From positions 1 through 64,000 of the forward strand of contig JAUNDK010000001.1 of assembly GCA_030526115.1 (NCBI GenBank): a stretch of DNA of 64,000 nucleotides, in the 5' to 3' direction. Source of the DNA: Clostridia bacterium. GTDB taxonomy: Bacteria; Bacillota; Clostridia; Oscillospirales; Acutalibacteraceae. This document shows positions 1-64,000 of the stretch, one piece after another (the stretch's first letter is position 1; the number at the start of each line of letters is the position of its first letter). A program made the translations under genes and the position numbers. Under the pieces are notes generated by a model that saw only the letters and a list, made by a program, of their open reading frames with translations, was not told where the DNA came from and ran no database searches.

Positions 1-27
1 TTTTCAGGGTTTCATCCCTTTTTTATA

Positions 28-57
28 CAGTCTATCCATACGGATAGGCTGTTTTTT
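28..57 (+). terminator. Rho-independent terminator of the gene upstream of the window
   Basis: A 10-bp stem (cagtctatcc / ggataggctg) with a 4-base loop is followed by six Ts. It would end a + strand transcript whose gene lies before position 1. Confidence 0.85.
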
Positions 58-88
58 GCATATATCGAAATATATTTCATTTTAAATA

Positions 89-97
89 TGCTATAAT
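89..97 (+). promoter_or_regulatory. Extended -10 promoter for the small basic protein
   Basis: TATAAT at 92-97 is preceded by TG at 89-90, giving an extended -10. No good -35 hexamer lies 17 bp upstream. The start codon is about 25 bp past the expected transcription start. Confidence 0.5.
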
Positions 98-128
98 ATA
101 ATAAATAAAAATATCGGAGGTAAACATT

Positions 129-329
129 ATGGCAAAGAAGTTTGTTTCAGTTGAAAAGCTCTCCAAGAAAGCAAAGAAAGCTTACTACAACGAGCAGAGG
201 TCCACCTGGGGTGTTGCAAATCCTGCAACAAAGGTTGTGGAAAGCAAAAAGGCTTACAATCGCAAAAAGCAAAAGCAGTCAGACAGGAAGGAATTCCCGA
301 ATGACTGCTTTTTTGTTATCTCTTATTAA
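129..329 (+). CDS. Small basic protein of unknown function
   Basis: This 66-residue protein is very rich in Lys and Arg. It has a TWGVANPAT segment in the middle and a KKAYNRKK motif near residues 41-48. The start is supported by a strong ribosome binding site (ggaggt) 8 bases before the ATG. I recall similar short basic proteins from gut Clostridia but know no assigned function; nucleic-acid or ribosome binding would fit the charge and is only inference. The last 15 or so codons coincide with a terminator-like hairpin, and the stop codon overlaps the end of the convergent gene by 14 bases. The C-terminal residues may therefore matter less than the RNA structure. Confidence 0.7.
   Translation: MAKKFVSVEKLSKKAKKAYYNEQRSTWGVANPATKVVESKKAYNRKKQKQSDRKEFPNDCFFVISY
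271..315. terminator. Bidirectional terminator overlapping two convergent gene ends
   Basis: A 10-bp stem (aaaagcagtc / gactgctttt) with a roughly 22-base loop is followed by Ts on both strands. It lies inside the last codons of the upstream small basic protein and directly after the stop of the convergent Cys-rich gene. Confidence 0.75.
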
Positions 330-588
330 GTGCGGCTATCTCAGGCCAGCGTTCAACTATTTTCTCGTAGCTCTCTTTTCTGTGTGGGAATATGCATTCG
401 GAGCAATCTTTGATGCCGTTTTCCATAATCTTGAAATTACCTCCGCATCTGTTACCTAAAGCGTAGAGTGGGCAGTAGCAGAACAGGCAGTTGAACTCAT
501 CCGGATTCTCACATTCATGGCAGGGGAAGAACTCGCACTCCTTATGGCTGAAGAATTTGTAGTTTTCAAGCTTGAAATTATCACTCAT
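316..588 (-). CDS. Cysteine-rich small domain protein
   Basis: The 90-residue protein is essentially one domain. It contains YKFFSHKECEFFPCHEC, then FNCLFCYCPLYALG, then CGGNF and IKDCSECIFPHR, with ten or more conserved-looking cysteines. This order matches the Cysteine-rich small domain family (PF04071), predicted to bind metal and sometimes fused to cobalamin or other cofactor enzymes. No partner gene is adjacent, so its pathway is unknown here. A gaggt ribosome binding site lies before the ATG. Family identification is fairly secure; the biochemical role is not known. Confidence 0.8.
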   Translation of the reverse strand: MSDNFKLENYKFFSHKECEFFPCHECENPDEFNCLFCYCPLYALGNRCGGNFKIMENGIKDCSECIFPHRKESYEKIVERWPEIAALNKR

Positions 589-603
589 AGTTTACCTCAA
601 TTT

Positions 604-636
604 AAAAGCGGACAGTTAAAGCTGCCCGCCGTTTTA
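604..636 (-). terminator. Terminator of the GG-leader peptide gene
   Basis: Inverted repeat aaaagcggacag / ctgcccgccgtttt with a short loop. Read on the minus strand it ends in a T-rich run just after the stop of the gene ending at 644. Confidence 0.8.
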
Positions 637-643
637 ATATATA

Positions 644-961
644 TTATTCATCATCGGAATATCCCTGAGGAATCTTATTGCCCTCCCAGAGTTCCTGCTC
701 GAAGTATTCATAAGGCTTGTCATCAGGACAGTGTCTTTCAAATGTCGGCTCTTCACTTGATTCCGGAGGATCCTGAATAGGAGCACTCTGAACCGGGTCC
801 TTTGGAGCAGTAGGTGTAGTATTCCAAGTCGGTCTATGTGGACCGATTGGAGTTTTTACTCTTCTTGTTATTTTTGTCCACCAAGCGCCACCTGAAACCT
901 CTTCAAGGCTGTCATCATCGATTTCCTGAGCTTTGGGAATCTTCTTTTCGTCGTCAATCAT
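644..961 (-). CDS. Orphan double-glycine leader peptide (RiPP/bacteriocin-like precursor)
   Basis: This 105-residue protein starts with an acidic, helix-prone leader ending in LEEVSGG at residues 19-25. That is the classic double-glycine site cut by C39-peptidase (PCAT) ABC exporters. The predicted 80-residue core begins AWW, is rich in Pro, Thr and acidic residues, and contains a single Cys (residue 79) with no lanthipeptide-like Cys clusters. The start has a gaagga ribosome binding site, and a consensus promoter and terminator frame it as a single-gene transcript. No modification enzyme, immunity protein or C39 transporter is next to it, so export would need a machine encoded elsewhere. Bacteriocin, signalling peptide or other secreted cargo are all possible. 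Confidence 0.6.
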   Translation of the reverse strand: MIDDEKKIPKAQEIDDDSLEEVSGGAWWTKITRRVKTPIGPHRPTWNTTPTAPKDPVQSAPIQDPPESSEEPTFERHCPDDKPYEYFEQELWEGNKIPQGYSDDE

Positions 962-1010
962 GGTTAAAATCCTTCAAAAAAATATGTGAAAAATCAACTC
1001 TTTATTCGTA

Positions 1011-1039
1011 ACTATACTACTGTATATAAGAACTGTCAA
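1011..1039 (-). promoter_or_regulatory. Sigma-A promoter of the GG-leader peptide gene
   Basis: Minus-strand -35 TTGACA (1034-1039), 17-bp spacer, -10 TATAGT (1011-1016). It begins immediately after the argF terminator and drives a leader of about 45 bases. Confidence 0.85.
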
Positions 1040-1042
1040 GAA

Positions 1043-1074
1043 AAACAGCGGACAGTGTGACCTGTCCGCCGTTT
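1043..1074 (-). terminator. Terminator of argF
   Basis: A strong stem (aacggcggacag / ctgtccgctgtt on the minus strand) followed by TTT lies directly after the argF stop and just before the next promoter. Confidence 0.85.
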
Positions 1075-1086
1075 CTATATAAAAGT

Positions 1087-2085
1087 TTAGATGATTGCGC
1101 CACCCATTGTTGCTGCCATAACAGCCTTTATTGTGTGCATTCTGTTCTCTGCCTCGTCGAATACGATGGAAGCTTCGCTTTCGAATACCTCGTTTGTAAC
1201 CTCCATGGAATCACGGCCGAACTTTTCACCCATCTCTTTACCGATTGTTGTGTTGAGATCGTGGAAAGATGGCAGGCAGTGCATGAACTTTGCGTTTGGA
1301 CCTGCAATCTCCATGAGCTTGGAGTTAATCTGATAAGGGGAGAGCTCTGCGATTCTCTCTGCCCATACTTCAACAGGCTCACCCATTGAAACCCATACGT
1401 CTGTGCAGAGTACATCTGCGCCCTTTGCTGCAGCCTCAGGATCCTCTGTTAATGTGATGGAACCGCCTGTCTGAGCAGCGATCTCCTTGCATGTGTTTAC
1501 GAGCTCTTCGCTTGGGAAGTACTTAGCAGGGCAGCATGCTGTGAAGTTAAGGCCGAGTTTTGCACAACCTACCATGAGGGAATTACCCATGTTGTAGCGG
1601 GCATCTCCGAAGTAAGAGAAGTTGATTCCCTTGAGGTGACCGAAGTGCTCCTTGATTGTGAGCATGTCTGCGAGTATCTGTGTTGGGTGGAACTCATTTG
1701 TGAGTCCGTTCCATACAGGAACACCTGCGTACTTTGCGAGGTCCTCTACGATAGTCTGAGCAAAACCTCTGTACTCGATGCCATCATACATTCTGCCGAG
1801 AACACGGGCTGTATCAGCGATGGATTCCTTCTTGCCCATCTGTGAACCGGATGGTCCGAGGTAAGTGCAGCCCATACCGAGGTCGGAAGCTGCTACTTCA
1901 AATGCACAGCGTGTACGTGTGGAGTCCTTCTCGAAGGTGATAACAATGTTCTTGCCCTCGAGGGTCTTGTGTGGAATACCTGCCTTCTTGAGTGCCTTGA
2001 ACTTTGCGGAAAGCTCGATGAGGTATTCTATCTCTTCAGGAGTGTAATCCAGTAATTTAAGAAAGTTTCTGTTTTTGAGATCCAT
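1087..2085 (-). CDS. argF: Ornithine carbamoyltransferase
   Basis: Transfers the carbamoyl group of carbamoyl phosphate to ornithine to make citrulline (arginine biosynthesis, or the reverse in the arginine deiminase pathway). The 332-residue protein has the carbamoyl-phosphate motif STRTR at residues 55-59, HPTQ near 133, the ornithine loop DVWVSMGE, and HCLPSFHD near 270. SMGE separates it from aspartate carbamoyltransferases. The frame is open further upstream, but the start at 2085 has a gggag site and agrees with the promoter and normal family length. It is monocistronic, with no other arginine genes nearby, so biosynthetic ArgF and catabolic ArcB cannot be told apart. Confidence 0.93.
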
Positions 2086-2149
2086 TTTTATCTTTCTCCC
2101 TTTGCTATATAATAGTATACAAATGAGTAATATGAAATTTACTGCACTT

Positions 2150-2178
2150 AATATATCATATTGGGAAAAAATTTGCAA
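2150..2178 (-). promoter_or_regulatory. Promoter of argF
   Basis: Minus-strand -35 TTGCAA (2173-2178), 17-bp spacer, -10 TATATT (2150-2155). This gives a leader of about 58 bases and excludes the longer upstream frame. Confidence 0.65.
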
Positions 2179-2321
2179 GTACAACTTTAATATATATACA
2201 GAAAAATGAGTTTATGATGTATAAATATGTATATGATGTGAATAATATACGATATAATGCACAAAAAGTACATGCATTTTATCACGTATTCGTAGAATGA
2301 TGAATTTTAGAAAAATAAAAC

Positions 2322-2350
2322 TTGCAAATTATATATCGCTTTACTATAAT
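2322..2350 (+). promoter_or_regulatory. Promoter of the peptide-binding protein gene
   Basis: -35 TTGCAA (2322-2327), 17-bp spacer, -10 TATAAT (2345-2350). The leader of about 75 bases includes a short cacta triple repeat around 2385-2400 and a ggagg ribosome binding site. Confidence 0.85.
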
Positions 2351-2430
2351 AGAGTAGTAAATTTCAAATCGGACTTTACAAAACACTACACTACACTACA
2401 TTTTAAAATCTTTTATGGAGGAAACAAAAC

Positions 2431-4092
2431 ATGAAAAGACTTCTTGCTCTTGTTCTTGTTCTCGCTATGGCAGTAACATGCTGCGTAACAGCTTCCGCTG
2501 AAGAGAACAACAATGCGGATCTTTATCCTGGCACAACTGAAGAGAACACAATCGTTGTTGATCTCTCCATGGAGCCAACATCCATCAACTCACTCTCCGG
2601 AACATATTCCGCAGACTTCAAAATCATGAACTGCCTCCTCACAGGCCTTTGCGCTCATGATGAAAACTCCAACCCTGGCCCAGGTGTTGCTGAGTCCTGG
2701 GACATCGCTGAAGATGGTCTCACATACACATTCCACCTTCGTGACGATGTAGTATGGTCCAACGGCACACAGGTTACAGCTAACGACTATGCTTTCGCAT
2801 GGAAGATGGCTATGACAGCTGAGACAGGTACAGAGTACGCTTACTTCCTCTACAACACAGCTGCTATCCTCAACGGTGAGAAGTTCTACAACGGTGAGTG
2901 CGACTGGGAAGAGGTTGGCGTTAAGGTTCTCGATGATTACACACTCGAGGTTAAGCTCGCAGCTCCAATTCCATACTTCCTTTCCCTCATGACATTCGGA
3001 ACACTCTTCCCTGTTAACGAGGCTTTCTACAACGAAGTTGGTGCTGACAACTACTTCATGGATCCTGAGTACACAATCTCCTGCGGTCCATACGTAATGG
3101 ATACTTGGACACATGATTCCGAGATCATCCTCAAGAAGAACCCAACATACTTCGATGCTGACAAGGTTTCCGTTGATACATTCGTTTGGAAGATGTACAC
3201 AACTTCCGATACAAGACTCAACGCTTTCAAGGCTGGCGAAGTTGACGTTATTTCCCTTACAGGTGACCAGGCTGTTCAGATGAAGAACGAAGGTTTCGTA
3301 ACTCACGACTTCGTTGAGCAGACAGAGTACCACATCCTCTTCAACTGCGAAGACAAGTACATGTCCAACAAGAACCTCAGAAAGGCTATTGATGCTTGCT
3401 ACTCAAGATCTGCTTACATCGCAGCTATCCTCAAGGATCAGTCTCAGCCGGCTACAATGTTCTGCCCAGGTCCTGTTGCAGGCTTTGACGGTAACTCCTT
3501 CAGAGATGCTATGGTAGCTGAGATCGGTGAGCTCAGAAGCGCAGAGGCTGACGAAGCTGCAGCTAAGGATTACCTCGCAAAGGCTCTCGAGGAGCTCGGA
3601 TGCACAGTTGAGGATCTCTCCGCTCACATCACAATGAACGTTGGTGATTCCGATACAGCTGTTAACACAGCAGCATTCTTCCAGGAGAACATCAGAACTG
3701 TCCTCGGTATCGATATCACAGTTAACTCCATGACAACAAAGGCTCTCTCCGCTGAGAGAAACAACGGTAACTTCGTTCTCGACTTCTCCGGTTGGGGCGG
3801 TGACTACAACGATCCAATGACATGGTACGACATGTGGGAGACAGGCGGAGGTAACAACTCTGTTAAGTTCTCTAACGCTGACTACGATGCAGCTCTTGCT
3901 GATGCAAGAACAAACACAGACCTCGAGGCTCGTCAGAAGGACTTCTACACATGTGAGCAGATTCTCGCTGAGGAGTGCCCAATCTCCACAGTTTACTACA
4001 GATCTTCTTCCTATGCTATCTCCGGTAAGGTAACAGGTGGTTACATCCTCGATACATGGCAGAACAACTTCAGATTCGCTACAGTTAAATAA
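2431..4092 (+). CDS. Oligopeptide ABC transporter substrate-binding protein
   Basis: Extracellular binding protein of the SBP_bac_5 (OppA/DppA) family, which captures peptides for an ABC importer. The 553-residue precursor has a signal peptide (MKRLLALVLVLAMAV, probable cut after TASA near residue 23). The mature part has the family patterns AESWDIAEDGLTYTFHLRD near 85-105 and a long two-lobe fold. Two cysteines at 17-18 do not form a good lipobox, so a lipoprotein is possible but unlikely. Codons are extremely uniform (gtt, aca, ctc, aac), as in highly expressed genes. It is an orphan: no permease or ATPase genes are adjacent, so it must serve a transporter encoded elsewhere. It has its own promoter and terminator. 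Confidence 0.92.
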   Translation: MKRLLALVLVLAMAVTCCVTASAEENNNADLYPGTTEENTIVVDLSMEPTSINSLSGTYSADFKIMNCLLTGLCAHDENSNPGPGVAESWDIAEDGLTYTFHLRDDVVWSNGTQVTANDYAFAWKMAMTAETGTEYAYFLYNTAAILNGEKFYNGECDWEEVGVKVLDDYTLEVKLAAPIPYFLSLMTFGTLFPVNEAFYNEVGADNYFMDPEYTISCGPYVMDTWTHDSEIILKKNPTYFDADKVSVDTFVWKMYTTSDTRLNAFKAGEVDVISLTGDQAVQMKNEGFVTHDFVEQTEYHILFNCEDKYMSNKNLRKAIDACYSRSAYIAAILKDQSQPATMFCPGPVAGFDGNSFRDAMVAEIGELRSAEADEAAAKDYLAKALEELGCTVEDLSAHITMNVGDSDTAVNTAAFFQENIRTVLGIDITVNSMTTKALSAERNNGNFVLDFSGWGGDYNDPMTWYDMWETGGGNNSVKFSNADYDAALADARTNTDLEARQKDFYTCEQILAEECPISTVYYRSSSYAISGKVTGGYILDTWQNNFRFATVK

Positions 4093-4189
4093 TTTAACTT
4101 AATTCGAAACTGCTTGATTATTACAAAGATTTTGTTAACTGATTTCTTTGATAATAACTTATTTATAAGAGAGTAGTGTTTTTACGGAA

Positions 4190-4222
4190 GCGGCCGTCCC
4201 AACAGGGACGGTCACTTTTGTT
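4190..4222 (+). terminator. Terminator of the peptide-binding protein gene
   Basis: Stem ggccgtccc / gggacggtc with a 4-base loop, followed by a T-rich stretch, about 100 bases after the stop codon. Confidence 0.85.
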
Positions 4223-4295
4223 TTATATGTTGTTTTTATGGGCGATATTGTTGTATAATCATTAAAGTATGAATTACTTATGAGGTAGTGATATA

Positions 4296-5819
4296 ATGAC
4301 TGTAATAAAAAACGGAAAAATAATCGATGGTACAGGAGAAAAGGCTTATACTGCCGATATGCTCATAGAAGATGGGATAATTGCCGATATCGGAAAAATC
4401 GATATAGAAGGCGCGGAAATAATTGACGCGAAGGGGAAGTGTGTAACCCCGGGATTCATAGATGCTCACCGTCATCATGACATAGCAGTACTCTATGATG
4501 AAAATTTCGGGGAGGCCGAGCTTCGTCAGGGAATAACAACAGCGATAGCGGGAAACTGCGGCCTTGCACCTGCTCCGACAACTCCTGAGATTCTCGACTA
4601 TATAGAGCCGTGTCTCGGCAGAGCGGACTGTAATTTTATATCCGTTGCGGATTATATCACTCAGCTTAAAAATAATGATTTACCGCTCAATGTGGGTGTG
4701 CTGTGTGCCACAGGCAGCATTACTGCTGCAGTAAAGGGATACGGAAAAGGAAGGATGACCGAAGAACAGCTTCGGAAAGCGTGTAAGTGGATTGAGGAAG
4801 GCGTGCAGGCAGGAGCGCTTGGTCTTTCCTGCGGAATAATGTATGATCCCGAATGTTACACAGCGGAAGAAGAATTTGTCGCCATGGCAAAAGCGGCGGC
4901 AAAGCACGGCGGGTACCTTACAAGCCATATAAGAGGCGAGGGAAACAGCCTTGCAAAGTCGATTGAGGAGATAATCAGAATAGCGAAGAAGGCTGATATA
5001 TCCCTTAATATATCCCATTTTAAGGTTACAGGAATTAAGAACTGGGGCAAAGGTCTTGATGAGGCGATAGAGCTTATTGAGAAAGCAGGTAACGTAACGG
5101 TTGATTGTTATCCATACATAGCAGGTTCCACAACCATAATGAGCCTGTTGCCACCGACAGTGAAGAATATTCACGACTGCGAGTTCCTGAAAAAAGAAAT
5201 CTACCGTGAACACGCTGACTGGGATAATATGGTTTCATCCATCGGTTTTGAGAATATAGGGATAAGTTCTGTCATGTGTGAAGATGACAGAAAGTTCTGC
5301 GGCATGAATATGAAAGAAGCGGCTGATTTCGTTGGAATCGAGCCACATGTCCTGATGAGTGAGCTTATAGAGAGAAACAACGGAAAAGTAGGAGTGATAC
5401 TTTACAGTATGGCGCAGAGCGATGTGAACAGAGTGCTGAGTCTGCCGTACTGTTCAGTAATAAGCGACAGTCTTTATGGTGGAGGAGATAATCCCCACCC
5501 AAGACTTTACGGAAGTTTCCCAAGGGTAATAAGAAAATGTGTCAGAGAAGATAAACTCTTCAGTCTTGAAACCGCAGTCAGAAAAATGACAGGTATGCCG
5601 GCGGACAGACTTGGTTTAAGGGACCGAGGTTATCTGAAGAAGGGAATGAAGGCGGATGTGCTGATATTTGATGAAAAGAAAATCAGTGATAAAGCAACAT
5701 TCGAGGATGCAAAGCAGTACTGTGTCGGTCTTGATAAGGTAATTGTCAATGGTGTAATTGCGGTAGATAAAGACAGACTGACCGGCACAAAAGCAGGTGA
5801 ATTTGCAGTAAAAGAGTAA
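4296..5819 (+). CDS. N-acyl-D-amino-acid deacylase (D-aminoacylase)
   Basis: Cytoplasmic amidohydrolase-superfamily enzyme that removes acyl groups from N-acyl-D-amino acids. The 507-residue protein has the N-terminal beta-sandwich strand VIKNGKIIDGTG, the metal motif DAHRHHD near 56-62, GNCG near 91 (the D-aminoacylase Cys), SHIRGE near 209, SHFK near 249, and a C-terminal LYGGGDNPHPRLYGSFPRV block holding the catalytic Asp region. This pattern fits the D-aminoacylase/dihydroorotase-like family better than hydantoinases. A gaggt site precedes the ATG. No D-amino-acid genes are adjacent; it could help recycle D-amino acids from cell wall or food peptides (inference). Confidence 0.88.
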   Translation: MTVIKNGKIIDGTGEKAYTADMLIEDGIIADIGKIDIEGAEIIDAKGKCVTPGFIDAHRHHDIAVLYDENFGEAELRQGITTAIAGNCGLAPAPTTPEILDYIEPCLGRADCNFISVADYITQLKNNDLPLNVGVLCATGSITAAVKGYGKGRMTEEQLRKACKWIEEGVQAGALGLSCGIMYDPECYTAEEEFVAMAKAAAKHGGYLTSHIRGEGNSLAKSIEEIIRIAKKADISLNISHFKVTGIKNWGKGLDEAIELIEKAGNVTVDCYPYIAGSTTIMSLLPPTVKNIHDCEFLKKEIYREHADWDNMVSSIGFENIGISSVMCEDDRKFCGMNMKEAADFVGIEPHVLMSELIERNNGKVGVILYSMAQSDVNRVLSLPYCSVISDSLYGGGDNPHPRLYGSFPRVIRKCVREDKLFSLETAVRKMTGMPADRLGLRDRGYLKKGMKADVLIFDEKKISDKATFEDAKQYCVGLDKVIVNGVIAVDKDRLTGTKAGEFAVKE

Positions 5820-5869
5820 AGGTTTTCGTCCACCTTTAACCTCATCAGTCACGAAGTGACATATGAGGG
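5818..5869. repeat. Miniature dispersed-repeat fragment
   Basis: It contains the reverse complement of the common repeat end (ggttttcgtccaccttt). Next comes CCTCATCAGTCAC, a tight hairpin GTCAC-gaa-GTGAC, and ATGAGG. CCTCATCAGTC is the same terminal sequence as the MITE-like element at 46790-46938. Confidence 0.6.
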
Positions 5870-5889
5870 AAAAAGTTTATCAAAAGCTT

Positions 5890-5918
5890 TTGATTTTATT
5901 CATATTTTGTGCGATAAT
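5890..5918 (+). promoter_or_regulatory. Promoter of the ridA-family gene
   Basis: -35 TTGATT (5890-5895), 17-bp spacer, -10 GATAAT (5913-5918), about 38 bases before the ATG. Confidence 0.7.
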
Positions 5919-5956
5919 ACATATATATTTTTCACCCATGAAAGGATATTTTCACA

Positions 5957-6418
5957 ATGAGCAAAGTAGAAGAAAAACTCGCTGAATTAGGTCTTACTCT
6001 CCCTGAGCCTCCTGCAAAGGGTGGTCTCTATGCCCCTGCAAAGCTCTTCGGAGATAAGCTTGTTTACATTTCCGGTTGCGGTACTAAAATCAACGGTGAC
6101 GAGAAAGACGGTAAACTCGGCATCGATGTTACAACAGAAGAGGGCTATGAACTCGCAAAGAAGAGTATGCTTAATGTTCTTGCTGTTCTCAAGCGTGAGG
6201 TCGGAGATCTCGATAACGTAAAGTCCTGCGTTAAGGTAACATGTTTCGTTTCCTCTGCTCCTGATTTCTACGAGCAGCCACAGGTTGCAAACGGCGGAAC
6301 TCAGCTCCTCAAGGATATTTTCGGTGAGGATGGTGTTCCATCAAGAAGTGCCGTAGGTATGGCAGTTCTTCCGGGTAATCTCGCTGTCGAGACAGAGGCT
6401 CTCTTTGAGCTTAAATAA
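5957..6418 (+). CDS. RidA family protein (YjgF/YER057c/UK114)
   Basis: RidA proteins hydrolyse reactive enamine/imine intermediates from PLP enzymes, releasing ammonia and keto acids. The 153-residue length and N-terminal KLAELGLTLPEPPAKGGLY fit the longer YjgF-like subgroup rather than the ~126-residue archetype. The C-terminal block VPSRSAVGMAVLPGNLAVETEAL keeps the catalytic Arg and the Glu seen in active members. A ribosome binding site (aaagga) and its own promoter precede it, and a strong terminator follows. It is monocistronic, and the physiological substrate is unknown. Confidence 0.9.
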   Translation: MSKVEEKLAELGLTLPEPPAKGGLYAPAKLFGDKLVYISGCGTKINGDEKDGKLGIDVTTEEGYELAKKSMLNVLAVLKREVGDLDNVKSCVKVTCFVSSAPDFYEQPQVANGGTQLLKDIFGEDGVPSRSAVGMAVLPGNLAVETEALFELK

Positions 6419-6436
6419 TCTTATCAGGGTATAACA

Positions 6437-6474
6437 AAAGCGTCGGATTCGGTTCCGACGCTTGTTTCTTTTTA
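6437..6474. terminator. Bidirectional terminator between ridA-like gene and plsC
   Basis: Stem aagcgtcgga / ttccgacgctt followed by a T-rich run, positioned between two convergent genes. Confidence 0.85.
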
Positions 6475-7275
6475 TTAGGCTTTATGAGTTGTGATGAATT
6501 CTTCCATCATGTCCCTTGCCTTGTCACTTATCTCCGCTGTGGAGTGGGCTGAGACATATTCTCTGTCAAGCACACCGACAATGTCGAGCATGACAACAGT
6601 CTTTTTCGGGAAATTCTTACGGCATTCTTCGCTGCCCCTGATTACACCCACCGCAACAGAGCAGTCAGCCTTTTTGGCAATCTTAAAGGCACCGTTCTTA
6701 AATGGGAGAAGTCCCTCTCCGCTGTTTCTTGTGCCCTCGGGATAAATGCCGATACTTGCCTCACCGCTGTCGATAACCTCAATGGCTCTGCCTATGGTTT
6801 TAACCTCATCACGGATTGTTCCTCGATTAAGGGAAAGACAGAATATAAGGTGCATCATGCGGCCGATAATCGGAATTTTGAAAAGCTCTTTTTTGGCAAC
6901 AAAGCCGACTCTGTGTTTTCTGAGAGCAAAAATTCCGACCAGAGGATCATAGTTTGAGCGGTGATTGCCCACAAAGAGGAACGGTTCATTGGGAAGTTTT
7001 TCTTCGCCGGTATATACCAGCTTTATTCTCATAAAAGTCAGGGCAACATCCAGCATAAGTGCTGAATAGAAATTGATGAACTTTGAAGATTTTTCCACCG
7101 GCTTTTCCATGTCAATCTGTGAAACATACAGGAGACACGGTGTTAAAACCAGAAGGAGAATTCCCACCATCAGTCCGAGAAAAATCGGAAGAAGAAACCA
7201 CCACGATACATTTGTAAAAATGTACAGCAGAGCGGTAATAATCGCAGAAGCAACAGCAAGAAGAGAAATTGTCAT
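6475..7275 (-). CDS. plsC: 1-acyl-sn-glycerol-3-phosphate acyltransferase (PlsC-type)
   Basis: Adds the second acyl chain to lysophosphatidic acid, making phosphatidic acid at the membrane. The 266-residue protein has N-terminal hydrophobic segments (about residues 1-55), the catalytic NHRSNYDP (HX4D) motif near 104-111, and YPEGTRNSGEG near 180, the glycerol-3-phosphate-binding block. The start at 7275 has an aaggag site and overlaps the plsY stop by four bases (ATGA), so the pair is translationally coupled. plsY makes the lysophosphatidate that this enzyme consumes, which strongly supports the call. It runs about 20-30 residues longer than minimal PlsC because of the extended membrane N-terminus. 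Confidence 0.92.
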   Translation of the reverse strand: MTISLLAVASAIITALLYIFTNVSWWFLLPIFLGLMVGILLLVLTPCLLYVSQIDMEKPVEKSSKFINFYSALMLDVALTFMRIKLVYTGEEKLPNEPFLFVGNHRSNYDPLVGIFALRKHRVGFVAKKELFKIPIIGRMMHLIFCLSLNRGTIRDEVKTIGRAIEVIDSGEASIGIYPEGTRNSGEGLLPFKNGAFKIAKKADCSVAVGVIRGSEECRKNFPKKTVVMLDIVGVLDREYVSAHSTAEISDKARDMMEEFITTHKA

Positions 7276-7901
7276 TTTCTGAACTCCTTTCCTTTCCACA
7301 GTGCATTAATGGGGAGTTCTTCTCCGCTCATTACTTTCTTTATGTTCGGTATGTGCTTGATTACCACAAACACAGAAGCAATGCAGTAGATGAGAGCGCC
7401 TGTAACGTTCTTAGTGATAAGTCCGTAAAGCAGAGGTACAAGTACGCTTGTCAGCAGAGGGAAAATTACTCCGTAACCCACAAGAAGCGCAGGTACCAGT
7501 TCTGCAAAGAACAGTATCAGCAAAGCAACAGGGTGGTACGAAAGAATAATTCCCGCAAGACATGCAAGACCCTTGCCTCCCTTGAACTTCATGTAGAATG
7601 GGTACATGTGACCGATAATACATGCGGTTCCGCTTATCTCTGTGGAGAGATTGAATTCGGGAAGGGCTTTGTTTGCAAGGTACACAGCTGCACAGGCCTT
7701 TGCCACATCGAACACAGCAATCATCATTCCCACATTTTTGCCCATTGCGAGGGCGGCATTGGTTGCACCGGCATTGCCGGAACCGGTATTTCGAATGTCA
7801 AACCCCTTAAGCTTAGAAATTATGAACGCGGGGTTGATACATCCTATAAGATAGCCGATTAAGGCTGAAACAAGTATTCCGAAAAGTATTTCCTTGTTCA
7901 C
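7272..7901 (-). CDS. plsY: Glycerol-3-phosphate acyltransferase PlsY
   Basis: Integral membrane enzyme that acylates glycerol-3-phosphate using acyl-phosphate, the first step of phospholipid synthesis in most Gram-positives. Family motifs are present: IGCINPAF near the N-terminus, TGSGNAGATN, GHMYPFYMKFKGGKG, and HIPNIKKVMSGEE. Several hydrophobic helices span the 209 residues. The most likely start is GTG at 7901, about 9 bases after ggaggtg. An alternative GTG at 7934 lacks a ribosome binding site and would place the Shine-Dalgarno inside the gene. It overlaps plsC by four bases. An extended -10 promoter lies just upstream. Confidence 0.93.
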   Translation of the reverse strand: MNKEILFGILVSALIGYLIGCINPAFIISKLKGFDIRNTGSGNAGATNAALAMGKNVGMMIAVFDVAKACAAVYLANKALPEFNLSTEISGTACIIGHMYPFYMKFKGGKGLACLAGIILSYHPVALLILFFAELVPALLVGYGVIFPLLTSVLVPLLYGLITKNVTGALIYCIASVFVVIKHIPNIKKVMSGEELPINALWKGKEFRK

Positions 7902-7942
7902 GGTGATATTCACCTCCGGATAAAATATAATCACATCAATGC

Positions 7943-7951
7943 ATTATAGCA
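7943..7951 (-). promoter_or_regulatory. Extended -10 promoter of plsY-plsC
   Basis: Minus-strand TGC-TATAAT (7943-7951). The -35 region is weak. The distance to the GTG start at 7901 is about 35 bases. Confidence 0.55.
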
Positions 7952-8048
7952 CAGAGAGCATAAAAATAACAGAGAAAAAAGCAGTTTGACATGTGGAAAA
8001 AAGGCCGTGATTTTTGTAGTATCACACAAAACTTTTTGAAATTAGCGG

Positions 8049-8077
8049 TTTATAAAAGTCTTTTATTATGGTAAAAT
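8049..8077 (+). promoter_or_regulatory. Probable promoter of the hprK operon
   Basis: -35 TTTATA (8049-8054), 17-bp spacer, -10 TAAAAT (8072-8077), about 40 bases before the hprK ATG, which has an aaagggg ribosome binding site. Confidence 0.5.
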
Positions 8078-8118
8078 AAACATAAGGATTTTCACACAAA
8101 CCGAAAGGGGAATTAATT

Positions 8119-9084
8119 ATGCCTGATTATTCAATCACACTTGCAAAGATTATCGGTAAATTAGATCTTGAGGCGGTATATCTGCCTGTTTCAGCCGAAG
8201 ATATAGAAGTCAGCACAGTAGAAGTCAACCGTCCGGGTATCGAGTTCTCGGGTTTTACCTCACTTTTTGATAACAGTCGAATTTCCGTCATAGGTCTCGG
8301 TGAACTTGCTCTTTTAAATTCCTATGATGAAGAGAAGAAGAATAAAATCATAAGAGATTACATTGCCCTCAAGCCTAAGGCAGTTCTTTTTACAAGAGAT
8401 CTCGAAATTCCGGATTACATGGTGGAATGTGCAGAGGAGTTCGATGTTCCGATACTCCGCAGTGAGAAGACAACATCCGATGTTTTCGCATCTCTTGTTC
8501 AGTATCTTTCCGACGAGCTCGCACCGAGAATCACACGCCACGGCGTTCTTCTCGAGGTTTACGGTGAGGGTGTTCTCATCGTGGGTGACAGCGGTGTAGG
8601 TAAATCAGAAACAGCCATAGAGCTTATCAAACGTGGACATCGTCTTGTTGCCGATGATGCCGTAGAAATCCGCAAATACAACAACGGAGTTCTCATGGGT
8701 ATGGCGCCTGAAAATATTCGCCACTTTATTGAGCTTCGTGGTGTAGGCATTATCAATGCACGTAGACTCTTCGGTATGGGTGCAGTAAAGCTTCAGAAGG
8801 ATATAGATATGATTATATCCCTTGAGAACTGGGATCCCGACAAGGTTTACAACCGCATGGGTGTAGACAGCGAATATACCGAGATTTTAGGTGTGGAAGT
8901 TCCCGTAATTACCGTACCTATCAGACCCGGTCGAAATGTAGCTGTTATCATTGAGGTAGCTGCCATGAACAACCGTCAGAAGAAGATGGGATACAATGCC
9001 GCACAGGAGCTTCTCATGAACCTTGGAGTAGATCCTAACGATATGCCTGGTGAGCATACAAAGAGAGATTTCAACAATCTTTGA
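8119..9084 (+). CDS. hprK: HPr kinase/phosphorylase
   Basis: Bifunctional enzyme that phosphorylates Ser46 of HPr or reverses this, linking sugar supply to CcpA-dependent catabolite repression in Firmicutes. The 321-residue protein has the usual N-terminal half, Walker A GDSGVGKS at 156-163 and catalytic Asp pair DD at 179-180. The HPrK signature IELRGVGIINARRLFG follows, and the C-terminal half carries VPIRPGRNVAVIIEVAA. It opens an apparent operon with murB 36 bp downstream. In many Clostridia this gene heads hprK-murB-rapZ-glmR-whiA-dnaE-pfkA; here that order is interrupted. Confidence 0.96.
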   Translation: MPDYSITLAKIIGKLDLEAVYLPVSAEDIEVSTVEVNRPGIEFSGFTSLFDNSRISVIGLGELALLNSYDEEKKNKIIRDYIALKPKAVLFTRDLEIPDYMVECAEEFDVPILRSEKTTSDVFASLVQYLSDELAPRITRHGVLLEVYGEGVLIVGDSGVGKSETAIELIKRGHRLVADDAVEIRKYNNGVLMGMAPENIRHFIELRGVGIINARRLFGMGAVKLQKDIDMIISLENWDPDKVYNRMGVDSEYTEILGVEVPVITVPIRPGRNVAVIIEVAAMNNRQKKMGYNAAQELLMNLGVDPNDMPGEHTKRDFNNL

Positions 9085-9120
9085 TTAAAATAAAAAACTG
9101 CTTTTATCGGAGAATAATAT

Positions 9121-10035
9121 ATGACAATGAACTATTCCGCACTCGATGCCCTCTGCATGGAGTGCGGTATAACTAATATCGAAAACGAAAACCTTGCAGG
9201 TCATGTAAGTTTTAAAATCGGAGGACCTGCCGACAGATATATAATTGTAAAAAGTGTGGATGAGCTCAAAAAAGTGCTTGCCTGCATTAAAGAGAACAAT
9301 ATAAGATATTTCCTTCTCGGCAACGGAAGTGATCTTCTCGTGGCCGATGAGGGCTTTCGTGGTGTGGTAATCCGCCTCGGTGGAGATTTCAATAAGGTTG
9401 AAATTCTTGAGGATGGTGTCACCCTTAAAGTCGGTGCCGGAGCAACGCTTGCGGCGGCTTGCATATGCGCCAAAGAGAACGAACTTACAGGCCTCGAGTT
9501 TGCATGGGGAATTCCCGGTTCCTTAGGCGGAGCCTGCTATATGAACGCAGGTGCCTACGGCGGAGAGATGAAAGATGTTCTTACCGTTGCTGAGTTTGTG
9601 AACCCGGACGGTAGTGACGGAAAATTCGAGGGCGATGAGCTGGGACTTTCCTACCGTCACTCCGCATTTACAGATTCAGATAAGATTATCACTTTCATGT
9701 ACCTGAAGCTTGCAAAAGGCAAAAGGGAAGAGATAGTAGCAAAAATGGAAGACCTTCTCGGCAGAAGAAAGTCAAAGCAGCCTGTGGAATACCCAAGTGC
9801 GGGCAGTACTTTCAAGCGTCCCGAGGGATATTTTGCTGCAGCACTTATCGAGGAGTGCGGCTTAAAAGGCGAACATGTCGGTGACGCCGAAGTTAGCGAA
9901 AAGCATTCAGGTTTCATAATCAATAAGGGCAAAGCCACATGCAAAGATGTATGCGAGCTTATCGACAGGGTAAAAGCTGTTGTCCTTGAGAAAAAGGGTG
10001 TTGAGCTTGAGTGCGAGGTTATTTTGCTGAAGTAA
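9121..10035 (+). CDS. murB: UDP-N-acetylenolpyruvoylglucosamine reductase
   Basis: FAD enzyme that reduces UDP-GlcNAc-enolpyruvate to UDP-MurNAc in peptidoglycan precursor synthesis. The 304-residue protein has SFKIGGPAD near 30, the FAD-binding GNGSDLLV near 63 and WGIPGSLGGACYMNAGAYGGE near 130-150. The catalytic-Ser block YPSAGSTFKRP lies near 226 and the terminal Glu region (VELECEVILL) is present. The compact type without the extra C-terminal helical insert fits Gram-positive MurB. A ggag site precedes the ATG, and hprK is 36 bp upstream. The following 400 bp hold dispersed repeats, not genes. Confidence 0.95.
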   Translation: MTMNYSALDALCMECGITNIENENLAGHVSFKIGGPADRYIIVKSVDELKKVLACIKENNIRYFLLGNGSDLLVADEGFRGVVIRLGGDFNKVEILEDGVTLKVGAGATLAAACICAKENELTGLEFAWGIPGSLGGACYMNAGAYGGEMKDVLTVAEFVNPDGSDGKFEGDELGLSYRHSAFTDSDKIITFMYLKLAKGKREEIVAKMEDLLGRRKSKQPVEYPSAGSTFKRPEGYFAAALIEECGLKGEHVGDAEVSEKHSGFIINKGKATCKDVCELIDRVKAVVLEKKGVELECEVILLK

Positions 10036-10072
10036 TAAGTGAAATCTAAAAGGAAATCAGATGATGTCATTC

Positions 10073-10208
10073 TTCTTGGAAAGCACTGTGCGGGAGGTCC
10101 GGCAAGGACACTTCGCTCTGTTTGTCCTTCTGAGTTTAACGGCATCAGATAAAATTGGGACTTTGCTCCAAACCCCACCACCTTTTGAAAAAGGTGGACG
10201 AAAACTTT
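10073..10208 (+). repeat. Dispersed modular repeat, unit 1
   Basis: It starts with cttggaaagcac and gcgggaggtccg. Then comes a 97-bp block (10112-10208) almost identical to that of unit 2, ending in the hairpin ccaccttttgaaaaaggtgg and the tail acgaaaacttt. The unit lacks the central palindrome found in units 2-4. Confidence 0.8.
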
Positions 10209-10228
10209 AGTATATCAAAGTTTTATTT

Positions 10229-10417
10229 ACTTGGCAGACATTGTTCAGGAGGTTCGTCATAATCGCTCGAAAATACTTTGTATTTTCTCGACTCTATGAC
10301 TGACTTTTTCAGTTCAGAGCTTCGCTCTGTTTGTCCTTCTGAGTTTAACGGCATCAGATAAAATTGGGGCTTTGCCCCAAACCCCACCACCTTTTGAAAA
10401 AGGTGGACGAAAACTTT
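10229..10417 (+). repeat. Dispersed modular repeat, unit 2
   Basis: It begins acttggcagac, then gaggttcgtc, the palindrome gaaaatactttgtattttc, and the 97-bp block 10321-10417 shared with unit 1. It ends only 20 bp before the ATG of the transporter gene, so the repeat tail is directly in front of that gene's ribosome binding site. Confidence 0.8.
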
Positions 10418-10436
10418 ATTTTGTGAGGAAGAAAGA

Positions 10437-11345
10437 ATGTCTACGGTACTTATAATTCTCAAGCAGATTGTGGTCATGTTCCTTATCATGGGCATGGGAT
10501 ACATTCTATTTAAGAAAAAACTCATAACAAAAGACGGCAGTAAAACCCTTGCGAATCTTCTGATTTACATCATACTGCCCTGTGTTATCATCAACGGTTT
10601 TATCAAGGAACGCACCCCTGAGCGCATTGCTCAGCTCGGTGTAAGTGCTCTGTTGGCACTTGTCTTTCTTATAATCTCGGCCCTTGTTTCAAGACTTATC
10701 TTCAAAAAGTCCCCGATAGATAATTTTGCCGCCTGTTTCTCAAACCCGGGATTCTTCGGAATTCCTCTCATAGTGGCGGCATATTCCTCAGAGGCTGTTT
10801 TCTACATCACCGCATTCATTGCTTTTCTTAATATCGGTCAGTGGACCTACGGTGCGGCGGTTCTAAAGGAAGAAAAGGTGAAAGTCAATTTTAAAACCAT
10901 ATTTACTTCACCCTTTATCATAGGTCTTATTATCGGTCTCGTGATTTTCTTTACACAGATTCCGCTTCCTACTGTTATTACAAGCACCATAGGTGCCGCA
11001 TGTAACGCAAACACTTTCATCGCCATGCTGGTTCTCGGTACCTACCTTGCCCAGACAGATTTAAAGAGCATGTTCCTCACACCGAAGCTTTACCTGCTTT
11101 CTTTTGTGAGACTTGCCCTGATTCCGTTTATCTGTGCGCTTTCCATGCTTGTTATGCCGGAATCTTACAGGGAGCTCTGCACCTGTGTCATGATAGCCTG
11201 TGCATGTCCTGTCGGAGCCAATGTTGCGGTATATGCTCAGCTTTATGGAAAAGATTACGGATATGCTGTTCAGACAGTTACCCTTTCCACCATATTCTCA
11301 CTGGCATCAATTCCGCTGGTGCTTATGGTTCTTAACTTAATGTAA
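10437..11345 (+). CDS. AEC family transporter (auxin efflux carrier-like permease)
   Basis: Secondary transporter of the AEC (PF03547) family, which moves organic anions such as malate or lactate in bacteria. The 302-residue protein has about ten hydrophobic helices in two halves. Family-typical patterns are LANLLIYIILPCVIINGF near residue 40, FSNPGFFGIPL near 100, and CPVGANVAVYAQLYG near 260. A gagga site precedes the ATG. The gene sits where most relatives have murB directly followed by rapZ, and two dispersed repeats separate it from murB, so it may have been inserted into the locus (inference). The substrate cannot be predicted. Confidence 0.9.
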   Translation: MSTVLIILKQIVVMFLIMGMGYILFKKKLITKDGSKTLANLLIYIILPCVIINGFIKERTPERIAQLGVSALLALVFLIISALVSRLIFKKSPIDNFAACFSNPGFFGIPLIVAAYSSEAVFYITAFIAFLNIGQWTYGAAVLKEEKVKVNFKTIFTSPFIIGLIIGLVIFFTQIPLPTVITSTIGAACNANTFIAMLVLGTYLAQTDLKSMFLTPKLYLLSFVRLALIPFICALSMLVMPESYRELCTCVMIACACPVGANVAVYAQLYGKDYGYAVQTVTLSTIFSLASIPLVLMVLNLM

Positions 11346-11355
11346 GGGAGTTTTT

Positions 11356-12213
11356 ATGGAGTTTATAATTGTAACCGGAATGTCCGGCGCCGGAAAATCA
11401 AGAGCTATCGATGCCATGGAGGATATAGGATTCTATTGTGTGGATAATATTCCACCTGCCCTGATTCCGATTTTCTATGATATGTACAGCAAATCCGAGG
11501 GTATGCCACCGAAAGTTGCTGTGGTATGCGATACAAGAGGCGGAGAGCTTTTCAAGGCTTTCTTTGACGCCACTGAAACTCTCAAAGACCAGAAGAGAGA
11601 ATATAAAATTCTGTTCCTTGACTGTGATGATGCTGTTCTTGCTCATCGATATCAGGAGACAAGAAGAAAGCATCCTCTTGCCGAAAGTTTCAAGGGATCT
11701 TTGCAGAACGCCATTATGCTGGAGCGTGAGATGCTTCGCCCTGTCAAGGAGCGTGCAGATTACATTATAGATACATCCGCACTCAGACCGCAGTACATGA
11801 AAGAGCAGGTTACAAAGCTCTTCCTCGATTCAAAGGAGCAGAGTCTTTATGTTCACTGCATGAGTTTCGGTTTTCGTCACGGTTTACCGCCTGAGGCTGA
11901 TCTCGTATTTGATGTACGCTGTCTTCCTAATCCGTTCTACATTGATGAGCTTCGTCATCAGACCGGTCTCGACAAGCCTGTTTACGAATATGTAATGGGT
12001 CAGCCTGAGGCTGAGGAGTTCCGAACAAAGCTCACAGAAATGATAGATTTTCTTCTTCCGATGTATATCAGAGAGGGCAAAAGTCAGCTGGTTATTGCCA
12101 TGGGCTGCACAGGCGGACATCACCGCAGTGTTGCTTTTGCCCAGTACATGTATAATCACCTTGCTGACAAGCACATTAAGACAACAATCACCCACAGAGA
12201 TATAACAAAGTAA
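11356..12213 (+). CDS. rapZ: RapZ/YvcJ family nucleotide-binding protein
   Basis: Walker-type P-loop protein. In E. coli RapZ guides RNase E to the small RNA GlmZ; the Bacillus homologue YvcJ binds nucleotides and affects competence. The 285-residue protein has Walker A GMSGAGKS at 8-15, a Walker B-like DTRGG block, and the C-terminal signature IAMGCTGGHHRSVAFA near 250-265. It starts 10 bp after the transporter stop and precedes dnaE by 21 bp. In relatives glmR (yvcK) and whiA follow it; both are absent here. Confidence 0.93.
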   Translation: MEFIIVTGMSGAGKSRAIDAMEDIGFYCVDNIPPALIPIFYDMYSKSEGMPPKVAVVCDTRGGELFKAFFDATETLKDQKREYKILFLDCDDAVLAHRYQETRRKHPLAESFKGSLQNAIMLEREMLRPVKERADYIIDTSALRPQYMKEQVTKLFLDSKEQSLYVHCMSFGFRHGLPPEADLVFDVRCLPNPFYIDELRHQTGLDKPVYEYVMGQPEAEEFRTKLTEMIDFLLPMYIREGKSQLVIAMGCTGGHHRSVAFAQYMYNHLADKHIKTTITHRDITK

Positions 12214-12234
12214 ATTCCCCGAAAGGAGAGAACC

Positions 12235-15200
12235 ATGTTCACTCATCTTCATGTACATTCCGAATATTCTCTCCTGGACGGAGCGTGCCGAATAGAGAGA
12301 ATGCTCGACAAGGCGAAAAGCCTCGGCATGAAATCGGTTGCAATAACAGATCACGGCGTCATGTACGGCGCCGTTAATTTCTATAAAGCGGCAAAATCAA
12401 GGGGTATAAAACCCATAATAGGCTGTGAGGTCTATGTGGCAAAGCGCACCCGTTTTGACCGTATTTATGAGCTTGACAGAGAGAACCGCCACCTCGTTCT
12501 TCTGTGCGAGAACGAGACAGGTTACAGGAATCTTTCTCTGCTTGTCTCAAAGGCATTTACGGAGGGATTTTACAATCATCCCCGTGTGGACCTCGATCTG
12601 CTCCGTGAACATCATGAAGGACTTATTGCCCTTTCCGCCTGTTTAGCAGGTGAAATACCGAGGGCAATCTCTGCGAATGATTACGCAGAGGCAAAAAGAG
12701 CAGCCCTTCGTTATCGTGATATTTTCGGTGAGGGCAATTTCTTCCTTGAGCTTCAGGATCACGGCATCCGAGAACAGGCTCAGGTTAATCCGCAGATAAT
12801 AAAACTTTCAAGAGAAACGGGCATACCGCTAGTCTTAACAAATGACTGTCATTATGTCGACAGAGAGGACGAGCAGATGCACCATGTTCTTGTGTGCATT
12901 CAGACCAACCGCACCATAGAGGACGAGGATACCCTCGACTTCGGTTCAAAGGAGTTTTACTTCAAGACCGAAGAAGAGATGCGCTCACTTTTTCCTAATC
13001 TCCCCGAGGCGGCGGATAACACCCAGCTCATCGCAGACAGATGTAATCTGGAGTTTGAGTTCGGCAAGACAAAGCTTCCCCGTTTTGATACTCCCGACGG
13101 TTCCGATAATAAAGAGTATTTTGTTCGTATGTGCTACGAGGGCTTACACCGCCACTACGGAGAAAATCCCGATAAAAGCATAATCGACAGGCTGGAGTAT
13201 GAGATAAACACCATAAGCACAATGGGCTATGTGAATTACTATCTCATAGTGCATGATTTCATCCGTTACGCAAAGAGCGTGGGCATTCCCGTGGGACCGG
13301 GCAGAGGCTCCGGTGTGGGAAGTCTTGCGGCATACTGCATAGGCATAACAGCTGTTGACCCCCTGAGATATGACCTTATCTTCGAGCGTTTCCTTAATCC
13401 TGAAAGAGTCAGCATGCCGGACTTCGATATAGATTTCTCCGATGAACGCCGTCAGGAGATTATCGACTATGTTGTGCGCAAATACGGCGATGACCATGTG
13501 GCTCAGATAGTCACCTTCGGAACCATGGCGGCAAGGCTTGCCGTCAGGGATGTGGGCAGGGCAATGGCGATTCCTTACAATGTGTGCGATGCCGTTGCCA
13601 AGATGATACCCATGGATCTCGGTATGACCATAGAGAAGGCAATGAAGGTAAACCCTGAGCTTAAATCGAGATACGAAAACGATACTCAGGTTCGCAGTCT
13701 CATAGACATGGCAATGAAAGTGGAGGGAATGCCCCGTCATACATCCACCCATGCGGCAGGTGTGGTAATCACCGACCGACCTGTCAGCGATTATGTACCG
13801 CTTGCGAAAAACGATGAATCCATTGTCACCCAGTACACCATGACCGCCATTGAGGAGCTGGGTCTTCTCAAGATGGACTTTCTGGGTCTTCGAAACTTAT
13901 CGGTAATCGACAATGCGGTAAAATATATAAAAGAAAAAGAGCCTGATTTTGATATTGAAAAAATACCCGACAACAGCCCCGAGGTTTTTGACATGCTGAG
14001 TCAGGGTTACACCGAGGGTGTGTTCCAGTTTGAATCCGAGGGCATGAAGAGAACGGCAAAACGCTGTATGCCGAGGAGCATAGAAGATTTAACTGCCATT
14101 ATATCTCTTTATCGTCCGGGCCCCATGCAGTTTATAGACATGTATGTGGAGAACAGGCGGGACCCGAATAAAATCCGATACCGTCACCCAAGACTTGCGA
14201 AGATTCTTGATGTAACCTACGGGTGCATAATTTATCAGGAGCAGGTCATGAGCATATTCCGAGAACTTGCCGGATATTCTTTTGGCAGAGCGGATGTTGT
14301 GCGCCGAGCCATGGCGAAAAAGAAAGCATCCGTTCTTGAAAAGGAAAAAGAGGTTTTCATTAACGGAGAGCTTGACGAAAACGGAAATATCTTAATAGAG
14401 GGCTGTGTAAGAAGGGGAGTAAGCAAAGAGATTGCCGAGGCTCTGTTCTTCGAGATAGAAAGCTTTGCTTCCTATGCCTTCAATAAGAGCCATGCGGCGG
14501 CTTATGCGACTTTGTCATATCAGACCGCATATCTGAAGTGTTTTTATCCTCAGGAATATATGGCTGCATTATTATCCAGTGTGCTTGGATCTTCATCTAA
14601 ACTTCAGGAGTATATGGAGGAATGCCACCGCCTTGGAATTAAAGTTCTGCCACCCCATGTAAATTACAGCAAGATGGGATTTTCCGTCTCCGATGGCGAC
14701 ATCCGTTATGGTATGCTTGCAATAAAAAACCTCGGAAAAGGTGTAATCTCAAGAATAATCAGCGAGAGAAACAGCGGAAAATACAGGAGCTTCTATGATT
14801 TCTGTTCACGAATGAACGGCCACGATTTAAATCGTCGTGCCGTTGAGAGTCTCATAAAAGCAGGCGCTCTCGACAGACTTGGAAACAATCGTCGTGAGAT
14901 GATGATGTCACTTCCTCAGATTATGGATGGGCTTGACAGCAACAGAAGAAACAATATAGACGGTCAGCTTGGCCTTTTTGGAACAGAGGATATAAATTTT
15001 GCGGTAGAAATGCGTCGTGAAGCGGAATATCAGCCCGGAGAGCTTCTTGCCATGGAAAAAGAGGTAACGGGAATGTATATCTCCGGTCACCCAATGTCTG
15101 TATTCATAGAGGCTTATGAATCGGGCTATGCCGCAAGGTGCGACAGAATAATATCCGCATCGGCAGGGGAGAATTTTGATTATAAAGATAATCAGAAAGT

Positions 15201-15777
15201 AAATCTTATAGGTCTTGTGGATACCGTAAAGAAAAAAATAACCAAACAGGGTACCGCAATGGCATTTGTTACCCTCGAGGATATGTATGCAGGTATTGAG
15301 GTTCTGGTTTTTCCTGCGATTTACAACTATTTTCAGGGAGTTCTCAAAGAGGGAGATACTGTGGAGATAAGCGGAAGAATCAGCTTTACCGAAGAGAAAG
15401 AGCCAAAGATAATCTGCGACAGCGTAAGGCGTGTGAATTCCATGCAGGATATAGACCTGTCACAGCTGAAAAAGACACAGCAGAAATCTCCTGTGAATAA
15501 CCGGAATTACGGCAAAGCTCAGCAGACAGATGTTCAGAGCGCACCGAGCAGAAATCCGGGACTTTATATCCGTGTTCCGAGCGAGGAAAGTTTTGAGTAT
15601 AAAAAGGCCATGCAGTACATAGATATCTTTGACGGAAGAAATGAGCTCTACATTTACTTTACAGACAAAATGAAGCTCATGAAAGCCCCTGCACGCTGGA
15701 GGGTAGATGTAAACGATGTTCTCGTCAGAGAGCTGAAAAAACTGCTCGGAGACAGTAATGTGGCTGTGAAAATATAA
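12235..15777 (+). CDS. dnaE: DNA polymerase III subunit alpha (DnaE type)
   Basis: Replicative C-family polymerase of 1180 residues, the usual DnaE length. It has an N-terminal PHP domain (HLHVHSEYSLLDGA from residue 3). The polymerase core has GPGRGSGVGSL near 357 and the catalytic Asp motif PDFDIDFSDERR near 397. Next are fingers with FQFESEGMKR and SLYRPGPM, then the HhH region and an OB-fold near 990-1060. No 3'-5' exonuclease insertion is present, so this is not PolC. The start has an aaaggag site. Codons and spacing suggest cotranscription with rapZ. Confidence 0.97.
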   Translation: MFTHLHVHSEYSLLDGACRIERMLDKAKSLGMKSVAITDHGVMYGAVNFYKAAKSRGIKPIIGCEVYVAKRTRFDRIYELDRENRHLVLLCENETGYRNLSLLVSKAFTEGFYNHPRVDLDLLREHHEGLIALSACLAGEIPRAISANDYAEAKRAALRYRDIFGEGNFFLELQDHGIREQAQVNPQIIKLSRETGIPLVLTNDCHYVDREDEQMHHVLVCIQTNRTIEDEDTLDFGSKEFYFKTEEEMRSLFPNLPEAADNTQLIADRCNLEFEFGKTKLPRFDTPDGSDNKEYFVRMCYEGLHRHYGENPDKSIIDRLEYEINTISTMGYVNYYLIVHDFIRYAKSVGIPVGPGRGSGVGSLAAYCIGITAVDPLRYDLIFERFLNPERVSMPDFDIDFSDERRQEIIDYVVRKYGDDHVAQIVTFGTMAARLAVRDVGRAMAIPYNVCDAVAKMIPMDLGMTIEKAMKVNPELKSRYENDTQVRSLIDMAMKVEGMPRHTSTHAAGVVITDRPVSDYVPLAKNDESIVTQYTMTAIEELGLLKMDFLGLRNLSVIDNAVKYIKEKEPDFDIEKIPDNSPEVFDMLSQGYTEGVFQFESEGMKRTAKRCMPRSIEDLTAIISLYRPGPMQFIDMYVENRRDPNKIRYRHPRLAKILDVTYGCIIYQEQVMSIFRELAGYSFGRADVVRRAMAKKKASVLEKEKEVFINGELDENGNILIEGCVRRGVSKEIAEALFFEIESFASYAFNKSHAAAYATLSYQTAYLKCFYPQEYMAALLSSVLGSSSKLQEYMEECHRLGIKVLPPHVNYSKMGFSVSDGDIRYGMLAIKNLGKGVISRIISERNSGKYRSFYDFCSRMNGHDLNRRAVESLIKAGALDRLGNNRREMMMSLPQIMDGLDSNRRNNIDGQLGLFGTEDINFAVEMRREAEYQPGELLAMEKEVTGMYISGHPMSVFIEAYESGYAARCDRIISASAGENFDYKDNQKVNLIGLVDTVKKKITKQGTAMAFVTLEDMYAGIEVLVFPAIYNYFQGVLKEGDTVEISGRISFTEEKEPKIICDSVRRVNSMQDIDLSQLKKTQQKSPVNNRNYGKAQQTDVQSAPSRNPGLYIRVPSEESFEYKKAMQYIDIFDGRNELYIYFTDKMKLMKAPARWRVDVNDVLVRELKKLLGDSNVAVKI

Positions 15778-15877
15778 ACTGTCGGCAGTACATCAACATA
15801 ACAAAAAGTAATTATGTAGAAAAATTAACAAAGTTTTTGGTGAAATTGTCGGAATTTGCCTGTGATTTAGTTTTTTC

Positions 15878-15906
15878 TTGAAAATAGACAGGTAATTTAT
15901 TATAAT
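15878..15906 (+). promoter_or_regulatory. Promoter of pfkA
   Basis: -35 TTGAAA (15878-15883), 17-bp spacer, -10 TATAAT (15901-15906), giving a leader of about 75 bases. Confidence 0.85.
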
Positions 15907-15989
15907 TTATCTGTAAAAAGCCTGCTTAATTGGAGTGTCAGGCTCAGTATATACAAGCAATTTATTTTAAATATTCGGAGGAATATATT

Positions 15990-16964
15990 ATGTGTGCAAA
16001 AAGAATCGCAGTTCTCACAAGTGGCGGTGACGCACCGGGCATGAACGCTGCTGTTCGTGCAGTTACAAGAACAGCTATCGCTGACGGTTACGAGGTTCTC
16101 GGTGTTGTAAGAGGTTACAACGGACTTCTTCACGACGACCTTATCCCGCTTGACATCAGAAGCGTATCCGATAAGATTCAGCTCGGTGGTACTTTCCTTT
16201 ACTCCGCAAGAAGCAAGGAGTTCGCAGCTCCGGACGGATCCGGTTTCAAGAAGGCTGCAGAGACATGCCGTAAGCACGATATCGTAGGTCTCGTTGTTAT
16301 CGGCGGTGACGGTTCCTTCATGGGTGCAAGCGCACTTTCCAGAGAGGGTATTCCTACAATCGGTATTACAGGTACTATCGATAACGATATTTCCTCTTCC
16401 GATTATACAATCGGTTACGATACAGCTATGAACACAGCTATCGACCTCATCGATAAGCTCAGAGATACAACAGAGTCTCACGACCGTTGCTCCGTTGTTG
16501 AGGTTATGGGTCGTCACTGCGGTGACATTGCCCTCAACGTTGGTATCGCAACAGGTGCAATCGCAATTCTCGTTCCTGAGGTTGAATTCGACCTCCAGAA
16601 GGATGTTATCGACAGAATCAAGGCTGCACAGGCTAACCGCAAGAAGCACTTCATCGTTGTTGTTGCTGAGGGCGTAGGTCATGCAGACGAAATCGCAAAG
16701 CAGATTGAGAAAGAGACAGGCGTTGAGACAAGAGCTACAATTCTCGGACATGTTCAGAGAGGTGGTTCCCCAACACTCCGTGACCGTCTCCTCGGTTCAC
16801 AGTGCGGTTACAAGGCTGTTAAGCTCCTCAACGAGGGCAAGACAAACAGAGTTGTTGTTTCCAGAGACAACAAGATTGTTGACCTCGATATTCAGGAGGC
16901 TCTTGCAATGCCAAGAACATTTGACAATGATCTCTACGAGATGGCAAAGGTTCTTTCCAACTAA
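15990..16964 (+). CDS. pfkA: ATP-dependent 6-phosphofructokinase
   Basis: Commits fructose-6-phosphate to glycolysis. The 324-residue protein has TSGGDAPGMNAAVR at the N-terminus, the GGDGS phosphate loop near 103 (a Gly here favours ATP over pyrophosphate), catalytic GTIDNDI, and MGRHCGDIAL. HVQRGGSPTLRDR appears in the effector half. The start at 15990 has a perfect ggagg site; an upstream in-frame ATG has none. Codon use is strongly biased, as expected for a highly expressed glycolytic gene, and it has its own promoter after dnaE and its own terminator. Confidence 0.97.
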   Translation: MCAKRIAVLTSGGDAPGMNAAVRAVTRTAIADGYEVLGVVRGYNGLLHDDLIPLDIRSVSDKIQLGGTFLYSARSKEFAAPDGSGFKKAAETCRKHDIVGLVVIGGDGSFMGASALSREGIPTIGITGTIDNDISSSDYTIGYDTAMNTAIDLIDKLRDTTESHDRCSVVEVMGRHCGDIALNVGIATGAIAILVPEVEFDLQKDVIDRIKAAQANRKKHFIVVVAEGVGHADEIAKQIEKETGVETRATILGHVQRGGSPTLRDRLLGSQCGYKAVKLLNEGKTNRVVVSRDNKIVDLDIQEALAMPRTFDNDLYEMAKVLSN

Positions 16965-16972
16965 TTGAATAT

Positions 16973-17002
16973 CAGGGAGAGGTGAAAGCTTCTCCCTTTT
17001 AA
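16973..17002 (+). terminator. Terminator of pfkA
   Basis: Stem agggaga / ttctccct with a loop of about 10 bases, followed by TTTT, directly after the pfkA stop. Confidence 0.75.
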
Positions 17003-17067
17003 TTTCCTCGAAAAAAGATATACTTGGAACAGGCATAATTTTGTGCAAAAAAACTTCTAATTTGTGC

Positions 17068-17096
17068 TTGACAATCCTTGTATATTTGAATATAAT
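17068..17096 (+). promoter_or_regulatory. Perfect consensus promoter of rpsU
   Basis: -35 TTGACA (17068-17073), 17-bp spacer, -10 TATAAT (17091-17096): full consensus at both hexamers. Confidence 0.92.
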
Positions 17097-17154
17097 ACTA
17101 CTGTTATAAATTAACAGAATTACCCATGGCTTTGTCCGGATGGGAGGGATATAA

Positions 17155-17331
17155 ATGGCAGAGATCAGATTAAAAGAGAACGAGTCTCTCGATAGTGCTC
17201 TCAGACGCTTCAAGAAGCAGTGCGCACGCGCTGGCGTCATCCAGGAGGTACGTAAGAGAGAAGCTTACGAGAAGCCTTCTGTAAAGCGTAAGAAGAAGTC
17301 AGAAGCAGCTCGCAAGAGAAAGTTTAAGTAA
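17155..17331 (+). CDS. rpsU: 30S ribosomal protein S21
   Basis: Small basic ribosomal protein of 58 residues that binds the small subunit near the anti-Shine-Dalgarno end of 16S rRNA. It starts [20 protein letters not shown]. The middle carries a [20 protein letters not shown] block and the tail is Lys/Arg rich ([14 protein letters not shown]), exactly the S21 layout. The ATG has a gggagg site and the gene stands alone behind a consensus promoter, with a strong terminator 22 bp after the stop. Often it sits near the dnaJ or GatB/YqeY genes; here yqeG follows. Confidence 0.97.
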
Positions 17332-17352
17332 TTCGTGTTTTAACAGAGCAAC

Positions 17353-17382
17353 AAAAGCGAGCAATTTCAGCTCGCTTTTTTG
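17353..17382 (+). terminator. Terminator of rpsU
   Basis: Stem aaaagcgagc / gctcgctttt with a 7-base loop and a run of six Ts. Confidence 0.9.
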
Positions 17383-17405
17383 TGTTTATGCCCGAAAGGA
17401 TAATA

Positions 17406-17906
17406 ATGAGCATAAGAATACCAACCCTGCAGCTCAGCCGTGTAACAGATATAAACCCACAGCTTGTAAAGAGCATGGGAATAAAGGCAGTGCTGCTCGA
17501 TGTGGATAATACAATTACATCTTACATTTCAAAGGAACCTTTCCCCGGAAGTATAGATTTGATAAGAAATCTTGAAGCAGAGGGAATAAAGGTTTATATA
17601 GTTTCAAACAACAAGAGCAAGAAGAGAATTAAAGCTGTGGCTGAAAAGTTCAGTCTGCCTTTTGTCAATGTGGCAATGAAGCCGTTTCCTGTTGGATTTA
17701 TCAGGGCAAAACTTGCCTTAAAGGTTAAATTCAGGGAATGCCTTGTTGTCGGTGACCAGATATATACCGACATAATCGGTGCAAATCTCTGCGGAATGCA
17801 GTCAATTCTCCTTGAGCCTATTGAAGTTGAAACCGGATGGACCTTTAAAATAAGAAGGCACTTTGAAGAAAGAATTCGAGCTGAGAAAAAAACAGCCCGT
17901 AAATAA
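17406..17906 (+). CDS. yqeG: YqeG family HAD-type phosphatase
   Basis: Member of the HAD superfamily, subfamily IIIA (TIGR01668/YqeG), usually 165-180 residues; this one has 166. It has DVDNTI (motif I, nucleophile Asp), VSNNKSKKR (motif II), KPFPVGF (motif III Lys) and VGDQIYTDIIGANLCGM (motif IV). YqeG is conserved in Firmicutes and sometimes annotated as a phosphatidylglycerophosphatase-like enzyme; the real substrate here is unknown. The start at 17406 follows an aaagga site; an in-frame upstream start lacks one. Confidence 0.88.
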   Translation: MSIRIPTLQLSRVTDINPQLVKSMGIKAVLLDVDNTITSYISKEPFPGSIDLIRNLEAEGIKVYIVSNNKSKKRIKAVAEKFSLPFVNVAMKPFPVGFIRAKLALKVKFRECLVVGDQIYTDIIGANLCGMQSILLEPIEVETGWTFKIRRHFEERIRAEKKTARK

Positions 17907-17941
17907 TTACAACACATACAAAAAGAGAGAAGGATACTATC

Positions 17942-19021
17942 ATGAAAAATCCTGTTGAAAGATTAAGAGACGCCCTTCTCGCAGGTCACCCTGAGAGAGC
18001 AGCTCTTGTCTACACACCACACAACCGCAGATATTTAACAGAGTTCCCATCAAGTGACGGTGCTCTTCTTGTAACAAACGAGGGTTCTTACCTTCTTCAG
18101 GATTCCAGATATGTTGAGGCTGCAGGTGCTGAGGCAAAGTACTGCGAGGTTCTTCCTTTCACAGCCCTTACAGAAAGCCTTGTAGAGCTCATCAAAAAAA
18201 GCGGAGTCAAAGAGGTTCTCCTCGAAGTTGGCAAGCTTGCTTATTCCGTAGCCGATAAATTCCGCAGAGAGTTTGAGGCTGTCGGTGTAAATGTAGTACT
18301 CGATACTACTCTCGATAATCAGCTCATCGCAATGCGCCAGATCAAGTCTCCTGAAGAGATTAAAAAGATGGAAGATGCTCAGGCTATCACAGATGCAACT
18401 TTCACACACATTCTCGGTATGCTCAAAGAGGGCGTAACAGAGCGTGAGATTGCAATTGAGATTGAATTCCACATGAGAAAATTAGGTGCGGAATGCAACG
18501 CATTCGACCCAATCGTTGTTTTCGGACCAAACTCTTCAAAGCCGCATGGTGTACCTGGCGACAGAAAGCTCCAGCCCGGTGATTTTGTAACCATGGATAC
18601 AGGCGCAAGAAAAGCAGGTTACAACTCAGATATGACAAGAACAGTAGCCTACGGCTATGCAACAGATGACATGAAGAAGCTTTACAATAAGGTTCTTGAG
18701 GCTCACATGGCTGTTATCGATGCATGTAAGCCGGGCGTAAAGTGCTGTGATATGGATAAGGTTGCAAGAGACATCATCGATGCCGAGTATCCCGGACTTT
18801 TCGGCCACGGTTTAGGCCATGGCGTAGGTTTTGAGATTCACGAGTGGCCGAGATTCTCACGCCTTGACGAAACTCTCACAGAGGTTGGCATGGTTATCAC
18901 AGACGAGCCGGGTATCTATGTTCCTGGCAAATACGGCGTAAGAATTGAGGATATGCTTCTCATCACAGAGGACGGATGCCGTACATTAACAGGCTCACCA
19001 AAGGAGCTCATCATTGTCTGA
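17942..19021 (+). CDS. Xaa-Pro aminopeptidase (M24 family)
   Basis: Metal-dependent exopeptidase removing N-terminal residues before proline. The 359-residue protein has a creatinase-like N-terminal domain (about 1-130) and the pita-bread catalytic domain. Metal ligands are visible in DTGARKAGYNSDMTRT, HGLGHGVGFEIHEWP and DEPGIYVPGKYGVRIEDM. The length fits PepP/PepQ-like enzymes of Firmicutes. It precedes efp, a common neighbour pair, but efp has its own promoter. A gaagga site precedes the ATG. Confidence 0.93.
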   Translation: MKNPVERLRDALLAGHPERAALVYTPHNRRYLTEFPSSDGALLVTNEGSYLLQDSRYVEAAGAEAKYCEVLPFTALTESLVELIKKSGVKEVLLEVGKLAYSVADKFRREFEAVGVNVVLDTTLDNQLIAMRQIKSPEEIKKMEDAQAITDATFTHILGMLKEGVTEREIAIEIEFHMRKLGAECNAFDPIVVFGPNSSKPHGVPGDRKLQPGDFVTMDTGARKAGYNSDMTRTVAYGYATDDMKKLYNKVLEAHMAVIDACKPGVKCCDMDKVARDIIDAEYPGLFGHGLGHGVGFEIHEWPRFSRLDETLTEVGMVITDEPGIYVPGKYGVRIEDMLLITEDGCRTLTGSPKELIIV

Positions 19022-19045
19022 TAACTTTACATAAACAAATTTTTC

Positions 19046-19074
19046 TTGCAATATAGCGGAAAATACTGTAAAAT
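19046..19074 (+). promoter_or_regulatory. Promoter of efp
   Basis: -35 TTGCAA (19046-19051), 17-bp spacer, -10 TAAAAT (19069-19074), with a leader of about 40 bases. Confidence 0.8.
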
Positions 19075-19121
19075 ATTAGAACAGAATATTAAGTCTATAA
19101 TAAATTTGGAGGCTATATAAT

Positions 19122-19679
19122 ATGATTACAGCTAGTGATTTCAGAAACGGTAAGACATTCGAGTACGAAGGAAAGGTTATGCAGGTTGTTGAGTTCCAGC
19201 ATGTTAAGCCTGGTAAGGGCGCTGCTTTCGTTCGTACAAAGATGAAGAACGTTGTTACAGGTGCTGTTACAGAAACATCTTTCAACCCAACAGCTAAGTT
19301 CCCGGAGGCTTTCATCGAGCGTAAGGATGTTGAGTATTCCTATGCAGACGGTGATCTCTACTACTTCATGGATACAGAGACATATGAGATGGAGCCAATC
19401 TCCAAGGATAACCTCCCAGAGAACTTCAAGTTCGTTAAGGAGAACGATCCTTGCACACTCCTCTCCTACAAGGGTAACGTTTTCTCTGTTCAGATTCCAA
19501 ACTTCGTAGAGCTCGTTGTTACAGAGACAGAGCCAGGCGTAGCAGGTAACACAGCTACAAACACAACAAAGCCTGCAACACTCGAGACAGGTGCAATTGT
19601 TAAGGTTCCGCTCTTCATCTCCGAGGGTGAGAAGATTCAGATCGACACAAGAACAGGCGAGTACATGGGTCGTGCTTAA
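19122..19679 (+). CDS. efp: Translation elongation factor P
   Basis: Binds stalled ribosomes and helps form peptide bonds at polyproline stretches. The 185-residue protein starts [17 protein letters not shown]. It carries the loop [14 protein letters not shown], where Lys in PGKG is the position modified in other bacteria, and ends with two OB domains and the signature [15 protein letters not shown]. No EpmA/EpmB/EarP modification gene is near. Codon use is strongly biased. A ggagg site precedes the ATG. Confidence 0.97.
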
Positions 19680-19702
19680 TCGCTGATGCGATTCAGCACC
19701 GG

Positions 19703-19730
19703 GCATAAGGCTTTGCCTTATTGCTCCCAT
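19703..19730. repeat. Short inverted repeat between efp and the CD1247-like gene
   Basis: ATAAGGC-ttt-GCCTTAT at 19705-19721 is flanked by ggg and ctccc that extend the stem imperfectly. It lacks a proper T run, so it may be an RNA processing or partial attenuator hairpin rather than a full terminator. Confidence 0.5.
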
Positions 19731-19799
19731 ATACTTATTAAGAAATAATCCGTTTCGGCGGACAAGTGATATCTGTTTTGAAAGGAAAGGTTTTTCACT

Positions 19800-20285
19800 A
19801 TGGATAATTGCGAAAGAGCTGCATACATCAAGGGTCTCATCGAAGGTCTTGATATTAATGACAGCACAAAAGAAGGTAAGGTTCTCTTAGCTATCAGTGA
19901 GCTTCTCACAGATATGGCTAACGACATGGAGGATCTCGGTGACGCTTTAGGCGATCTCGAGGCTCAGGTTGACGAGATTGATGAGGATCTCGGCATCCTC
20001 GAGGAAGAAGTTTATTGTGACGACGGCTGCAAGTGCGGTGGAAACTGTGGTTGCGACTGCGACGATGACGACGACTTCGATTTCATGGATGATGACTTCG
20101 ACGACGAAGAAGAGGAATACTTCGAGGTTACATGCCCGGAGTGCGGTGATGTTATCGAACTCAACGGCGAAATGCTCGACGAAGGTTCCCTTGAGTGCCC
20201 AAACTGCGGAAGCATGATGGTTTTCGATCTCGAGAATATCGAGGATGTTGAGGGTGACGAAGAGTCTGAGGAGAACACACTCTGA
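19800..20285 (+). CDS. CD1247 N-terminal domain protein with Cys cluster and zinc ribbon
   Basis: The first ~60 residues (ERAAYIKGLIEGLDINDSTKEGK, then alternating acidic and hydrophobic helix) match the CD1247 N-terminal domain of Clostridia, often found near efp. Unusual is a cluster at about 72-86, CDDGCKCGGNCGCDC, with six cysteines in 15 residues, followed by a nearly pure Asp/Glu/Phe stretch. The C-terminus has a CPECG-CPNCG zinc ribbon. The 161-residue protein is strongly acidic. Function is unknown; metal binding is a reasonable inference from the cysteines, and the coiled-coil-like N-terminus may mediate oligomers. An aaagg site precedes the ATG. Confidence 0.8.
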   Translation: MDNCERAAYIKGLIEGLDINDSTKEGKVLLAISELLTDMANDMEDLGDALGDLEAQVDEIDEDLGILEEEVYCDDGCKCGGNCGCDCDDDDDFDFMDDDFDDEEEEYFEVTCPECGDVIELNGEMLDEGSLECPNCGSMMVFDLENIEDVEGDEESEENTL

Positions 20286-20303
20286 TATCTTAATATGCAG
20301 AAC

Positions 20304-20343
20304 AGCTCTCCTGAACGGTAAAAGGTTCAGGAGAGCTTTTATT
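20304..20343 (+). terminator. Terminator after the CD1247-like gene
   Basis: A 13-bp stem agctctcctgaac / gttcaggagagct followed by TTTTATT. Confidence 0.9.
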
Positions 20344-20385
20344 ATGATTACATGGTTAATGAAAGTATCATAGAAAGAAGCATAT

Positions 20386-20427
20386 AAAAAGACAAAGTCA
20401 GTATTTGTATCCGACTTTGTCTTTCTT
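20386..20427 (-). terminator. Terminator of the GH106-like glycosidase gene
   Basis: Stem aaagacaaagtc / gactttgtcttt with T-rich sequence on both sides; it can act in both directions but mainly ends the minus-strand gene. Confidence 0.85.
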
Positions 20428-20436
20428 TATTTCTGA

Positions 20437-23034
20437 TTATACTGTGTGCAGATAAACTCTGCCGGTAATTCCGCTTTGGGTGTGTGGTTCTCCCTGGGGC
20501 ATGAACGGGTTAGGCGGTAAATCTTTGTTTATTTCCGCAACTTCACGCTCTAAAGTGGTTGCAACCTCAATTACGAGGCTGTTATTTCCTATAGAAAGAT
20601 TTTCGGTAATATCAAACCTGAACTCAGGTACTATCCTGATACCGAGACTTACACCGTTAACAAAAACTTCAACAGCTTCATGAGCGTCTTCAATGAACAG
20701 TTCTGCTCTTTCAGGAAGCTCATTCACTTCGATATCTGATTCATATCGTACGAATCCTGAGAAAGTCGGTTTCAGCTCATGAAGTTTTTCCGGGAGAGTA
20801 ATATTTTCGTCATCGCCGAATTTCGGGTAATCAATACCGGAACAGGTAGAACGCTTAAAGTTTATAATCTCACTTACTGTGGAATTTTCGGCTGTGAGTC
20901 TTAATCCTGCGGCTTCATCACAATTGCCCTCCACCAGAATAAGGCTTTCGAGTGGTCTGATTTCAACGTTGTCTGAATCAAAGTGGAAAACTTTATTTTC
21001 ATAAGCGTCGTATCGGATAAAATCCTTATTTTCAGGAAGTTCGATTCTGCCATTCCAAACAGCATTTTCATCGGGATTCTCATTCACGAACATAAACACA
21101 TCACCCTCGGGATGTTTGTATCGCAGGGCTCTCAGCCAGCTGCATTCCGGGATGAATTTTGCGGTTTTATATACGCTCAGCCTGTCGGCAAGTTCGGAAA
21201 GTACGATTGTTTCGCCGGCATATTCCCTGCCTGAAATACCCACAGGTCTGCGGTTTATAAAATAAACCGGTATTGTGAGTTCACTCAACACTCTAAGCAC
21301 ATTGTCAGGCAGACAATCGCATTCGGGGATAATTACAGCCTTATACGCATGGTTATTAATACTAAGCCCATCGGTGAAATCGGTCCCGTAAAGTTCTTTA
21401 TCGGTGAGAGCATCGCATGGAATAAATGTGAAATCAATCTGATTCTCTGTTAAAACTCTGCCCACAATCTGCCCTTTCATGCTTTTGCCGAGCCAGTCAC
21501 TTTCTGCAGGGTACAGAACAGCGATTTCATCGGTTTTTATACCGCCTGTTATAAGTTCACTTGCTCTGTTGGTGTAATTCATAAGTTTGCCGAAAGCTCT
21601 GTATAAGGCATTGTTGCCATGAGCATAGAAATGCGGAGGACAGTCAGGATCCGGGAATGCCTTTGGTGAAAATGCGTGGGGAGTGAAGTAGTTTACACCA
21701 CGGACGAGAAGGGCATCCATGATGAACTTCTGTAATCGCATGGTCATATCCCAGCCTGAAGCACCGAAGCACTCACACATGGTTCTGCCTTTTTTCCTGG
21801 GATCGATTTTTGCAGCGGACACAGCCATCTCAGTAATCATGAAGTGATTCATCTCGAGGTCATGAATGCCGCTGAAGGTATCATCTGTAACGGAGAAATC
21901 TCCCGGGAGAAGCTGTCCGCCGATAATATCAAGACCGGAATAGTGCTGACCGTGAATACCTCGGAAGTAATGGCCGAGACCTGAGCCTGTCTTTGTGTGC
22001 ACATTACCGTCTTCGATTAAGTGACCAATGTAGTCAACGCCATGCTCCTCGCACCATTTACCCACCTGTACTGAGAAGTTCTCACGGATGAGTTTTGTCA
22101 TGCTGTCCATGAATGCAAAACGGACTTCTCTGTAATCTCCGCTATTATCCCAGAGGAGATACAGTCTGTCTGCATAATTTTCACCGAGCCTTGATTTTAA
22201 CTCGGAATCAAGTTCGGAACTGTATGGGAGGTCGCAGTCTGTTCCCATGTCGGTAAGAAACCAGTACATCTGGCCATTGCCAAGCTCGGGTTCGTCGGAG
22301 AAGAATCCCGCAATGGTCTTGCCGAACATTTTGCCGTAGTGCTCAAAGTGAGGCTCATAAACAGCCTCAATAAGCTTGTGACATGAGGGGGCGCTCATCA
22401 TGTTCATATAGTTTTTGTTGTGGCCGATATTGCGTGTGAGCCCGACTATATACATTTTCCATTTGCCGTTCGGAATTTCAAAGCAAAGCTTATCTCCGTC
22501 AATTCTGTCTGTGACGGAAATCACTTCGCCTGTCTCGGTGTTTTTTATTACTACGGAGAGAATTTTATCATCGGTGAAAATTCTGCCGTCATTTCCCTGT
22601 TTTTCCATGGGAACCAGCTTGGCAAATCCCACAGGCTCATATTCAGGTGGGAAAACTTCTTTGAGATTAAACTCTGCTTTTTCACCTGCAAGTTCAATGT
22701 GAGTACAGCATATACCCTGACGGCAAAGTTCCTCGGGGGCATTCTCGACGGCCCCGTTGCAGTAGCCTGTAGGGAAGTGGCTGTCATCCAGTATCCATAC
22801 CTTCATATTAAGCTTTTCCGCTTCGTCCAGTATGGCGTCCATATCATGCCACCATTTTTCACCGCAGAAATCGGGGTGAGGGCGTGACTCCACGCAGAAA
22901 GCACCGCATCCGCTCTCGTGAATGATATTTACATATTTTCTGAGAGTAGTTTCATCTTCTCCGTGCTGCCAGAAGAAAGGCAGCAGATGATTTTCTCCCT
23001 CGTTTTTTAACAGTCTGTCGAGTATCTGCTTCAT
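20437..23034 (-). CDS. Glycoside hydrolase, GH106-like (putative alpha-L-rhamnosidase)
   Basis: Large 865-residue protein without a signal peptide, so it would act inside the cell on imported oligosaccharides. The N-terminal barrel has a VWILDDSHFPTGYCNG block near 79-94, resembling the VWLYDE-WPSG pattern of GH106-related proteins. The sequence AGFFSDEPELGN near 240 carries an Asp-Glu pair expected at the active site. A glutamine-amidotransferase-like middle section follows, and a beta-sandwich with VEVFVNGVSLG lies near the C-terminus. It is shorter than typical GH106 enzymes, so the exact family is uncertain and a novel related family is possible. It is divergent from the GH5 cellulase, and both have good promoters. 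A substrate of rhamnose-containing pectin is inference. Confidence 0.62.
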   Translation of the reverse strand: MKQILDRLLKNEGENHLLPFFWQHGEDETTLRKYVNIIHESGCGAFCVESRPHPDFCGEKWWHDMDAILDEAEKLNMKVWILDDSHFPTGYCNGAVENAPEELCRQGICCTHIELAGEKAEFNLKEVFPPEYEPVGFAKLVPMEKQGNDGRIFTDDKILSVVIKNTETGEVISVTDRIDGDKLCFEIPNGKWKMYIVGLTRNIGHNKNYMNMMSAPSCHKLIEAVYEPHFEHYGKMFGKTIAGFFSDEPELGNGQMYWFLTDMGTDCDLPYSSELDSELKSRLGENYADRLYLLWDNSGDYREVRFAFMDSMTKLIRENFSVQVGKWCEEHGVDYIGHLIEDGNVHTKTGSGLGHYFRGIHGQHYSGLDIIGGQLLPGDFSVTDDTFSGIHDLEMNHFMITEMAVSAAKIDPRKKGRTMCECFGASGWDMTMRLQKFIMDALLVRGVNYFTPHAFSPKAFPDPDCPPHFYAHGNNALYRAFGKLMNYTNRASELITGGIKTDEIAVLYPAESDWLGKSMKGQIVGRVLTENQIDFTFIPCDALTDKELYGTDFTDGLSINNHAYKAVIIPECDCLPDNVLRVLSELTIPVYFINRRPVGISGREYAGETIVLSELADRLSVYKTAKFIPECSWLRALRYKHPEGDVFMFVNENPDENAVWNGRIELPENKDFIRYDAYENKVFHFDSDNVEIRPLESLILVEGNCDEAAGLRLTAENSTVSEIINFKRSTCSGIDYPKFGDDENITLPEKLHELKPTFSGFVRYESDIEVNELPERAELFIEDAHEAVEVFVNGVSLGIRIVPEFRFDITENLSIGNNSLVIEVATTLEREVAEINKDLPPNPFMPQGEPHTQSGITGRVYLHTV

Positions 23035-23063
23035 GGTAATCCATCCTTAAATAAGATAAGTTA

Positions 23064-23092
23064 ATTATAGTAAAATACATTCTTTTTATCAA
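23064..23092 (-). promoter_or_regulatory. Promoter of the GH106-like gene
   Basis: Minus-strand -35 TTGATA (23087-23092), 17-bp spacer, -10 TATAAT (23064-23069). It is back to back with the GH5 promoter. Confidence 0.85.
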
Positions 23093-23123
23093 CAGCCTGC
23101 ACAATTTCAGGGATAATGAATAT

Positions 23124-23152
23124 TTGATTTTTCGGAATTTAAGGAGTATAAT
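23124..23152 (+). promoter_or_regulatory. Promoter of the GH5 cellulase gene
   Basis: -35 TTGATT (23124-23129), 17-bp spacer, -10 TATAAT (23147-23152). The expected leader is only about 23 bases. Confidence 0.85.
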
Positions 23153-23181
23153 AATTTTATCTATGTGAGGAGATGACAGGC

Positions 23182-24585
23182 ATGAAGAAATTTTTATCTT
23201 TATTATTGGCTTTAAGTTTACTCGTCGGAATATTCGTCTCAGCACCGATTAAAGTTTCGGCGGCTACTCCTGTTTCAACCAATGGTGCACTTTCCGTTAA
23301 AAACGGAAAAGTGGTGAATTCCAAAGGAAAAGAATTTGTTATCAAGGGTGTATCAACCCATGGACTTGCCTGGTATCCACAGTATGTGAACAAGGCGGCA
23401 TTTAAAACCCTCAGAGATAAATGGGGAGTGAATACCATTCGCCTTGCCCTGTATTCCGCAGAATACGGCGGTTACTGTTCCGGTGGTAATCAGACAGAGC
23501 TTAAAAAGCTTGTCTCAAACGGAGTAAGTTATGCAAAAGAACTGGGAATGTATGTTATTATTGACTGGCATATACTCTCGGACGGAAACCCGCTGACAAA
23601 CAAAACTCAGGCTGTAAGCTTTTTCAAGTGGGCTTCAAAAAAATACGCATCTTATAACAATGTAATGTACGAAATCTGCAATGAGCCAAACGGCTCCGGC
23701 GGAAACTGGACAAACATAAAAACATATTCGAAGTCTGTGATAAAGACAATCAGAACCTATGATAAAGACGCGATAATTATTGTAGGAACCCCCACATGGT
23801 CACAGGATGTGGATACAGCGGCATCTTCTCCGTTAAGCGGATATAAGAACATAGCCTATGCGTTTCATTTTTATGCCGCAACCCACAAGGAAAACATGAG
23901 GGCTAAGCTGGAATCAGCCCTTAAAAAGGGACTGCCTGTTATAGTTACCGAATTCGGTATAAGCGAAGCAAGCGGAAACGGCAGTGTCAGCACAACCGAG
24001 GGAGATAAATGGATAAAGCTTCTTGATAAATACAAGGTAGGCAGAGTGGCATGGAATCTCTCAAATAAAAGTGAAAGCTGTGCTCTCATCAAATCTTCCT
24101 GCACTAAAACAAGCGGATGGGCTACCACAGATCTGACAACTCAGGGCAAATGGCTTGTAAAAAAATATACCGGAGGAAGCACATATACCCCCGAGAAACC
24201 TCAGCCGAGTGTATCCGGTGAGCCGGATGTTTCTTCTGAAGGAACATTAAGCTGTAAAACTTCAGGTAACATTAAACTGAAAGCAACTGTAAGCAGTATA
24301 AACAGCTGGAAAAGCGGAGATTATTACTTCACTCAGTATAATATCCGAATAAAAAATATCGGAACAGCAAAATGCTCTTCCTGGAAGTTCACCATGAATA
24401 TGCGAAAGTCTTTCAGCATGGCCGGGGACTGGTGCGGAACTTTCACGAAAAATTCTCTGGTGTTAACAGTGAAGCCGCTCTCGTGGAATAAAGTTCTCAC
24501 CTCGGGTCAGGGAACAGAGCTCGGATTCATAGTAAAATCAAAGAGCCGTGAATCAATCAGCAAAATAAGCCTCAGTGCTTCATAA
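23182..24585 (+). CDS. Secreted GH5 endoglucanase with C-terminal CBM2-like module
   Basis: Extracellular cellulase. The 467-residue precursor has a signal peptide (MKKFLSLLLALSLLVGIF, cut near VSA|A), and the GH5 catalytic domain spans about 35-325. NEP gives the acid/base Glu168 and VTEFG the nucleophile Glu257; HGLAWYP and IDWH mark the substrate cleft, as in GH5 subfamily 2. A Pro/Ser/Thr/Glu linker (about 330-355) leads to a roughly 110-residue beta module whose WCGTF and LSWN segments resemble CBM2 cellulose binders. No dockerin is seen. The start at 23182 is preferred because ggag lies about 10 bases ahead; the ATG at 23173 would abut it. aroE follows after 34 bp. Confidence 0.92.
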   Translation: MKKFLSLLLALSLLVGIFVSAPIKVSAATPVSTNGALSVKNGKVVNSKGKEFVIKGVSTHGLAWYPQYVNKAAFKTLRDKWGVNTIRLALYSAEYGGYCSGGNQTELKKLVSNGVSYAKELGMYVIIDWHILSDGNPLTNKTQAVSFFKWASKKYASYNNVMYEICNEPNGSGGNWTNIKTYSKSVIKTIRTYDKDAIIIVGTPTWSQDVDTAASSPLSGYKNIAYAFHFYAATHKENMRAKLESALKKGLPVIVTEFGISEASGNGSVSTTEGDKWIKLLDKYKVGRVAWNLSNKSESCALIKSSCTKTSGWATTDLTTQGKWLVKKYTGGSTYTPEKPQPSVSGEPDVSSEGTLSCKTSGNIKLKATVSSINSWKSGDYYFTQYNIRIKNIGTAKCSSWKFTMNMRKSFSMAGDWCGTFTKNSLVLTVKPLSWNKVLTSGQGTELGFIVKSKSRESISKISLSAS

Positions 24586-24619
24586 ATATATTACTGGAAA
24601 GAAAAGAAGGAAAGAAATT

Positions 24620-25492
24620 ATGCCGGAAAGAAAAATACCGATTACCGGACACACAGAGATGTTCGGTCTTATTGCAACACCCATCAGACATTCCATGTCA
24701 CCCACATTACACAATGCAGCTTTTGAAAAGCTCGGCATGGACAAGGTTTACCTCGTTTTTGAGGTAGGAAAAGAGGGCCTCGAAAAGACAGTTGAGGGCT
24801 TAAGAGCCATGGGCGTAAGAGGATACAATGTTTCCATGCCAAACAAGGCGGCGGTTATGCAGTACCTCGATAAAATAAGCACAGCATCAGAGCTTTGCGG
24901 TTCCGTAAACACTGTTATCAATGATGATGGAGTTCTCACCGGAACCATCACCGATGGTGTGGGCTGGATGCAGTCTGTGGCAAGTGAGGGCTGTGATGTA
25001 ATAGGAAAGAAGATAACACTTCTCGGTGCAGGTGGTGCCGCAACAGCAATTCTTGTTCAGGCTGCCCTTGATGGTGTTGCCGAGATAAGCCTTTTCAACC
25101 GTGATGATGAATTCTGGCAGAGAGCTGTTGAAAAGACAGAGCTTGTAAGAAGCAAGACAAACTGCAGGGTTAATCTCTATCACCTTGAGGACAGAGAGCA
25201 GCTCAGAAAGGAAATCTCAGAATCCTATCTTCTGGTAAATGCCACAAGTGCGGGTATGAAGCCACAGGAGGACATATGCCTTGTTGATGAGGATATGCTT
25301 CGTCCTGAGCTCATTGTGAGTGATGTAGTATATAATCCTATGGTAACAAAGCTCCTTGCAACCGCAGAAAAGGCAGGTTGTAAGACAATCGGAGGTCTCT
25401 CCATGATGATGTATCAGGGTGCTGAATCCTTCAGGCTCTGGACCGGAGAAGAAATGCCGGTTGATTATTGCAGAGAAAAGCTTGGTCTGTAA
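24620..25492 (+). CDS. aroE: Shikimate/quinate dehydrogenase (YdiB-type)
   Basis: Reduces dehydroshikimate to shikimate or oxidises quinate/shikimate. The 290-residue protein has GLIATPIRHSMSPTLHN, NVSMPNK with the catalytic Lys, SVNTVIN, and the Rossmann loop GAGGAATAI. NRDDEFW follows the cofactor site. The segment VYNPMVTKLLATAEKAGCKT and the tail GAESFRLWTGEEMPVDY match E. coli YdiB more closely than AroE. YdiB works with NAD or NADP and with quinate as well as shikimate, so a catabolic or dual role is possible. The start at 24620 has a gaagga site. It may be cotranscribed with the GH5 gene. Confidence 0.9.
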   Translation: MPERKIPITGHTEMFGLIATPIRHSMSPTLHNAAFEKLGMDKVYLVFEVGKEGLEKTVEGLRAMGVRGYNVSMPNKAAVMQYLDKISTASELCGSVNTVINDDGVLTGTITDGVGWMQSVASEGCDVIGKKITLLGAGGAATAILVQAALDGVAEISLFNRDDEFWQRAVEKTELVRSKTNCRVNLYHLEDREQLRKEISESYLLVNATSAGMKPQEDICLVDEDMLRPELIVSDVVYNPMVTKLLATAEKAGCKTIGGLSMMMYQGAESFRLWTGEEMPVDYCREKLGL

Positions 25493-25498
25493 AAACAG

Positions 25499-25521
25499 CT
25501 GTTCGCAATCAGCGAACAGCA
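25499..25521 (+). repeat. Hairpin after aroE sharing its stem with the terminator
   Basis: gctgttcgc-aatca-gcgaacagc. Its arms nearly match those of the terminator at 25546-25581 (gtgaacagc / gctgttcac), so the two hairpins could exchange strands. Confidence 0.5.
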
Positions 25522-25545
25522 TGACTTTGCAGATATTTACACAGG

Positions 25546-25582
25546 TGAACAGCTGAGATTTTCGGCTGTTCACTTTTTGTTC
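25546..25582 (+). terminator. Terminator after aroE
   Basis: Stem aggtgaacagc / gctgttcactt with a loop of about 10 bases, followed by TTTTT. Confidence 0.8.
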
Positions 25583-25613
25583 ACAAAAATATGAGATAAT
25601 AACACTCTATCAG

Positions 25614-26225
25614 TTATATACCAAGGGCTTCTTTTGCGAGTTTGTCGGCCATGTCGTTATATTTATCACCGGAATGGCCCTTTACCTTGCGGAAGTTTAT
25701 TTCCATTTTACTCATGGCATCGAGGCAGAATTCACGGTAAGCCTGGGTTCCGGCTTTTTTAGCCTTCCAATCTCCTGTTGCCCATCTTGCGATACCCTCG
25801 TAATCGTGGTATACTACTATCTTACCGATGTTGTTATTAAGGCAGTATCTTATTACGGATACAGACCCCATGATTTCACCGGCAACATTTCTCATCTCGG
25901 CCATTTCGGGGTCGCTGAATTTTTTTGAGAATCTGAAGGCTTTACCTTTGTAAAAAAGTACGGCGCCGGATGAAAATTCGCCTGTATCCTGACGAAAACT
26001 TCCGTCAACATAGGCGATGGCGGTGTCGTCATCGAACACCTCTTTTTCGTCTTTTTGTGTGGCGACACCGGAAGAGGAGTTCAGCCAGTTTTCAGCTTCC
26101 TCTTTTTTGAGGAATGATTTATATACTGCAGAAGGAAATCCGTCAATCTGCTCCTTGCACTCACTCCATGTGAGAAAAATTCCGGTTTTTCTTCCGCTTT
26201 TTACAGCATAATATTTCTTTGGCAT
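25614..26225 (-). CDS. rnhA: Ribonuclease HI with N-terminal hybrid-binding domain
   Basis: Cleaves RNA in RNA/DNA hybrids. The 203-residue protein begins with a caulimovirin/viroplasmin-type hybrid-binding domain (KKYYAVKSGRKTGIFLTW to about residue 48), then a linker, then the RNase H fold. Active-site acids are visible as Asp in YVDGSF, Glu in AGEIMG, Asp in YHDYEGI and Asp in YNDMADKLAKEA; the loop KVKGHSGD is typical. This domain order is common in Clostridia and eukaryotic RNase H1. Its promoter overlaps the start of the divergent gene. Confidence 0.94.
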   Translation of the reverse strand: MPKKYYAVKSGRKTGIFLTWSECKEQIDGFPSAVYKSFLKKEEAENWLNSSSGVATQKDEKEVFDDDTAIAYVDGSFRQDTGEFSSGAVLFYKGKAFRFSKKFSDPEMAEMRNVAGEIMGSVSVIRYCLNNNIGKIVVYHDYEGIARWATGDWKAKKAGTQAYREFCLDAMSKMEINFRKVKGHSGDKYNDMADKLAKEALGI

Positions 26226-26259
26226 TCTTAAGGTTTAACCTTTCATAATTTTTTCGAAT

Positions 26260-26288
26260 ATTATAAGACAAACTGAGGAAAATTGCAA
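26260..26288 (-). promoter_or_regulatory. Promoter of rnhA overlapping the divergent start codon
   Basis: Minus-strand -35 TTGCAA (26283-26288), 17-bp spacer, -10 TATAAT (26260-26265). The -35 box ends on the A of the ATG at 26288 of the divergent gene. Confidence 0.75.
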
Positions 26289-27457
26289 TGAACTTAAAAA
26301 ATGACAATCGCGGTTACATGAACCGTACACTCAGCATAGTACTTTCACTTGTAGTGATTGTAGTTATTGTTGCCATGGCAATGATAGGCATAAATCACAT
26401 TCAGGACAGTAAGGCGCAGAATCACGGTACCCAATTCAATGCCATAAGTGCATCTGCATTACCGACTCAGACTCCTGAACCTGTTGAAAGCAGTACGGCT
26501 CCTGTTGAGGTTTCACCGTCTCCGACAGCAACACCGACACCGTCTCCAACACCGGATCCTGAAGTTGTAAAACGTGAGGGCACAATTTTTGCAGCAGAAT
26601 ACTCGGGTCTCTCCATAGAAGAGAAAATAGAGGTTCTCAGAAAAAAATTCCCGGACGGAAAATACTGGAACTACTACGGCCACAGCTATGAAGAACTCAA
26701 GGCAATGAGTGTTTATCAGACGGCAATGCTTACATCGGATACAGCATGTGCCAACATTGAGGGTGCAAGCTGGTGTAATGTTTATAACGGTATAACATCA
26801 AAACTGTTCTATTCCTACGGGGATCTTATTCAGTGCATGGGATTTGCCAGCATGGTAAACGATTTCCTGTGGGGCGAGGATACTCCAATCTATATATCAT
26901 GGGATATCAATGACCTTGAAGTGGGCGATCACCTCAGAATGACAGAGTGGGATCACTCCATGACTGTTATAGGAATTTATGACGGATACATCACAGTTCT
27001 TGAGTGTAACAGAAATTTTGAAGACTGCCTTATTGAGTGGGACAGAGAGGTAAGTTTTGACTGGATTACCAATAACTACTTCGAGATTATCAAGCGCGGT
27101 GTAAACCCGAACGGCGAGACATATGATAAAAACTCCAATTTTGGAGAAGCTTTTGACTATGACGAGCGCCCGGACCTGTTCTTTGACTGGGCAACATACC
27201 TTGAAGAAATAAATCAGTATTACGATTACAGCAACGACGAATACACAAAGGATTTCCCGGCCCTGGAAGAAGATGATTCCTACTACAACGACTATGATTA
27301 TGGCTATGATTATGATTACGATTATGACTACGGCTATGATGATGGATTCGACGGTGGATATGATGAGGGTGGCGATGAAGAAATTCCTGCGGATATCCCT
27401 GTGGAGGATGATGCATCCGACGTATTTGTTCCCGATGATTTTGATGTTGAAGAGTAA
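26288..27457 (+). CDS. Membrane-anchored cysteine-peptidase-like protein with Asp/Tyr-rich tail
   Basis: No named family is recognised. The 389-residue protein has an N-terminal signal anchor (about residues 14-36) and a Pro/Thr/Ser linker (55-92) typical of surface proteins. A globular domain (about 98-280) follows, containing LIQCMGFASMVNDFLWG near 178-194 and a later DHLRMTEWDHSMTVIGIYDG near 219-238. This Cys-x-Gly-Phe then His order recalls NlpC/P60 or CHAP-type amidases, with Cys181 and His228 or so as candidate catalytic residues. The tail from about 320 to 389 is almost all Asp, Glu, Tyr and Gly, with repeated DYDYGYD. A gagga site supports the start. Peptidase activity is inference. 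Confidence 0.55.
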   Translation: MNLKNDNRGYMNRTLSIVLSLVVIVVIVAMAMIGINHIQDSKAQNHGTQFNAISASALPTQTPEPVESSTAPVEVSPSPTATPTPSPTPDPEVVKREGTIFAAEYSGLSIEEKIEVLRKKFPDGKYWNYYGHSYEELKAMSVYQTAMLTSDTACANIEGASWCNVYNGITSKLFYSYGDLIQCMGFASMVNDFLWGEDTPIYISWDINDLEVGDHLRMTEWDHSMTVIGIYDGYITVLECNRNFEDCLIEWDREVSFDWITNNYFEIIKRGVNPNGETYDKNSNFGEAFDYDERPDLFFDWATYLEEINQYYDYSNDEYTKDFPALEEDDSYYNDYDYGYDYDYDYDYGYDDGFDGGYDEGGDEEIPADIPVEDDASDVFVPDDFDVEE

Positions 27458-27467
27458 ATAAAATGAT

Positions 27468-27508
27468 GAGAGAGCCTGAATTCAGAAGTGAACAGGCTCT
27501 CTTTTTAT
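27468..27508 (+). terminator. Terminator of the Asp/Tyr-tail gene
   Basis: Stem agagagcctg / caggctctct followed by TTTTT. Confidence 0.9.
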
Positions 27509-27524
27509 TCGGTAAATAATATGA

Positions 27525-27557
27525 AAATTGGCTGTGATTGAAGTTTCACAGCCAATT
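27525..27557 (-). terminator. Terminator of the foldase-like lipoprotein gene
   Basis: Stem aaattggctgtga / (t)cacagccaattt, with Ts following on the minus strand, immediately after the stop at 27565. Confidence 0.85.
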
Positions 27558-27564
27558 TATAACA

Positions 27565-28656
27565 TCAGTTCTCGGAAACTGCAATCTTTGTTCCCATTCT
27601 GTTCTTATCTGTGATGAGATCCTTGAGCTTATAGTTTTTGATTACAGCATCGTTCATCTCGATATCCGCACCTTCTTCGGCAGCTTTATTTTCTATATAC
27701 TCGTTGAACTCGTCACTCTTCAGGTCAAGCATCATGGTGAGTCTGTCGGAAGAGCTGTCATATGCCTTAACAAAGCTGTCTTCTATGCTTAATTTTCTTG
27801 CAAGACAGATCTGGCCGGCGGCTTCAACAATGATGGTTTCGCCCTCTTTCATTTCAGGAATGCCTGATACAAGCTCGGTCGGGAAAGTATCTCCGCTGTT
27901 GAAATCGGTCGCAGCTACATAGGTGTAAGGTGCTGTCTGGGACTGAGTTTCAATCTTCATCTCCTCGGCACACATTTCAATGTCCTGATAACCGGTATCT
28001 ACCTTTTTCTTGAATGCATCGAAACTCTTTCTTCTTGTTTCAATTTCTTCCTCTGTCATGTCACGGCTCTTGCCGTATTCATCGGTTGTTGTGGTAAGAG
28101 ATGCAATAACATATTCGAAGCAGTATTTTCCGTCAACATAACTGTCGTGAAGATCATCCTTTGGAATTTCAAATTCTCCGCCCTCGTTGTAATAGTAATC
28201 GAAGAGCTTTTTGAAAAGCATGTTGTATTCACTGTAAGCCTTGCAGAATGAATCTGAGGAAACACCGATATCTTCAAATCCGGTGTAGTAATTCTGAATT
28301 AAATAGGTAGCTGTGTATTCAGCGCTCTCTTTCTCATTCTGTGTGAGATTAAGGTTGAGCTTATCTGTGACATCGTCCATCCAGATATATCTCTGTAAAT
28401 AAACATATGCTCTGTCACGAATCCATTCCTCTGCGCTTTTGCCGTCTATTTCAGCGCTCAGAACCTCTGTGTTGCTGTCTACATTTTTCGCGGCCTCATC
28501 AATGGCAAGAGTCAGATAGTAAAGATAAATTCCCACGGGAATTTCTTCGTTGCCGTTTTTTGCTGCCCATGTAAGGTCTTCGTTGTAACAGCCCGTAAAG
28601 GAAAGGCACATTGCCATTACAAGTACAAGGGCTGCGATTCTCTTCAATATTTTCAT
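27565..28656 (-). CDS. Lipoprotein, possibly SurA/PrsA-like
   Basis: 363-residue lipoprotein precursor: signal peptide followed by lipobox SFTGC (Cys23), so it should be anchored on the outer face of the membrane. The mature part has predominantly helical, acidic sequence with RDRAYVYLQRYIWMD and IPKDDLHDSYVDGKYCFEYVIAS segments, an arrangement reminiscent of the chaperone-like helical domain of SurA/PrsA. No parvulin PPIase motif is seen, so isomerase activity is unlikely. It is transcribed alone from a good promoter. The function remains unassigned; a secretion chaperone is a hypothesis from general shape only. Confidence 0.6.
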   Translation of the reverse strand: MKILKRIAALVLVMAMCLSFTGCYNEDLTWAAKNGNEEIPVGIYLYYLTLAIDEAAKNVDSNTEVLSAEIDGKSAEEWIRDRAYVYLQRYIWMDDVTDKLNLNLTQNEKESAEYTATYLIQNYYTGFEDIGVSSDSFCKAYSEYNMLFKKLFDYYYNEGGEFEIPKDDLHDSYVDGKYCFEYVIASLTTTTDEYGKSRDMTEEEIETRRKSFDAFKKKVDTGYQDIEMCAEEMKIETQSQTAPYTYVAATDFNSGDTFPTELVSGIPEMKEGETIIVEAAGQICLARKLSIEDSFVKAYDSSSDRLTMMLDLKSDEFNEYIENKAAEEGADIEMNDAVIKNYKLKDLITDKNRMGTKIAVSEN

Positions 28657-28692
28657 TGTGAAATATCCTCCCTAAAATAGTAACCGAGTGAT

Positions 28693-28721
28693 ATTATACT
28701 CCCGTTTTTCTAAAATGTCCA
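28693..28721 (-). promoter_or_regulatory. Promoter of the foldase-like lipoprotein gene
   Basis: Minus-strand -35 TGGACA (28716-28721), 17-bp spacer, -10 TATAAT (28693-28698). Confidence 0.8.
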
Positions 28722-28835
28722 CATATCAATGTGAACATCGGGTGAATTTTTTGCACATTTCACAAATAACATGCAACTCTTCTTCGCTGATAAAAACAGC
28801 TTCAAAAATAACTTTATTATACAGCTGTTTTGCGG

Positions 28836-28841
28836 TATAAT
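28836..28841 (+). promoter_or_regulatory. -10 element of the recD2 operon
   Basis: TATAAT at 28836-28841. A weak -35 (TTTATT, 28813-28818) lies 17 bp upstream. Confidence 0.55.
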
Positions 28842-28889
28842 AAAATTTACGAATATATCACAATAATCTGTAATTTAGGGGAGAAATCA

Positions 28890-31112
28890 ATGCCTGATAT
28901 TGAACTGCTGGAACTGACCGGCTCTGTGGCGAATATTATTTTCCATAATGATAAAAATCAATACAGTGTGCTTGAAGTCGAAAGCGGTGACGAACTTGTA
29001 ACCGTTGTCGGCATTTTTCCGTATATCAGCGAGGGAGAAGAACTCAAGATTTACGGAAGCTGGACAAGCCATCCCAGTTTTGGTCCTCAGTTTAAAGCAA
29101 GTGCATTTGAGAAAACCGCCCCTAAAACAACAGCCGCAATACTGCGGTATCTGTCAGGCGGAACAGTAAAAGGTGTTGGTCCTGCCACTGCGAGAAGAAT
29201 AGTAGAGGCTTTCGGAGAAGATACCATGAGGGTAATTGAGGAAGAACCAAACCGCCTCACCCAGATCAGAGGTATCAGCAGGGAAAAAGCCCTGAATATC
29301 AGCGAGGAAATCAAGCGTGTATATGGTATAAGGGAACTCATGCTTTTCCTCGGAGAATACGGAATTCGTCCTGAGGATACCGTAAAGGTATGGAAGACCA
29401 TCGGGCCGTCGGCAAAAGAGCTGATAAAAGAAGATCCTTATGTTCTCTGTGATGAGTCCATAGGTATAGATTTTGCCGTTGCCGATGAAATAGCATTAAA
29501 ACTTGAGAAAAGCATGGAATCGGAAAGCAGAATCAAAGCAGGTGTGCTGTATATTCTTCGTCATAATGCAGACAGCGGTCACACATGCATTCCTGAGGAT
29601 AAGCTTATTCCGGTTTCGTCAAAAATGCTTCAGGTTCCGCAGGAAGAAATAGCGAATCTTTTCAGCAATATGGAGATGAGCTTTGATATAATCCGCAAAG
29701 AGATAAACGAAAGGGTTTTTGTATTTCTTCCGAAAATATATCATGCGGAAAGTTTTTCGGCAGAGAGACTGGCCCTCATGCTTCATTATCCGCCTCAGTC
29801 CATCGGCGGTGTTGACGAAGATATTGAGAGAATAGAGCGTGAAGACGGTATAGAATATGCAGAGAAGCAGAAAGAGGCAATAAGAGCGGCTCTTCAGAAA
29901 GGTCTGCTTATTCTGACAGGCGGCCCCGGCACAGGCAAAACCACTACGCTGAATGCAATGATACGTCTGCTTAAGGAAAAAGGCGAGAAGGTTCTTCTTG
30001 CCGCCCCAACAGGCAGGGCAGCCAAGCGTATGAGTGAAGTTACAGGTGAAGAGGCCAAAACCATACATCGTATGCTTCAGGTGGACTGGGATGAAAATGA
30101 TAATCCCATATTCACAAGAAATGAGAGCAATCCCCTTGAATGTGATACGGTGGTAATAGATGAGCTTTCCATGGTGGACAGCCTTGTGTTTGAAGGTGTT
30201 CTTCATGCCCTGCCTTTAGGCTGCAGACTTATTCTTGTCGGTGACAGCGACCAGCTTCCCAGTGTAGGGCCCGGAAATGTGCTCGGTGATCTGATTGCAT
30301 CTGGTGTTTTCCCGACCGTTCAGCTCAGGGAGATATTCCGCCAGAGCATGGAAAGCCTGATTGTAACATCAGCTCACAAAATAGTTGACGGTTATGTGCC
30401 GGAGCTTAACATAAAGAACAACGACTTTTTCTTTATGGAGTATAATAACCCGATTTCCCTCAATGAGACAGTAAAAAATCTTTGCACAAAGCGTCTGCCT
30501 GATGCCTACGGATACTCACCGATAAACGATATTCAGGTTCTGTGTCCGTCAAGAAAAGGCGAAGTTGGAACCATGAACCTCAACCGTATTCTGAGAGATG
30601 CGATTAACCCGGAATCTCCGGGAAAGAAACAGTGCGAGCTCTTCGGAACGGTATTCCGCGAGGGCGATAAGGTAATGCAGATTAAAAATGACTATGAACT
30701 TCCGTGGGATAAGGACGACGGTACCATGGGTCAGGGTGTTTTCAACGGAGATATGGGTGTAATAAAATCCATAGACAGAGCCGGAAGAACCCTGAAAGTT
30801 ATAATAGATGATAAAACAGTCAGCTATGATTTTGACAAAGCAGGAAGTGAACTGGAACACGCCTATGCGGTAACGGTTCACAAGTCTCAGGGAAATGAGT
30901 TCAGTGCGGTTATCATTCCGCTTTACAGGTGTGTTCCGCAGCTGTGTTACAGAAATCTTCTGTATACCGGAGTAACCAGAGCAAAAAAACTGCTGATACT
31001 CATAGGTCAGAGAGAAATGGTTTTCAAAATGGTAGAGAATAACAAAAAGACAAAAAGATACACAGGCCTTCTGAGCTTCATAAAGGAAGAAATTTCAAAT
31101 GAAAATAGCTGA
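28890..31112 (+). CDS. recD2: ATP-dependent DNA helicase RecD2
   Basis: SF1B 5'-3' helicase involved in DNA repair outside RecBCD. The 740-residue protein has the RecD2-specific N-terminal OB-like region (ELTGSVANIIFHNDKNQYSVLEV), helix-hairpin-helix repeats around 90-170 (GVGPATARRIV, RGISREKA), and Walker A GGPGTGKTTT near 353. DEXX-box VIDELSMVD, GDSDQLPSVGPG, and a C-terminal YAVTVHKSQGNEF motif follow. The start at 28890 has an aggggag site; the longer upstream frame begins before the -10 element. It overlaps comF by 14 bases. Confidence 0.95.
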   Translation: MPDIELLELTGSVANIIFHNDKNQYSVLEVESGDELVTVVGIFPYISEGEELKIYGSWTSHPSFGPQFKASAFEKTAPKTTAAILRYLSGGTVKGVGPATARRIVEAFGEDTMRVIEEEPNRLTQIRGISREKALNISEEIKRVYGIRELMLFLGEYGIRPEDTVKVWKTIGPSAKELIKEDPYVLCDESIGIDFAVADEIALKLEKSMESESRIKAGVLYILRHNADSGHTCIPEDKLIPVSSKMLQVPQEEIANLFSNMEMSFDIIRKEINERVFVFLPKIYHAESFSAERLALMLHYPPQSIGGVDEDIERIEREDGIEYAEKQKEAIRAALQKGLLILTGGPGTGKTTTLNAMIRLLKEKGEKVLLAAPTGRAAKRMSEVTGEEAKTIHRMLQVDWDENDNPIFTRNESNPLECDTVVIDELSMVDSLVFEGVLHALPLGCRLILVGDSDQLPSVGPGNVLGDLIASGVFPTVQLREIFRQSMESLIVTSAHKIVDGYVPELNIKNNDFFFMEYNNPISLNETVKNLCTKRLPDAYGYSPINDIQVLCPSRKGEVGTMNLNRILRDAINPESPGKKQCELFGTVFREGDKVMQIKNDYELPWDKDDGTMGQGVFNGDMGVIKSIDRAGRTLKVIIDDKTVSYDFDKAGSELEHAYAVTVHKSQGNEFSAVIIPLYRCVPQLCYRNLLYTGVTRAKKLLILIGQREMVFKMVENNKKTKRYTGLLSFIKEEISNENS

Positions 31113-31758
31113 GCTTTTGTGGCCACGCAGATGTCTGAACTGTGGCACTGCCATCAGAGAAGCATGGTTGTGTGATGAGTGCCTTGAGCTGATAAGGCCA
31201 AGAATGAGCACCCTCAGGGTTCAAAAAGGATTTAATGAAATATCATGCAATGTTCTGGCGTTGAATGCCTATGGTGACGGCTGGAAAAAATCCATGGAAG
31301 ATTATAAATTCCGCTCGGCATACAGGCTGAGCGAAGGCTTCGGATACCTTGCCGCCATCACCCTCAGAGAGTTTGCAGATATTGAAACTTATGATATAAT
31401 TACCTTTGTACCCATGACCCGTAAAAAGGTGAGGGCAAGGGGATATAATCAGGCCATGAAACTTGCCGAGAGTGTGGCAAAAGAGCTTTCTCTGCCATGC
31501 GAGATGCTTCTTGATAAAGTGAAAGACAACCGTACCCAGCATACGCTCTCCCGGAAAGAGCGTCAGAAGAACGTAATAGGTGTTTACGGAACAATTAACG
31601 AAAATATAAAAGATAAAAAGATAATTCTGATTGATGATATAATTACCACAGGCGCAACCCTGAGGGAATGCTGTTCGGTTCTGTTAGAAGCGGGAGCCCT
31701 TGAGGTTACATGCTTATGCATGGCCTATGAAGAAAGGAAACACAATGCTGAATCCTGA
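31099..31758 (+). CDS. comF: ComF family phosphoribosyltransferase-like protein
   Basis: ComF proteins take part in DNA uptake and are linked to single-stranded DNA handling. The 219-residue protein has an N-terminal four-Cys zinc finger (RRCLNCG and WLCDECL) and a type I phosphoribosyltransferase domain with RGYNQAMKLAE, RTQHTLSRKERQKNV and the PRPP loop ILIDDIITTGATL. Its start lies within the last codons of recD2, with aaggaag as ribosome binding site, and its end overlaps the next gene by 14 bases, so the three genes are translationally coupled. comEC lies elsewhere in the window. Confidence 0.93.
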   Translation: MKIAELLWPRRCLNCGTAIREAWLCDECLELIRPRMSTLRVQKGFNEISCNVLALNAYGDGWKKSMEDYKFRSAYRLSEGFGYLAAITLREFADIETYDIITFVPMTRKKVRARGYNQAMKLAESVAKELSLPCEMLLDKVKDNRTQHTLSRKERQKNVIGVYGTINENIKDKKIILIDDIITTGATLRECCSVLLEAGALEVTCLCMAYEERKHNAES

Positions 31759-32758
31759 GATAGCAATAGATTTTGGAGCTTCAAATATAAGACTGTTCCT
31801 TGATGGCAAGGGTATAGTGGTCAATGAACCCGGAATGCTTGCCGTAGACGTGAGAGATGAAGCCGTTCTTGCTTCAGGCAAAGATGCAAGAGAGCTCATA
31901 GACAGAAATGCCGCAGTAGTAGAGGTGAGAAATGCCTTTACATTCGGTAGAATTCAGAATTTCCCGATGGCATCCCATATCATAACAAGACACATAAAAA
32001 AACAGGCAGTTGGAAGAATTTCTCTGCCGGGCGCATATGTTTCCGCTCCCGATGACCTGACAAGTGTCGACCGACAGGCAATTACCGATTTAATTGTGGA
32101 TACGGGAATCAAAAGAGTATATTTTCTCAGCGAGAGCTGCTGTGCGGCTTTGGGCGCAGGAGTTAATATTTTTACCGATGTTCCGGTATTCATACTCGAT
32201 ATAGGTGCATCAAAGACCACCTGTGCCATGATAAGACGAGGTGTTCCGGAAATTGTGAGAACTCTCACACTCGGCGGCAGAGATATGGATGATGCCATTA
32301 TCATGATGATAAAAAAACGTTTTGGTATATCCATAGGTCATAACTCCGCAGAGGAACTGAAAATCGCCACTGCTTCGGCACTGGTTCCTGAGAAAGAAAT
32401 TATAGCTGAAGTGAAGGGACTTAATGTTCTCACCTGTCTTCCCGATAAAGCCAATGTATCGAGCGAAGATACTTCTTCTGTAATATCCGGAATATGTGAG
32501 GCAATAGCGGACCTTGTAACAGGTGTAATGTCAGAGATGGATGATACCGCATACAGTATGCTTCCGCAGAACGGGCTTATCGTTACAGGCGGCGGAGCAA
32601 GAATAGACGGTATGGACAGATTTCTCCGCAGAAAAACCGGTCTCGAAACCTACATTCCCGAAAGACCTGAGCTTTGTGCGGTAAACGGAGCCGCAAGGGT
32701 ATTCGATCTCAAAGATAAAAATGCCCGTGCCGCAGTAATTCGTTACAGCAACAGATAA
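31745..32758 (+). CDS. Divergent MreB-like actin-family protein
   Basis: 337-residue member of the MreB/Mbl actin superfamily. The phosphate-1 motif IDFGASNIRLFLDG at the N-terminus, phosphate-2 motif FILDIGASKTTCAMI near 149-163, TLGGRDMD, and adenosine motif VTGGGARIDGMD near 280 are in order and correct spacing. Compared with standard MreB (DLGTANTL, DIGGGTTE), the phosphate-2 motif lacks the Gly-Gly-Thr-Glu consensus, so ATPase and filament properties may differ. The start at 31745 has an aaagga site and overlaps comF. It may be a second, specialised paralogue; the usual mreBCD neighbours are missing. Confidence 0.8.
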   Translation: MLNPEIAIDFGASNIRLFLDGKGIVVNEPGMLAVDVRDEAVLASGKDARELIDRNAAVVEVRNAFTFGRIQNFPMASHIITRHIKKQAVGRISLPGAYVSAPDDLTSVDRQAITDLIVDTGIKRVYFLSESCCAALGAGVNIFTDVPVFILDIGASKTTCAMIRRGVPEIVRTLTLGGRDMDDAIIMMIKKRFGISIGHNSAEELKIATASALVPEKEIIAEVKGLNVLTCLPDKANVSSEDTSSVISGICEAIADLVTGVMSEMDDTAYSMLPQNGLIVTGGGARIDGMDRFLRRKTGLETYIPERPELCAVNGAARVFDLKDKNARAAVIRYSNR

Positions 32759-32769
32759 ATATAAAACCG

Positions 32770-32815
32770 AGGTTCTTTGCCGAGTGAAACCAGCATTCGG
32801 CAAAGAACCTTTTTG
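32770..32815 (+). terminator. Terminator of the recD2-comF-mreB-like operon
   Basis: A 14-bp stem aggttctttgccga / tcggcaaagaacct followed by TTTTT. Confidence 0.92.
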
Positions 32816-32914
32816 CAGTTATTTTGCGCCTTAAAATCCGATTTTTTTGTCTTTTTTATGTTATACTGTTTAGGCTGATTACGTAAATTAATTCTTATTT
32901 TGGAGAACTGATAT

Positions 32915-35900
32915 ATGAGTAAATTTTTAAATATGGGAAAGCGAATACTTTCATGTATATGTGCAGCAGCACTGATTATGCAGTCGGCTCCGCTGATGTA
33001 TGCGGATGAGGCCGCAGGTGAGAGTTCAGAGCCTTCTGTTATGTTTGTTGATATAGGTTCTGAGGAAGAAAGCGAACCTGTTTTTACACATGAAGACAAC
33101 AGCGAAGCCGAAACATCAGCCGAAGAATTTAACGAAACCGACAATGAAGCCGAAATATACACAGAATCTGAAATTATTCAGGAAGAAGTTACCCTCGACA
33201 GCATTGAGGATGAATCCGAAAGCAGTACTGATGAAAACGAAATAATCGAAGAAATCATTGAGGAAACTTCTGTAATTCCCGAAAACGAAAGTGAACCTGT
33301 GGAAGAAGTAATTGATAACGGGGAAAGTACAGGTTCAGAAGAATCAAAGAATCCCGAATTCGACAAAACCTTTGCTCAGGCGATATATGATCCGAATTTT
33401 AGAGCTTTTCTCCGTGAGTATAGCGGAACTTCCGTTTTTGCTTCAATGTCAGATCAGCACAGAATAACAGCGGATGAGCTCACCTTAATTGAAAACATTA
33501 CGGAGATAGACTTTTCCGATGAAAATATAAAAACTGATGTAAGCAGAATAAGAAGACTTGACGGTATAGAGCTGTTTAAGGATCTTGAAAAGCTTAATGT
33601 TGCGGATGCAAATCTTACATCCATTGATTTTTCCTCGCTGAAAATTCTCAGGGAACTTACATTTGTTCCCAATGCCGTAAAAGATAATACTACCGGTCTC
33701 TATCTTTTTGATATACCAAAGAGTGCGCCATTCATGCCTGAAACTCCATCAATTGATGAATATTCGGGAAAATATTCCATGGAAGCCACACATGGCCCGG
33801 AATATCGCTATGTATATTATCCGGAGAATAACCCGGTTGGAATTAATGTAATATTCGATTTCACTTCAGCTGAAGAAATTGCCAGAGTTGATTTAAGCAG
33901 TCTGGATTTTGATAAAGCAATTCCATCTCAGAAATGGACAGGTAATCAGATTATACCGAATCCTGAGATTAAAGACAGCGAAAAGCTGCTTGTCAGAGAT
34001 GTGGATTACACGCTTGTTCCCGGTGAAAATAAGAACATCGGCAAGGCAGACATCACAGTATGCGGCAGGGGTAATTATTACGGCTCTGTCAGCTTTGAGT
34101 TCAATATAATTCCTCAGGACATAAGCATAGAAAATATTGATAATACCCGTCCGGGTAAGATAGTATTCAACATCAAATCATCCAATCCTGACGGAGTGTC
34201 AAATATCATCAAATGTTCAGAGAACGATGATATGAGTTCCTCAAAATATTTCAGCTCCGAATCCGATACAGTCAGCGCAGTAAATCTCGAGCCGGGAAAA
34301 ACATATTATTTTCAGGCTTATGCGAAAGCTGCTGACGGAGAGACAGGTTATTATTCATCTAAAACAGAGAAATACTCTGTCAGCTGTGCAGATGAGAGCT
34401 TTACAGCTTCTTTTGCGGATGGAAAGACAAAATATGATTATACGGGCATACAGGTAAAACCGCAGATTAATGTGTATTACGGAGAAAATCTTCTCACAGA
34501 GGGCACAGATTATACATTGGATTTTACAGACAATATCATGCCCGGTAAGGCTGATGTTGAAGTTGTGGCAACAGGTAACAGGAACATAAAGTGTAATCTC
34601 AGCTTCAGTATTTATCCCGCTGCCGCACAGATAAGTTCAATCACATGTTCTTCTCTCGGAAAAGTTGAAGTAACTCTCGGAAAAACATATCCCGATGGAA
34701 CCGAATTTGTTCTTCAGTATTCCGAGAAATCTGACATGAGCAATGCTGTAACACTTAGCGGTACATCAAAGAGTTTTACGGTAAGTGGCCTTACAGACGG
34801 AACAGTATATTATTTCAGAGCATACGCCAGGTATAAGGTTGGAGAAAAATACTATACCGGTGGTAAATCTTCTGTTAAATCCATAAAGAGTCTTACCCCG
34901 ATTACAGCGATAAAATTAATCGGTGATGTAAGCAGATTCACATATAACGGAAAGGAAATAAACCCGGCTGTGTCTGTTCAGGCAGGTACTGAGGTTCTTA
35001 CCAAAGGTTCGGATTATACCGTAAGTTATAAAAACAATATCAGTTGCGGAACAGCCACAATTACGGTTAAGGGTGTGGGATCATACGGAGGAACTCTCAG
35101 TAAAAACTTCACGATAGTTCCGAAATCCACAGGTATTTTATCTTACACAAATCCTTATCCCGGAACCATCAGATTCAAACTGAGTTCATCTGCTCCGTCA
35201 GGAGTGACTTATACTGTCAGATGCTCGGAAAAATCTGATATGAGCAATGCAAAGCTTTTCACCTCATCATCAACAAGTATAGACGCAGGTGGACTCAAAC
35301 CCGGTGTAAAATACTATGTTCAGGTCTGGGCGGAGAGTTCCGTAAACGGAAAGACATATAAATCCGACTACTCATCAAAAAAGACTGTAAGCTTTGAGCA
35401 GAAAACATTTAAGGTAGCTTTAAAATCAGGAAGCAGTAAGCACTATTACTCCGGTAAAAGTATAAAGCCGTCACTTAATGTTTATTACGGAGATACTCTT
35501 CTCACAGCGACAAAGCATTATTCTGTAAGTTACAGGAACAATATACTTCCCGGTAAGGCAAGTGTAACTGTTACTGCTTTGGGCGACAGCAGTCTTAAGT
35601 GCAGTACGAGTTTCAAAATATACCCACCTACACCGGTCATAAAAAGTCTGATGAACAAAGGCGTGGGAAAAGTAAGAGTTGTATTTGACGGAGTTTTCCC
35701 AGAGGGAACAGTATATTGCGTTCAGTATTCACTTAATGCGGATATGTCAGATGCAAAGACTGTAAGCGGTTCCGCAGGTGATATTACTGTCAGCGGACTC
35801 AGAAACGGAAAGAAATACTATTTCAGGACCTACACAAAGTATAAGGTAGGGGACTCCTATTATTACAGCGGTAAGTCCGGGACTGAATCAAAGGTTACAC

Positions 35901-38146
35901 TCATTCCGCTTGATAATGTAAAAATAAAGAGCGGAGCGTATAAATACACTTATAACGGTAAGGTGCGTGAGCCTTCGGTTGAGGTCACAGCCGGTGGAAA
36001 GATTCTTGCAAAAGATACCGATTACACAGTAAGCTATAAAAATAATCGTGACTGCGGTACTGCAACAATTACCGTAAAAGGTATTGGAAAATACACAGGA
36101 ACAATCACAAAAAGCTTTGCCATTGTTCCAAAGACTCCGGTGCTCACCAAAATCGAAAACACCAAAAGTGCCACAAAGCTGGATGTGTATTTCACTTCTT
36201 CTCCGGGAGCTTACAGAACAAGAATTTATTACAGTACAGATTCATCCTTTAAGGGAGCAGCTTATATTGATGCTCAGGATGGCCACGGTGAAATCACAGG
36301 ACTGAAAGAAAATACCAGATACTACATTAAAATGAAATCATACATAAAGTATGGTTCAAAGGGGACTGCTTATTATAGTGGTACATCAGCCGTTACATCC
36401 GAAAAAACAAAAAGGGATATTACAAAGAGTTCCGCAAAACTCAGCAGTACAGCGCTCGAGTATAACGGAAAGGCAAGATATCCTTCTGTTACTGTAACTC
36501 TCGGTTCTGAAAAGCTTGTAAAGAATACCGACTATTCGATTACATATAAGAACAACAAAGATGTTGGCAGAGCATATGTATATATCAGAGGTATAGGTGA
36601 TTATGCGGGAACCATCACCAGGGGGTTCTACGTTATTCCCCAGAAGCCTGTAATAAGCTCTTTCAAAAATGAAAACGGTAAGTTAAAGTTCAGCTTTAGC
36701 AAACCGGTCGGAGCTGTGGGTGTAAAAATCTATTACGCCACAAATTCATCATTCAAAAATGCGAAGTCAATAACATCCACGGGAACAAGCGCATCCGTAA
36801 GCAACATACAGATAGGCGAAACCTATTTTGTAAAGATGAGAGCATATTTCAAGTGGAATGATACTGTGGTTTACGGTAATTACACAGATGTCAGCAAGAC
36901 AGAGCTTGTCATCAGTAAAAACTGGGCAAATCTCAGGTTCTGTACTCAGTTCCACAAAACCGGATTTACAGATTCGGAAGTAATAAAGCTTCTGCCTTCA
37001 GGTGCAAACGTTCAGGTTCTTAACAACGAAAAGTACTTGGTAAAGGTCAGATACAACGGAGTAACAGGTTATATTACAAAATATTCCCTTAATATGGGAC
37101 CAAAGTATGATGCTGTTACAACCCGTTCGGTAAATGTTTATACTTCATCTTCCAAGACAGATGTTATCTGCACATTAAATAAGAACTCTGCCGTAACCGC
37201 CATGAGTTCTTCCGGCAGCATGACAAAGGTTAAGCTTTCTGACGGCAGCAGCGGATATGTGGTAAGTTCTTATCTTAAATTATATGTAAGAGACGGTTTA
37301 TCTTATAGCGGAAGTGCGGAACCAACCGAGAAACTCATAACCAAAAGTGCGTCATTGAATGTTCGTCAGGGTCCCGGAGACAAATATTCCGTTATCGGTA
37401 ACATTAAGGTAAAGGGAAGCGAGGTTACCATACTCGACAGATCAAATTCATCATGGTATCTTGTTCGCACTTCAGACGGGCTTGTAGGTTACTGCTATTC
37501 ACTTTACATTGGCAGTAAATCCATATTGAACGATCAGTATAATCGTCCGTCAGGTGCCATGGCCGTGGGAATCGATGTTTCTGAGCACAACGGAGATTTT
37601 AATCTTGACGCCATCAAAGATCAGGTAGATTTTGTTGTAATCCGCTGCGGTTATGGCAGTAATTACAGCTATCAGGATGATAAGGAATTTTATAATACCG
37701 TCAGAAAATGCGAGAGACTGGGAATTCCTTACGGAGTATATCTCTATTCCTATGCCGATACAGTGGCAAAAGCAAAGAGTGAGGCAGAACATACTCTCCG
37801 ACTGTTAAAAGGTACAAATCCTACCCTTGGTGTGTGGTACGATGTTGAGGATACAAAGTATTATCCGAGTGATGCCGCAACTTTCCAGAAAGTTCTTGAT
37901 ACCTATGTGAATACGGTTTCTGCGGCGGGTTACAAGGTTGGTATTTACACATATCTCTTCTGCACGGAGCGTCAGCTTAAGGGTGTTGATCTGTCAAAGT
38001 ACAGAGTATGGATGGCTCAGTACTGGACTCAGTGCCAGTACAGAGGTGATTATGTTGCATGGCAGTTCACTTCAACCCATTATTTCCCTGAGATACCGGG
38101 CATTCCGTTCGATTTAAGCTGGGCATTCCCGGGATTTTACAATTAA
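32915..38146 (+). CDS. Giant multimodular secreted GH25 lysozyme
   Basis: 1743-residue surface protein. Order: signal peptide (1-30, ending MYA); Glu/Ser-rich acidic segment (about 35-150); a leucine-rich-like stretch (189-262, ITEIDFSDENI, LEKLNVADANLTSIDFSSL); six alternating pairs of two beta-rich modules (about 330-1335); three bacterial SH3 domains (about 1336-1535, the last with SLNVRQGPG); and a C-terminal GH25 muramidase (about 1548-1743). Catalytic residues fit the family: Asp in GIDVSEHNG and the acidic pair in YDVEDT. The enzyme should cut the MurNAc-GlcNAc bond of peptidoglycan; SH3 domains would bind the wall. The repeat modules form a two-pair superunit of about 336 residues. 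No LPXTG anchor or S-layer domain is present. Confidence 0.9.
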   Translation: MSKFLNMGKRILSCICAAALIMQSAPLMYADEAAGESSEPSVMFVDIGSEEESEPVFTHEDNSEAETSAEEFNETDNEAEIYTESEIIQEEVTLDSIEDESESSTDENEIIEEIIEETSVIPENESEPVEEVIDNGESTGSEESKNPEFDKTFAQAIYDPNFRAFLREYSGTSVFASMSDQHRITADELTLIENITEIDFSDENIKTDVSRIRRLDGIELFKDLEKLNVADANLTSIDFSSLKILRELTFVPNAVKDNTTGLYLFDIPKSAPFMPETPSIDEYSGKYSMEATHGPEYRYVYYPENNPVGINVIFDFTSAEEIARVDLSSLDFDKAIPSQKWTGNQIIPNPEIKDSEKLLVRDVDYTLVPGENKNIGKADITVCGRGNYYGSVSFEFNIIPQDISIENIDNTRPGKIVFNIKSSNPDGVSNIIKCSENDDMSSSKYFSSESDTVSAVNLEPGKTYYFQAYAKAADGETGYYSSKTEKYSVSCADESFTASFADGKTKYDYTGIQVKPQINVYYGENLLTEGTDYTLDFTDNIMPGKADVEVVATGNRNIKCNLSFSIYPAAAQISSITCSSLGKVEVTLGKTYPDGTEFVLQYSEKSDMSNAVTLSGTSKSFTVSGLTDGTVYYFRAYARYKVGEKYYTGGKSSVKSIKSLTPITAIKLIGDVSRFTYNGKEINPAVSVQAGTEVLTKGSDYTVSYKNNISCGTATITVKGVGSYGGTLSKNFTIVPKSTGILSYTNPYPGTIRFKLSSSAPSGVTYTVRCSEKSDMSNAKLFTSSSTSIDAGGLKPGVKYYVQVWAESSVNGKTYKSDYSSKKTVSFEQKTFKVALKSGSSKHYYSGKSIKPSLNVYYGDTLLTATKHYSVSYRNNILPGKASVTVTALGDSSLKCSTSFKIYPPTPVIKSLMNKGVGKVRVVFDGVFPEGTVYCVQYSLNADMSDAKTVSGSAGDITVSGLRNGKKYYFRTYTKYKVGDSYYYSGKSGTESKVTLIPLDNVKIKSGAYKYTYNGKVREPSVEVTAGGKILAKDTDYTVSYKNNRDCGTATITVKGIGKYTGTITKSFAIVPKTPVLTKIENTKSATKLDVYFTSSPGAYRTRIYYSTDSSFKGAAYIDAQDGHGEITGLKENTRYYIKMKSYIKYGSKGTAYYSGTSAVTSEKTKRDITKSSAKLSSTALEYNGKARYPSVTVTLGSEKLVKNTDYSITYKNNKDVGRAYVYIRGIGDYAGTITRGFYVIPQKPVISSFKNENGKLKFSFSKPVGAVGVKIYYATNSSFKNAKSITSTGTSASVSNIQIGETYFVKMRAYFKWNDTVVYGNYTDVSKTELVISKNWANLRFCTQFHKTGFTDSEVIKLLPSGANVQVLNNEKYLVKVRYNGVTGYITKYSLNMGPKYDAVTTRSVNVYTSSSKTDVICTLNKNSAVTAMSSSGSMTKVKLSDGSSGYVVSSYLKLYVRDGLSYSGSAEPTEKLITKSASLNVRQGPGDKYSVIGNIKVKGSEVTILDRSNSSWYLVRTSDGLVGYCYSLYIGSKSILNDQYNRPSGAMAVGIDVSEHNGDFNLDAIKDQVDFVVIRCGYGSNYSYQDDKEFYNTVRKCERLGIPYGVYLYSYADTVAKAKSEAEHTLRLLKGTNPTLGVWYDVEDTKYYPSDAATFQKVLDTYVNTVSAAGYKVGIYTYLFCTERQLKGVDLSKYRVWMAQYWTQCQYRGDYVAWQFTSTHYFPEIPGIPFDLSWAFPGFYN
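34402..36416 (+). repeat. Intragenic higher-order repeat, two copies of a ~336-residue superunit
   Basis: Inside the GH25 gene, module A (pattern YNGK-PSV-DYTVSYKNN-GTATITVKG) and module B (Fn3-like, CSEKSDMSNAK-YYF) alternate. Copies at protein positions about 496 and 831 resemble each other (NVYYGENLLT / NVYYGDTLLT), as do 662 and 999 (FTYNGKE / YTYNGKV). This gives a period of about 1.0 kb and implies a four-domain duplication. Confidence 0.75.
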
Positions 38147-38196
38147 TTCGGATTTCACTCAGCGTACAGTTAAAATCTACTTAAGAAACAAATGAG

Positions 38197-38237
38197 AAAT
38201 CCCTGAACTTCTTAACTGAGGTTCAGGGATTTTCTGT
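38197..38237. terminator. Bidirectional terminator between GH25 and esterase genes
   Basis: Stem aaatccctgaac / gttcagggattt with T-rich sequence on either side, between convergent genes. Confidence 0.85.
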
Positions 38238-38268
38238 ATTAATAATTGAATTCGTATTACCTATAAAC

Positions 38269-39519
38269 TTAATTCTTAGTCTGAGCCGCAATCCACTCCA
38301 TTATGGTTGTGGGCTTACCTTCGAGCATAACCGGTTTATCATCAAAGTCCAGCTTGCATTCGTTATCGAGCATGGGAACCCATGCGAAGTGGCCTATATA
38401 CTCGTAAGGTTTCTTGTTCACTTTCCAGTTTCCTGTAAGATCCTCTATCTTGTCCCAGAATGTGAAGTGAACATTCTCAGCTCCTGCCTCAAGCAGTCTT
38501 TTGTATGTGGGTACAGGGCATAAATCAGGATCAACCACAGGGTCGTTCTTTGCGTGGGTGAACCATATCGGAATGTTCTTTATTTTCTCGATATCAGCAT
38601 CTGTAATATCCTTGTCAGCAAGGGCCTCACATACAGGGAATGCGGCGGCATATCTCTCCGGGTTGAAGATAATCTGCTTCATTGTCATGAATCCGCCGTT
38701 GCTGTCGCCTCCGATATACACTCTCTTTTCATCGATTTCATCCTTATGTTCTTCAATGAAATCGCCTATGGTTCTGTCCAGAGCTCTCAGATAAACTGTT
38801 GAGCCGTCCTGAGTGTATTCTCCTGTGCCGTCATCCATCCACATGGTAGGAGCCTGTGGAGCAAGAAGTGACAGCTTACCGCCGAAAATCTCCTGAGCCC
38901 AGGGTTTCATGAAGTTGATAACCTGATTTGCATTTGCGGCAATCTTAGGCTCTTTACCGCCCTCGCCTGCGCCGTGAAGCCAGATGACAAGCGGGATTTT
39001 CTCTTCGCTTTCAGGAATATAATATACATAGTTAAGGTTCGGTGTGACCTTATTGTTTGAACCTGTGAGAAGATCATCGCTGTAAAGCCACTGCGCACCG
39101 TCATTTACACAGAAAACATCATCCTTGAGTGCGGAGTGTGTGGATGTAATCACATAGTCATATTTAACGCTGACATTATGTGTGCCGTTGAACTTGATTG
39201 TGGAGCCTATGCCGAGAAGCGGATGACATGCCATCTCCAGGGTGATATATTTACCCTGTCTTGTCTTGTTTCCCTTTTCGTCGGAGATATATGCTTTTAA
39301 TACATCTCTTGTGCCGTTCATGGAGTCATCTGTTTTCTGACCCATAAATAGAGGCCACTCAAAATCGGGATCATCCTTGCTCTCTCTTGTTACATTTACG
39401 GTGAATTCATCGGCTTTTACAATTGTGCCGAAGGGCAGTTTGCCTGTGTCGAGTATTACTTTTGTTATTGCCGGGCCGTACTCAAGAGTTTCGGCTATGG
39501 TGCGGTATTTCTTAATCAT
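38269..39519 (-). CDS. Alpha/beta-hydrolase esterase (PHB-depolymerase/prolyl oligopeptidase-like)
   Basis: 416-residue hydrolase. An N-terminal beta-sandwich (about 1-130, similar to the Ig-like domain of some esterases) precedes an alpha/beta-hydrolase domain. The hydrolase domain has the oxyanion strand VIWLHGAGEGG near 178-188 and the nucleophile motif YIGGDSNGG near 271 (Ser). The acid Asp lies in THAKNDPVVD and His in YIGHFAW. The triad order fits esterases related to feruloyl/acetyl esterases. There is no signal peptide, so it should act in the cytoplasm. A perfect ggagg site and a good promoter support the start. The substrate is unknown; plant-polymer-derived esters would fit the other glycosidases. 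Confidence 0.82.
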   Translation of the reverse strand: MIKKYRTIAETLEYGPAITKVILDTGKLPFGTIVKADEFTVNVTRESKDDPDFEWPLFMGQKTDDSMNGTRDVLKAYISDEKGNKTRQGKYITLEMACHPLLGIGSTIKFNGTHNVSVKYDYVITSTHSALKDDVFCVNDGAQWLYSDDLLTGSNNKVTPNLNYVYYIPESEEKIPLVIWLHGAGEGGKEPKIAANANQVINFMKPWAQEIFGGKLSLLAPQAPTMWMDDGTGEYTQDGSTVYLRALDRTIGDFIEEHKDEIDEKRVYIGGDSNGGFMTMKQIIFNPERYAAAFPVCEALADKDITDADIEKIKNIPIWFTHAKNDPVVDPDLCPVPTYKRLLEAGAENVHFTFWDKIEDLTGNWKVNKKPYEYIGHFAWVPMLDNECKLDFDDKPVMLEGKPTTIMEWIAAQTKN

Positions 39520-39903
39520 AATGAAAATCCTCCGAAATATTAACCTTTTACCGTTTTATTATAACCCCAAACTTATGATATGACAATTACGAAATATTAA
39601 ACTTTTCAGCCTGAAATGTTGATGTTTCAAGAATAATCGCCCAAAACTGCACAATATCAAATAATGCTAAATCGGCATTTTGCACAAATAACCACAGCTG
39701 TTTTTCTTGTAGTATTCCATATTTACAAGGTGTAATAAAAGTGTTAAGCTTTTAGAAGTATGAGAGTGTTTCTCACATAGTAAAAGCCATAAGTCGCAAA
39801 GTGTGCTTATTATATCGGATTTTTTCCACAGGAGTGTGTTTGTGATGTTGAAAGAATTTCGGGGCTTGTGGTTTTCCAAATGTCAATATAAGGAGGATTT
39901 ATC
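39520..39903. other. Intergenic region between esterase and kinase genes
   Basis: The minus-strand side holds the esterase promoter. On the plus side there is a possible weak promoter (TTGTAG, 18-bp spacer, TGTAAT near 39707-39736). A small hairpin (tatgagag / ctcacata) lies near 39759-39780, and an aaggagg ribosome binding site precedes the kinase ATG. No ORF or known RNA element was recognised. Confidence 0.4.
39558..39586 (-). promoter_or_regulatory. Promoter of the esterase gene
   Basis: Minus-strand -35 TTGTCA (39581-39586), 17-bp spacer, -10 TATAAT (39558-39563). Confidence 0.85.
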
Positions 39904-40653
39904 ATGAATCTTGATAATGTTATAGCTGAAAGACCCAATAAGACCGTTTACAGAGACGGAGATGCAGCAGTTAAGGTATTCTCTGAGGATTATTCCAAGT
40001 CAGATATTCTCAACGAGGCTTTAAATATTGCAAGAGTAGAGCAGTCCGGTATTAATATTCCGGGACTCAGAGCAGTTACAATGGTCGACGGTAAGTGGGC
40101 TATTGTATATGATTATGTTGAGGGCAAGACTCTCGCCGAGCTCATGGCAGAGAACCCGGACAAAGAAGACGAATATCTTGAGATGTTCGTTGATATTCAG
40201 CTTTCCATGCACGCAAAGCAGGCTCCGCTTCTCAAGAAGCTGTGGGATAAAATGGCAACAAAGATAGATGCTTCATCTTTTGATGCCACAACAAGATATG
40301 AGTTAAGAGCAAGACTTTCTTCACTTCCAAAGCACCACAAGCTCTGCCACGGTGACTTCAACCCATCCAATGTTGTTATTACAAACGATGGCACACCGTA
40401 TATTCTTGACTGGGCACATGCAACTCAGGGTAATGCATCTGCAGACGCAGCAAGAACCTACATGCTCTTCTGTCTGCATGGCAACAAAGAACTCGCTGAT
40501 AAGTATCTCAAGCTGTTCTGCCTTAAGAGCGATACAGCAAAGCAGTATGTTCAGAAGTGGTTCCCGATTGTAGCTGCTTCTCAGTCCGTAAAGGGCAATG
40601 AAGAAGAGCGTGAGTTCCTCAATTCATGGGTTGATGTAGTTGAGTACGAATAA
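39904..40653 (+). CDS. APH/choline-kinase-like phosphotransferase
   Basis: 249-residue protein-kinase-like phosphotransferase. The N-lobe has KTVYRDGDAAVKVF, and the hinge-like IVYDYVEGKTLAELM lies near 68-82. The catalytic loop LCHGDFNPSNVVI near 148-160 includes the catalytic Asp and Asn, and the metal motif is ILDWAHA near 168. This matches the APH family branch of small bacterial enzymes often misannotated as aminoglycoside resistance proteins. The strong codon bias and perfect aaggagg site indicate good expression and a housekeeping substrate such as a sugar, choline or amino sugar; a resistance role is not implied. Confidence 0.85.
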   Translation: MNLDNVIAERPNKTVYRDGDAAVKVFSEDYSKSDILNEALNIARVEQSGINIPGLRAVTMVDGKWAIVYDYVEGKTLAELMAENPDKEDEYLEMFVDIQLSMHAKQAPLLKKLWDKMATKIDASSFDATTRYELRARLSSLPKHHKLCHGDFNPSNVVITNDGTPYILDWAHATQGNASADAARTYMLFCLHGNKELADKYLKLFCLKSDTAKQYVQKWFPIVAASQSVKGNEEEREFLNSWVDVVEYE

Positions 40654-40668
40654 GATATAACAATTTAG

Positions 40669-40708
40669 AAGGCCGTCCTCATTTCACATTTGAGGACGGC
40701 CTTTTTGC
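40669..40708. terminator. Bidirectional terminator after the APH-like gene
   Basis: A 13-bp stem aaggccgtcctca / tgaggacggcctt with TTT following; it also lies directly after the small minus-strand gene. Confidence 0.9.
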
Positions 40709-40709
40709 A

Positions 40710-40907
40710 TCAGTCTGTAATTCTGTGTTTTATGTCCGAGAGCCATTCAACAAATTCATCCATGTTGGAGAACGGCTTTTCTTTTTCTTCCGCTGTTACC
40801 GATACGGAAGGCTCATGGGCTTTGGTGTACTGATGAACAAGCCCCAGTATGACAGCCATGGCAACAAGCACACACAGCAGTTTCACATAAAAATTCTTTA
40901 TTGCCAT
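40710..40907 (-). CDS. Small single-span membrane protein, unknown
   Basis: 65-residue protein starting MAIKNFYVKLLCVLVAMAV. One transmembrane helix (about 5-25) is followed by a charged tail with SNMDEFVEWLSDIKHR. The chosen start at 40907 has an aaggaag site, and a start 7 codons earlier lacks spacing. No family recognised. It lies between the kinase terminator and the holin gene, about 90 bp downstream of the holin stop, so it could be cotranscribed with the holin. Confidence 0.55.
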   Translation of the reverse strand: MAIKNFYVKLLCVLVAMAVILGLVHQYTKAHEPSVSVTAEEKEKPFSNMDEFVEWLSDIKHRITD

Positions 40908-41000
40908 AATTCTCTCTTCCTTAATCAAAATTCGTTGTTATTATATAGACATAATGTGAACAAGGCTTCAATTAAATGCAAAGTAAATGCAAAACCTGAA

Positions 41001-41444
41001 TTAAATATTATGGTTCTTTCCCTGATCTTCAGTTTTCAGTCTGAGTTTTTCGGTGATTTCCGTCAGAAATTTCGGCACAGGAACGCCCATGGCACTCAGG
41101 TTTTCCAGAATGCTTAAAAGCTCGTTGATAATCAGCCATATATTCACAAGCACCGCCACGCTGAATCTCGGATTGCCAAGCATGCTGTGTGTTATATAAT
41201 CCGCACATGCGGCGCAGGCGATGAGTACAATGTATCCCACCTTTTTGACTATGCCCTTTATGCCCAGCCTTGAGGACAGCTCGGCGTTTACATACGCCTT
41301 CGCCATGCCTGTAAGGTAGTCAAGGCACATCGTGATTATCAGCACACAAAGGGGAATAATCAGCTCACCGAAGTAGATGGATACTGCAGAGAATACGGTG
41401 GAAATAATAAGTTTTACGGATAATGCTTTTTCGTTTGTGGTCAT
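41001..41444 (-). CDS. Holin family protein (phage_holin_4 type)
   Basis: 147-residue membrane protein with three to four hydrophobic helices. It has VLIITMCLDYLTGMAKAY near 33-50 (the D-x-x-T-G motif of phage-type holins in PF05105) and IKGIVKKVGYIVLIAC after it. The C-terminus is charged. Such holins make pores for endolysins or for release of large toxins and enzymes (TcdE-like). There are no other phage genes nearby, so it is not part of a recognisable prophage. An aaggag site precedes the ATG, and the upstream region holds four tandem hairpins. Confidence 0.85.
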   Translation of the reverse strand: MTTNEKALSVKLIISTVFSAVSIYFGELIIPLCVLIITMCLDYLTGMAKAYVNAELSSRLGIKGIVKKVGYIVLIACAACADYITHSMLGNPRFSVAVLVNIWLIINELLSILENLSAMGVPVPKFLTEITEKLRLKTEDQGKNHNI

Positions 41445-41462
41445 GTAAGTTCTCCTTTCCTC

Positions 41463-41551
41463 ATAATTACAAAGTAATTATATCATTATTGCGAAGCAAT
41501 AATATCATTTATCATATGCGAAGCATATATCATTATCTTTACAGTAAAGAT
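41463..41551. repeat. Array of four short hairpins upstream of the holin gene
   Basis: Four perfect inverted repeats in a row: 41463-41481 (loop aaa), 41485-41503 (loop gaa), 41514-41528 (loop gaa) and 41535-41551 (loop a). The linkers all begin atcat or atc. The arms differ in sequence but share the layout, so the structure rather than the sequence is conserved. It lies in the 5' region of the holin gene. Confidence 0.8.
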
Positions 41552-41559
41552 GTGTTTTC

Positions 41560-41769
41560 CTTGGAAAAACTCTGTGCAAGAGGTTCGTCGAAATCGCTCG
41601 AAAATGCTGTGCATTTTCTCGACTCTCCCGACTATGTTCTTTTAGGTCATTGCTTCGCAATGTGTTTTTCTTCTTGGCTGGCTACTTCTGACTTGCCCCG
41701 GGCGCGAATGAGCTTGCTCATTCTCCCAGAACCCGCAACTTTTCGAGAAAAGTTGACAGAAGCTTTAAT
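41560..41769 (+). repeat. Dispersed modular repeat, unit 3
   Basis: Starts cttggaaaaactctgtgcaa, then gaggttcgtcgaaatcgctc, palindrome gaaaatgctgtgcattttc, further short palindromes (cattgcttcgcaatg, gagcttgctc). It ends with a variant closing hairpin (caacttttcgagaaaagttg) and agctttaattttt. The surrounding genes are on the minus strand, so this copy is not at a gene 5' end. Confidence 0.75.
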
Positions 41770-41801
41770 TTTTCCTCCTCACATGTAGGCTTAAAACAAA
41801 G

Positions 41802-41830
41802 AAAAGTTGCATATCTCTACGCAACTTTTC
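41802..41830 (-). terminator. Terminator of the lipoprotein-aminopeptidase-thioesterase operon
   Basis: Stem aaaagttgc(a) / (c)gcaactttt followed by a T-rich run on the minus strand. Confidence 0.8.
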
Positions 41831-41847
41831 CGAAAATTTTATGAAAT

Positions 41848-42264
41848 TTATTTATTCAGGCTGTTCTTGAATGCCTCGTGTGCCTCGGGGTTATTTCTCT
41901 TTAGCACACATACCTTGCCGTTTTCATCAAGGAAGCAATGCTCGCTGTGGCCTGTCGCTCTCAGGGTGCCGGTCTCCTTATCCGTTACCTCGTAGTCACA
42001 GTGGAATATCGCTCCGTTGTACTTTGAAAGCCACACTCTGATGAGCACGGTTTCACCGAATCTTGTCATGCTCTTGTAATTGCAGTCCACATTTGTTACG
42101 GGGATAATTATTCCCTCGTCCTCAATTCTGCGGTAGGGGTAACCCATCTGCTCCATATAGTAGATTCTTGCCTCTTCAAACCATCTGATATAGTTTGAGT
42201 GGTGGATTATTCCCATGCGGTCTGTTTCATAGTAAAAAGGTTTTCTCTCGTAGATTATATCCAT
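41848..42264 (-). CDS. Acyl-CoA thioesterase, YbgC/4HBT type
   Basis: 138-residue hotdog-fold protein. YYETDRMGIIHHSNYIRWFEEAR near 10-32 is the 4-hydroxybenzoyl-CoA thioesterase signature, with the catalytic Asp in DRMG and conserved HHSNY. It hydrolyses an acyl-CoA thioester, substrate unknown. The start at 42264 overlaps the aminopeptidase stop by one base (TAATG), so translation is coupled. A longer frame is open upstream but begins inside the preceding gene. Last gene of the operon before the terminator. Confidence 0.88.
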   Translation of the reverse strand: MDIIYERKPFYYETDRMGIIHHSNYIRWFEEARIYYMEQMGYPYRRIEDEGIIIPVTNVDCNYKSMTRFGETVLIRVWLSKYNGAIFHCDYEVTDKETGTLRATGHSEHCFLDENGKVCVLKRNNPEAHEAFKNSLNK

Positions 42265-43460
42265 TATATTGCCCAATGTCCCTTTCTGAATATCGGCTCC
42301 CATGTGCCGTCCTGAGTTTTTCCGTCAATATCCATGCTGTCGTCGCCTATCATGAAATCGACATGCACGCCTGATTTATTATAGCCCTTTGCCTCCATTT
42401 CCTCGTCACTCATAGGCGGGGCGTAGGAGTTACCGATTGCCATGTGGCATGATGCGTTCTCATCGTAGAGGGTTGTGTAGAACACCCTGCCCTGTGATGA
42501 GATGGGGGAGGAGACATCGATAAACGCCATCTCACCTAAGTAGTGAGATCCCTCGTCTGTCTCGATTATGGTTTTAAGCACATCTTCTCCACGGCTTGCG
42601 CTGTAGTTTACGATTCTGCCATCCTTAAGCTCAAGCTTTATATCCTCGATGAGCTGGCCTGAGTAAACGAGGGGCATAACAGCACCGATAACACCGTTCA
42701 CTTTATACTTGTGAGGAGTCTGGAAAACCTCCTCTGTGGGGATATTCGGAACATAAACTCTGTTCGGAGTTTCGACACATCCGCCCATCCATACACTGCC
42801 CTCGGCAGGTTCCACAGTGAAGTCTGATTTATCGCTCTTGTATCTGAACTCGATGAACTTCTTTTCGTCGAGCTTTTTCTTTCTTTCGCCTGTTCTTGCC
42901 ATGAAGTTCTGCCATGCTTCAATGGGGTTTTCCTCTTTGCATCTTACGCAGGAGAGGACAATATCCCACATGGCATTTATGCGCTCTGCTTCGTCCTCAA
43001 TTTCAGGGAAGACGAGCTCTGCCCATGCTTTGCCCGGCAGGCAGGCTATGGTTCCGCCTGATTCCCCGGCGATTTTCTTGAAGCCTCGTCTTCTGCCGAT
43101 TACAGCTGTGGTGTAAGCCTTGACCGCCTCGGGAGCCATGCCCTCCATTGCCTTTAAGTTGGGGCTTGTCAGTCTTATGGAAGCGGCGCCCTGCTCTGCG
43201 TAGTAATCGGAGACAGGCTTCATTGGGTCCTCGTAGTTTTCCACGAGCTTTTCGGCGGAGATTCTCTCCACCTTTTCATTGACATATAGGGTGACAAGAC
43301 CGCCACACTTGTTCTCGTAGGCTACCTCTGCGAGTATCGGCATGAAATCAGCATGCTCGACAGGGCACTCAACAACGAGCTTCTGGCCTTCTTTGAGGGC
43401 AACGCCTATTTTAATAAGTACTTCTGCGTACTCTCTTTTCATCTGTTCAAGAGTTTTCAT
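42264..43460 (-). CDS. Aminopeptidase, M29 (thermophilic aminopeptidase) family
   Basis: 398-residue cytoplasmic metallo-aminopeptidase related to AmpS/AmpT/PepS. The metal-ligand regions appear in order: NIPTEEVFQTPHK (Glu), YLGEMAFID (Glu), FYTTLYDENASCHMAIG (Glu/His), and SGVHVDFMIGDDSMDIDG (His, Asp) near the C-terminus. These fit the two-metal site of the family. It is preceded by an aaaggag site, 11 bp after the lipoprotein stop, and coupled to the thioesterase. Likely role: trimming peptides taken up from outside. Confidence 0.93.
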   Translation of the reverse strand: MKTLEQMKREYAEVLIKIGVALKEGQKLVVECPVEHADFMPILAEVAYENKCGGLVTLYVNEKVERISAEKLVENYEDPMKPVSDYYAEQGAASIRLTSPNLKAMEGMAPEAVKAYTTAVIGRRRGFKKIAGESGGTIACLPGKAWAELVFPEIEDEAERINAMWDIVLSCVRCKEENPIEAWQNFMARTGERKKKLDEKKFIEFRYKSDKSDFTVEPAEGSVWMGGCVETPNRVYVPNIPTEEVFQTPHKYKVNGVIGAVMPLVYSGQLIEDIKLELKDGRIVNYSASRGEDVLKTIIETDEGSHYLGEMAFIDVSSPISSQGRVFYTTLYDENASCHMAIGNSYAPPMSDEEMEAKGYNKSGVHVDFMIGDDSMDIDGKTQDGTWEPIFRKGHWAI

Positions 43461-43471
43461 GGTAATCTCCT

Positions 43472-44023
43472 TTATTTTATGACTATGGAGTTTAATGTAT
43501 TATCAAAAGCTTCGGCGAACTCATTACCACCGGCTCTTACCATCTGTAATGTGACAGATCCTGTGGAGGAATCGAAAGTGTAGCTGTCCTGAGTGAAAGC
43601 CATGCCCTCGTTGGTGTAGGCTGTGACCATGTGTACACAGTCGAAGCCGTTTACCTCGGTATCCTCATACACATTTACTGCGGCACCGCAATTTTCGCCG
43701 AGCTGTTCCTCAAGGCTGTTCAATATGTTTGAAATAATTGAATCTTTATAATCTCTTAATACATCGAGCTGAGCTTCGTCGGTCCAGCCCACGGAGATGT
43801 ATGACTTTGTGTCGTCGGGGTAATCCTTTGTGCAGAAGATAACCTGATTTGCGTAACGCTCGTTGCGCATCCAGCCCTCGGGGGCATCGATCTCGAAAGT
43901 GTCGGCTACATAGGTGCCTTCCTGCTTTTTTGCGTAGCTTGATTTCTCGGAGCATCCCGTAAAAATGCTCATGGTAAGGGTAATCAGCAGTAATAATGCT
44001 GAAATTTTCTTGATGTTTTTCAT
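43472..44023 (-). CDS. Lipoprotein of unknown function
   Basis: 183 residues with a clear lipoprotein signal (hydrophobic 9-22, lipobox IFTGC, Cys24). The mature part is short and mixed alpha/beta: FEIDAPEGWMRNERYANQVIF, then YISVGWTDEAQL, and a C-terminal block STGSVTLQMVRAGGNEFAEAF. This resembles the PsbP/Mog1-like lipoprotein fold seen in many Firmicutes lipoproteins, but the match is by eye only. First gene of an operon with the M29 aminopeptidase; no clear functional link. Confidence 0.65.
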   Translation of the reverse strand: MKNIKKISALLLLITLTMSIFTGCSEKSSYAKKQEGTYVADTFEIDAPEGWMRNERYANQVIFCTKDYPDDTKSYISVGWTDEAQLDVLRDYKDSIISNILNSLEEQLGENCGAAVNVYEDTEVNGFDCVHMVTAYTNEGMAFTQDSYTFDSSTGSVTLQMVRAGGNEFAEAFDNTLNSIVIK

Positions 44024-44113
44024 TTATGAACTCACCTTATAAAATATATTCTGTGCACATAAAAGCACAATAATCAGTATAGCCCCATTGTTTTGATTAG
44101 TCAAACAAAAAGA

Positions 44114-44148
44114 AAAAACCGACTTCGGAAATCGAAGTCGGTAAATTT
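44114..44148 (-). terminator. Terminator of the ylxM-ffh-rpsP-khpA operon
   Basis: Stem accgacttc(gg) / (atc)gaagtcggt followed by a T run on the minus strand, just after the khpA stop at 44151. Confidence 0.88.
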
Positions 44149-44150
44149 TC

Positions 44151-44381
44151 TCAGTCAATCTCAACAGAGATTTTTGTATTGCTTCTGGTAGCTGCAGAAC
44201 GCATAACAACTCTGATAGCCTTTGCGATTCTGCCCTGCTTACCGATGACTCTGCCCATGTCACTCTCTGCAACATGAAGGTGGAATACGAGAGATCCGTT
44301 AGGGTTTTCGTCAACCTTAACCTCGACCTCATCAGGATTCTCAACGAGTCCCTGAGCTATTGTTTTAAGAAGTTCCTGCAT
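44151..44381 (-). CDS. khpA: KH-domain RNA-binding protein KhpA
   Basis: 76-residue single KH domain with the GxxG RNA-binding loop in MGRVIGKQGRIAKAIR near 44-58. KhpA partners with KhpB/Jag in Firmicutes, binds RNAs and influences cell elongation and sRNA action. The gene lies 29 bp after rpsP, its usual place. In most relatives rimM, trmD and rplS follow; here a terminator comes immediately. Confidence 0.93.
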   Translation of the reverse strand: MQELLKTIAQGLVENPDEVEVKVDENPNGSLVFHLHVAESDMGRVIGKQGRIAKAIRVVMRSAATRSNTKISVEID

Positions 44382-44410
44382 GTCAGTACCCTTTCACTGA
44401 AAACAAGTGA

Positions 44411-44653
44411 TTAGTCGATAACACCGTGCTTCTTGAAGAGAGACTTAACTGTATCTGTTGGCTGAGCACCCTTAGCCATCCAGTCCTTAGCCTTCTCAGC
44501 GTTTACCTTAACAACGCTTGGCTCCTGCATTGGATCGTAGTAGCCGATCTCCTCGATGAAACGGCCATCTCTTGGATAACGGGAATCTGCAACAACGATT
44601 CTGTAGAAAGGATTCTTCTTAGCGCCCATTCTTCTGAGTCTGATTTTAACCAT
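44411..44653 (-). CDS. rpsP: 30S ribosomal protein S16
   Basis: 80-residue small-subunit protein. [24 protein letters not shown] at the N-terminus and [12 protein letters not shown] form the S16 signature. A ggagg site precedes the ATG. Located between ffh and khpA, with a gap of about 70 bp after ffh. Confidence 0.97.
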
Positions 44654-44724
44654 GGTTAATTTCCTCCAAAAATATAAAAATAAGAATAATTTATCAATAT
44701 TTACCCTAAATCAGGATAATATTA

Positions 44725-46089
44725 TCACATATCAAACGGTGGCATGCCACCCATACCGCCCATGTTGCCCATGGAAGATAACTGCTTTAACTTTCTGCGG
44801 CCTTTTTTGCCGGAGAAGGATTTCATCATTTTCTGCATCTGTCTGAACTGGTTGAGAAGTCTGTTGACATCTTCAACCTTCTGTCCGCAGCCTGCCGCAA
44901 TTCTCTTACGGCGCTTTGCATCGATGATATCCGGGTTGGATCTTTCGGCAGGTGTCATGGAGAGAATGATTGCCGCATTTCTGTCCATGATTCTGTCATC
45001 GATGTCGAGGTCATCAACATTTTTGATTCCCGGCATCTTTGAGAGAATACCCTTGATTGGTCCCATTTTCTTAACCTGATTGAACTGCTCGAGCATATCG
45101 TTGAGATCCATGCGGTTCTGCATAATCTTCTCAGCGGTTTTAACGGCCTGCTCTTCGTCGAGCTTCATCTGAGCTTCTTCGATGAGGGTGAGCACGTCGC
45201 CCATGCCGAGTATTCTTGAGGCCATTCTGTCAGGGTGGAAAATCTCAAGGTCGGAGAGCTTTTCGCCTGTACCTGCAAATTTAATCGGCTTGCCTGTAAC
45301 AGCCTTGATTGAGAGAGCGGCACCGCCTCTTGTGTCACCGTCGAGCTTGGTGAGGATTACGCCTGTAATGTCGAGAAGATCATCAAATGTCTTTGCAACA
45401 TTAACTGCCTCCTGACCTGTCATGGAGTCTACAACGAGGAGTATATCTGTCGGGTTAACCGCTTCTTTTATTCTTTTAAGCTCATCCATGAGCTTTTCGT
45501 CAATCTGAAGACGACCGGCTGTATCTATGATAACATAGTCATTACCGTAGTCCTTTGCGTGACGGATAGCTTCGAGTGAGGTTTTTACAGGGTCCTGAGT
45601 TCCTTTTTCAAAAACAGGAGTTTCTGCCTGTTCACCTACAACCTGTAACTGCTTGATAGCGGCAGGTCTGTAAATATCGCCTGCAACGAGCATAGGTCTG
45701 TGACCCTGGCTCTTAAGCATTTTTGAGAGCTTTGCGGCGTGGGTTGTTTTACCTGCACCCTGAAGACCGACCATCATTACAACTGCCGGTGGGTGAGCAG
45801 GGGAGTTTAATCTCTCGGTGTCACCGCCCATAAGACCTGTAAGCTCTTCGTTAACGATTTTGATAACCATCTGTGCAGGGGTTAAAGACTGCATAACCTC
45901 TTCGCCGACAGCTCTCTCTGTAACCTTGGCTGTGAAGTCCTTGGCTACTTTGTAGTTTACATCGGCCTCGAGAAGAGCAAGCCTGACTTCTCGCATTGCG
46001 CTCTTAACATCAGACTCTGTGAGCTTACCCTTGCTTCTTAACTTTTTAAAGGAATTTGCCAGCTTATCTGCAAGACCTTCAAATGCCAT
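44725..46089 (-). CDS. ffh: Signal recognition particle protein Ffh
   Basis: GTPase that, with 4.5S/6S-type SRP RNA, carries nascent membrane proteins to FtsY. The 454-residue protein has the N domain (about 1-90) and the G domain with G1 GLQGAGKTT near 107-115, G3 DTAGR near 190, G4 TKLDGD near 246 and GTGEK. The Met-rich M domain (about 300-440) ends in GNMGGMGGMPPFDM. It follows ylxM by 26 bp, the standard Firmicutes pair. Confidence 0.97.
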   Translation of the reverse strand: MAFEGLADKLANSFKKLRSKGKLTESDVKSAMREVRLALLEADVNYKVAKDFTAKVTERAVGEEVMQSLTPAQMVIKIVNEELTGLMGGDTERLNSPAHPPAVVMMVGLQGAGKTTHAAKLSKMLKSQGHRPMLVAGDIYRPAAIKQLQVVGEQAETPVFEKGTQDPVKTSLEAIRHAKDYGNDYVIIDTAGRLQIDEKLMDELKRIKEAVNPTDILLVVDSMTGQEAVNVAKTFDDLLDITGVILTKLDGDTRGGAALSIKAVTGKPIKFAGTGEKLSDLEIFHPDRMASRILGMGDVLTLIEEAQMKLDEEQAVKTAEKIMQNRMDLNDMLEQFNQVKKMGPIKGILSKMPGIKNVDDLDIDDRIMDRNAAIILSMTPAERSNPDIIDAKRRKRIAAGCGQKVEDVNRLLNQFRQMQKMMKSFSGKKGRRKLKQLSSMGNMGGMGGMPPFDM

Positions 46090-46115
46090 AATCTTATTCC
46101 TCTATATAATAGATA

Positions 46116-46481
46116 TTATTCCTGTGATTCTACCAGCGCCGCTGTTGTGCCGATTATATCGCTTACGAGCTTATCAATCTCGGAATTAGCACCGCCGTTT
46201 GCCTTTTTAATGGCAAGGGCATCGTCACATATTCTTGTGAGAGCCAGCTCGGTTTCTCTGAATCTCTTTACAAGACCCAGACGGTCCTCCATATCGGAGA
46301 GCTCTTTTTCACTGCGCTTTATGGCGTCTCTTACGCCCTGTCGGGTGATTCCTCTCTCTTCGCTTATCTCTGCGAGGGAGAGATCGTCGTAATAGTAACT
46401 TTCTGTGACTTCACGCTGAGTAGGGGTCAGCATCTGTCCGTAGAAATCCAGAAGTACGGATACTTTTAAATCTTTAGCCAT
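46116..46481 (-). CDS. ylxM: YlxM family DNA-binding protein (UPF0122)
   Basis: 121-residue helix-turn-helix protein resembling sigma factor region 4: LLDFYGQMLTPTQREVTESYYYDDLSLAEISEERGITRQGVRDAI. It is regularly encoded before ffh and has been linked to SRP function or regulation in Firmicutes and streptococci. A ggagg site lies at the ATG. The gene heads the operon and its promoter is followed by a perfect palindrome, so self-control by YlxM or control by another factor is possible (inference). Confidence 0.93.
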   Translation of the reverse strand: MAKDLKVSVLLDFYGQMLTPTQREVTESYYYDDLSLAEISEERGITRQGVRDAIKRSEKELSDMEDRLGLVKRFRETELALTRICDDALAIKKANGGANSEIDKLVSDIIGTTAALVESQE

Positions 46482-46504
46482 GATGCTCCTCCTGAAAAAC
46501 TAAG

Positions 46505-46525
46505 TGTAAAGATTTTTTCTTTACA
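46505..46525. promoter_or_regulatory. Perfect palindrome in the ylxM leader
   Basis: TGTAAAGA-ttttt-TCTTTACA, located about +2 to +22 relative to the predicted transcription start. The 13-base sequence ttttttctttaca recurs at 46565-46577, upstream of the -35 box, 52 bp away. Operator or mRNA hairpin. Confidence 0.6.
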
Positions 46526-46533
46526 GCCTGGTT

Positions 46534-46562
46534 ATTATACTATATGGAGCACAAGGTGTCAA
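46534..46562 (-). promoter_or_regulatory. Perfect consensus promoter of ylxM-ffh-rpsP-khpA
   Basis: Minus-strand -35 TTGACA (46557-46562), 17-bp spacer, -10 TATAAT (46534-46539). Confidence 0.93.
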
Positions 46563-46789
46563 GTTTTTTTCTTTACACCGTAAAACTTCGGTAATTGCTA
46601 CAATTCTGCCCTTTTATTATATGTTTTTGCGGTGATATTGCCCCTTATAAATGTTGACACTTACAAAAATGGTGATAAAATGGAAAAGACGGGTTTATCC
46701 AATTAAGAATTAAGAGTTTTTGGCAAAGAGGCAAGCTTGTTATGTCCGACTTTGTCGGAGTAGAGCAGCATATAGTGGAAAGCTTTTCT

Positions 46790-46938
46790 CCTCATCAGTC
46801 TCGTTTTGCAAAACAAAACTCGCCAGCTTCCCCAGTCATGGGGAAGCCTTTGGATGAAGAGGCAAACTTTGCCTGATAATATTTTGCCTTCCCCTCTGGG
46901 GAAGGTGGCTGAGCGTACATACGCTCAGACTGATGAGG
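46790..46938. mobile_element. MITE-like palindromic element
   Basis: 149 bp with inverted ends: CCTCATCAGTCTCG at the left and CAGACTGATGAGG at the right. Inside them are a second inverted pair, cagcttccccagtcatgggg and gccttcccctctggggaagg, and a small palindrome gagcgtacatacgctc. It has no coding capacity. The layout is that of the CCTCATC-type MITEs I know from gut Clostridia. The neighbouring sequence continues into unit 4 of the modular repeat family. Confidence 0.7.
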
Positions 46939-46959
46939 TGGACAGGAGAAGTATTTCTC

Positions 46960-47150
46960 CTCGGAAAGCTATGCTCAGGAGGTCCGTAGAAATTGCTCAA
47001 AAATGCTTTGCATTTTCTCGGCTCTTCGACTGGTTTATTTTTGTTGCAATGCTTTGCATTGCGTTTGCGTTTTTTGCCGACTTCATCGAATCTGCTTCGA
47101 GACTCTGTCTCGAGCTCTGCCACCTTTTGAAAAAGGTGGACGAAAACTTT
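46960..47150 (+). repeat. Dispersed modular repeat, unit 4
   Basis: Starts ctcggaaagctatgctca, then gaggtccgtagaaattgctc, palindrome aaaatgctttgcatttt, further palindromes (gcaatgctttgcattgc, tcgaatctgcttcga). It ends with the closing hairpin ccaccttttgaaaaaggtgg and acgaaaacttt, 50 bp before the threonine aldolase start. Confidence 0.8.
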
Positions 47151-47199
47151 AATTTTCCGTCATTTCCCGTCAAAATTAAGAAAGAAAGAGAATTTTATC

Positions 47200-48240
47200 A
47201 TGATTTGTTTTAACTGCGATTACACCGAAGGAGCACATCCTGCTATTATAGATTTACTCACAAAGACAAACTTCGAGCAGACCGTAGGCTACGGCGAGGA
47301 CGAATACTGCGAGAAGGCAAGGGAATTCATCAAAAAGGAATGTGGCAGAGACGACGTCTATGTTCAGTTCCTCGTGGGTGGAACTCAGGCCAATCTCACT
47401 GTTATTTCCTCCGCTTTAAGACCTCATCAGGGTGCCATGGCCGCAAAGACAGGTCACATCAATGTTCATGAGTCCGGTGCCATTGAGGCTACAGGTCACA
47501 AGGTTATTGCCCTTGACTGCGGTCCTGACGGAAAGCTCTCCGCAGAATCCGTTGAGAACTGTGTGAACGCTCACTGGAACGATGAGACCCATGAGCACCA
47601 GGTTCAGCCTAAGCTCGTTTACATCTCAGACTCCACAGAGAACGGTGCTGTTTACACCAGGGCGGAGCTCAAGGCTTTAAGCGATGTATGCAAGAAGTAC
47701 GGTCTTTACCTTTACCTTGACGGCGCACGCCTCGGTTACGCTTTCATGTCTCCTAAGAATGATGTTACACTCGCTGATCTCTGTGAGTTCTGTGATGCCT
47801 TCTACATCGGCGGCACAAAGGTAGGAGCCATGATGGGTGAGGCTGTTGTCATCACAAATCCGGCTCTCAAGGAGGATTTCCGCTACCTTATCAAGCAGAA
47901 GGGCGGAATGTTCGCAAAGGGCAGACTTTTGGGAATACAGTTCTACGCTCTCTTCGAGAACGGACTTTACTGGCAGGTTTCAAAGCATGCCATTGACGAG
48001 GCTTTCAAGATTGCCAATGCTCTCAAGGGTGCAGGTGTAAGATTCCTCGCAGAGCCTGAATCCAACCAGATTTTCCCTATCCTCAAGGACAGCGTTATCG
48101 CTAAGATAAACGAGAAGTACCTCACAGCTTTCTGGAGCAAAGAGGGTGAGGACGAGAGTGCAATCAGAATATGCACCAGCTGGGCAACAAGGAGTGAGAA
48201 TTCCGATAAGCTCATCGAGGATATTCTTGCACTGCTTTAA
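47200..48240 (+). CDS. Low-specificity threonine aldolase family PLP enzyme
   Basis: Cleaves threonine or related beta-hydroxy amino acids to glycine and an aldehyde. The 346-residue fold-type I PLP protein begins FNCDYTEGAHPAI. It has FLVGGTQANL near 58-67 (cofactor phosphate region), the Asp motif LYLYLDGARLGYA, and the PLP-binding Lys in YIGGTKVGAMMGEAV near 203-217. The beta-eliminating lyase family includes close relatives, so substrate range is uncertain. The gene starts 50 bp after a dispersed repeat; ribosome binding site gaaagag is modest. Confidence 0.9.
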   Translation: MICFNCDYTEGAHPAIIDLLTKTNFEQTVGYGEDEYCEKAREFIKKECGRDDVYVQFLVGGTQANLTVISSALRPHQGAMAAKTGHINVHESGAIEATGHKVIALDCGPDGKLSAESVENCVNAHWNDETHEHQVQPKLVYISDSTENGAVYTRAELKALSDVCKKYGLYLYLDGARLGYAFMSPKNDVTLADLCEFCDAFYIGGTKVGAMMGEAVVITNPALKEDFRYLIKQKGGMFAKGRLLGIQFYALFENGLYWQVSKHAIDEAFKIANALKGAGVRFLAEPESNQIFPILKDSVIAKINEKYLTAFWSKEGEDESAIRICTSWATRSENSDKLIEDILALL

Positions 48241-48270
48241 TCAGAAATTATTACGAAAGGATGACCTGTT

Positions 48271-50301
48271 ATGACAAGATCTCTTGCTGTTTGCGGTGCA
48301 TCCTTTTTGTTTGGATGCCTCATGGCCTGTGTTTTGGGTACATCTGGTTTTTGTTTCATTGGAATGGGTGTGGCTCTTTGTCTGGCAGGTATATCATTTG
48401 CTGTATCCAAAGCCAGAAATATCAGTACAGATGTAATTACGGCGGCGCTGGGCTTTTGCGGTCTTGCGCTGCTTTTCTGCGCCCTCAGGTTCGGTTTATA
48501 TGTGGAAAATAACCACAGCTTTGCAGATGGCAGAACATATACGGTTTACGGAACTGTTGAGGACATCAGTTATTATTCCACGTCGGAAAAACTGAAACTG
48601 AGAGCCTTGAAAATAACAGACGAAAACGGCAAAGAAACAGACTGTGATTTTCTTTTTTCGTCCCGTGAAACTTTGCTCACCCATGTGGATATAGGTGATA
48701 TGTATTCTGTCGAAGCGGTGTTCAGTCCGATAAAAGCGGAACTCGGCGGAGATTTTACCGACGGTATTTCTCTCTCTGCAAAAACCGAATATTTTTCCGC
48801 ATATGAGAATGAAAATTTTCACCCGGGAAGATTTCTGTCGAATATTCGTCGTTATTTCGAGAAAAGGCTGTACTGCTGTTTTGATTCCCTTACAGCCGAA
48901 TTCACAGATGCACTTCTTCTCGGAAATGACAGATTTTTACCGAGAGATATTGATTCTGATTTCAGCCTTTCCGGCGCCGGACATATACTGGTTGTTTCAG
49001 GTATGCATCTTGCAAGTGCGGCGGCATTTCTCGGTCTTTTCCTGGGGCTGTTTCCGATTTCAAAAAGACCGGTATATCTGCTTCAGCTGATATTTGTTTT
49101 TGCGTTCATGCTGGTAACAGGATTTTCCACATCGGTAATGCGTGCGGGAATAATGTTTTTTATATGCACACTCGGTAAAATGTTCGGTTATCGCTACGAT
49201 GCATTAACATCAATATTTACTGCGGCATTTCTTATCCTGCTTGCCAATCCCTTTGCTGTGTTCGGATATTCTTTCATATATTCGTTTCTTGCTGTATTCG
49301 GAATAGAAATGTTTGCTTCGTCTGTTTTCGAATTCCTGTCAAAACCCATGGACATAAACGGAATTCCGGGTTTTCTGAAAGATGGTTATAAAGCACTGGT
49401 TTCCCTTATTAGTGTGGGTATTGCCGCCAATGTGATGATTATGCCCATAACACTTCTTAACGGTGGGGCGTCTTCGTTTGTTGCAATACTCAGCGGATGT
49501 GTTCTCAGTCTGCCGTCGTCAATCATCATATACTGCGGTCTGATATTTGCGGTTATTCCCGCTTCATTCCATTTTCTTATCATTCCAACAAGAATAATAT
49601 CTCTTATTATATCCGGATTTATGATGGATTACTGCAAATGGGCATCGAATATTAATTTCGGTTCGGTGAGTCTTCTTGGGTCATGTACAGCGGCGGCGGT
49701 AACGCTTGTGCTGACAGCAAGCCTGTTTTTCCTGCGAAAAAACAGGGGAATTGCTGCTGTATTCTGTATGGCAATACTGCTGGGTGCTTCTGTCTGCGAG
49801 TATTTCAGCGTGAATAACGGGAAATATGTGGTAATCTGTCCTTCTGAAAAAGGATACAGCGTGGCATTGGTGGAAAACAGAGAAGCTGATATATTTTCCA
49901 CGGATAACTATTCTTATTTCAGCATGAAAAATGAACTCAAAAAATTATCGTGTAATACAGTAAACTCCATAACGTTAAGAAAAAACATGAACAGCAGCAA
50001 GTGGATAAATCTCAGCGAAAATATACTCAGGGCTGAAAAACCTGTTGAGTATACCGATTTTAATGGTATTAAACTCGGTATAAGGTTCGAGAAGAGATAT
50101 ACGGAGTTTGATGATATGGATATATTTATCTGTTCGGATACAGATGAGGAGAACAGCGCAGACTTTACGATAATTGCCGAAAGTGATATAATACCGAAAG
50201 ATTTGGAGAACGCCGCCTCGGGCAATTATATTCTCACAGAAAACGGCGAGAGTATAATTATCAGGCTTGAGAATAACGGCTCACTGAGATTTATGAGATG
50301 A
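48271..50301 (+). CDS. comEC: ComEC/Rec2-type membrane channel protein lacking a recognisable nuclease domain
   Basis: 676-residue polytopic membrane protein. After N-terminal helices comes the OB-like DUF4131 region (about 75-175). The competence core carries LSGAGHILVVSGMHLASAAAFLG near 230-252, the ComEC signature, and then about eight helices to residue 500. The soluble C-terminal part (about 510-676) occupies the place of the usual metallo-beta-lactamase nuclease, but no HxHxDH motif can be found. It would import single-stranded DNA; loss or replacement of the nuclease is inferred. An aaagga site precedes the ATG. holA follows after 10 bp. Confidence 0.87.
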   Translation: MTRSLAVCGASFLFGCLMACVLGTSGFCFIGMGVALCLAGISFAVSKARNISTDVITAALGFCGLALLFCALRFGLYVENNHSFADGRTYTVYGTVEDISYYSTSEKLKLRALKITDENGKETDCDFLFSSRETLLTHVDIGDMYSVEAVFSPIKAELGGDFTDGISLSAKTEYFSAYENENFHPGRFLSNIRRYFEKRLYCCFDSLTAEFTDALLLGNDRFLPRDIDSDFSLSGAGHILVVSGMHLASAAAFLGLFLGLFPISKRPVYLLQLIFVFAFMLVTGFSTSVMRAGIMFFICTLGKMFGYRYDALTSIFTAAFLILLANPFAVFGYSFIYSFLAVFGIEMFASSVFEFLSKPMDINGIPGFLKDGYKALVSLISVGIAANVMIMPITLLNGGASSFVAILSGCVLSLPSSIIIYCGLIFAVIPASFHFLIIPTRIISLIISGFMMDYCKWASNINFGSVSLLGSCTAAAVTLVLTASLFFLRKNRGIAAVFCMAILLGASVCEYFSVNNGKYVVICPSEKGYSVALVENREADIFSTDNYSYFSMKNELKKLSCNTVNSITLRKNMNSSKWINLSENILRAEKPVEYTDFNGIKLGIRFEKRYTEFDDMDIFICSDTDEENSADFTIIAESDIIPKDLENAASGNYILTENGESIIIRLENNGSLRFMR

Positions 50302-50311
50302 GGGTGAGATT

Positions 50312-51526
50312 ATGCCGAAACTGGATGCAAAAGAACTTAAGGAAAATCTGAAGTCTGGGGTAATTTATCCTCTTTATGTTCTTTATGGTGAAGAAAAATT
50401 TGCTGTAAAACTGCGTACTCAGGAACTGATAAAAAAGTTTGCACCGGAAAATTTTACTGAATTTAATTTAATGGAATTCTCTTCGGATTCAGGCATAGAT
50501 ACAATAGCTGATGCGGCACTTTCTCTGCCTTTTTTTGCTGACAGGAAAGTTATTGTTGTTAATGATTATCCGCTCAGCGGAAAAGATGCCATAAATGAAA
50601 CTGAATATAGAAAGCTTGAAGAACTGCTTGATAATCTCTCCGATATGACTGTGCTTATTTTTGCATACCCAACTTTTGATAATGTCAGCGGAAAATCCGG
50701 TGATTCATCAGAAGAAAATGCAAATGATGAGGATAACGATAAACAAAAAGAAGAGAACAAAAAGGCAAAAAAGAATAACTGGACTAAGTTTCTGAAAAAG
50801 GCTGAAAAAGTAGGTGCGGTTGTCAACTATGAGGTTCAGAATGAAGACGAGTTGATTCCGATGATTTTATCAAGAGTTAAAGCGAATGGTTCGGAAATAT
50901 CTAAATATAACGCAAAAAAGTTTTTGGAACGAATAGGAAACAGAAGAAATGTAGAAGTTTCAAAAGATTCAAGGAATAAAAAGAAAATAACAAAAATATT
51001 TGCTCCACTCAAATTAGTGTATAGCGAAATAGATAAGATATGTGCATTTTGCTATGGGCGAGAAATTAATGAGTCAGATATTGATTTAATGATAGCAAAA
51101 AGTCTTGATGAAAAAGTATATGAAATAGTGGATGCTATTAATATAAACAATTACAGTAAGGCTTTTGATATTATTTTCCGTATGCTTGAAGCAAAGGAAG
51201 AACCAATAAGAATAGTATATACATTGTCGAATAATTATATTGATATGTATAGAGTCAGAGCAGCTATAGAATCAGGACTAAAACCAACTGAGATTGATTA
51301 TGATCCTAAATCATATAGTAAAAATACGTGGAGGTTGGATAAGATAGCAAAAAATTCAAGAGGTCTCACCACTGATCAGTTGAGATTATGCCTTTCCGCC
51401 TGTCTTGAAACAGATGCACTCATGAAAAGTTCAAGGGCGGATTCCGCTGTACTTCTTGAACAGCTCATAGCGAAAATTATCATGATAACAAAGGGTGAGA
51501 ACAGGAGCCGTTATGGAAAAGCTTAA
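50312..51526 (+). CDS. holA: DNA polymerase III subunit delta
   Basis: Clamp-loader subunit that opens the beta sliding clamp. The 404-residue protein, longer than the usual ~335-345, starts PLYVLYGEEKFAVKLRT and has the delta-type LPFFADRKVIVV. Two insertions explain the length: a charged low-complexity linker (about 124-156, Glu/Asp/Lys/Asn) and a lysine-rich insert after ERIGNRRN (about 215-235). DNA from about 50870 to 51360 is distinctly richer in A/T than its flanks. The start follows comEC by 10 bp, and the toprim gene overlaps the end by 14 bases. Confidence 0.88.
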   Translation: MPKLDAKELKENLKSGVIYPLYVLYGEEKFAVKLRTQELIKKFAPENFTEFNLMEFSSDSGIDTIADAALSLPFFADRKVIVVNDYPLSGKDAINETEYRKLEELLDNLSDMTVLIFAYPTFDNVSGKSGDSSEENANDEDNDKQKEENKKAKKNNWTKFLKKAEKVGAVVNYEVQNEDELIPMILSRVKANGSEISKYNAKKFLERIGNRRNVEVSKDSRNKKKITKIFAPLKLVYSEIDKICAFCYGREINESDIDLMIAKSLDEKVYEIVDAININNYSKAFDIIFRMLEAKEEPIRIVYTLSNNYIDMYRVRAAIESGLKPTEIDYDPKSYSKNTWRLDKIAKNSRGLTTDQLRLCLSACLETDALMKSSRADSAVLLEQLIAKIIMITKGENRSRYGKA

Positions 51527-52106
51527 AATAAGCCGTGCGATTATTGTTGAAGGCAAGTACGATAAAATCAAGCTGGAAAATATCATTGACGGGCTGATTA
51601 TCACCACCGAGGGTTTCGGAATATTCAGAAATGCGGAAAAAAAGGCTTATATTCGGAAACTCGCTGAGGAGAGAGGTCTCCTGATTATCACAGACTCCGA
51701 TTCAGCCGGTTTTATGATAAGAAATCACCTTCGCGGTTTTGTCAGAGAAGAATACATAGCAAATGCCTACATTCCACAGATTAAGGGCAAGGAAAAGCGC
51801 AAATCTAGCCCTTCCAAAGAGGGTACCCTGGGTGTTGAGGGGGTGGAGAGTAAGCTCATCATAGAGGCTCTCAGAAAGAGCGGAGCTCTTGATATGGGAG
51901 AGAAAAAGCCGAGGGATATAATCTATAAATCCGCAGATCTCTTTAATCTTGGTCTTACAGGCGGAGAGAACTCCAAGGCAAAGAAAGAGAAATTTGTTAA
52001 ACTTCTCGGACTTCCTACTCACATAAGCACCAATGCTTTGATTAAATATATGAACACAGCCGATGAAACAGAGATTAAAACAGCTCTCGAAAAGATAAAT
52101 GAGTAA
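51513..52106 (+). CDS. Toprim domain protein, RNase M5-like (DUF4093)
   Basis: 197-residue protein. The toprim catalytic Glu lies in IIVEGKYDK near 11-19 and the Asp-x-Asp pair in IITDSDSAGF near 58-67. The conserved tail of the group (KGKEKRKSSPSKEGTLGVEG and a C-terminal helical domain) follows. RNase M5 matures 5S rRNA in Bacillus; this relative has a different linker, so the substrate is uncertain. The start at 51513 has a gag site within holA's last codons; the upstream in-frame ATG lacks one. It overlaps the next gene by 8 bases. Confidence 0.8.
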   Translation: MEKLKISRAIIVEGKYDKIKLENIIDGLIITTEGFGIFRNAEKKAYIRKLAEERGLLIITDSDSAGFMIRNHLRGFVREEYIANAYIPQIKGKEKRKSSPSKEGTLGVEGVESKLIIEALRKSGALDMGEKKPRDIIYKSADLFNLGLTGGENSKAKKEKFVKLLGLPTHISTNALIKYMNTADETEIKTALEKINE

Positions 52107-52635
52107 AGAACATATCGACGGAATAGATTTTGAAATAAAAAGACGCAGGGGCAGAAAGAAACTCAGTATTTTCATAGACCGTGACGGTAACTGTGAGGTG
52201 AGAAGTCCCTGGAATGCAAGCAGAGAAAGGATATTCAGATTCGTTGCCTCTGAGACCGAGTGGATTCACCGTGTTCAGAATGCGAAAAAGGAGAAGCTCA
52301 CTTACAGAGTGAGTGAGGAAAAAACCGCCGAGCTTCGTGAAAAGGCAAAACTAATAGTTCCCGGAAAAATAGAATACTACTGTCGAATGATGAATATCGA
52401 GCCTCCGGTAAAAATCACCATAACCTCGGCAAAACATCGCTGGGGCAGCTGTACCGATAAGAGACACATCAATATCTCTCTGTATCTCATGCTTTATCCC
52501 GAGGAAGCAATTGACTATGTGATAGTTCATGAGATAGCCCACCTGAAGGAACTTAACCACTCAAAGAAGTTCTGGAGTATAGTTGAAAGTGTTTTCCCGG
52601 ACTACAAAGAAAGACGGCAGATGCTTACCAAATAA
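52099..52635 (+). CDS. YgjP-like zinc metallopeptidase
   Basis: 178-residue protein of the YgjP/WLM-type family (PF01863). RRRGRKKLSIFIDRDGNCEVRSP is followed by KITITSAKHRWGSCTDKRHINIS near 103-125 and the zinc motif VHEIAHLKELNHSKKFW, where HExxH plus the downstream His are ligands. Function is little known; related proteins are suspected proteases. Translationally coupled to the toprim gene, last of the comEC-holA operon. Confidence 0.88.
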   Translation: MSKEHIDGIDFEIKRRRGRKKLSIFIDRDGNCEVRSPWNASRERIFRFVASETEWIHRVQNAKKEKLTYRVSEEKTAELREKAKLIVPGKIEYYCRMMNIEPPVKITITSAKHRWGSCTDKRHINISLYLMLYPEEAIDYVIVHEIAHLKELNHSKKFWSIVESVFPDYKERRQMLTK

Positions 52636-52835
52636 ATCAATAATGCGGAATAAATCCATAAAGCACAGCCTGTAATAAGGTTGTGTTTTCGTTTTCCTAT
52701 GTGTTCGAAAATAAATCAACGTGTGTTTCGTCAGTTGTTGATGAACAATAAACCGGTGATTTCTTTTGTGAAAATTATAGAAAAACTTAACGTATTTTTT
52801 TACATCCGCACGTTATTCAACACTCCTCGCTTAAC

Positions 52836-52864
52836 TTGACACTTTTACCGAATTGTTGTAAAAT
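52836..52864 (+). promoter_or_regulatory. Promoter of rny
   Basis: -35 TTGACA (52836-52841), 17-bp spacer, -10 TAAAAT (52859-52864). The leader is about 115 bases. The upstream part of the 350-bp gap (52636-52835) shows no other recognisable feature. Confidence 0.88.
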
Positions 52865-52870
52865 AATCTC

Positions 52871-52910
52871 AAATGCAATCATCTATATTTCTAATTTAGA
52901 AATTGCATTT
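52871..52910 (+). promoter_or_regulatory. Predicted 5'-terminal hairpin of the rny mRNA
   Basis: Outer arms AAATGCAAT (52871-52879) and ATTGCATTT (52902-52910) enclose an inner hairpin tttct-aattt-agaaa (52888-52902). The predicted transcription start is at or next to 52871, so the structure would sit at the very 5' end. Confidence 0.55.
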
Positions 52911-52986
52911 CATAAGGGATTAACGCACCCTTGAATTTCTGACTAATGATTTTTCTATATTTTAGTTTAAGAAAAGGAGGTGCCGT

Positions 52987-54540
52987 ATGCCGATTTATCT
53001 TTCGATTATTCTGATTGTCGTTGCTGCCGCAGCAGCCGGATTTATATGCTATAAACTCGGAATCAAACACAGAATGCAGGTTGCTGAAGCAGCCATAGGT
53101 TCTGCCGAAAAAGAGGCCGAGAGAATAGTAAACGATGCTGTAAAAGAAGCAGAGGCAAAGAAGAAAGAATCTGTGCTTGAGGGCAAAGAGGAAGTTCAGA
53201 AGTTCCGTAACGATGCCGAGAAAGAACTTAACGAACGCCGCAAGGAGATTCAGCGCCAGGAGAGAAGAGCTGTCCAGAAAGAGGAAAATCTCGATCGTAA
53301 AATTGAGAATTACGAGAAAAAGGAAGTTCAGCTCGATGGTAAGCTGAAGAAAGCCGACGATGCACTCAAAGAGGCAGAAACAATCAAAAAGAGTCAGCTT
53401 GAGATGCTCGAGAGAATTTCAGGTCTTACTGCCGATCAGGCAAGAACATATCTTCTCGATACTCTCGATGGAGAGTTAAGCCATGAGAAGGCTGTTAAGA
53501 TTATGGAATATGAACAGCAGACCAAAGAGGATTCAGATAAACTGGCAAGAGAGATTATCTCTCTGGCAATACAGAGATGTGCTGCAGATCATGTATCTGA
53601 AGCGGTTATCAGTGTAGTACCTCTTCCAAATGATGAGATGAAGGGCCGTATCATAGGCCGTGAAGGACGCAACATCAGAGCTATTGAAAATCTGACAGGA
53701 GTAGACCTGATTATTGATGATACCCCTGAGGCTATCACAATTTCCAGCTTCGAACCTGTAAGACGTGAAATTGCGAGAGTTGCCCTCGAAAAACTCGTTC
53801 AGGACGGACGAATTCATCCTACAAGGATAGAGGAAACAGTAGATAAGGCCCGCCGTGAGGTTGAGGCTACTATCAAATCAGAAGGTGAAAGAGCAGTTAT
53901 TTCTGCCGGAGTTAACGGAATCAACCATGAACTGGTTCGTCTGCTTGGTCGTCTGCGTTATCGTACCAGCTACGGACAGAATGTACTCGATCACTCACTT
54001 GAGGTTGCATACCTCGCAGGATTGATGGCATCCGAACTCGGACTCGATCCTACAATTGCCCGCCGTGCAGGTTTACTTCACGACATAGGCAAGGCTCTCG
54101 ACCATGAGATTGAGGGCAGCCACGTTGACATCGGTGTAGATGTTGCAAGAAAGTATAAAGAGAGCGAAGCTGTTATTCATGCTATTGCAGCACATCACGG
54201 TGATATTGAGGCAAAAACAGTTATTGCATGTCTTGTTCAGGCAGCCGATGCAATCAGCGCAGCAAGACCGGGTGCAAGAAAAGAGAATCTTGAGAACTAC
54301 ATCAAGCGTCTCGAGAAGCTTGAGGAAATTACCCAGAGCTTCGAGGGTGTTGAAAGATGTTACGCAATTCAGGCCGGCAGAGAAATTCGTGTTCTCGTTA
54401 AGCCTGATGTTATCAACGATGAAAAGATGACTCTCCTCGCAAGAGAAATCTGCCAGAAGATAGAAGCTGAAATGAGCTATCCGGGTCAGATTAAGGTCAA
54501 CATGATTCGTGAATCAAGAGCAGTTGATTTTGCTAAATAA
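52987..54540 (+). CDS. rny: Ribonuclease Y
   Basis: Membrane-tethered endoribonuclease initiating mRNA decay in Firmicutes. The 517-residue protein has an N-terminal transmembrane helix (about 4-24), a long Glu/Lys/Arg/Gln coiled coil (30-200), and a KH domain with [19 protein letters not shown] near 220-238. The HD domain has [12 protein letters not shown] near 360-371. The length matches the family. A perfect aggagg site precedes the ATG; the promoter and leader hairpin are upstream. ymdB is the next gene, a common pair. Confidence 0.97.
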
Positions 54541-54551
54541 TCAGGAAAATT

Positions 54552-54580
54552 AAGAGATCGGTTCGCCGGTCTCTTTTTTA
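54552..54580 (+). terminator. Terminator of rny
   Basis: Stem agagatcgg-ttcg-ccggtctct with UUCG loop, followed by six Ts. Confidence 0.92.
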
Positions 54581-54594
54581 TATTCAAATAACGC

Positions 54595-54623
54595 TTTATT
54601 TATATGTCTGCTTATTATATAAT
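54595..54623 (+). promoter_or_regulatory. Promoter of ymdB
   Basis: -35 TTTATT (54595-54600), 17-bp spacer, -10 TATAAT (54618-54623), about 40 bases before the ATG. Confidence 0.65.
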
Positions 54624-54668
54624 TGTATATAAATAAACTGCCAAGACAGATAGAAAGACTGATTTTAC

Positions 54669-55439
54669 ATGAATATACTTATGATAGGCGATGTTGTGGG
54701 CGGTAATGGCTCAAAGCATCTGCGCAATATACTTCCAAAGTTAAAAAGAGAGATGGGAATTGATGTGGTTGTTGCCAACGGAGAGAACTCTTCCGATGGC
54801 AATGGAATAACACCGGCTTCCGCAAGATTCCTCTTTGACAGCGGTGTAGATGTTATAACCACAGGAAACCATACCTACCGCCGCCCGGAGATTTACGATT
54901 ATCTCGATATGACAGACACCTGCATACGCCCGGCGAATTTCCCTGTGGGCGCCCCGGGTTACGGTGTGTGTGTGCTTGACATGGGCAGAACTCAGGTATG
55001 CGTTATAAACATTATCGGACAGATATACATGGACAGCTTCGACAGTCCTTTTGATGTGATAGATGAAATTCTCGATGACCCGGATTTACCGAAAATCAAG
55101 CTTGTTGATTTCCACGCGGAGGCAACAGGAGAGAAACGTGCTTTCGGATACTACCTTGACGGCAGGGTAACTGCTGTTGTCGGTACTCACACTCATGTTC
55201 AGACAGCCGACGAGTGCATACTGCCCGAGGGTACAGCGTATATCTCAGATGTCGGCATGACCGGCTGTATTGAGTCTGTACTGGGTGTAAAAAAAGAGCT
55301 TGTCATTCGAAAGTGTAAAACAAAGCTTCCGGTGCGTTTTGACTACGAACAGGGACCGTCAAAAATGGATTGTGTCCTGATTAAGGCTGACGATAAAACA
55401 GGAAAAGCATTATCCATTGAGCGTTTAAGCCTCAGATAA
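54669..55439 (+). CDS. ymdB: YmdB family metallophosphoesterase
   Basis: 2',3'-cyclic-nucleotide phosphodiesterase family (TIGR00282) that affects biofilm and motility choice in Bacillus. The 256-residue protein has ILMIGDVVGGNG (first metal motif), NGENSSDGNGIT, TGNHTYRR, DFHAEATGEKRAFGYYLDGR and VVGTHTHVQTADE. It lies after rny as in many Firmicutes but has its own promoter. The ribosome binding site (agaaag) is weak. Confidence 0.94.
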   Translation: MNILMIGDVVGGNGSKHLRNILPKLKREMGIDVVVANGENSSDGNGITPASARFLFDSGVDVITTGNHTYRRPEIYDYLDMTDTCIRPANFPVGAPGYGVCVLDMGRTQVCVINIIGQIYMDSFDSPFDVIDEILDDPDLPKIKLVDFHAEATGEKRAFGYYLDGRVTAVVGTHTHVQTADECILPEGTAYISDVGMTGCIESVLGVKKELVIRKCKTKLPVRFDYEQGPSKMDCVLIKADDKTGKALSIERLSLR

Positions 55440-55602
55440 TCAGAATTTATTTACTAAATTAAATATTTTGAGCTATTTTGCATAAGGGCGTTTCTTAAAT
55501 ATGTTGTATTTTGATAAAAACTGTGTTAATATACATAGTGAGTAATGTTATGCAAACTATTTTTCTTAAATTCCGCAACAGCGGGTGAAAGGATGTAATA
55601 AT

Positions 55603-57297
55603 ATGATAAACGGTGCAAAGCTCAGAGATGCTGTCATCTCAGGTGCAAACAACATTATCAACGCAAAAAAGCATGTTGACGATCTCAACATTTTCCCGGT
55701 ACCTGACGGAGACACAGGTACAAATATGTCCATGACCATCGCTGCCGCAAAGGCTGTTCTCGAGGAGATTCCCGATGATGCAACAGTTGAAGAGGTAGCA
55801 AAGAAAACAGCTTCCGCCATGCTCCGCGGTGCAAGAGGAAACTCCGGTGTTATTTCTTCCCTTCTTTTCAGAGGCTTCTCCAAGGGTCTCGAGGGTAAGG
55901 AAGAGGCAGACGGTCTCGCTCTTGTCAGCGCACTCACTCAGGGTGTTGAAGCCGCATACAAGGCAGTTATGAAGCCAACCGAGGGTACTATCCTCACAGT
56001 TGCAAGAGTTGCAAGTGAAGTAGGTGCCAGCGCAGCCGATATTGATAACGACCCTGTTTATGTATGGGGTGCAATCTGCTCCGGTGCAGAGCAGGCTCTT
56101 GCAGAAACACCTGAGCTTCTCCCTGTACTCAAGAAGGCAGGCGTTGTAGATGCCGGCGGTAAGGGACTTTGCCTTATATTTGAGGGTATGCGTTCCGTAT
56201 TCGCTGACGGCGTTATGATCGAGGAGGAGACAAGCGGCACAGCAGGTGCTTCCAAAGACGAGGAGACAGCTGAGTTCTTCGCATCCGTTGCCGCAGAGTT
56301 TGACGAGGTCATCAATTTCACATACTGCACAGAGTTCATCGTAGGCAGAGACCCTGAGTGCGACAAGGATCCGCTCGAGTTAAGACTTTTCCTTGAGACT
56401 ATCGGTGACTGCGTTGTTGTTGTAGACGACGAAGAAATCATCAAAACTCATGTTCATACAGAGAACCCGGGTAATGCCCTTCAGAAGGCTCTCGAGTACG
56501 GCCAGCTCCTTACAGTCAAAATTGAGAACATGAAGGAGCAGCACAGAAAGGCCGCAGAGGAGAACGAGAAGGCAAAGAAGGCTTTCGAGGCAAAGAAAGA
56601 GGAGAAGAAGCTCCCTAAGGCAGAGCCGACAGAGGACTACGGTTTTGTAGCTGTTGCCGCAGGTGAGGGTGTAGAGTCTCTCTTTACAGACCTCGGCTGC
56701 ACACATGTTGTAAGCGGCGGTCAGACAATGAACCCATCAACAGACGACATTCTCGAGGCTGTTCTCGCAACACCTGCAAAGGTTGTTTATGTTCTTCCTA
56801 ACAACAAGAACATCATCATGGCGGCAGAGCAGGCAATTCCTCTCGCAACAGACAGACGTGTTGTTGTTGTTCCGACAAGAACAATTCCACAGGGACTTTC
56901 CGCTATGCTTGCATTTGATCCGGATGAGCAGACAGATGAGAACCGTGAGCTTATGATGGATGCCGCAAGAGCTACTCAGACAGGTCTTGTAACATTTGCG
57001 GCAAGAGATTCTGAGTACGGCGGACACAAGATACACGAGAACGACATCTTAGGTCTTGTAAACGGCAAGATGGAGTACATCGAGAAGAACCCTGCAGATG
57101 CCCTCTACAAGGTTGCCAAGGAGCTTATGGACAAGAACACAGGTTTCGTAACAATTATTTACGGTAACGGCATCACAGAAGATGAGGCTCAGGCTGTATA
57201 TGAGAAGATTGAGAAGAAACTTGGCGGTAAAGATACCGAGGTTACACTTGTTAACGGCGGTCAGCCTGTTTACTACTACATTCTCTCTGTAGAATAA
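55603..57297 (+). CDS. fakA: Fatty acid kinase catalytic subunit FakA/YloV (DAK2)
   Basis: Phosphorylates fatty acids bound to DegV-like FakB for phospholipid synthesis. The 564-residue protein has a DhaL/DAK2 N-terminal domain with the ATP/Mg motif NIFPVPDGDTGTNMSMT near 30-46 and RGARGNSGVI near 75-84. A middle domain contains KTHVHTENPG near 285, and a charged linker (about 310-345, EKAKKAFEAKK) leads to the C-terminal domain. The start at 55603 has an aaagga site; an earlier in-frame ATG does not. It precedes recG as in other Firmicutes. Strong codon bias suggests good expression, unlike recG after it. Confidence 0.93.
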   Translation: MINGAKLRDAVISGANNIINAKKHVDDLNIFPVPDGDTGTNMSMTIAAAKAVLEEIPDDATVEEVAKKTASAMLRGARGNSGVISSLLFRGFSKGLEGKEEADGLALVSALTQGVEAAYKAVMKPTEGTILTVARVASEVGASAADIDNDPVYVWGAICSGAEQALAETPELLPVLKKAGVVDAGGKGLCLIFEGMRSVFADGVMIEEETSGTAGASKDEETAEFFASVAAEFDEVINFTYCTEFIVGRDPECDKDPLELRLFLETIGDCVVVVDDEEIIKTHVHTENPGNALQKALEYGQLLTVKIENMKEQHRKAAEENEKAKKAFEAKKEEKKLPKAEPTEDYGFVAVAAGEGVESLFTDLGCTHVVSGGQTMNPSTDDILEAVLATPAKVVYVLPNNKNIIMAAEQAIPLATDRRVVVVPTRTIPQGLSAMLAFDPDEQTDENRELMMDAARATQTGLVTFAARDSEYGGHKIHENDILGLVNGKMEYIEKNPADALYKVAKELMDKNTGFVTIIYGNGITEDEAQAVYEKIEKKLGGKDTEVTLVNGGQPVYYYILSVE

Positions 57298-57313
57298 TTC
57301 AATTAAAAGAAGC

Positions 57314-57346
57314 AGGAGGTCACAATTTTCTGTGGCCTCCTTTTTA
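57314..57346 (+). terminator. Terminator between fakA and recG
   Basis: Stem aggaggtcaca / tgtggcctcct with TTTTT, only about 20 bases before the recG initiation site. There is no room for a separate full promoter in between. Confidence 0.88.
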
Positions 57347-57365
57347 ATAGAAAGGAGGTGCGCTT

Positions 57366-59429
57366 ACGGCATCTTTATTCAGCATACCCATAGATAAAAT
57401 CAAAGGCGTTGGCGAAAAAACAGCCAAACTCTTTACAAAAATAGGCGCACCCACCGCAGGAGATTTATTAAGGCTTTATCCTCGGAATTACGAGGACTGG
57501 AGCAATGTGGTTGAGATTAACGAGGCGGTTCCCGATGATGTGAATGTAATTAAGGCCACCGTTCTCATGCCCCTTAGGGTAACAAGGGCGGCAGGTGGAA
57601 TGAACATATACAAAACAGATGTCACCGACGGAATAAGCGATATGAGAATAACCTTCTTTTACCGCCCGCCGAATAACCGTATGGCCTACTCCAATTACAC
57701 TCCGTTTGTATTAAACGAAGGTGAGACCTACTATTTCCGTGGCAAGGTGAACCGCTCTTTCTCCACAGTGGAGATGAATTCCCCGGTATATGTCACCGAA
57801 GCGAAATACCGGGAGATGGTGTCTGTTTATCCGCTTACAAGCGGACTCAAGATAAACACCGTACGCAATGCGGTTCGTGACTGTCTTGCAATGCTTCCCG
57901 ACCCCATGGCGGACCCAATACCTGCCGAGATAAGGCAGAAGTATGAGCTCTGCACTTTGGATTATGCCCTTAATAATATCCACTTTCCTCTTGACAGCGA
58001 GGCACTTGCCATAGCTTCGAGAAGGCTTATTTTTGAGGAACTGCTGGTGCTTCAGCTGGGATTGAGAAGAATACGTCAGCGTGTCAAGGCGGAGAATACC
58101 CACCGGTTTGAGAAGGATTACACCGATGAATTCACAGAACTTCTACCCTTCGAGCTTACCAATGCCCAGAAGAGGGCAATAGCCGAATCTGTGGCGGATA
58201 TGATGTCCGATAATCCGATGAACCGCCTGGTTCAGGGTGATGTTGGTTCCGGTAAAACCGCAGTTGCGGCGGCTTTGTGCTACAATGCCATCAGGAATAA
58301 ATATCAGGCGGCCATGATGGCACCTACGGAGATTCTCGCAAATCAGCACTATGAATCTCTTAAGAAACTCCTTGAGCCCTGCATGATAAATGTTGTTCTG
58401 CTTACGGGCTCCGTAAAGGGTAAGGCAAAGAAACTTGCCCTCGAGCAGATTAAAAATGGCGATGCACAGCTCATTGTGGGTACTCATGCTCTGATAAGTG
58501 ATGGTGTGGAGTACGCAAACCTCGGTCTTGTAATTACAGACGAGCAGCACAGATTCGGAGTAAATCAGCGTTCCGCTCTTGCCGGCAAGGCGGATAATCC
58601 GCACACTCTTGTTATGTCGGCTACACCAATTCCGAGAACACTTGCTCTGATGATTTACGGCGACCTTGATATTTCCATTATCAACGAGCTTCCTCCCGGC
58701 AGACAGAAAATTCGCACCGTATGGCGCAGAACAGAGAGTCGCAGGGATATCTACAATTTTATTTCCGCACAGATAGCGGAGGGCAGACAGGCATTCATAA
58801 TCTGTCCGCTCATCGATGAGAGCGAATCAGATATGGCGAGTGTAAACGAATATGCCGAGATGCTCAGGAGCTATTTCCCCGAGGAATATATCGGCGTGGT
58901 TCACGGCAAGATGAAGGCGGCGGAAAAAGATGCCGTTATGGATGATTTCTCTGCGAATAAGCTGAAGATACTTGTTTCCACAACCGTTGTCGAGGTCGGC
59001 GTTGACGTGCCCAACTCCACAATAATGATGATAGAGAACGCCGAACGTTACGGTCTTTCTCAGATTCATCAGCTTCGTGGCCGAGTAGGACGAGGTAAGC
59101 ACCAGTCATACTGTATATTAATCAGTGATGCTCAGAACCAGGAGGCCGTAACACGAATGAAAACCATGTGTGCCCACTCCAACGGTTTCGAGATTGCGGA
59201 GATTGACCTGAAACTAAGGGGTCCCGGTGATTTCTTCGGAGAGCGTCAGCATGGTCTGCCACAGCTCAAAATTGCCGATATGCTGGGCAACATGGACACC
59301 ATGAAAGAGGCACAGGAGGCGGCAAACAAAATTCTCTCTGAGGATCCTTACCTTGAATCAAACAAATACAAAGGACTTAAAGCCGAGACAAAACAGCTCT
59401 TTGACAAGAGCGGCGGCATTACATTTTAA
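57366..59429 (+). CDS. recG: ATP-dependent DNA helicase RecG with apparent ACG start
   Basis: Reverses stalled replication forks and processes Holliday junctions. The reading frame holds a full N-terminus (SIPIDKIKGVGEKTAKLF, DLLRLYPRNYEDWSN), a wedge OB domain, Walker A QGDVGSGKTAVA near 287, DEQHRFG near 395, and the C-terminal LRGRVGRG and DLKLRGPGDFFG motifs. The protein has 688 residues including the initiator, the normal RecG length. The strong ribosome binding site aaaggaggtg (57351-57360) is 7 bases from ACG at 57366. TAG at 57348 blocks extension, and there is no in-frame ATG, GTG or TTG before GTG at 57507. That later start would delete 47 conserved residues and has no Shine-Dalgarno. 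Confidence 0.9.
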   Translation, partial: TASLFSIPIDKIKGVGEKTAKLFTKIGAPTAGDLLRLYPRNYEDWSNVVEINEAVPDDVNVIKATVLMPLRVTRAAGGMNIYKTDVTDGISDMRITFFYRPPNNRMAYSNYTPFVLNEGETYYFRGKVNRSFSTVEMNSPVYVTEAKYREMVSVYPLTSGLKINTVRNAVRDCLAMLPDPMADPIPAEIRQKYELCTLDYALNNIHFPLDSEALAIASRRLIFEELLVLQLGLRRIRQRVKAENTHRFEKDYTDEFTELLPFELTNAQKRAIAESVADMMSDNPMNRLVQGDVGSGKTAVAAALCYNAIRNKYQAAMMAPTEILANQHYESLKKLLEPCMINVVLLTGSVKGKAKKLALEQIKNGDAQLIVGTHALISDGVEYANLGLVITDEQHRFGVNQRSALAGKADNPHTLVMSATPIPRTLALMIYGDLDISIINELPPGRQKIRTVWRRTESRRDIYNFISAQIAEGRQAFIICPLIDESESDMASVNEYAEMLRSYFPEEYIGVVHGKMKAAEKDAVMDDFSANKLKILVSTTVVEVGVDVPNSTIMMIENAERYGLSQIHQLRGRVGRGKHQSYCILISDAQNQEAVTRMKTMCAHSNGFEIAEIDLKLRGPGDFFGERQHGLPQLKIADMLGNMDTMKEAQEAANKILSEDPYLESNKYKGLKAETKQLFDKSGGITF

Positions 59430-59453
59430 AATACAAATCAAAGGAGAACAGTC

Positions 59454-59822
59454 ATGTCCAATAATTACAATCACACAGAAGAATTTAACTTACTCGATGT
59501 TTCAAAAAACAAGCTGAAGGCTGCTGTATGTTATTTCGGAGCTTTCCTTATCATTCCGCTTCTTTTCTGGAGAAAGTCAGACTATGTAAAGTTCCACCTC
59601 TACCAGGGTTTCGCTCTTTTTGCGGTGGGAATTGCCATTGATGTAATCGATGTGCTCATGGGAATACTCCTCGGCTCAGGCCTTCTTTACGGTATATGGG
59701 GAGTTGTACGTACCCTTCTTCTTATTTTAAGAATAACATTTATGGTGCTTGGAATCTGCAATGCAATCAACGGCCAGGCAAAGGAGCTTCCACTTATCGG
59801 AAAAATCCGTTTTACCAAATAA
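59454..59822 (+). CDS. DUF4870-like small membrane protein
   Basis: 122-residue protein with an N-terminal polar segment and three to four hydrophobic helices. KAAVCYFGAFLIIPLLFWRKSDYVKFHLYQGFALF spans the Tic20/DUF4870-type core pattern (helix, short charged loop with Lys-Phe-His, helix). The end is GQAKELPLIGKIRF. Function unknown. An aaaggag site precedes the ATG, 24 bp after recG, so it is probably cotranscribed; a terminator follows. Confidence 0.75.
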   Translation: MSNNYNHTEEFNLLDVSKNKLKAAVCYFGAFLIIPLLFWRKSDYVKFHLYQGFALFAVGIAIDVIDVLMGILLGSGLLYGIWGVVRTLLLILRITFMVLGICNAINGQAKELPLIGKIRFTK

Positions 59823-59837
59823 ATCAGTTTTGACACT

Positions 59838-59873
59838 AAGGCAGGGCTTGTTAAATCAGGCTCTGCCTTTTGC
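59838..59873 (+). terminator. Terminator after the DUF4870-like gene
   Basis: Stem aaggcaggg(c) / (g)ctctgcctt followed by TT. Confidence 0.75.
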
Positions 59874-59922
59874 ATGCCCGGTATATGTTTACGTTTTAAT
59901 AAAAACTTCAATATAACAATAA

Positions 59923-59956
59923 AACAGGGTCACAGTTTTTCTTCTGTGACCCTGTT
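59923..59956 (-). terminator. Terminator of the flavodiiron protein gene
   Basis: A 13-bp stem aacagggtcacag / ctgtgaccctgtt, followed on the minus strand by TTTATTG. Confidence 0.88.
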
Positions 59957-59975
59957 GCAATAAATCAATACTAAA

Positions 59976-61142
59976 TTACTCAGCTAAAAGAGCGTCTGCG
60001 AGAGCCTCGAGCTTCTCGATGTCGCTTTCTTTCATTGTGGAAGCGATTGTTACCATAGGCTCAACGATTGTGCAGTTCTTGTAACCCTCGGCATAAGCCT
60101 TCATGAGCTTACCGGACATAGGTGCCCAGGAACCGTTCTCGATGATACCGATCTTTCTGTTCTGGAAGTTCTTAATCTTGAGGTGATAGAGAAGGTCCTC
60201 CATTACAGGGAAGAGGGATGCATCATAAGTAGGAGCTGCAAGAACGAGCTTGTCATACTCATAGCAGGATTCGATGCACTCTGCCATATCGTCACGGGCA
60301 AGGTCAAAGAGCTTAACCTTCTCGCCCTTGTTCTCAAGAATCTCACCGAGCTTCTTTGCGGCAATAGCTGTGTTGCCGTGAATGGAAGCATAAGCGATAG
60401 TTGTTGCAGTCTTCTCAGGTCTGTAGCTGGACCATGTGTCATACTGCTGAATGTAGTGAGAAAGGTCACCTGTGAGGATTGGACCGTGGAGAGGGCAGAT
60501 TGTTGCAATGTCAAGAGTTGCAGCCTTCTTAAGAAGAGCCTGAACCTGTGCGCCGTACTTACCTACAATGTTGATGTAGTATCTTCTTGCCTCGCAGTCC
60601 CAGCCTTCAGGATCGTCATAATCGAGGGCACCGAACTTACCGAAACCGTCAGCGGAGAAGAGAATCTTCTCTGCGCTCTCGTAAGATACCATAACCTCAG
60701 GCCAGTGAACCATCGGAGCCATTACGAAAGTAAGAGTATGTGTACCGAGCTCGAGAGTGTCACCCTCTTTAACTGTTACATATCTGTCGGAAAGATCGTC
60801 TGTGAAGAAGCGTGGCATCATAGCAAGAAGCTTTGCGTTGGATACGATCTTCATCTCAGGGTACTTTCTGCATACAGCCTGAATGTTGTAAGCGTGGTCA
60901 GGCTCCATGTGGTGAACAACGAGGTAGTCTGGTGTCTTGCCTGCAAGCTCAGTCTCGAGGTTCTGGAACCACTCGTCTGTCTTTCTGCGGTCTACTGTGT
61001 CCATGAGGGCGATTTTCTCATCCATGATGAGGTAGGAGTTGTAGGAAACTCCGTCAGGAACTATGTACTGACTCTCAAAGAGGTCTATCTCGTGATCATC
61101 GCAGCCGATATATCTTACTGCTTCAGAAACATCGTATTTCAT
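59976..61142 (-). CDS. fprA: Flavodiiron protein (FprA-type oxygen/NO reductase)
   Basis: Reduces O2 to water, or NO to N2O, protecting anaerobes. The 388-residue protein has a metallo-beta-lactamase-like domain holding the diiron site (HHMEPDH: His78, Glu80, Asp82, His83; later VHWPEVM and CPLHGPI). The C-terminal flavodoxin domain (about 245-388) has the FMN loop YASIHGNTAIAAK and the APTYDASLFP loop. No rubredoxin fusion. The start at 61142 follows an aaagga site; the transcription start predicted from the -10 box excludes the longer upstream frame. Its long antisense frame is a shadow. Confidence 0.95.
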   Translation of the reverse strand: MKYDVSEAVRYIGCDDHEIDLFESQYIVPDGVSYNSYLIMDEKIALMDTVDRRKTDEWFQNLETELAGKTPDYLVVHHMEPDHAYNIQAVCRKYPEMKIVSNAKLLAMMPRFFTDDLSDRYVTVKEGDTLELGTHTLTFVMAPMVHWPEVMVSYESAEKILFSADGFGKFGALDYDDPEGWDCEARRYYINIVGKYGAQVQALLKKAATLDIATICPLHGPILTGDLSHYIQQYDTWSSYRPEKTATTIAYASIHGNTAIAAKKLGEILENKGEKVKLFDLARDDMAECIESCYEYDKLVLAAPTYDASLFPVMEDLLYHLKIKNFQNRKIGIIENGSWAPMSGKLMKAYAEGYKNCTIVEPMVTIASTMKESDIEKLEALADALLAE

Positions 61143-61194
61143 TCTTATTATTCCTTTCTTTAAAGCACACATTTGAATTGCGTAATTCATGGGT

Positions 61195-61203
61195 ATTATA
61201 ACA
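61195..61203 (-). promoter_or_regulatory. Extended -10 promoter of fprA
   Basis: Minus-strand TG-t-TATAAT (TATAAT at 61195-61200), leaving a leader of about 45 bases. Confidence 0.6.
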
Positions 61204-61298
61204 CTATTTCAAAAAAAATAAAACTTTTTCTTTAATTATTGAAAAATAAAAATTTGTGTGGTAATCTATCTTTGATTCAATATGTGTGGAGGTAAAAT

Positions 61299-63518
61299 AT
61301 GCCAATACTTTTTAACGAAAAAGAAATGCTTTTCAAGCTGGATACACTTTCTTCCAGCTATATAATTCAGGTTTATGACGAAGGTTATCTGCTTCACCTT
61401 TACTACGGTGCGAAAATTCCCGATATGAATGTTAAAGGACTCGCATTTAAGGGTCTGCATACATCACATAACCCGGGCAACGAGATTATCAACAACCGTC
61501 TCGGCAACGATCAGGAATTCTCCATGGACCTTGCTCCGATGGAATATCCGACTTTCGGCGCAGGTGATTTCAGAACAAGCGCAATTCAGATTAAGAATTC
61601 CGCAGGAAACTCCGTAACAGACATCCGCTACAAGGGCCACAGAATATATGACGGCAAGCCTCAGCTTGAAGGACTTCCTGCCACATTCGCAAGAGAGGAC
61701 GAGGCCCAGACCCTCGAGATTTTCGCAGAGGATGCGGTAACAGGTGCCGCTGTTACACTCATTTACACAGTATTCGAGGGCTACGGCGCAATGGCAAGAA
61801 GTGTAAGAGTTACAAATACTTCCGATAAGGCGATGGACCTCGAGAAAGTATATTCCTGCTCCGTCGATTTCCCGGGTATGGATTATCAGATGGTAAACCT
61901 TTACGGCGAGTGGTTCGAGGAGAGGGAAGAGGTTCACCGCAACCTTCAGCACGGAACCCAGGGTATTTACTCCAAGCGTGGCGGTTCTTCCCACGAACAT
62001 AACCCGTTCCTTGCTCTCATCGGTCTCGATGCCACAGAGGAGCACGGCGAGTGCTACGGCTTCAACTTTGTTTACAGCGGAAACTTTGTAATGGAAGTTG
62101 ATGTTGACTGCCGCTGCTGTTCCCGTTTTACAGGCGGTATCAACCCTGAGACATTCAACTGGCACCTTGAGCCTGGTGAAACTTTCCAGGCTCCTGAGAT
62201 GGTCATGGTTTACTCCAACGAGGGTATGACAGGTATGTCCCACACCTTCCACAGACTATATATGAAGCACCTCATCCGCTCCAGATGGAGAGATGTTCGC
62301 CGTCCGGTTCTCATCAATTCATGGGAGGCAGCTTACTTTGATTTCGATGATGATAAGCTCGTCGCTTTTGCAGAAGAAGCAAAGGACCTCGGCATAGATA
62401 TGCTCGTCATGGATGACGGCTGGTTCGGTAAGAGAAACAATGACGACAGCTCCCTTGGTGACTGGTACGTAAATACAGATAAATTAAAGGGCGGACTTTC
62501 ATCCCTTATAGAGAGAGTAAATGCCCTCGGTCTCAAGTTCGGTATATGGTACGAGCCTGAGATGGTTTCCCCTGATTCCGACCTTTACCGTGCCCACCCT
62601 GACTGGTGCCTGCATGTTGAGGGCAGAGAGAAGAGCATAGCAAGAAATCAGCTTGTTCTCGATATGTCCCGTCAGGATGTAAGGGACAATCTCTTTGAGC
62701 AGATTGCTTCCGTATTCAGAAACAACAAGATTGATTATATCAAGTGGGACTTCAACCGCTCCCTCACAGAGGCAGCTTCCATGCTTCTTCCTGCAGAGAG
62801 ACAGGGCGAGGTTTTTCATCGCTTCGTACTCGGTACCTATGAGCTTATGGACAGATTCACAAGGGAATTCCCTGATGTTCTCTTTGAGAACTGCGCATCC
62901 GGCGGTGGAAGGTTTGATGCAGGTATGCTTTATTATTCCCCACAGATATGGACAAGTGACGATACCGATGCCATAGAGAGACTTTCCATTCAGTTCGGAA
63001 CAAGCCTTGTTTACCCTGTTTCCACTATGGGCGCCCATGTTGCCGACAGACCGAGAACACCGCTCGCCACAAGGGGAGATGTTGCTCTCATGGGTACTTT
63101 CGGTTACGAGCTTGACCCAAGAAAGTTAAGTGATGAGGACAAGGAGCTTGTAAAGAAGCAGATTGAGGAATACCACAGATATTACGATCTTATCCACTTC
63201 GGCGACCTTTACCGCCTTATCAAGCCTGTGGATAATGCATATCACTGCGCATGGCAGTATGTAAATGAGGAAAAGACAGAGACCCTTGTTACTGTTGTCA
63301 CAATGCGCCAGAGAAGAACACCGTTCTTCATTTTAAGACTTCGCGGTCTCGACCCGACAAAGCTCTACAAAGATATGGATACAGGTGAGATTTACTCCGG
63401 TGCCCTGCTCATGAATGCGGGTATCAACCTGACACCTCTCCACACAGGTGCAACAGACCATGCTCCGAGTACAGACGGCACAAGCCTCAAGAAGTACTTT
63501 AAAGAGCTTGGTAATTAA
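61299..63518 (+). CDS. Alpha-galactosidase, GH36
   Basis: Removes alpha-galactose from melibiose, raffinose or galactomannan. The 739-residue, intracellular enzyme has an N-terminal beta-supersandwich (about 1-320), then the catalytic barrel: LVMDDGWFGKRNNDDSSLGDW, WYEPEMVSPDSDLYRAHPDW, nucleophile Asp near 484 in IKWDFNRSLTEA, and acid/base Asp near 554 in WTSDDTDAIERL. CASGGGRFD and STMGAHVADRP are typical of GH36. A ggaggt site precedes the ATG; a weak promoter (TTGAAA 61239-61244) may be its own. No transporter or regulator is next to it. Confidence 0.94.
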   Translation: MPILFNEKEMLFKLDTLSSSYIIQVYDEGYLLHLYYGAKIPDMNVKGLAFKGLHTSHNPGNEIINNRLGNDQEFSMDLAPMEYPTFGAGDFRTSAIQIKNSAGNSVTDIRYKGHRIYDGKPQLEGLPATFAREDEAQTLEIFAEDAVTGAAVTLIYTVFEGYGAMARSVRVTNTSDKAMDLEKVYSCSVDFPGMDYQMVNLYGEWFEEREEVHRNLQHGTQGIYSKRGGSSHEHNPFLALIGLDATEEHGECYGFNFVYSGNFVMEVDVDCRCCSRFTGGINPETFNWHLEPGETFQAPEMVMVYSNEGMTGMSHTFHRLYMKHLIRSRWRDVRRPVLINSWEAAYFDFDDDKLVAFAEEAKDLGIDMLVMDDGWFGKRNNDDSSLGDWYVNTDKLKGGLSSLIERVNALGLKFGIWYEPEMVSPDSDLYRAHPDWCLHVEGREKSIARNQLVLDMSRQDVRDNLFEQIASVFRNNKIDYIKWDFNRSLTEAASMLLPAERQGEVFHRFVLGTYELMDRFTREFPDVLFENCASGGGRFDAGMLYYSPQIWTSDDTDAIERLSIQFGTSLVYPVSTMGAHVADRPRTPLATRGDVALMGTFGYELDPRKLSDEDKELVKKQIEEYHRYYDLIHFGDLYRLIKPVDNAYHCAWQYVNEEKTETLVTVVTMRQRRTPFFILRLRGLDPTKLYKDMDTGEIYSGALLMNAGINLTPLHTGATDHAPSTDGTSLKKYFKELGN

Positions 63519-63578
63519 CCTTTTTAAGTTGAGTGTTCTTAAGTAAATAACAAACATATCATGCAGAACGGAGGAGTT

Positions 63579-64000
63579 ATGAAAAGATTACTGCTGTCTT
63601 TAATCCTCTGCTTCTGCATGATTTTTTTATCTCTGCCCATAAATGCCGAAGAGATTTCAGAGGACAGATACGATGTGAATATAACAGGGCAGTTCCGTTA
63701 CGATTACGCCCGGAAGGTATTTGAACTCACAAATGAATACAGAGTATCTCAGGGAAAAGAGGAGCTTATTCTTGATGAATACCTGACGGAAAAAGCCATG
63801 CAGAGGGCGGCGGAAATATGTGTGAAATATTACCCTGCCCACGAAAGACCAAACGGTGCAAAGGGAACGAATATCATAATGGGTTACGGCACAGCGGTGG
63901 CGGAAAATATTGCCGCAGGTCAGCCCAATCCCACACGGGTTACAAACGCATGGATAAACTCCGAGGGGCACAGGCTAAATATTATGGGCGAAACAAAAGA
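63579..64000 (+). CDS. Secreted CAP (SCP/PR-1) domain protein, truncated by window end
   Basis: Start of an exported protein; only the first 140 codons are in the window. A signal peptide (MKRLLLSLILCFCMIFLSL, cut after NA near residue 24) precedes a CAP domain. ARKVFELTNEYRVSQGK is the standard beginning, PAHERPNG holds a His ligand, and AENIAAGQ with WINSEGHRLNIM gives Glu and the second His of the CAP tetrad. Cys12 falls inside the signal. Bacterial CAP proteins bind lipids or act on the envelope; the precise role is unknown. Clear ggagg site. The remaining part lies beyond 64000. Confidence 0.88.
   Translation, partial: MKRLLLSLILCFCMIFLSLPINAEEISEDRYDVNITGQFRYDYARKVFELTNEYRVSQGKEELILDEYLTEKAMQRAAEICVKYYPAHERPNGAKGTNIIMGYGTAVAENIAAGQPNPTRVTNAWINSEGHRLNIMGETK

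Follow-up and report, generated by a model that had tools for sequence, protein, structure and literature searches.

At one end of the window, by which we mean the whole 64-kb stretch of DNA analysed here (contig C110 from its start to base 64,000, in a 2.59-Mb genome assembled in 135 contigs and 99% complete), a double-glycine (GG)-leader precursor gene (644–961, minus strand) is flanked by the genes for an ornithine carbamoyltransferase and a small cysteine-rich (PF04071) protein. The open reading frame (ORF; 961–644) starts with ATG, encodes 105 amino acids followed by a stop codon and has the codon usage of the neighbouring genes: at 0.31 bit per codon it beats all 280 off-frame chunks and lies inside the range of 56 on-frame chunks. 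A ribosome-binding site, GAAGGA (970–975, minus strand), can be read from the sequence 8 nt upstream of the ATG. Promoter scanning placed a −35 hexamer, TTGACA, at 1034–1039 and a −10 hexamer, TATAGT, at 1011–1016, both on the minus strand and separated by a 17-nt spacer. The resulting TTGACA-17-TATAGT element (1039–1011) has 11 of 12 matches and ranked top of the 10 promoter-like sites observed in positions 1–2500, where shuffled sequences gave 5.6 ± 2.3. Behind the gene stands an intrinsic terminator (607–630, minus strand; −15.6 kcal/mol, z −4.7) made of a 9-pair stem and a T run. Codon usage, ribosome-binding site, promoter and folded terminator thus bear out the sequence-only reading, which had described a GG-leader gene with its own promoter and terminator.

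A second hairpin (1048–1069, minus strand; −24.4 kcal/mol, z −8.0) is found 3′ of the upstream ornithine carbamoyltransferase gene, between that gene and the precursor promoter; the terminator scan calls its stem a terminator on the plus strand only. The two hairpins flanking the precursor gene have near-identical stems (GCGGRCAG / CTGTCCGC) and different loops, and no Rfam model matched within positions 1–2500. For the ornithine carbamoyltransferase itself, the best carbamoyltransferase matches in two same-genus genomes are 45% identical.

Surroundings of the gene and the contig end

Scanning of 20 larger ORFs to the right of the gene (1087 to 31112; 16 have Pfam domains and 4 have none; the set excludes ORF 7272–7934 and the small ones) revealed no exporter domain and no RiPP-modification domain, radical SAM included, and no immunity gene was recognised near the precursor. 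The earlier claim that exporter, immunity and modification genes are absent nearby therefore stands for the 20 right-side ORFs scanned; on the left, base 1 of C110 lies 643 nt from the precursor stop codon. Contig C29 opens with the same 55 bases as those at window positions 1–55; the assembly forks here, at a sequence resembling a terminator.

Such a position leaves room for a local cluster beyond the contig end, to which the precursor would belong and which the exporter on contig C125 described below would not serve. The contig start at this 55-nt fork, 643 nt from the stop codon, and the lack of a recognised immunity gene nearby would both suit such an arrangement. We nevertheless regard it as quite unlikely, because a single C39 domain was found in the whole 99% complete genome, the stretch from the precursor gene to the contig end contains two unrelated small ORFs, and the precursor has a promoter and a terminator of its own.

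A shared leader and a single C39 exporter

The leader, delimited by sequence, profile and pattern search, comprises residues 1–25 (887–961, minus strand). It is acidic (net charge −6) and ends in LEEVSGG, with I at −12, L at −7, V at −4 and GG at −2/−1 (residues 24–25). No model for nitrile hydratase alpha or Nif11-related long leaders matches the window peptide.

Elsewhere in the genome, leaders of the same kind head a tandem array of about 16 GG-leader precursors, which occupies the end of contig C92 (locus L035, 5149–9076) and the start of contig C125 (locus L002, 1–1077). C92 carries thirteen array leaders, the last of them interrupted where the contig stops; the other three follow a partial core on C125. 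The two contigs probably adjoin each other, since C92 breaks off, and C125 starts, within an array gene, although their two ends do not overlap. Alignment of 12 array members revealed C, C, H, G and YCDxC common to their cores, most of which have the four-cysteine form CPxC...YCDPC. The array peptide is modelled as an all-beta, zinc-ribbon-like structure (core pLDDT about 90), for which the PDB returned no match at E 0.001 or better. Two array members (L035, 8048–8209 and 8263–8421) have short, cysteine-free Gly/Asn-rich cores with the same C-terminal tail, KPDTQEKKAREI. The array leaders are 17–22 amino acids long, compared with 25 for the window leader, and the array genes are packed, with promoter-like sites no commoner than in shuffled sequence, unlike the window gene with its promoter. 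In the species contig collection, the sole other four-cysteine array-type locus found was a contig of an uncultured Clostridia (L123), where a four-cysteine GG precursor is encoded together with a leucine-rich-repeat-like protein and another GG-like precursor, this one with a long leader (2585–5726).

To compare leaders, we built a profile from the 16 array leaders, excluding that of the window peptide, and applied it to 87,966 six-frame windows taken from the 64 kb analysed here and the remainder of C125. The window leader scored 24.2 bits and the next-best window 14.1 bits, which is why, as far as sequence comparison can tell, the window leader is no chance match. The array leaders score 33–43 bits, being themselves in the training set. 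A degenerate leader pattern occurred at 9 places in the 2.59-Mb genome and nowhere in the reversed control, and every one of these is a GG precursor, of which C92 carries six and C125 two, the ninth being the window gene. With one mismatch allowed, 36 matches were obtained across the whole genome (13 in the control), of which 15 are real precursors, namely 14 in the C92/C125 cluster and, again, the window gene. The sole other short-ORF candidate at one mismatch, L043, lies antisense to a long ORF. Away from the cluster, the pattern searches uncovered no such precursor in the genome besides the window peptide.

One could argue that the GG is coincidental and the product a small, acidic cytoplasmic protein, given that its leader scores lower on the array profile than those used to build it and that the peptide falls below the Pfam cut-offs for Bacteriocin_IIc (PF10439; 11.3 against 27.1 bits) and ComC (PF03047; 15.8 against 20.4 bits). 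The lead of 10 bits over the runner-up among 87,966 windows, together with an exact pattern that finds GG precursors and nothing else in the genome and a reversed control of zero, renders this explanation very improbable.

The genome encodes one C39 peptidase domain, in an ABC transporter (ABC1) on C125 (L002, 7644–9677). Its peptidase contains the Cys, His and Asp motifs, which we take to be the catalytic ones. ABC1 belongs best to the NHLP-type ABC1 family and is adjoined by an NHLP-type ABC2, a short HlyD and GG precursors. All three components score below the curated cut-offs (ABC1, 790.8 against 853.3 bits; ABC2, 673.4 against 709.4 bits; HlyD, 37 against 156.2 bits), although the NHLP families are the top-scoring ones for each. 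As assembled, ABC1 aligns to positions 1–657 of a model with 710 positions. A frame change at L002 9640–9760 costs it the H-loop and the C-terminal end, the latter still being legible in a different frame a short way downstream. The Walker A, signature and Walker B motifs are retained before the frame is lost. Either faulty assembly or a genuine lesion could explain the frame change. Genes for a histidine kinase and a response regulator adjoin the exporter (L002, 4873–7045). The regulator combines a receiver domain with a C-terminal region that matched no Pfam family; it is a candidate controller of the precursor array. C125 also encodes a large BspA-type leucine-rich-repeat protein alongside its precursors.

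The sequence-only reading had called the gene an orphan and suggested that it might supply cargo for a distributed secretion system, an idea to be checked by searching the genome for C39 peptidases and for other small proteins with the same leader. The orphan label is right where the immediate surroundings and the core are concerned; it fails for the leader, since about 16 precursors elsewhere carry the same kind. The cargo idea survived the peptidase check, with one exporter found, and gained support from the like-leader precursors beside it. We consider it likely that the window gene is a free-standing precursor of this single C39-peptidase ABC exporter on another contig. Against such an assignment count the truncation of ABC1, the 24.2-bit leader score as set against 33–43 bits for the training-set array leaders, the Ser at −8, a promoter unlike the array arrangement and the lack of any homologue that could show GG to be conserved.

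The core peptide and leader genes in relatives

The predicted released peptide (residues 26–105; 647–886, minus strand) begins AWW and has 80 residues, among them 13 Pro, 4 Trp and, by reading of the sequence, a single Cys. It is acidic overall, and its single-sequence model is of low confidence (mean pLDDT 58.6). Searches of 60 relatives, 398 family-sample genomes and 394 order-sample genomes (overlapping sets), of a contig collection of 84,980 species (with peptide patterns), and of viral contigs and plasmids turned up no homologue of the core. Searches of PDB sequences and PHROGs with the window peptide returned chance-level matches only, and its score against a XyeA-type RiPP model was 14.8 bits (cut-off, 33). 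None of the 36 weak-match loci, re-read on both strands, has a GG leader ahead of the match. The best weak match in the family search (57% over 28 residues, in genome G019) was dismissed as chance, as it sits in an untranslated region before a gene that we take to be MltG-like.

By these sequence searches, the core is lineage-specific at present sampling, as would be expected of a competition peptide and, just as well, of a young gene. A leader copied from the array might have been fused to non-adapted sequence, leaving a relic or fresh orphan that is expressed without a selected function. The absence of a homologue in every collection searched, the low-confidence fold and the truncation of ABC1 in the assembly all point that way, whereas the intact ORF with native codon usage, the ribosome-binding site, the near-consensus promoter and the strong terminator speak against it; we hold a relic or fresh orphan to be unlikely.

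We then asked how leader and exporter are distributed among the relatives (60 genomes including that of the window, 59 without it). A full exporter-type C39 protein, defined by E below 1e-30 and a frame over 670 amino acids, is encoded in six of the 60 (the window's own genome, G007, G012, G035, G037 and G041); the exporter-minus class includes five genomes with weak C39 matches in frames of 277–359 amino acids (G001, G002, G004, G008 and G023). All 84 matches to the leader pattern, from 47 of the 60 genomes, were read. Short GG-leader ORFs account for 9/9 matches in the window's genome, 3/3 in G007, 1/1 in G035, 0/5 in G037 and 0/1 in G041; G012, despite its exporter, has no match. In the exporter-minus genomes, 2 of 65 matches are short GG-leader ORFs. 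Leaving out the window's own genome, ATG-started ORFs of this kind occur in 2/5 exporter genomes and 0/54 exporter-minus genomes (Fisher p 0.006; small numbers); with any start codon the counts, likewise small, are 2/5 and 2/54 (p 0.03). The exporter-minus candidates, in G033 and G053, have non-ATG starts and no Shine–Dalgarno sequence was seen before them; on visual inspection, L110, a G007 candidate, is questionable. The short GG-leader ORFs at L083 and L109 (G007) and L090 (G035) have unrelated cores, one of them Cys-rich at its end. As the GG-leader ORFs of G007 and G035 lie on other contigs than their exporters, unlinked precursors do not seem peculiar to the window's genome.

Comparison with known systems and proposed route

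The window leader has the hydrophobic residues at −12, −7 and −4 and the GG expected of substrates of peptidase-containing ABC transporters. Passages of PMC6959990 give the substrate consensus of PCAT1 as L(−12), E(−8), L(−7), G(−2) and G(−1), and describe a helix from −10 to −4 that docks on the peptidase. In place of the consensus Glu at −8 the window leader has Ser; this Glu is not strict in the present genome, since several array leaders have T, A, I or D there. LahT150, according to excerpts of PMC6363468, cleaves a diverse set of precursors. Because the leader presents I, S, L, V at −4 and GG at the PCAT1 places and LahT150 is tolerant, recognition and cutting of the window precursor by the C125 exporter is, by analogy, most likely. 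We infer the following route. The precursor gene would be transcribed alone from its sigma-70-type promoter; the 25-residue leader would dock on the C39 domain of the exporter through its hydrophobic residues at −12, −7 and −4 and be cut after Gly-Gly; and the 80-residue, apparently unstructured Pro-rich peptide would then be exported.

Among described systems, class II double-glycine bacteriocins and the PCAT1 substrate CtA likewise combine a short leader with hydrophobic residues at −12, −7 and −4 and GG, as set out in parts of PMC6959990. The window peptide differs in its acidic, Pro-rich core of 80 residues, in having no linked exporter, accessory gene or recognised immunity gene and, relative to class II, in matching no family above cut-off. 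The Lah system of Lachnospiraceae C6A11 (LahT and nine LahA) similarly pairs one sequence-tolerant C39 protease with several GG precursors of divergent core, as sections of PMC6363468 report. LahA peptides, however, have Nif11-type leaders and belong to a lanthipeptide operon, whereas the window gene encodes a short leader and is unlinked, with no modifying enzyme seen nearby. The NHLP/N11P systems with TIGR03794/03796/03797 exporters share the exporter-trio type and, according to PMC2887384, likewise have paralogous precursors with a conserved leader and variable cores. Their leaders average 83 and 70 amino acids, against 25 in the window and 17–22 in the array, and ABC1, ABC2 and HlyD of the present genome all fall short of the curated cut-offs.

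A distributed layout is already known for NHLP-type systems, since passages of Haft 2010 (PMC2887384) state that precursors can be distant from the export genes and a cyanobacterial survey likewise mentions distantly located precursors (parts of PMC3140520). Open-licence PMC papers yielded no description of either the window peptide or the four-cysteine GG array; within this literature, both the core and the combination of an NHLP-like exporter with short-leader cargo peptides are new. As to use, the released peptide would most likely act as an unmodified, bacteriocin-like, lineage-specific competition peptide, with extracellular signalling as the alternative; that it is antimicrobial is a guess, and one we would sooner doubt than endorse.

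More broadly, and as a tentative idea that falls a little short of an even chance, an NHLP-kind exporter could serve as a general short-leader secretion route, handling both a four-cysteine array and an unlinked, independently expressed and structurally unrelated Pro-rich peptide. If so, the peptides exported in such genomes could not be listed from the surroundings of the exporter alone. Peptide discovery usually concentrates on the surroundings of exporters. In the present case, searching with the leader type of an array linked to an exporter led to an unlinked precursor whose core is unlike any in the collections searched. If the predicted cleavage is true, leader-first searching would reveal cargo that neighbourhood mining misses.

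Follow-up and report, generated by a model that had tools for sequence, protein, structure and literature searches.

Within the 64,000-nucleotide window (the whole stretch of DNA analysed here, from the genome of a gut-type Clostridia bacterium), a recG gene, which encodes an ATP-dependent DNA helicase, is located at positions 57366 to 59429 of the forward strand, and the features of its start region and the upstream gene described below lie on the same strand. The open reading frame is intact and comprises 687 aa when counted from an ACG triplet (57366-57368), which is the proposed start codon. The product matched the RecG equivalog model NF008168 of NCBIfam over its full length with 849.4 bits (cut-off 718), and its RecG domain set is complete, including the wedge domain (PF17191), which begins at residue 9 counted from the ACG, the helicase domains (PF00270 and PF00271), and domain 3 (PF19833), placing it among the RecG helicases. 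Only one full-length copy of recG is present in the genome. Downstream of recG, a small 122-aa membrane-type protein with no Pfam or NCBIfam matches is encoded at 59454-59822.

The start region reads ...CTTTTTAATAG AAAGGAGGTG CGCTT ACG GCA TCT TTA TTC AGC..., in which the Shine-Dalgarno (SD) sequence AAAGGAGGTG (57351-57360) matches the anti-SD complement exactly over 9 bases, AAGGAGGTG, and 7 nt separate the end of its GGAGG (57358) from the ACG. A TAG stop is read directly in frame at 57348-57350, and, as looked for in a near-cognate start, no ATG, GTG, or TTG occurs between this stop and the conserved N-terminus of RecG. The first in-frame canonical codon is a GTG at 57507-57509 (codon 48), which lies 47 codons from the ACG and is the start left to a standard gene caller. 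The preliminary description of this DNA had reported an SD seven bases ahead of the ACG, an in-frame stop just before it, and no canonical codon until 57507, with all of which our reading agrees.

The upstream gene, fakA (also yloV), encodes a DAK2-domain, fatty-acid kinase-like protein (55603-57297; NCBIfam TIGR03599, 586 bits) and adjoins recG in most relatives. An intrinsic-terminator-like hairpin with a T-run lies between the two genes at 57314-57345, with a stem of 11 bp that includes 6 G-C pairs, a loop of ATTTTC, and a folding energy of -18.3 kcal/mol alone. The hairpin proper occupies 57314-57341 and the T-run ends at 57345, which differs trivially from the terminator end of 57346 given previously; the hairpin itself was confirmed by our scan. 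Pairing of the 3' arm of the terminator with the SD is possible (-11 kcal/mol) but was rejected, being weaker than the terminator hairpin itself.

It had been claimed that recG stands behind a terminator and without its own promoter. The hairpin is indeed present, but it is not special to this genome: terminator-like hairpins were found in 37 of 67 fakA-recG intervals and lie within 40 nt of recG in 22 of the 37, and a terminator before recG is therefore a common local arrangement. The fakA-recG gap is 25 nt or less in 22 of the 67 loci, and, of 950 starts in this genome, 21 have a compact hairpin-then-gene junction. As seen from the interval 57297-57366 and its counterparts in relatives (L002-L116), the hairpins differ in stem sequence and often lie only 16-30 nt before recG. 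Transcription is probably terminated in part between fakA and recG, and this partial termination seems to have been kept or to have recurred across the family. The absence of a promoter comes from a crude scan, in which the sole promoter-like match near the gap (57269-57298) scored 9/12, about chance level, and 11 promoter-like matches were found in the region against 7.1 expected.

Start triplet of recG among relatives

The alignment covered recG from 80 genome-contig loci and from 30 genomes belonging to the family or order. In this alignment, the ACG falls on the ATG, GTG, or TTG of the orthologues, and a canonical start is found within 8 codons on either side in 107 of 108 RecG loci, the exception being the recG of this genome. 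Of 150 family genomes, 30 carry the N-terminal motif; recG starts with ATG, GTG, or TTG in 29 of them and with ACG in one, this genome. Members of the close subfamily have A/P/S-S-L-F/Y directly after the start triplet, a pattern that also follows the ACG here, and G001 and G002, both assigned to the same genus, possess ATG at this triplet. RecG identity is 56-60% to the nearest genomes compared and 56-57% to the two other genomes of the genus; an exact AYG-tolerant pattern for the recG start of the same species gave 0 matches in viral contigs. Thus, comparison with relatives bears out the ACG as the orthologous start position, whereas the relatives themselves are canonical. A conserved non-canonical codon, which marks IF3-repressed genes, is not seen in recG, all others examined having ATG, GTG, or TTG. 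The idea that recG generally favours weak starts was also rejected, because non-ATG starts are equally frequent in fakA of these loci (11/32 vs. 21/71, p = 0.65). The start triplets of the relatives indicate that the ancestral start of recG is canonical and that the ACG is private to this lineage or to the assembly.

The C at 57367 could then be an error of the consensus or the assembly, or a mutation confined to the sequenced strain, in a species whose recG start is canonical; the preliminary description had already named mutation or assembly error as the main alternative. One T-to-C change would explain everything, the relatives have ATG, and the draft assembly contains N gaps as well as at least two frameshifts and two in-frame TAGs elsewhere. 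However, when genes were called on 1.75 Mb of this genome by a simple codon-usage method, recG was the sole one of the 963 obtained in which an SD of at least 6 exact bases precedes a start-less stretch coding for a conserved protein, artefacts of assembly-gap Ns aside; the other strong SDs before start-less coding stretches in this gene set yielded no further convincing case. Scaled from the two in-frame TAGs, on the assumption that the same mutations or errors strike start codons, the gene set should contain only about 0.04 detectable start losses, and 0.012 that change ATG to ACG; an error is therefore unlikely a priori, although genuine ACG starts are rare too. In addition, an error or mutation must by chance have struck a gene with a top-1% SD, position 57367 is outside any homopolymer, and no other core gene was seen disrupted except by assembly gaps.

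Apparent start-less genes elsewhere in this genome (G000) were rejected, as they are mostly accounted for by scaffold gaps, such as that in an aspS-like frame of L260, two frameshifts (L247 and L245), and two in-frame TAGs in accessory-type genes (L253 and L199), or are other-strand or edge frames. One apparent frameshift, near position 14200 of L247 (contig C127), affects a sensor-type protein whose signal peptide is in another frame, and the other, near 9800 of L245 (contig C125), a short protein whose gene follows an ABC-transporter-like one. The TAGs (L253:6472-6474 and L199:6238-6240; contigs C133 and C58) are found in the otherwise continuous frames of a secreted-type protein and an acidic repeat protein.

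The SD also bears on the choice between an error and a genuine ACG start. An exact SD match of at least 9 bases is found in only about 0.8% of ATG genes in the same genome, which tips the balance toward a genuine start, although the site was noticed for its striking SD and this rarity, being partly ascertainment, has to be given reduced weight. As well, infC of this genome possesses an ATT start behind GGAGGTG (L147:2586-3155; contig C26), and infC of the genus-mate G002 an ATC start behind the same motif (L263). The classical IF3 arrangement therefore exists in this organism, which can be expected to initiate at non-canonical codons when the SD is strong. On the whole, we regard an error or strain mutation as unlikely, but as an explanation that has to be taken seriously.

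Proposed initiation at the ACG and yield of RecG

The explanation that we favour, and consider probable though far from certain, is a lineage-specific near-cognate ACG start that gives a low level of full-length RecG. The canonical start of recG would have been lost in this lineage, most likely by a change of ATG to ACG that became fixed in the species, and full-length RecG would be initiated at the ACG at 57366 with low efficiency. The initiator fMet-tRNA would recognise ACG as near-cognate, its second base being the one mismatch relative to AUG, while the almost perfect SD would keep the 30S subunit in place. Stronger SDs tend to be found where the start codon is weaker (PMC5622118), and the recG SD is stronger than those of the genus-mates. 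Transcripts of recG would be supplied by readthrough past the terminator-like hairpin that follows fakA, because there is no room for a promoter between the hairpin and the gene.

In a reporter set of E. coli, ACG reached 0.1-1.5% of the ATG level (PMC6925171), and IF3, which represses non-canonical starts (PMC5472188), would be likely to discriminate against ACG as well. By analogy, very low expression of RecG is plausible. Such a low yield may be sufficient, since E. coli contains fewer than 10 RecG molecules per cell (PMC4027168).

A further feature, absent from the preliminary description, is a predicted RNA hairpin at 57350-57380, which holds the SD in its stem and the ACG in a 7-nt loop, GCUUACG (about -11.7 kcal/mol, z about -3.5, none of 200 shuffles being as stable). 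Its stem is formed by pairing of the SD with codons 2-4 (GGAGGUGC with GCAUCUUU), to which three outer pairs are added. The minimum free energy of the recG start region is in the lowest 1% among 577 starts of the genome, and the predicted unpaired probability is 0.14 for the SD and 0.93 for the start codon. The hairpin would be expected to lower initiation further. The idea that it is unique to this recG is weakened by the recurrence of strong start-region folds in relatives, where the SD is able to pair with the conserved Ala-Ser-Leu codons, and by the rank of this fold, 8th of 108 loci. For instance, the recG of L012 has the same design with ATG, in which the SD is in a strong hairpin stem and the start codon in the loop (-13.6 kcal/mol). 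Because similar folds are found in other recG genes, the start hairpin may result simply from the conservation of these codons.

It could also be speculated that recG is deliberately throttled by stacked devices, namely terminator readthrough, an SD-sequestering hairpin with the ACG in its loop, and a start codon rejected by IF3, in which case the level of RecG would track IF3 or the state of the ribosome. We consider such a design improbable.

RecG might instead start at the GTG at 57507 and be 47 residues shorter, with the upstream frame untranslated. GTG is a canonical start codon and GGAG is located 4 nt upstream of it, but this SD is weak and its spacing short. Moreover, the wedge domain would already have begun upstream of such a start, and the aligned orthologues contain the segment of residues 2-47. 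Amino acid identity with the nearest relatives is 0.57-0.67 over codons 2-47 and 0.35-0.47 over residues 48-166, compared with 0.54-0.59 over the N-terminal segment and 0.37-0.40 over residues 48-166 in control pairs (relatives with normal starts); this test cannot date the start change, as a very recent one would leave no trace. Mismatches in codons 2-47 are mostly at third positions (e.g., 16/10/33 of 46 vs. L041), which is a coding-type pattern showing no relaxation relative to the control pairs. The view that the 47 skipped codons encode the conserved N-terminus of RecG is thereby upheld, and the GTG is unlikely to be the true start, which makes a shortened RecG very improbable. Least probable of all, given that the 687 codons are intact with all domains present, that the genome carries no other full-length recG, and that the SD surpasses those of the genus-mates in strength, is early gene loss with the start codon gone and the remaining frame undecayed, even though RecG is dispensable in many bacteria and start loss is one common first step. 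The ACG at 57366 is thus well supported as the recG start position by orthologue alignment, conservation of codons 2-47, and the strong SD; in this respect the earlier interpretation stands, as it does for the terminator, which is nevertheless ordinary for the family.

Significance and comparison with known systems

Because standard gene callers take only ATG, GTG, and TTG as starts, they would give RecG an annotation that lacks 47 residues and with them the conserved N-terminus. Should the ACG start be real, a conserved bacterial repair gene would provide a natural example of it, of a class for which no bacterial case was found in the literature searched. It would add to the known class of near-cognate-start genes, on the strength of one base, and would provide a natural test of a strong SD against a weak start codon in a protein that is scarce in E. 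coli.

In its neighbours the locus follows the fakA-recG order of Clostridia, many species of which also have a terminator-like hairpin between the two genes, while ACG is found in no other recG examined. Similar to recG here, infC of E. coli, Streptomyces, and this genome has a non-canonical start (ATT or ATC) behind a strong SD; however, the infC start is conserved and autoregulatory (PMC5472188), whereas the ACG of recG is seen in one genome and has no known regulatory loop. The ATG-to-ATA change of rpoS in E. coli O104:H4 (PMC12864459) is likewise an isolate-specific start change that lowers the product, although it concerns another gene and another codon and was shown by experiment. The GTC start of sigR in Streptomyces (PMC5472188) involves a different codon and is experimentally proven, while the ACG of recG is known from the DNA sequence and is not conserved; nevertheless, as proposed for recG, sigR is a single gene held low by an extremely rare, IF3-repressed codon.
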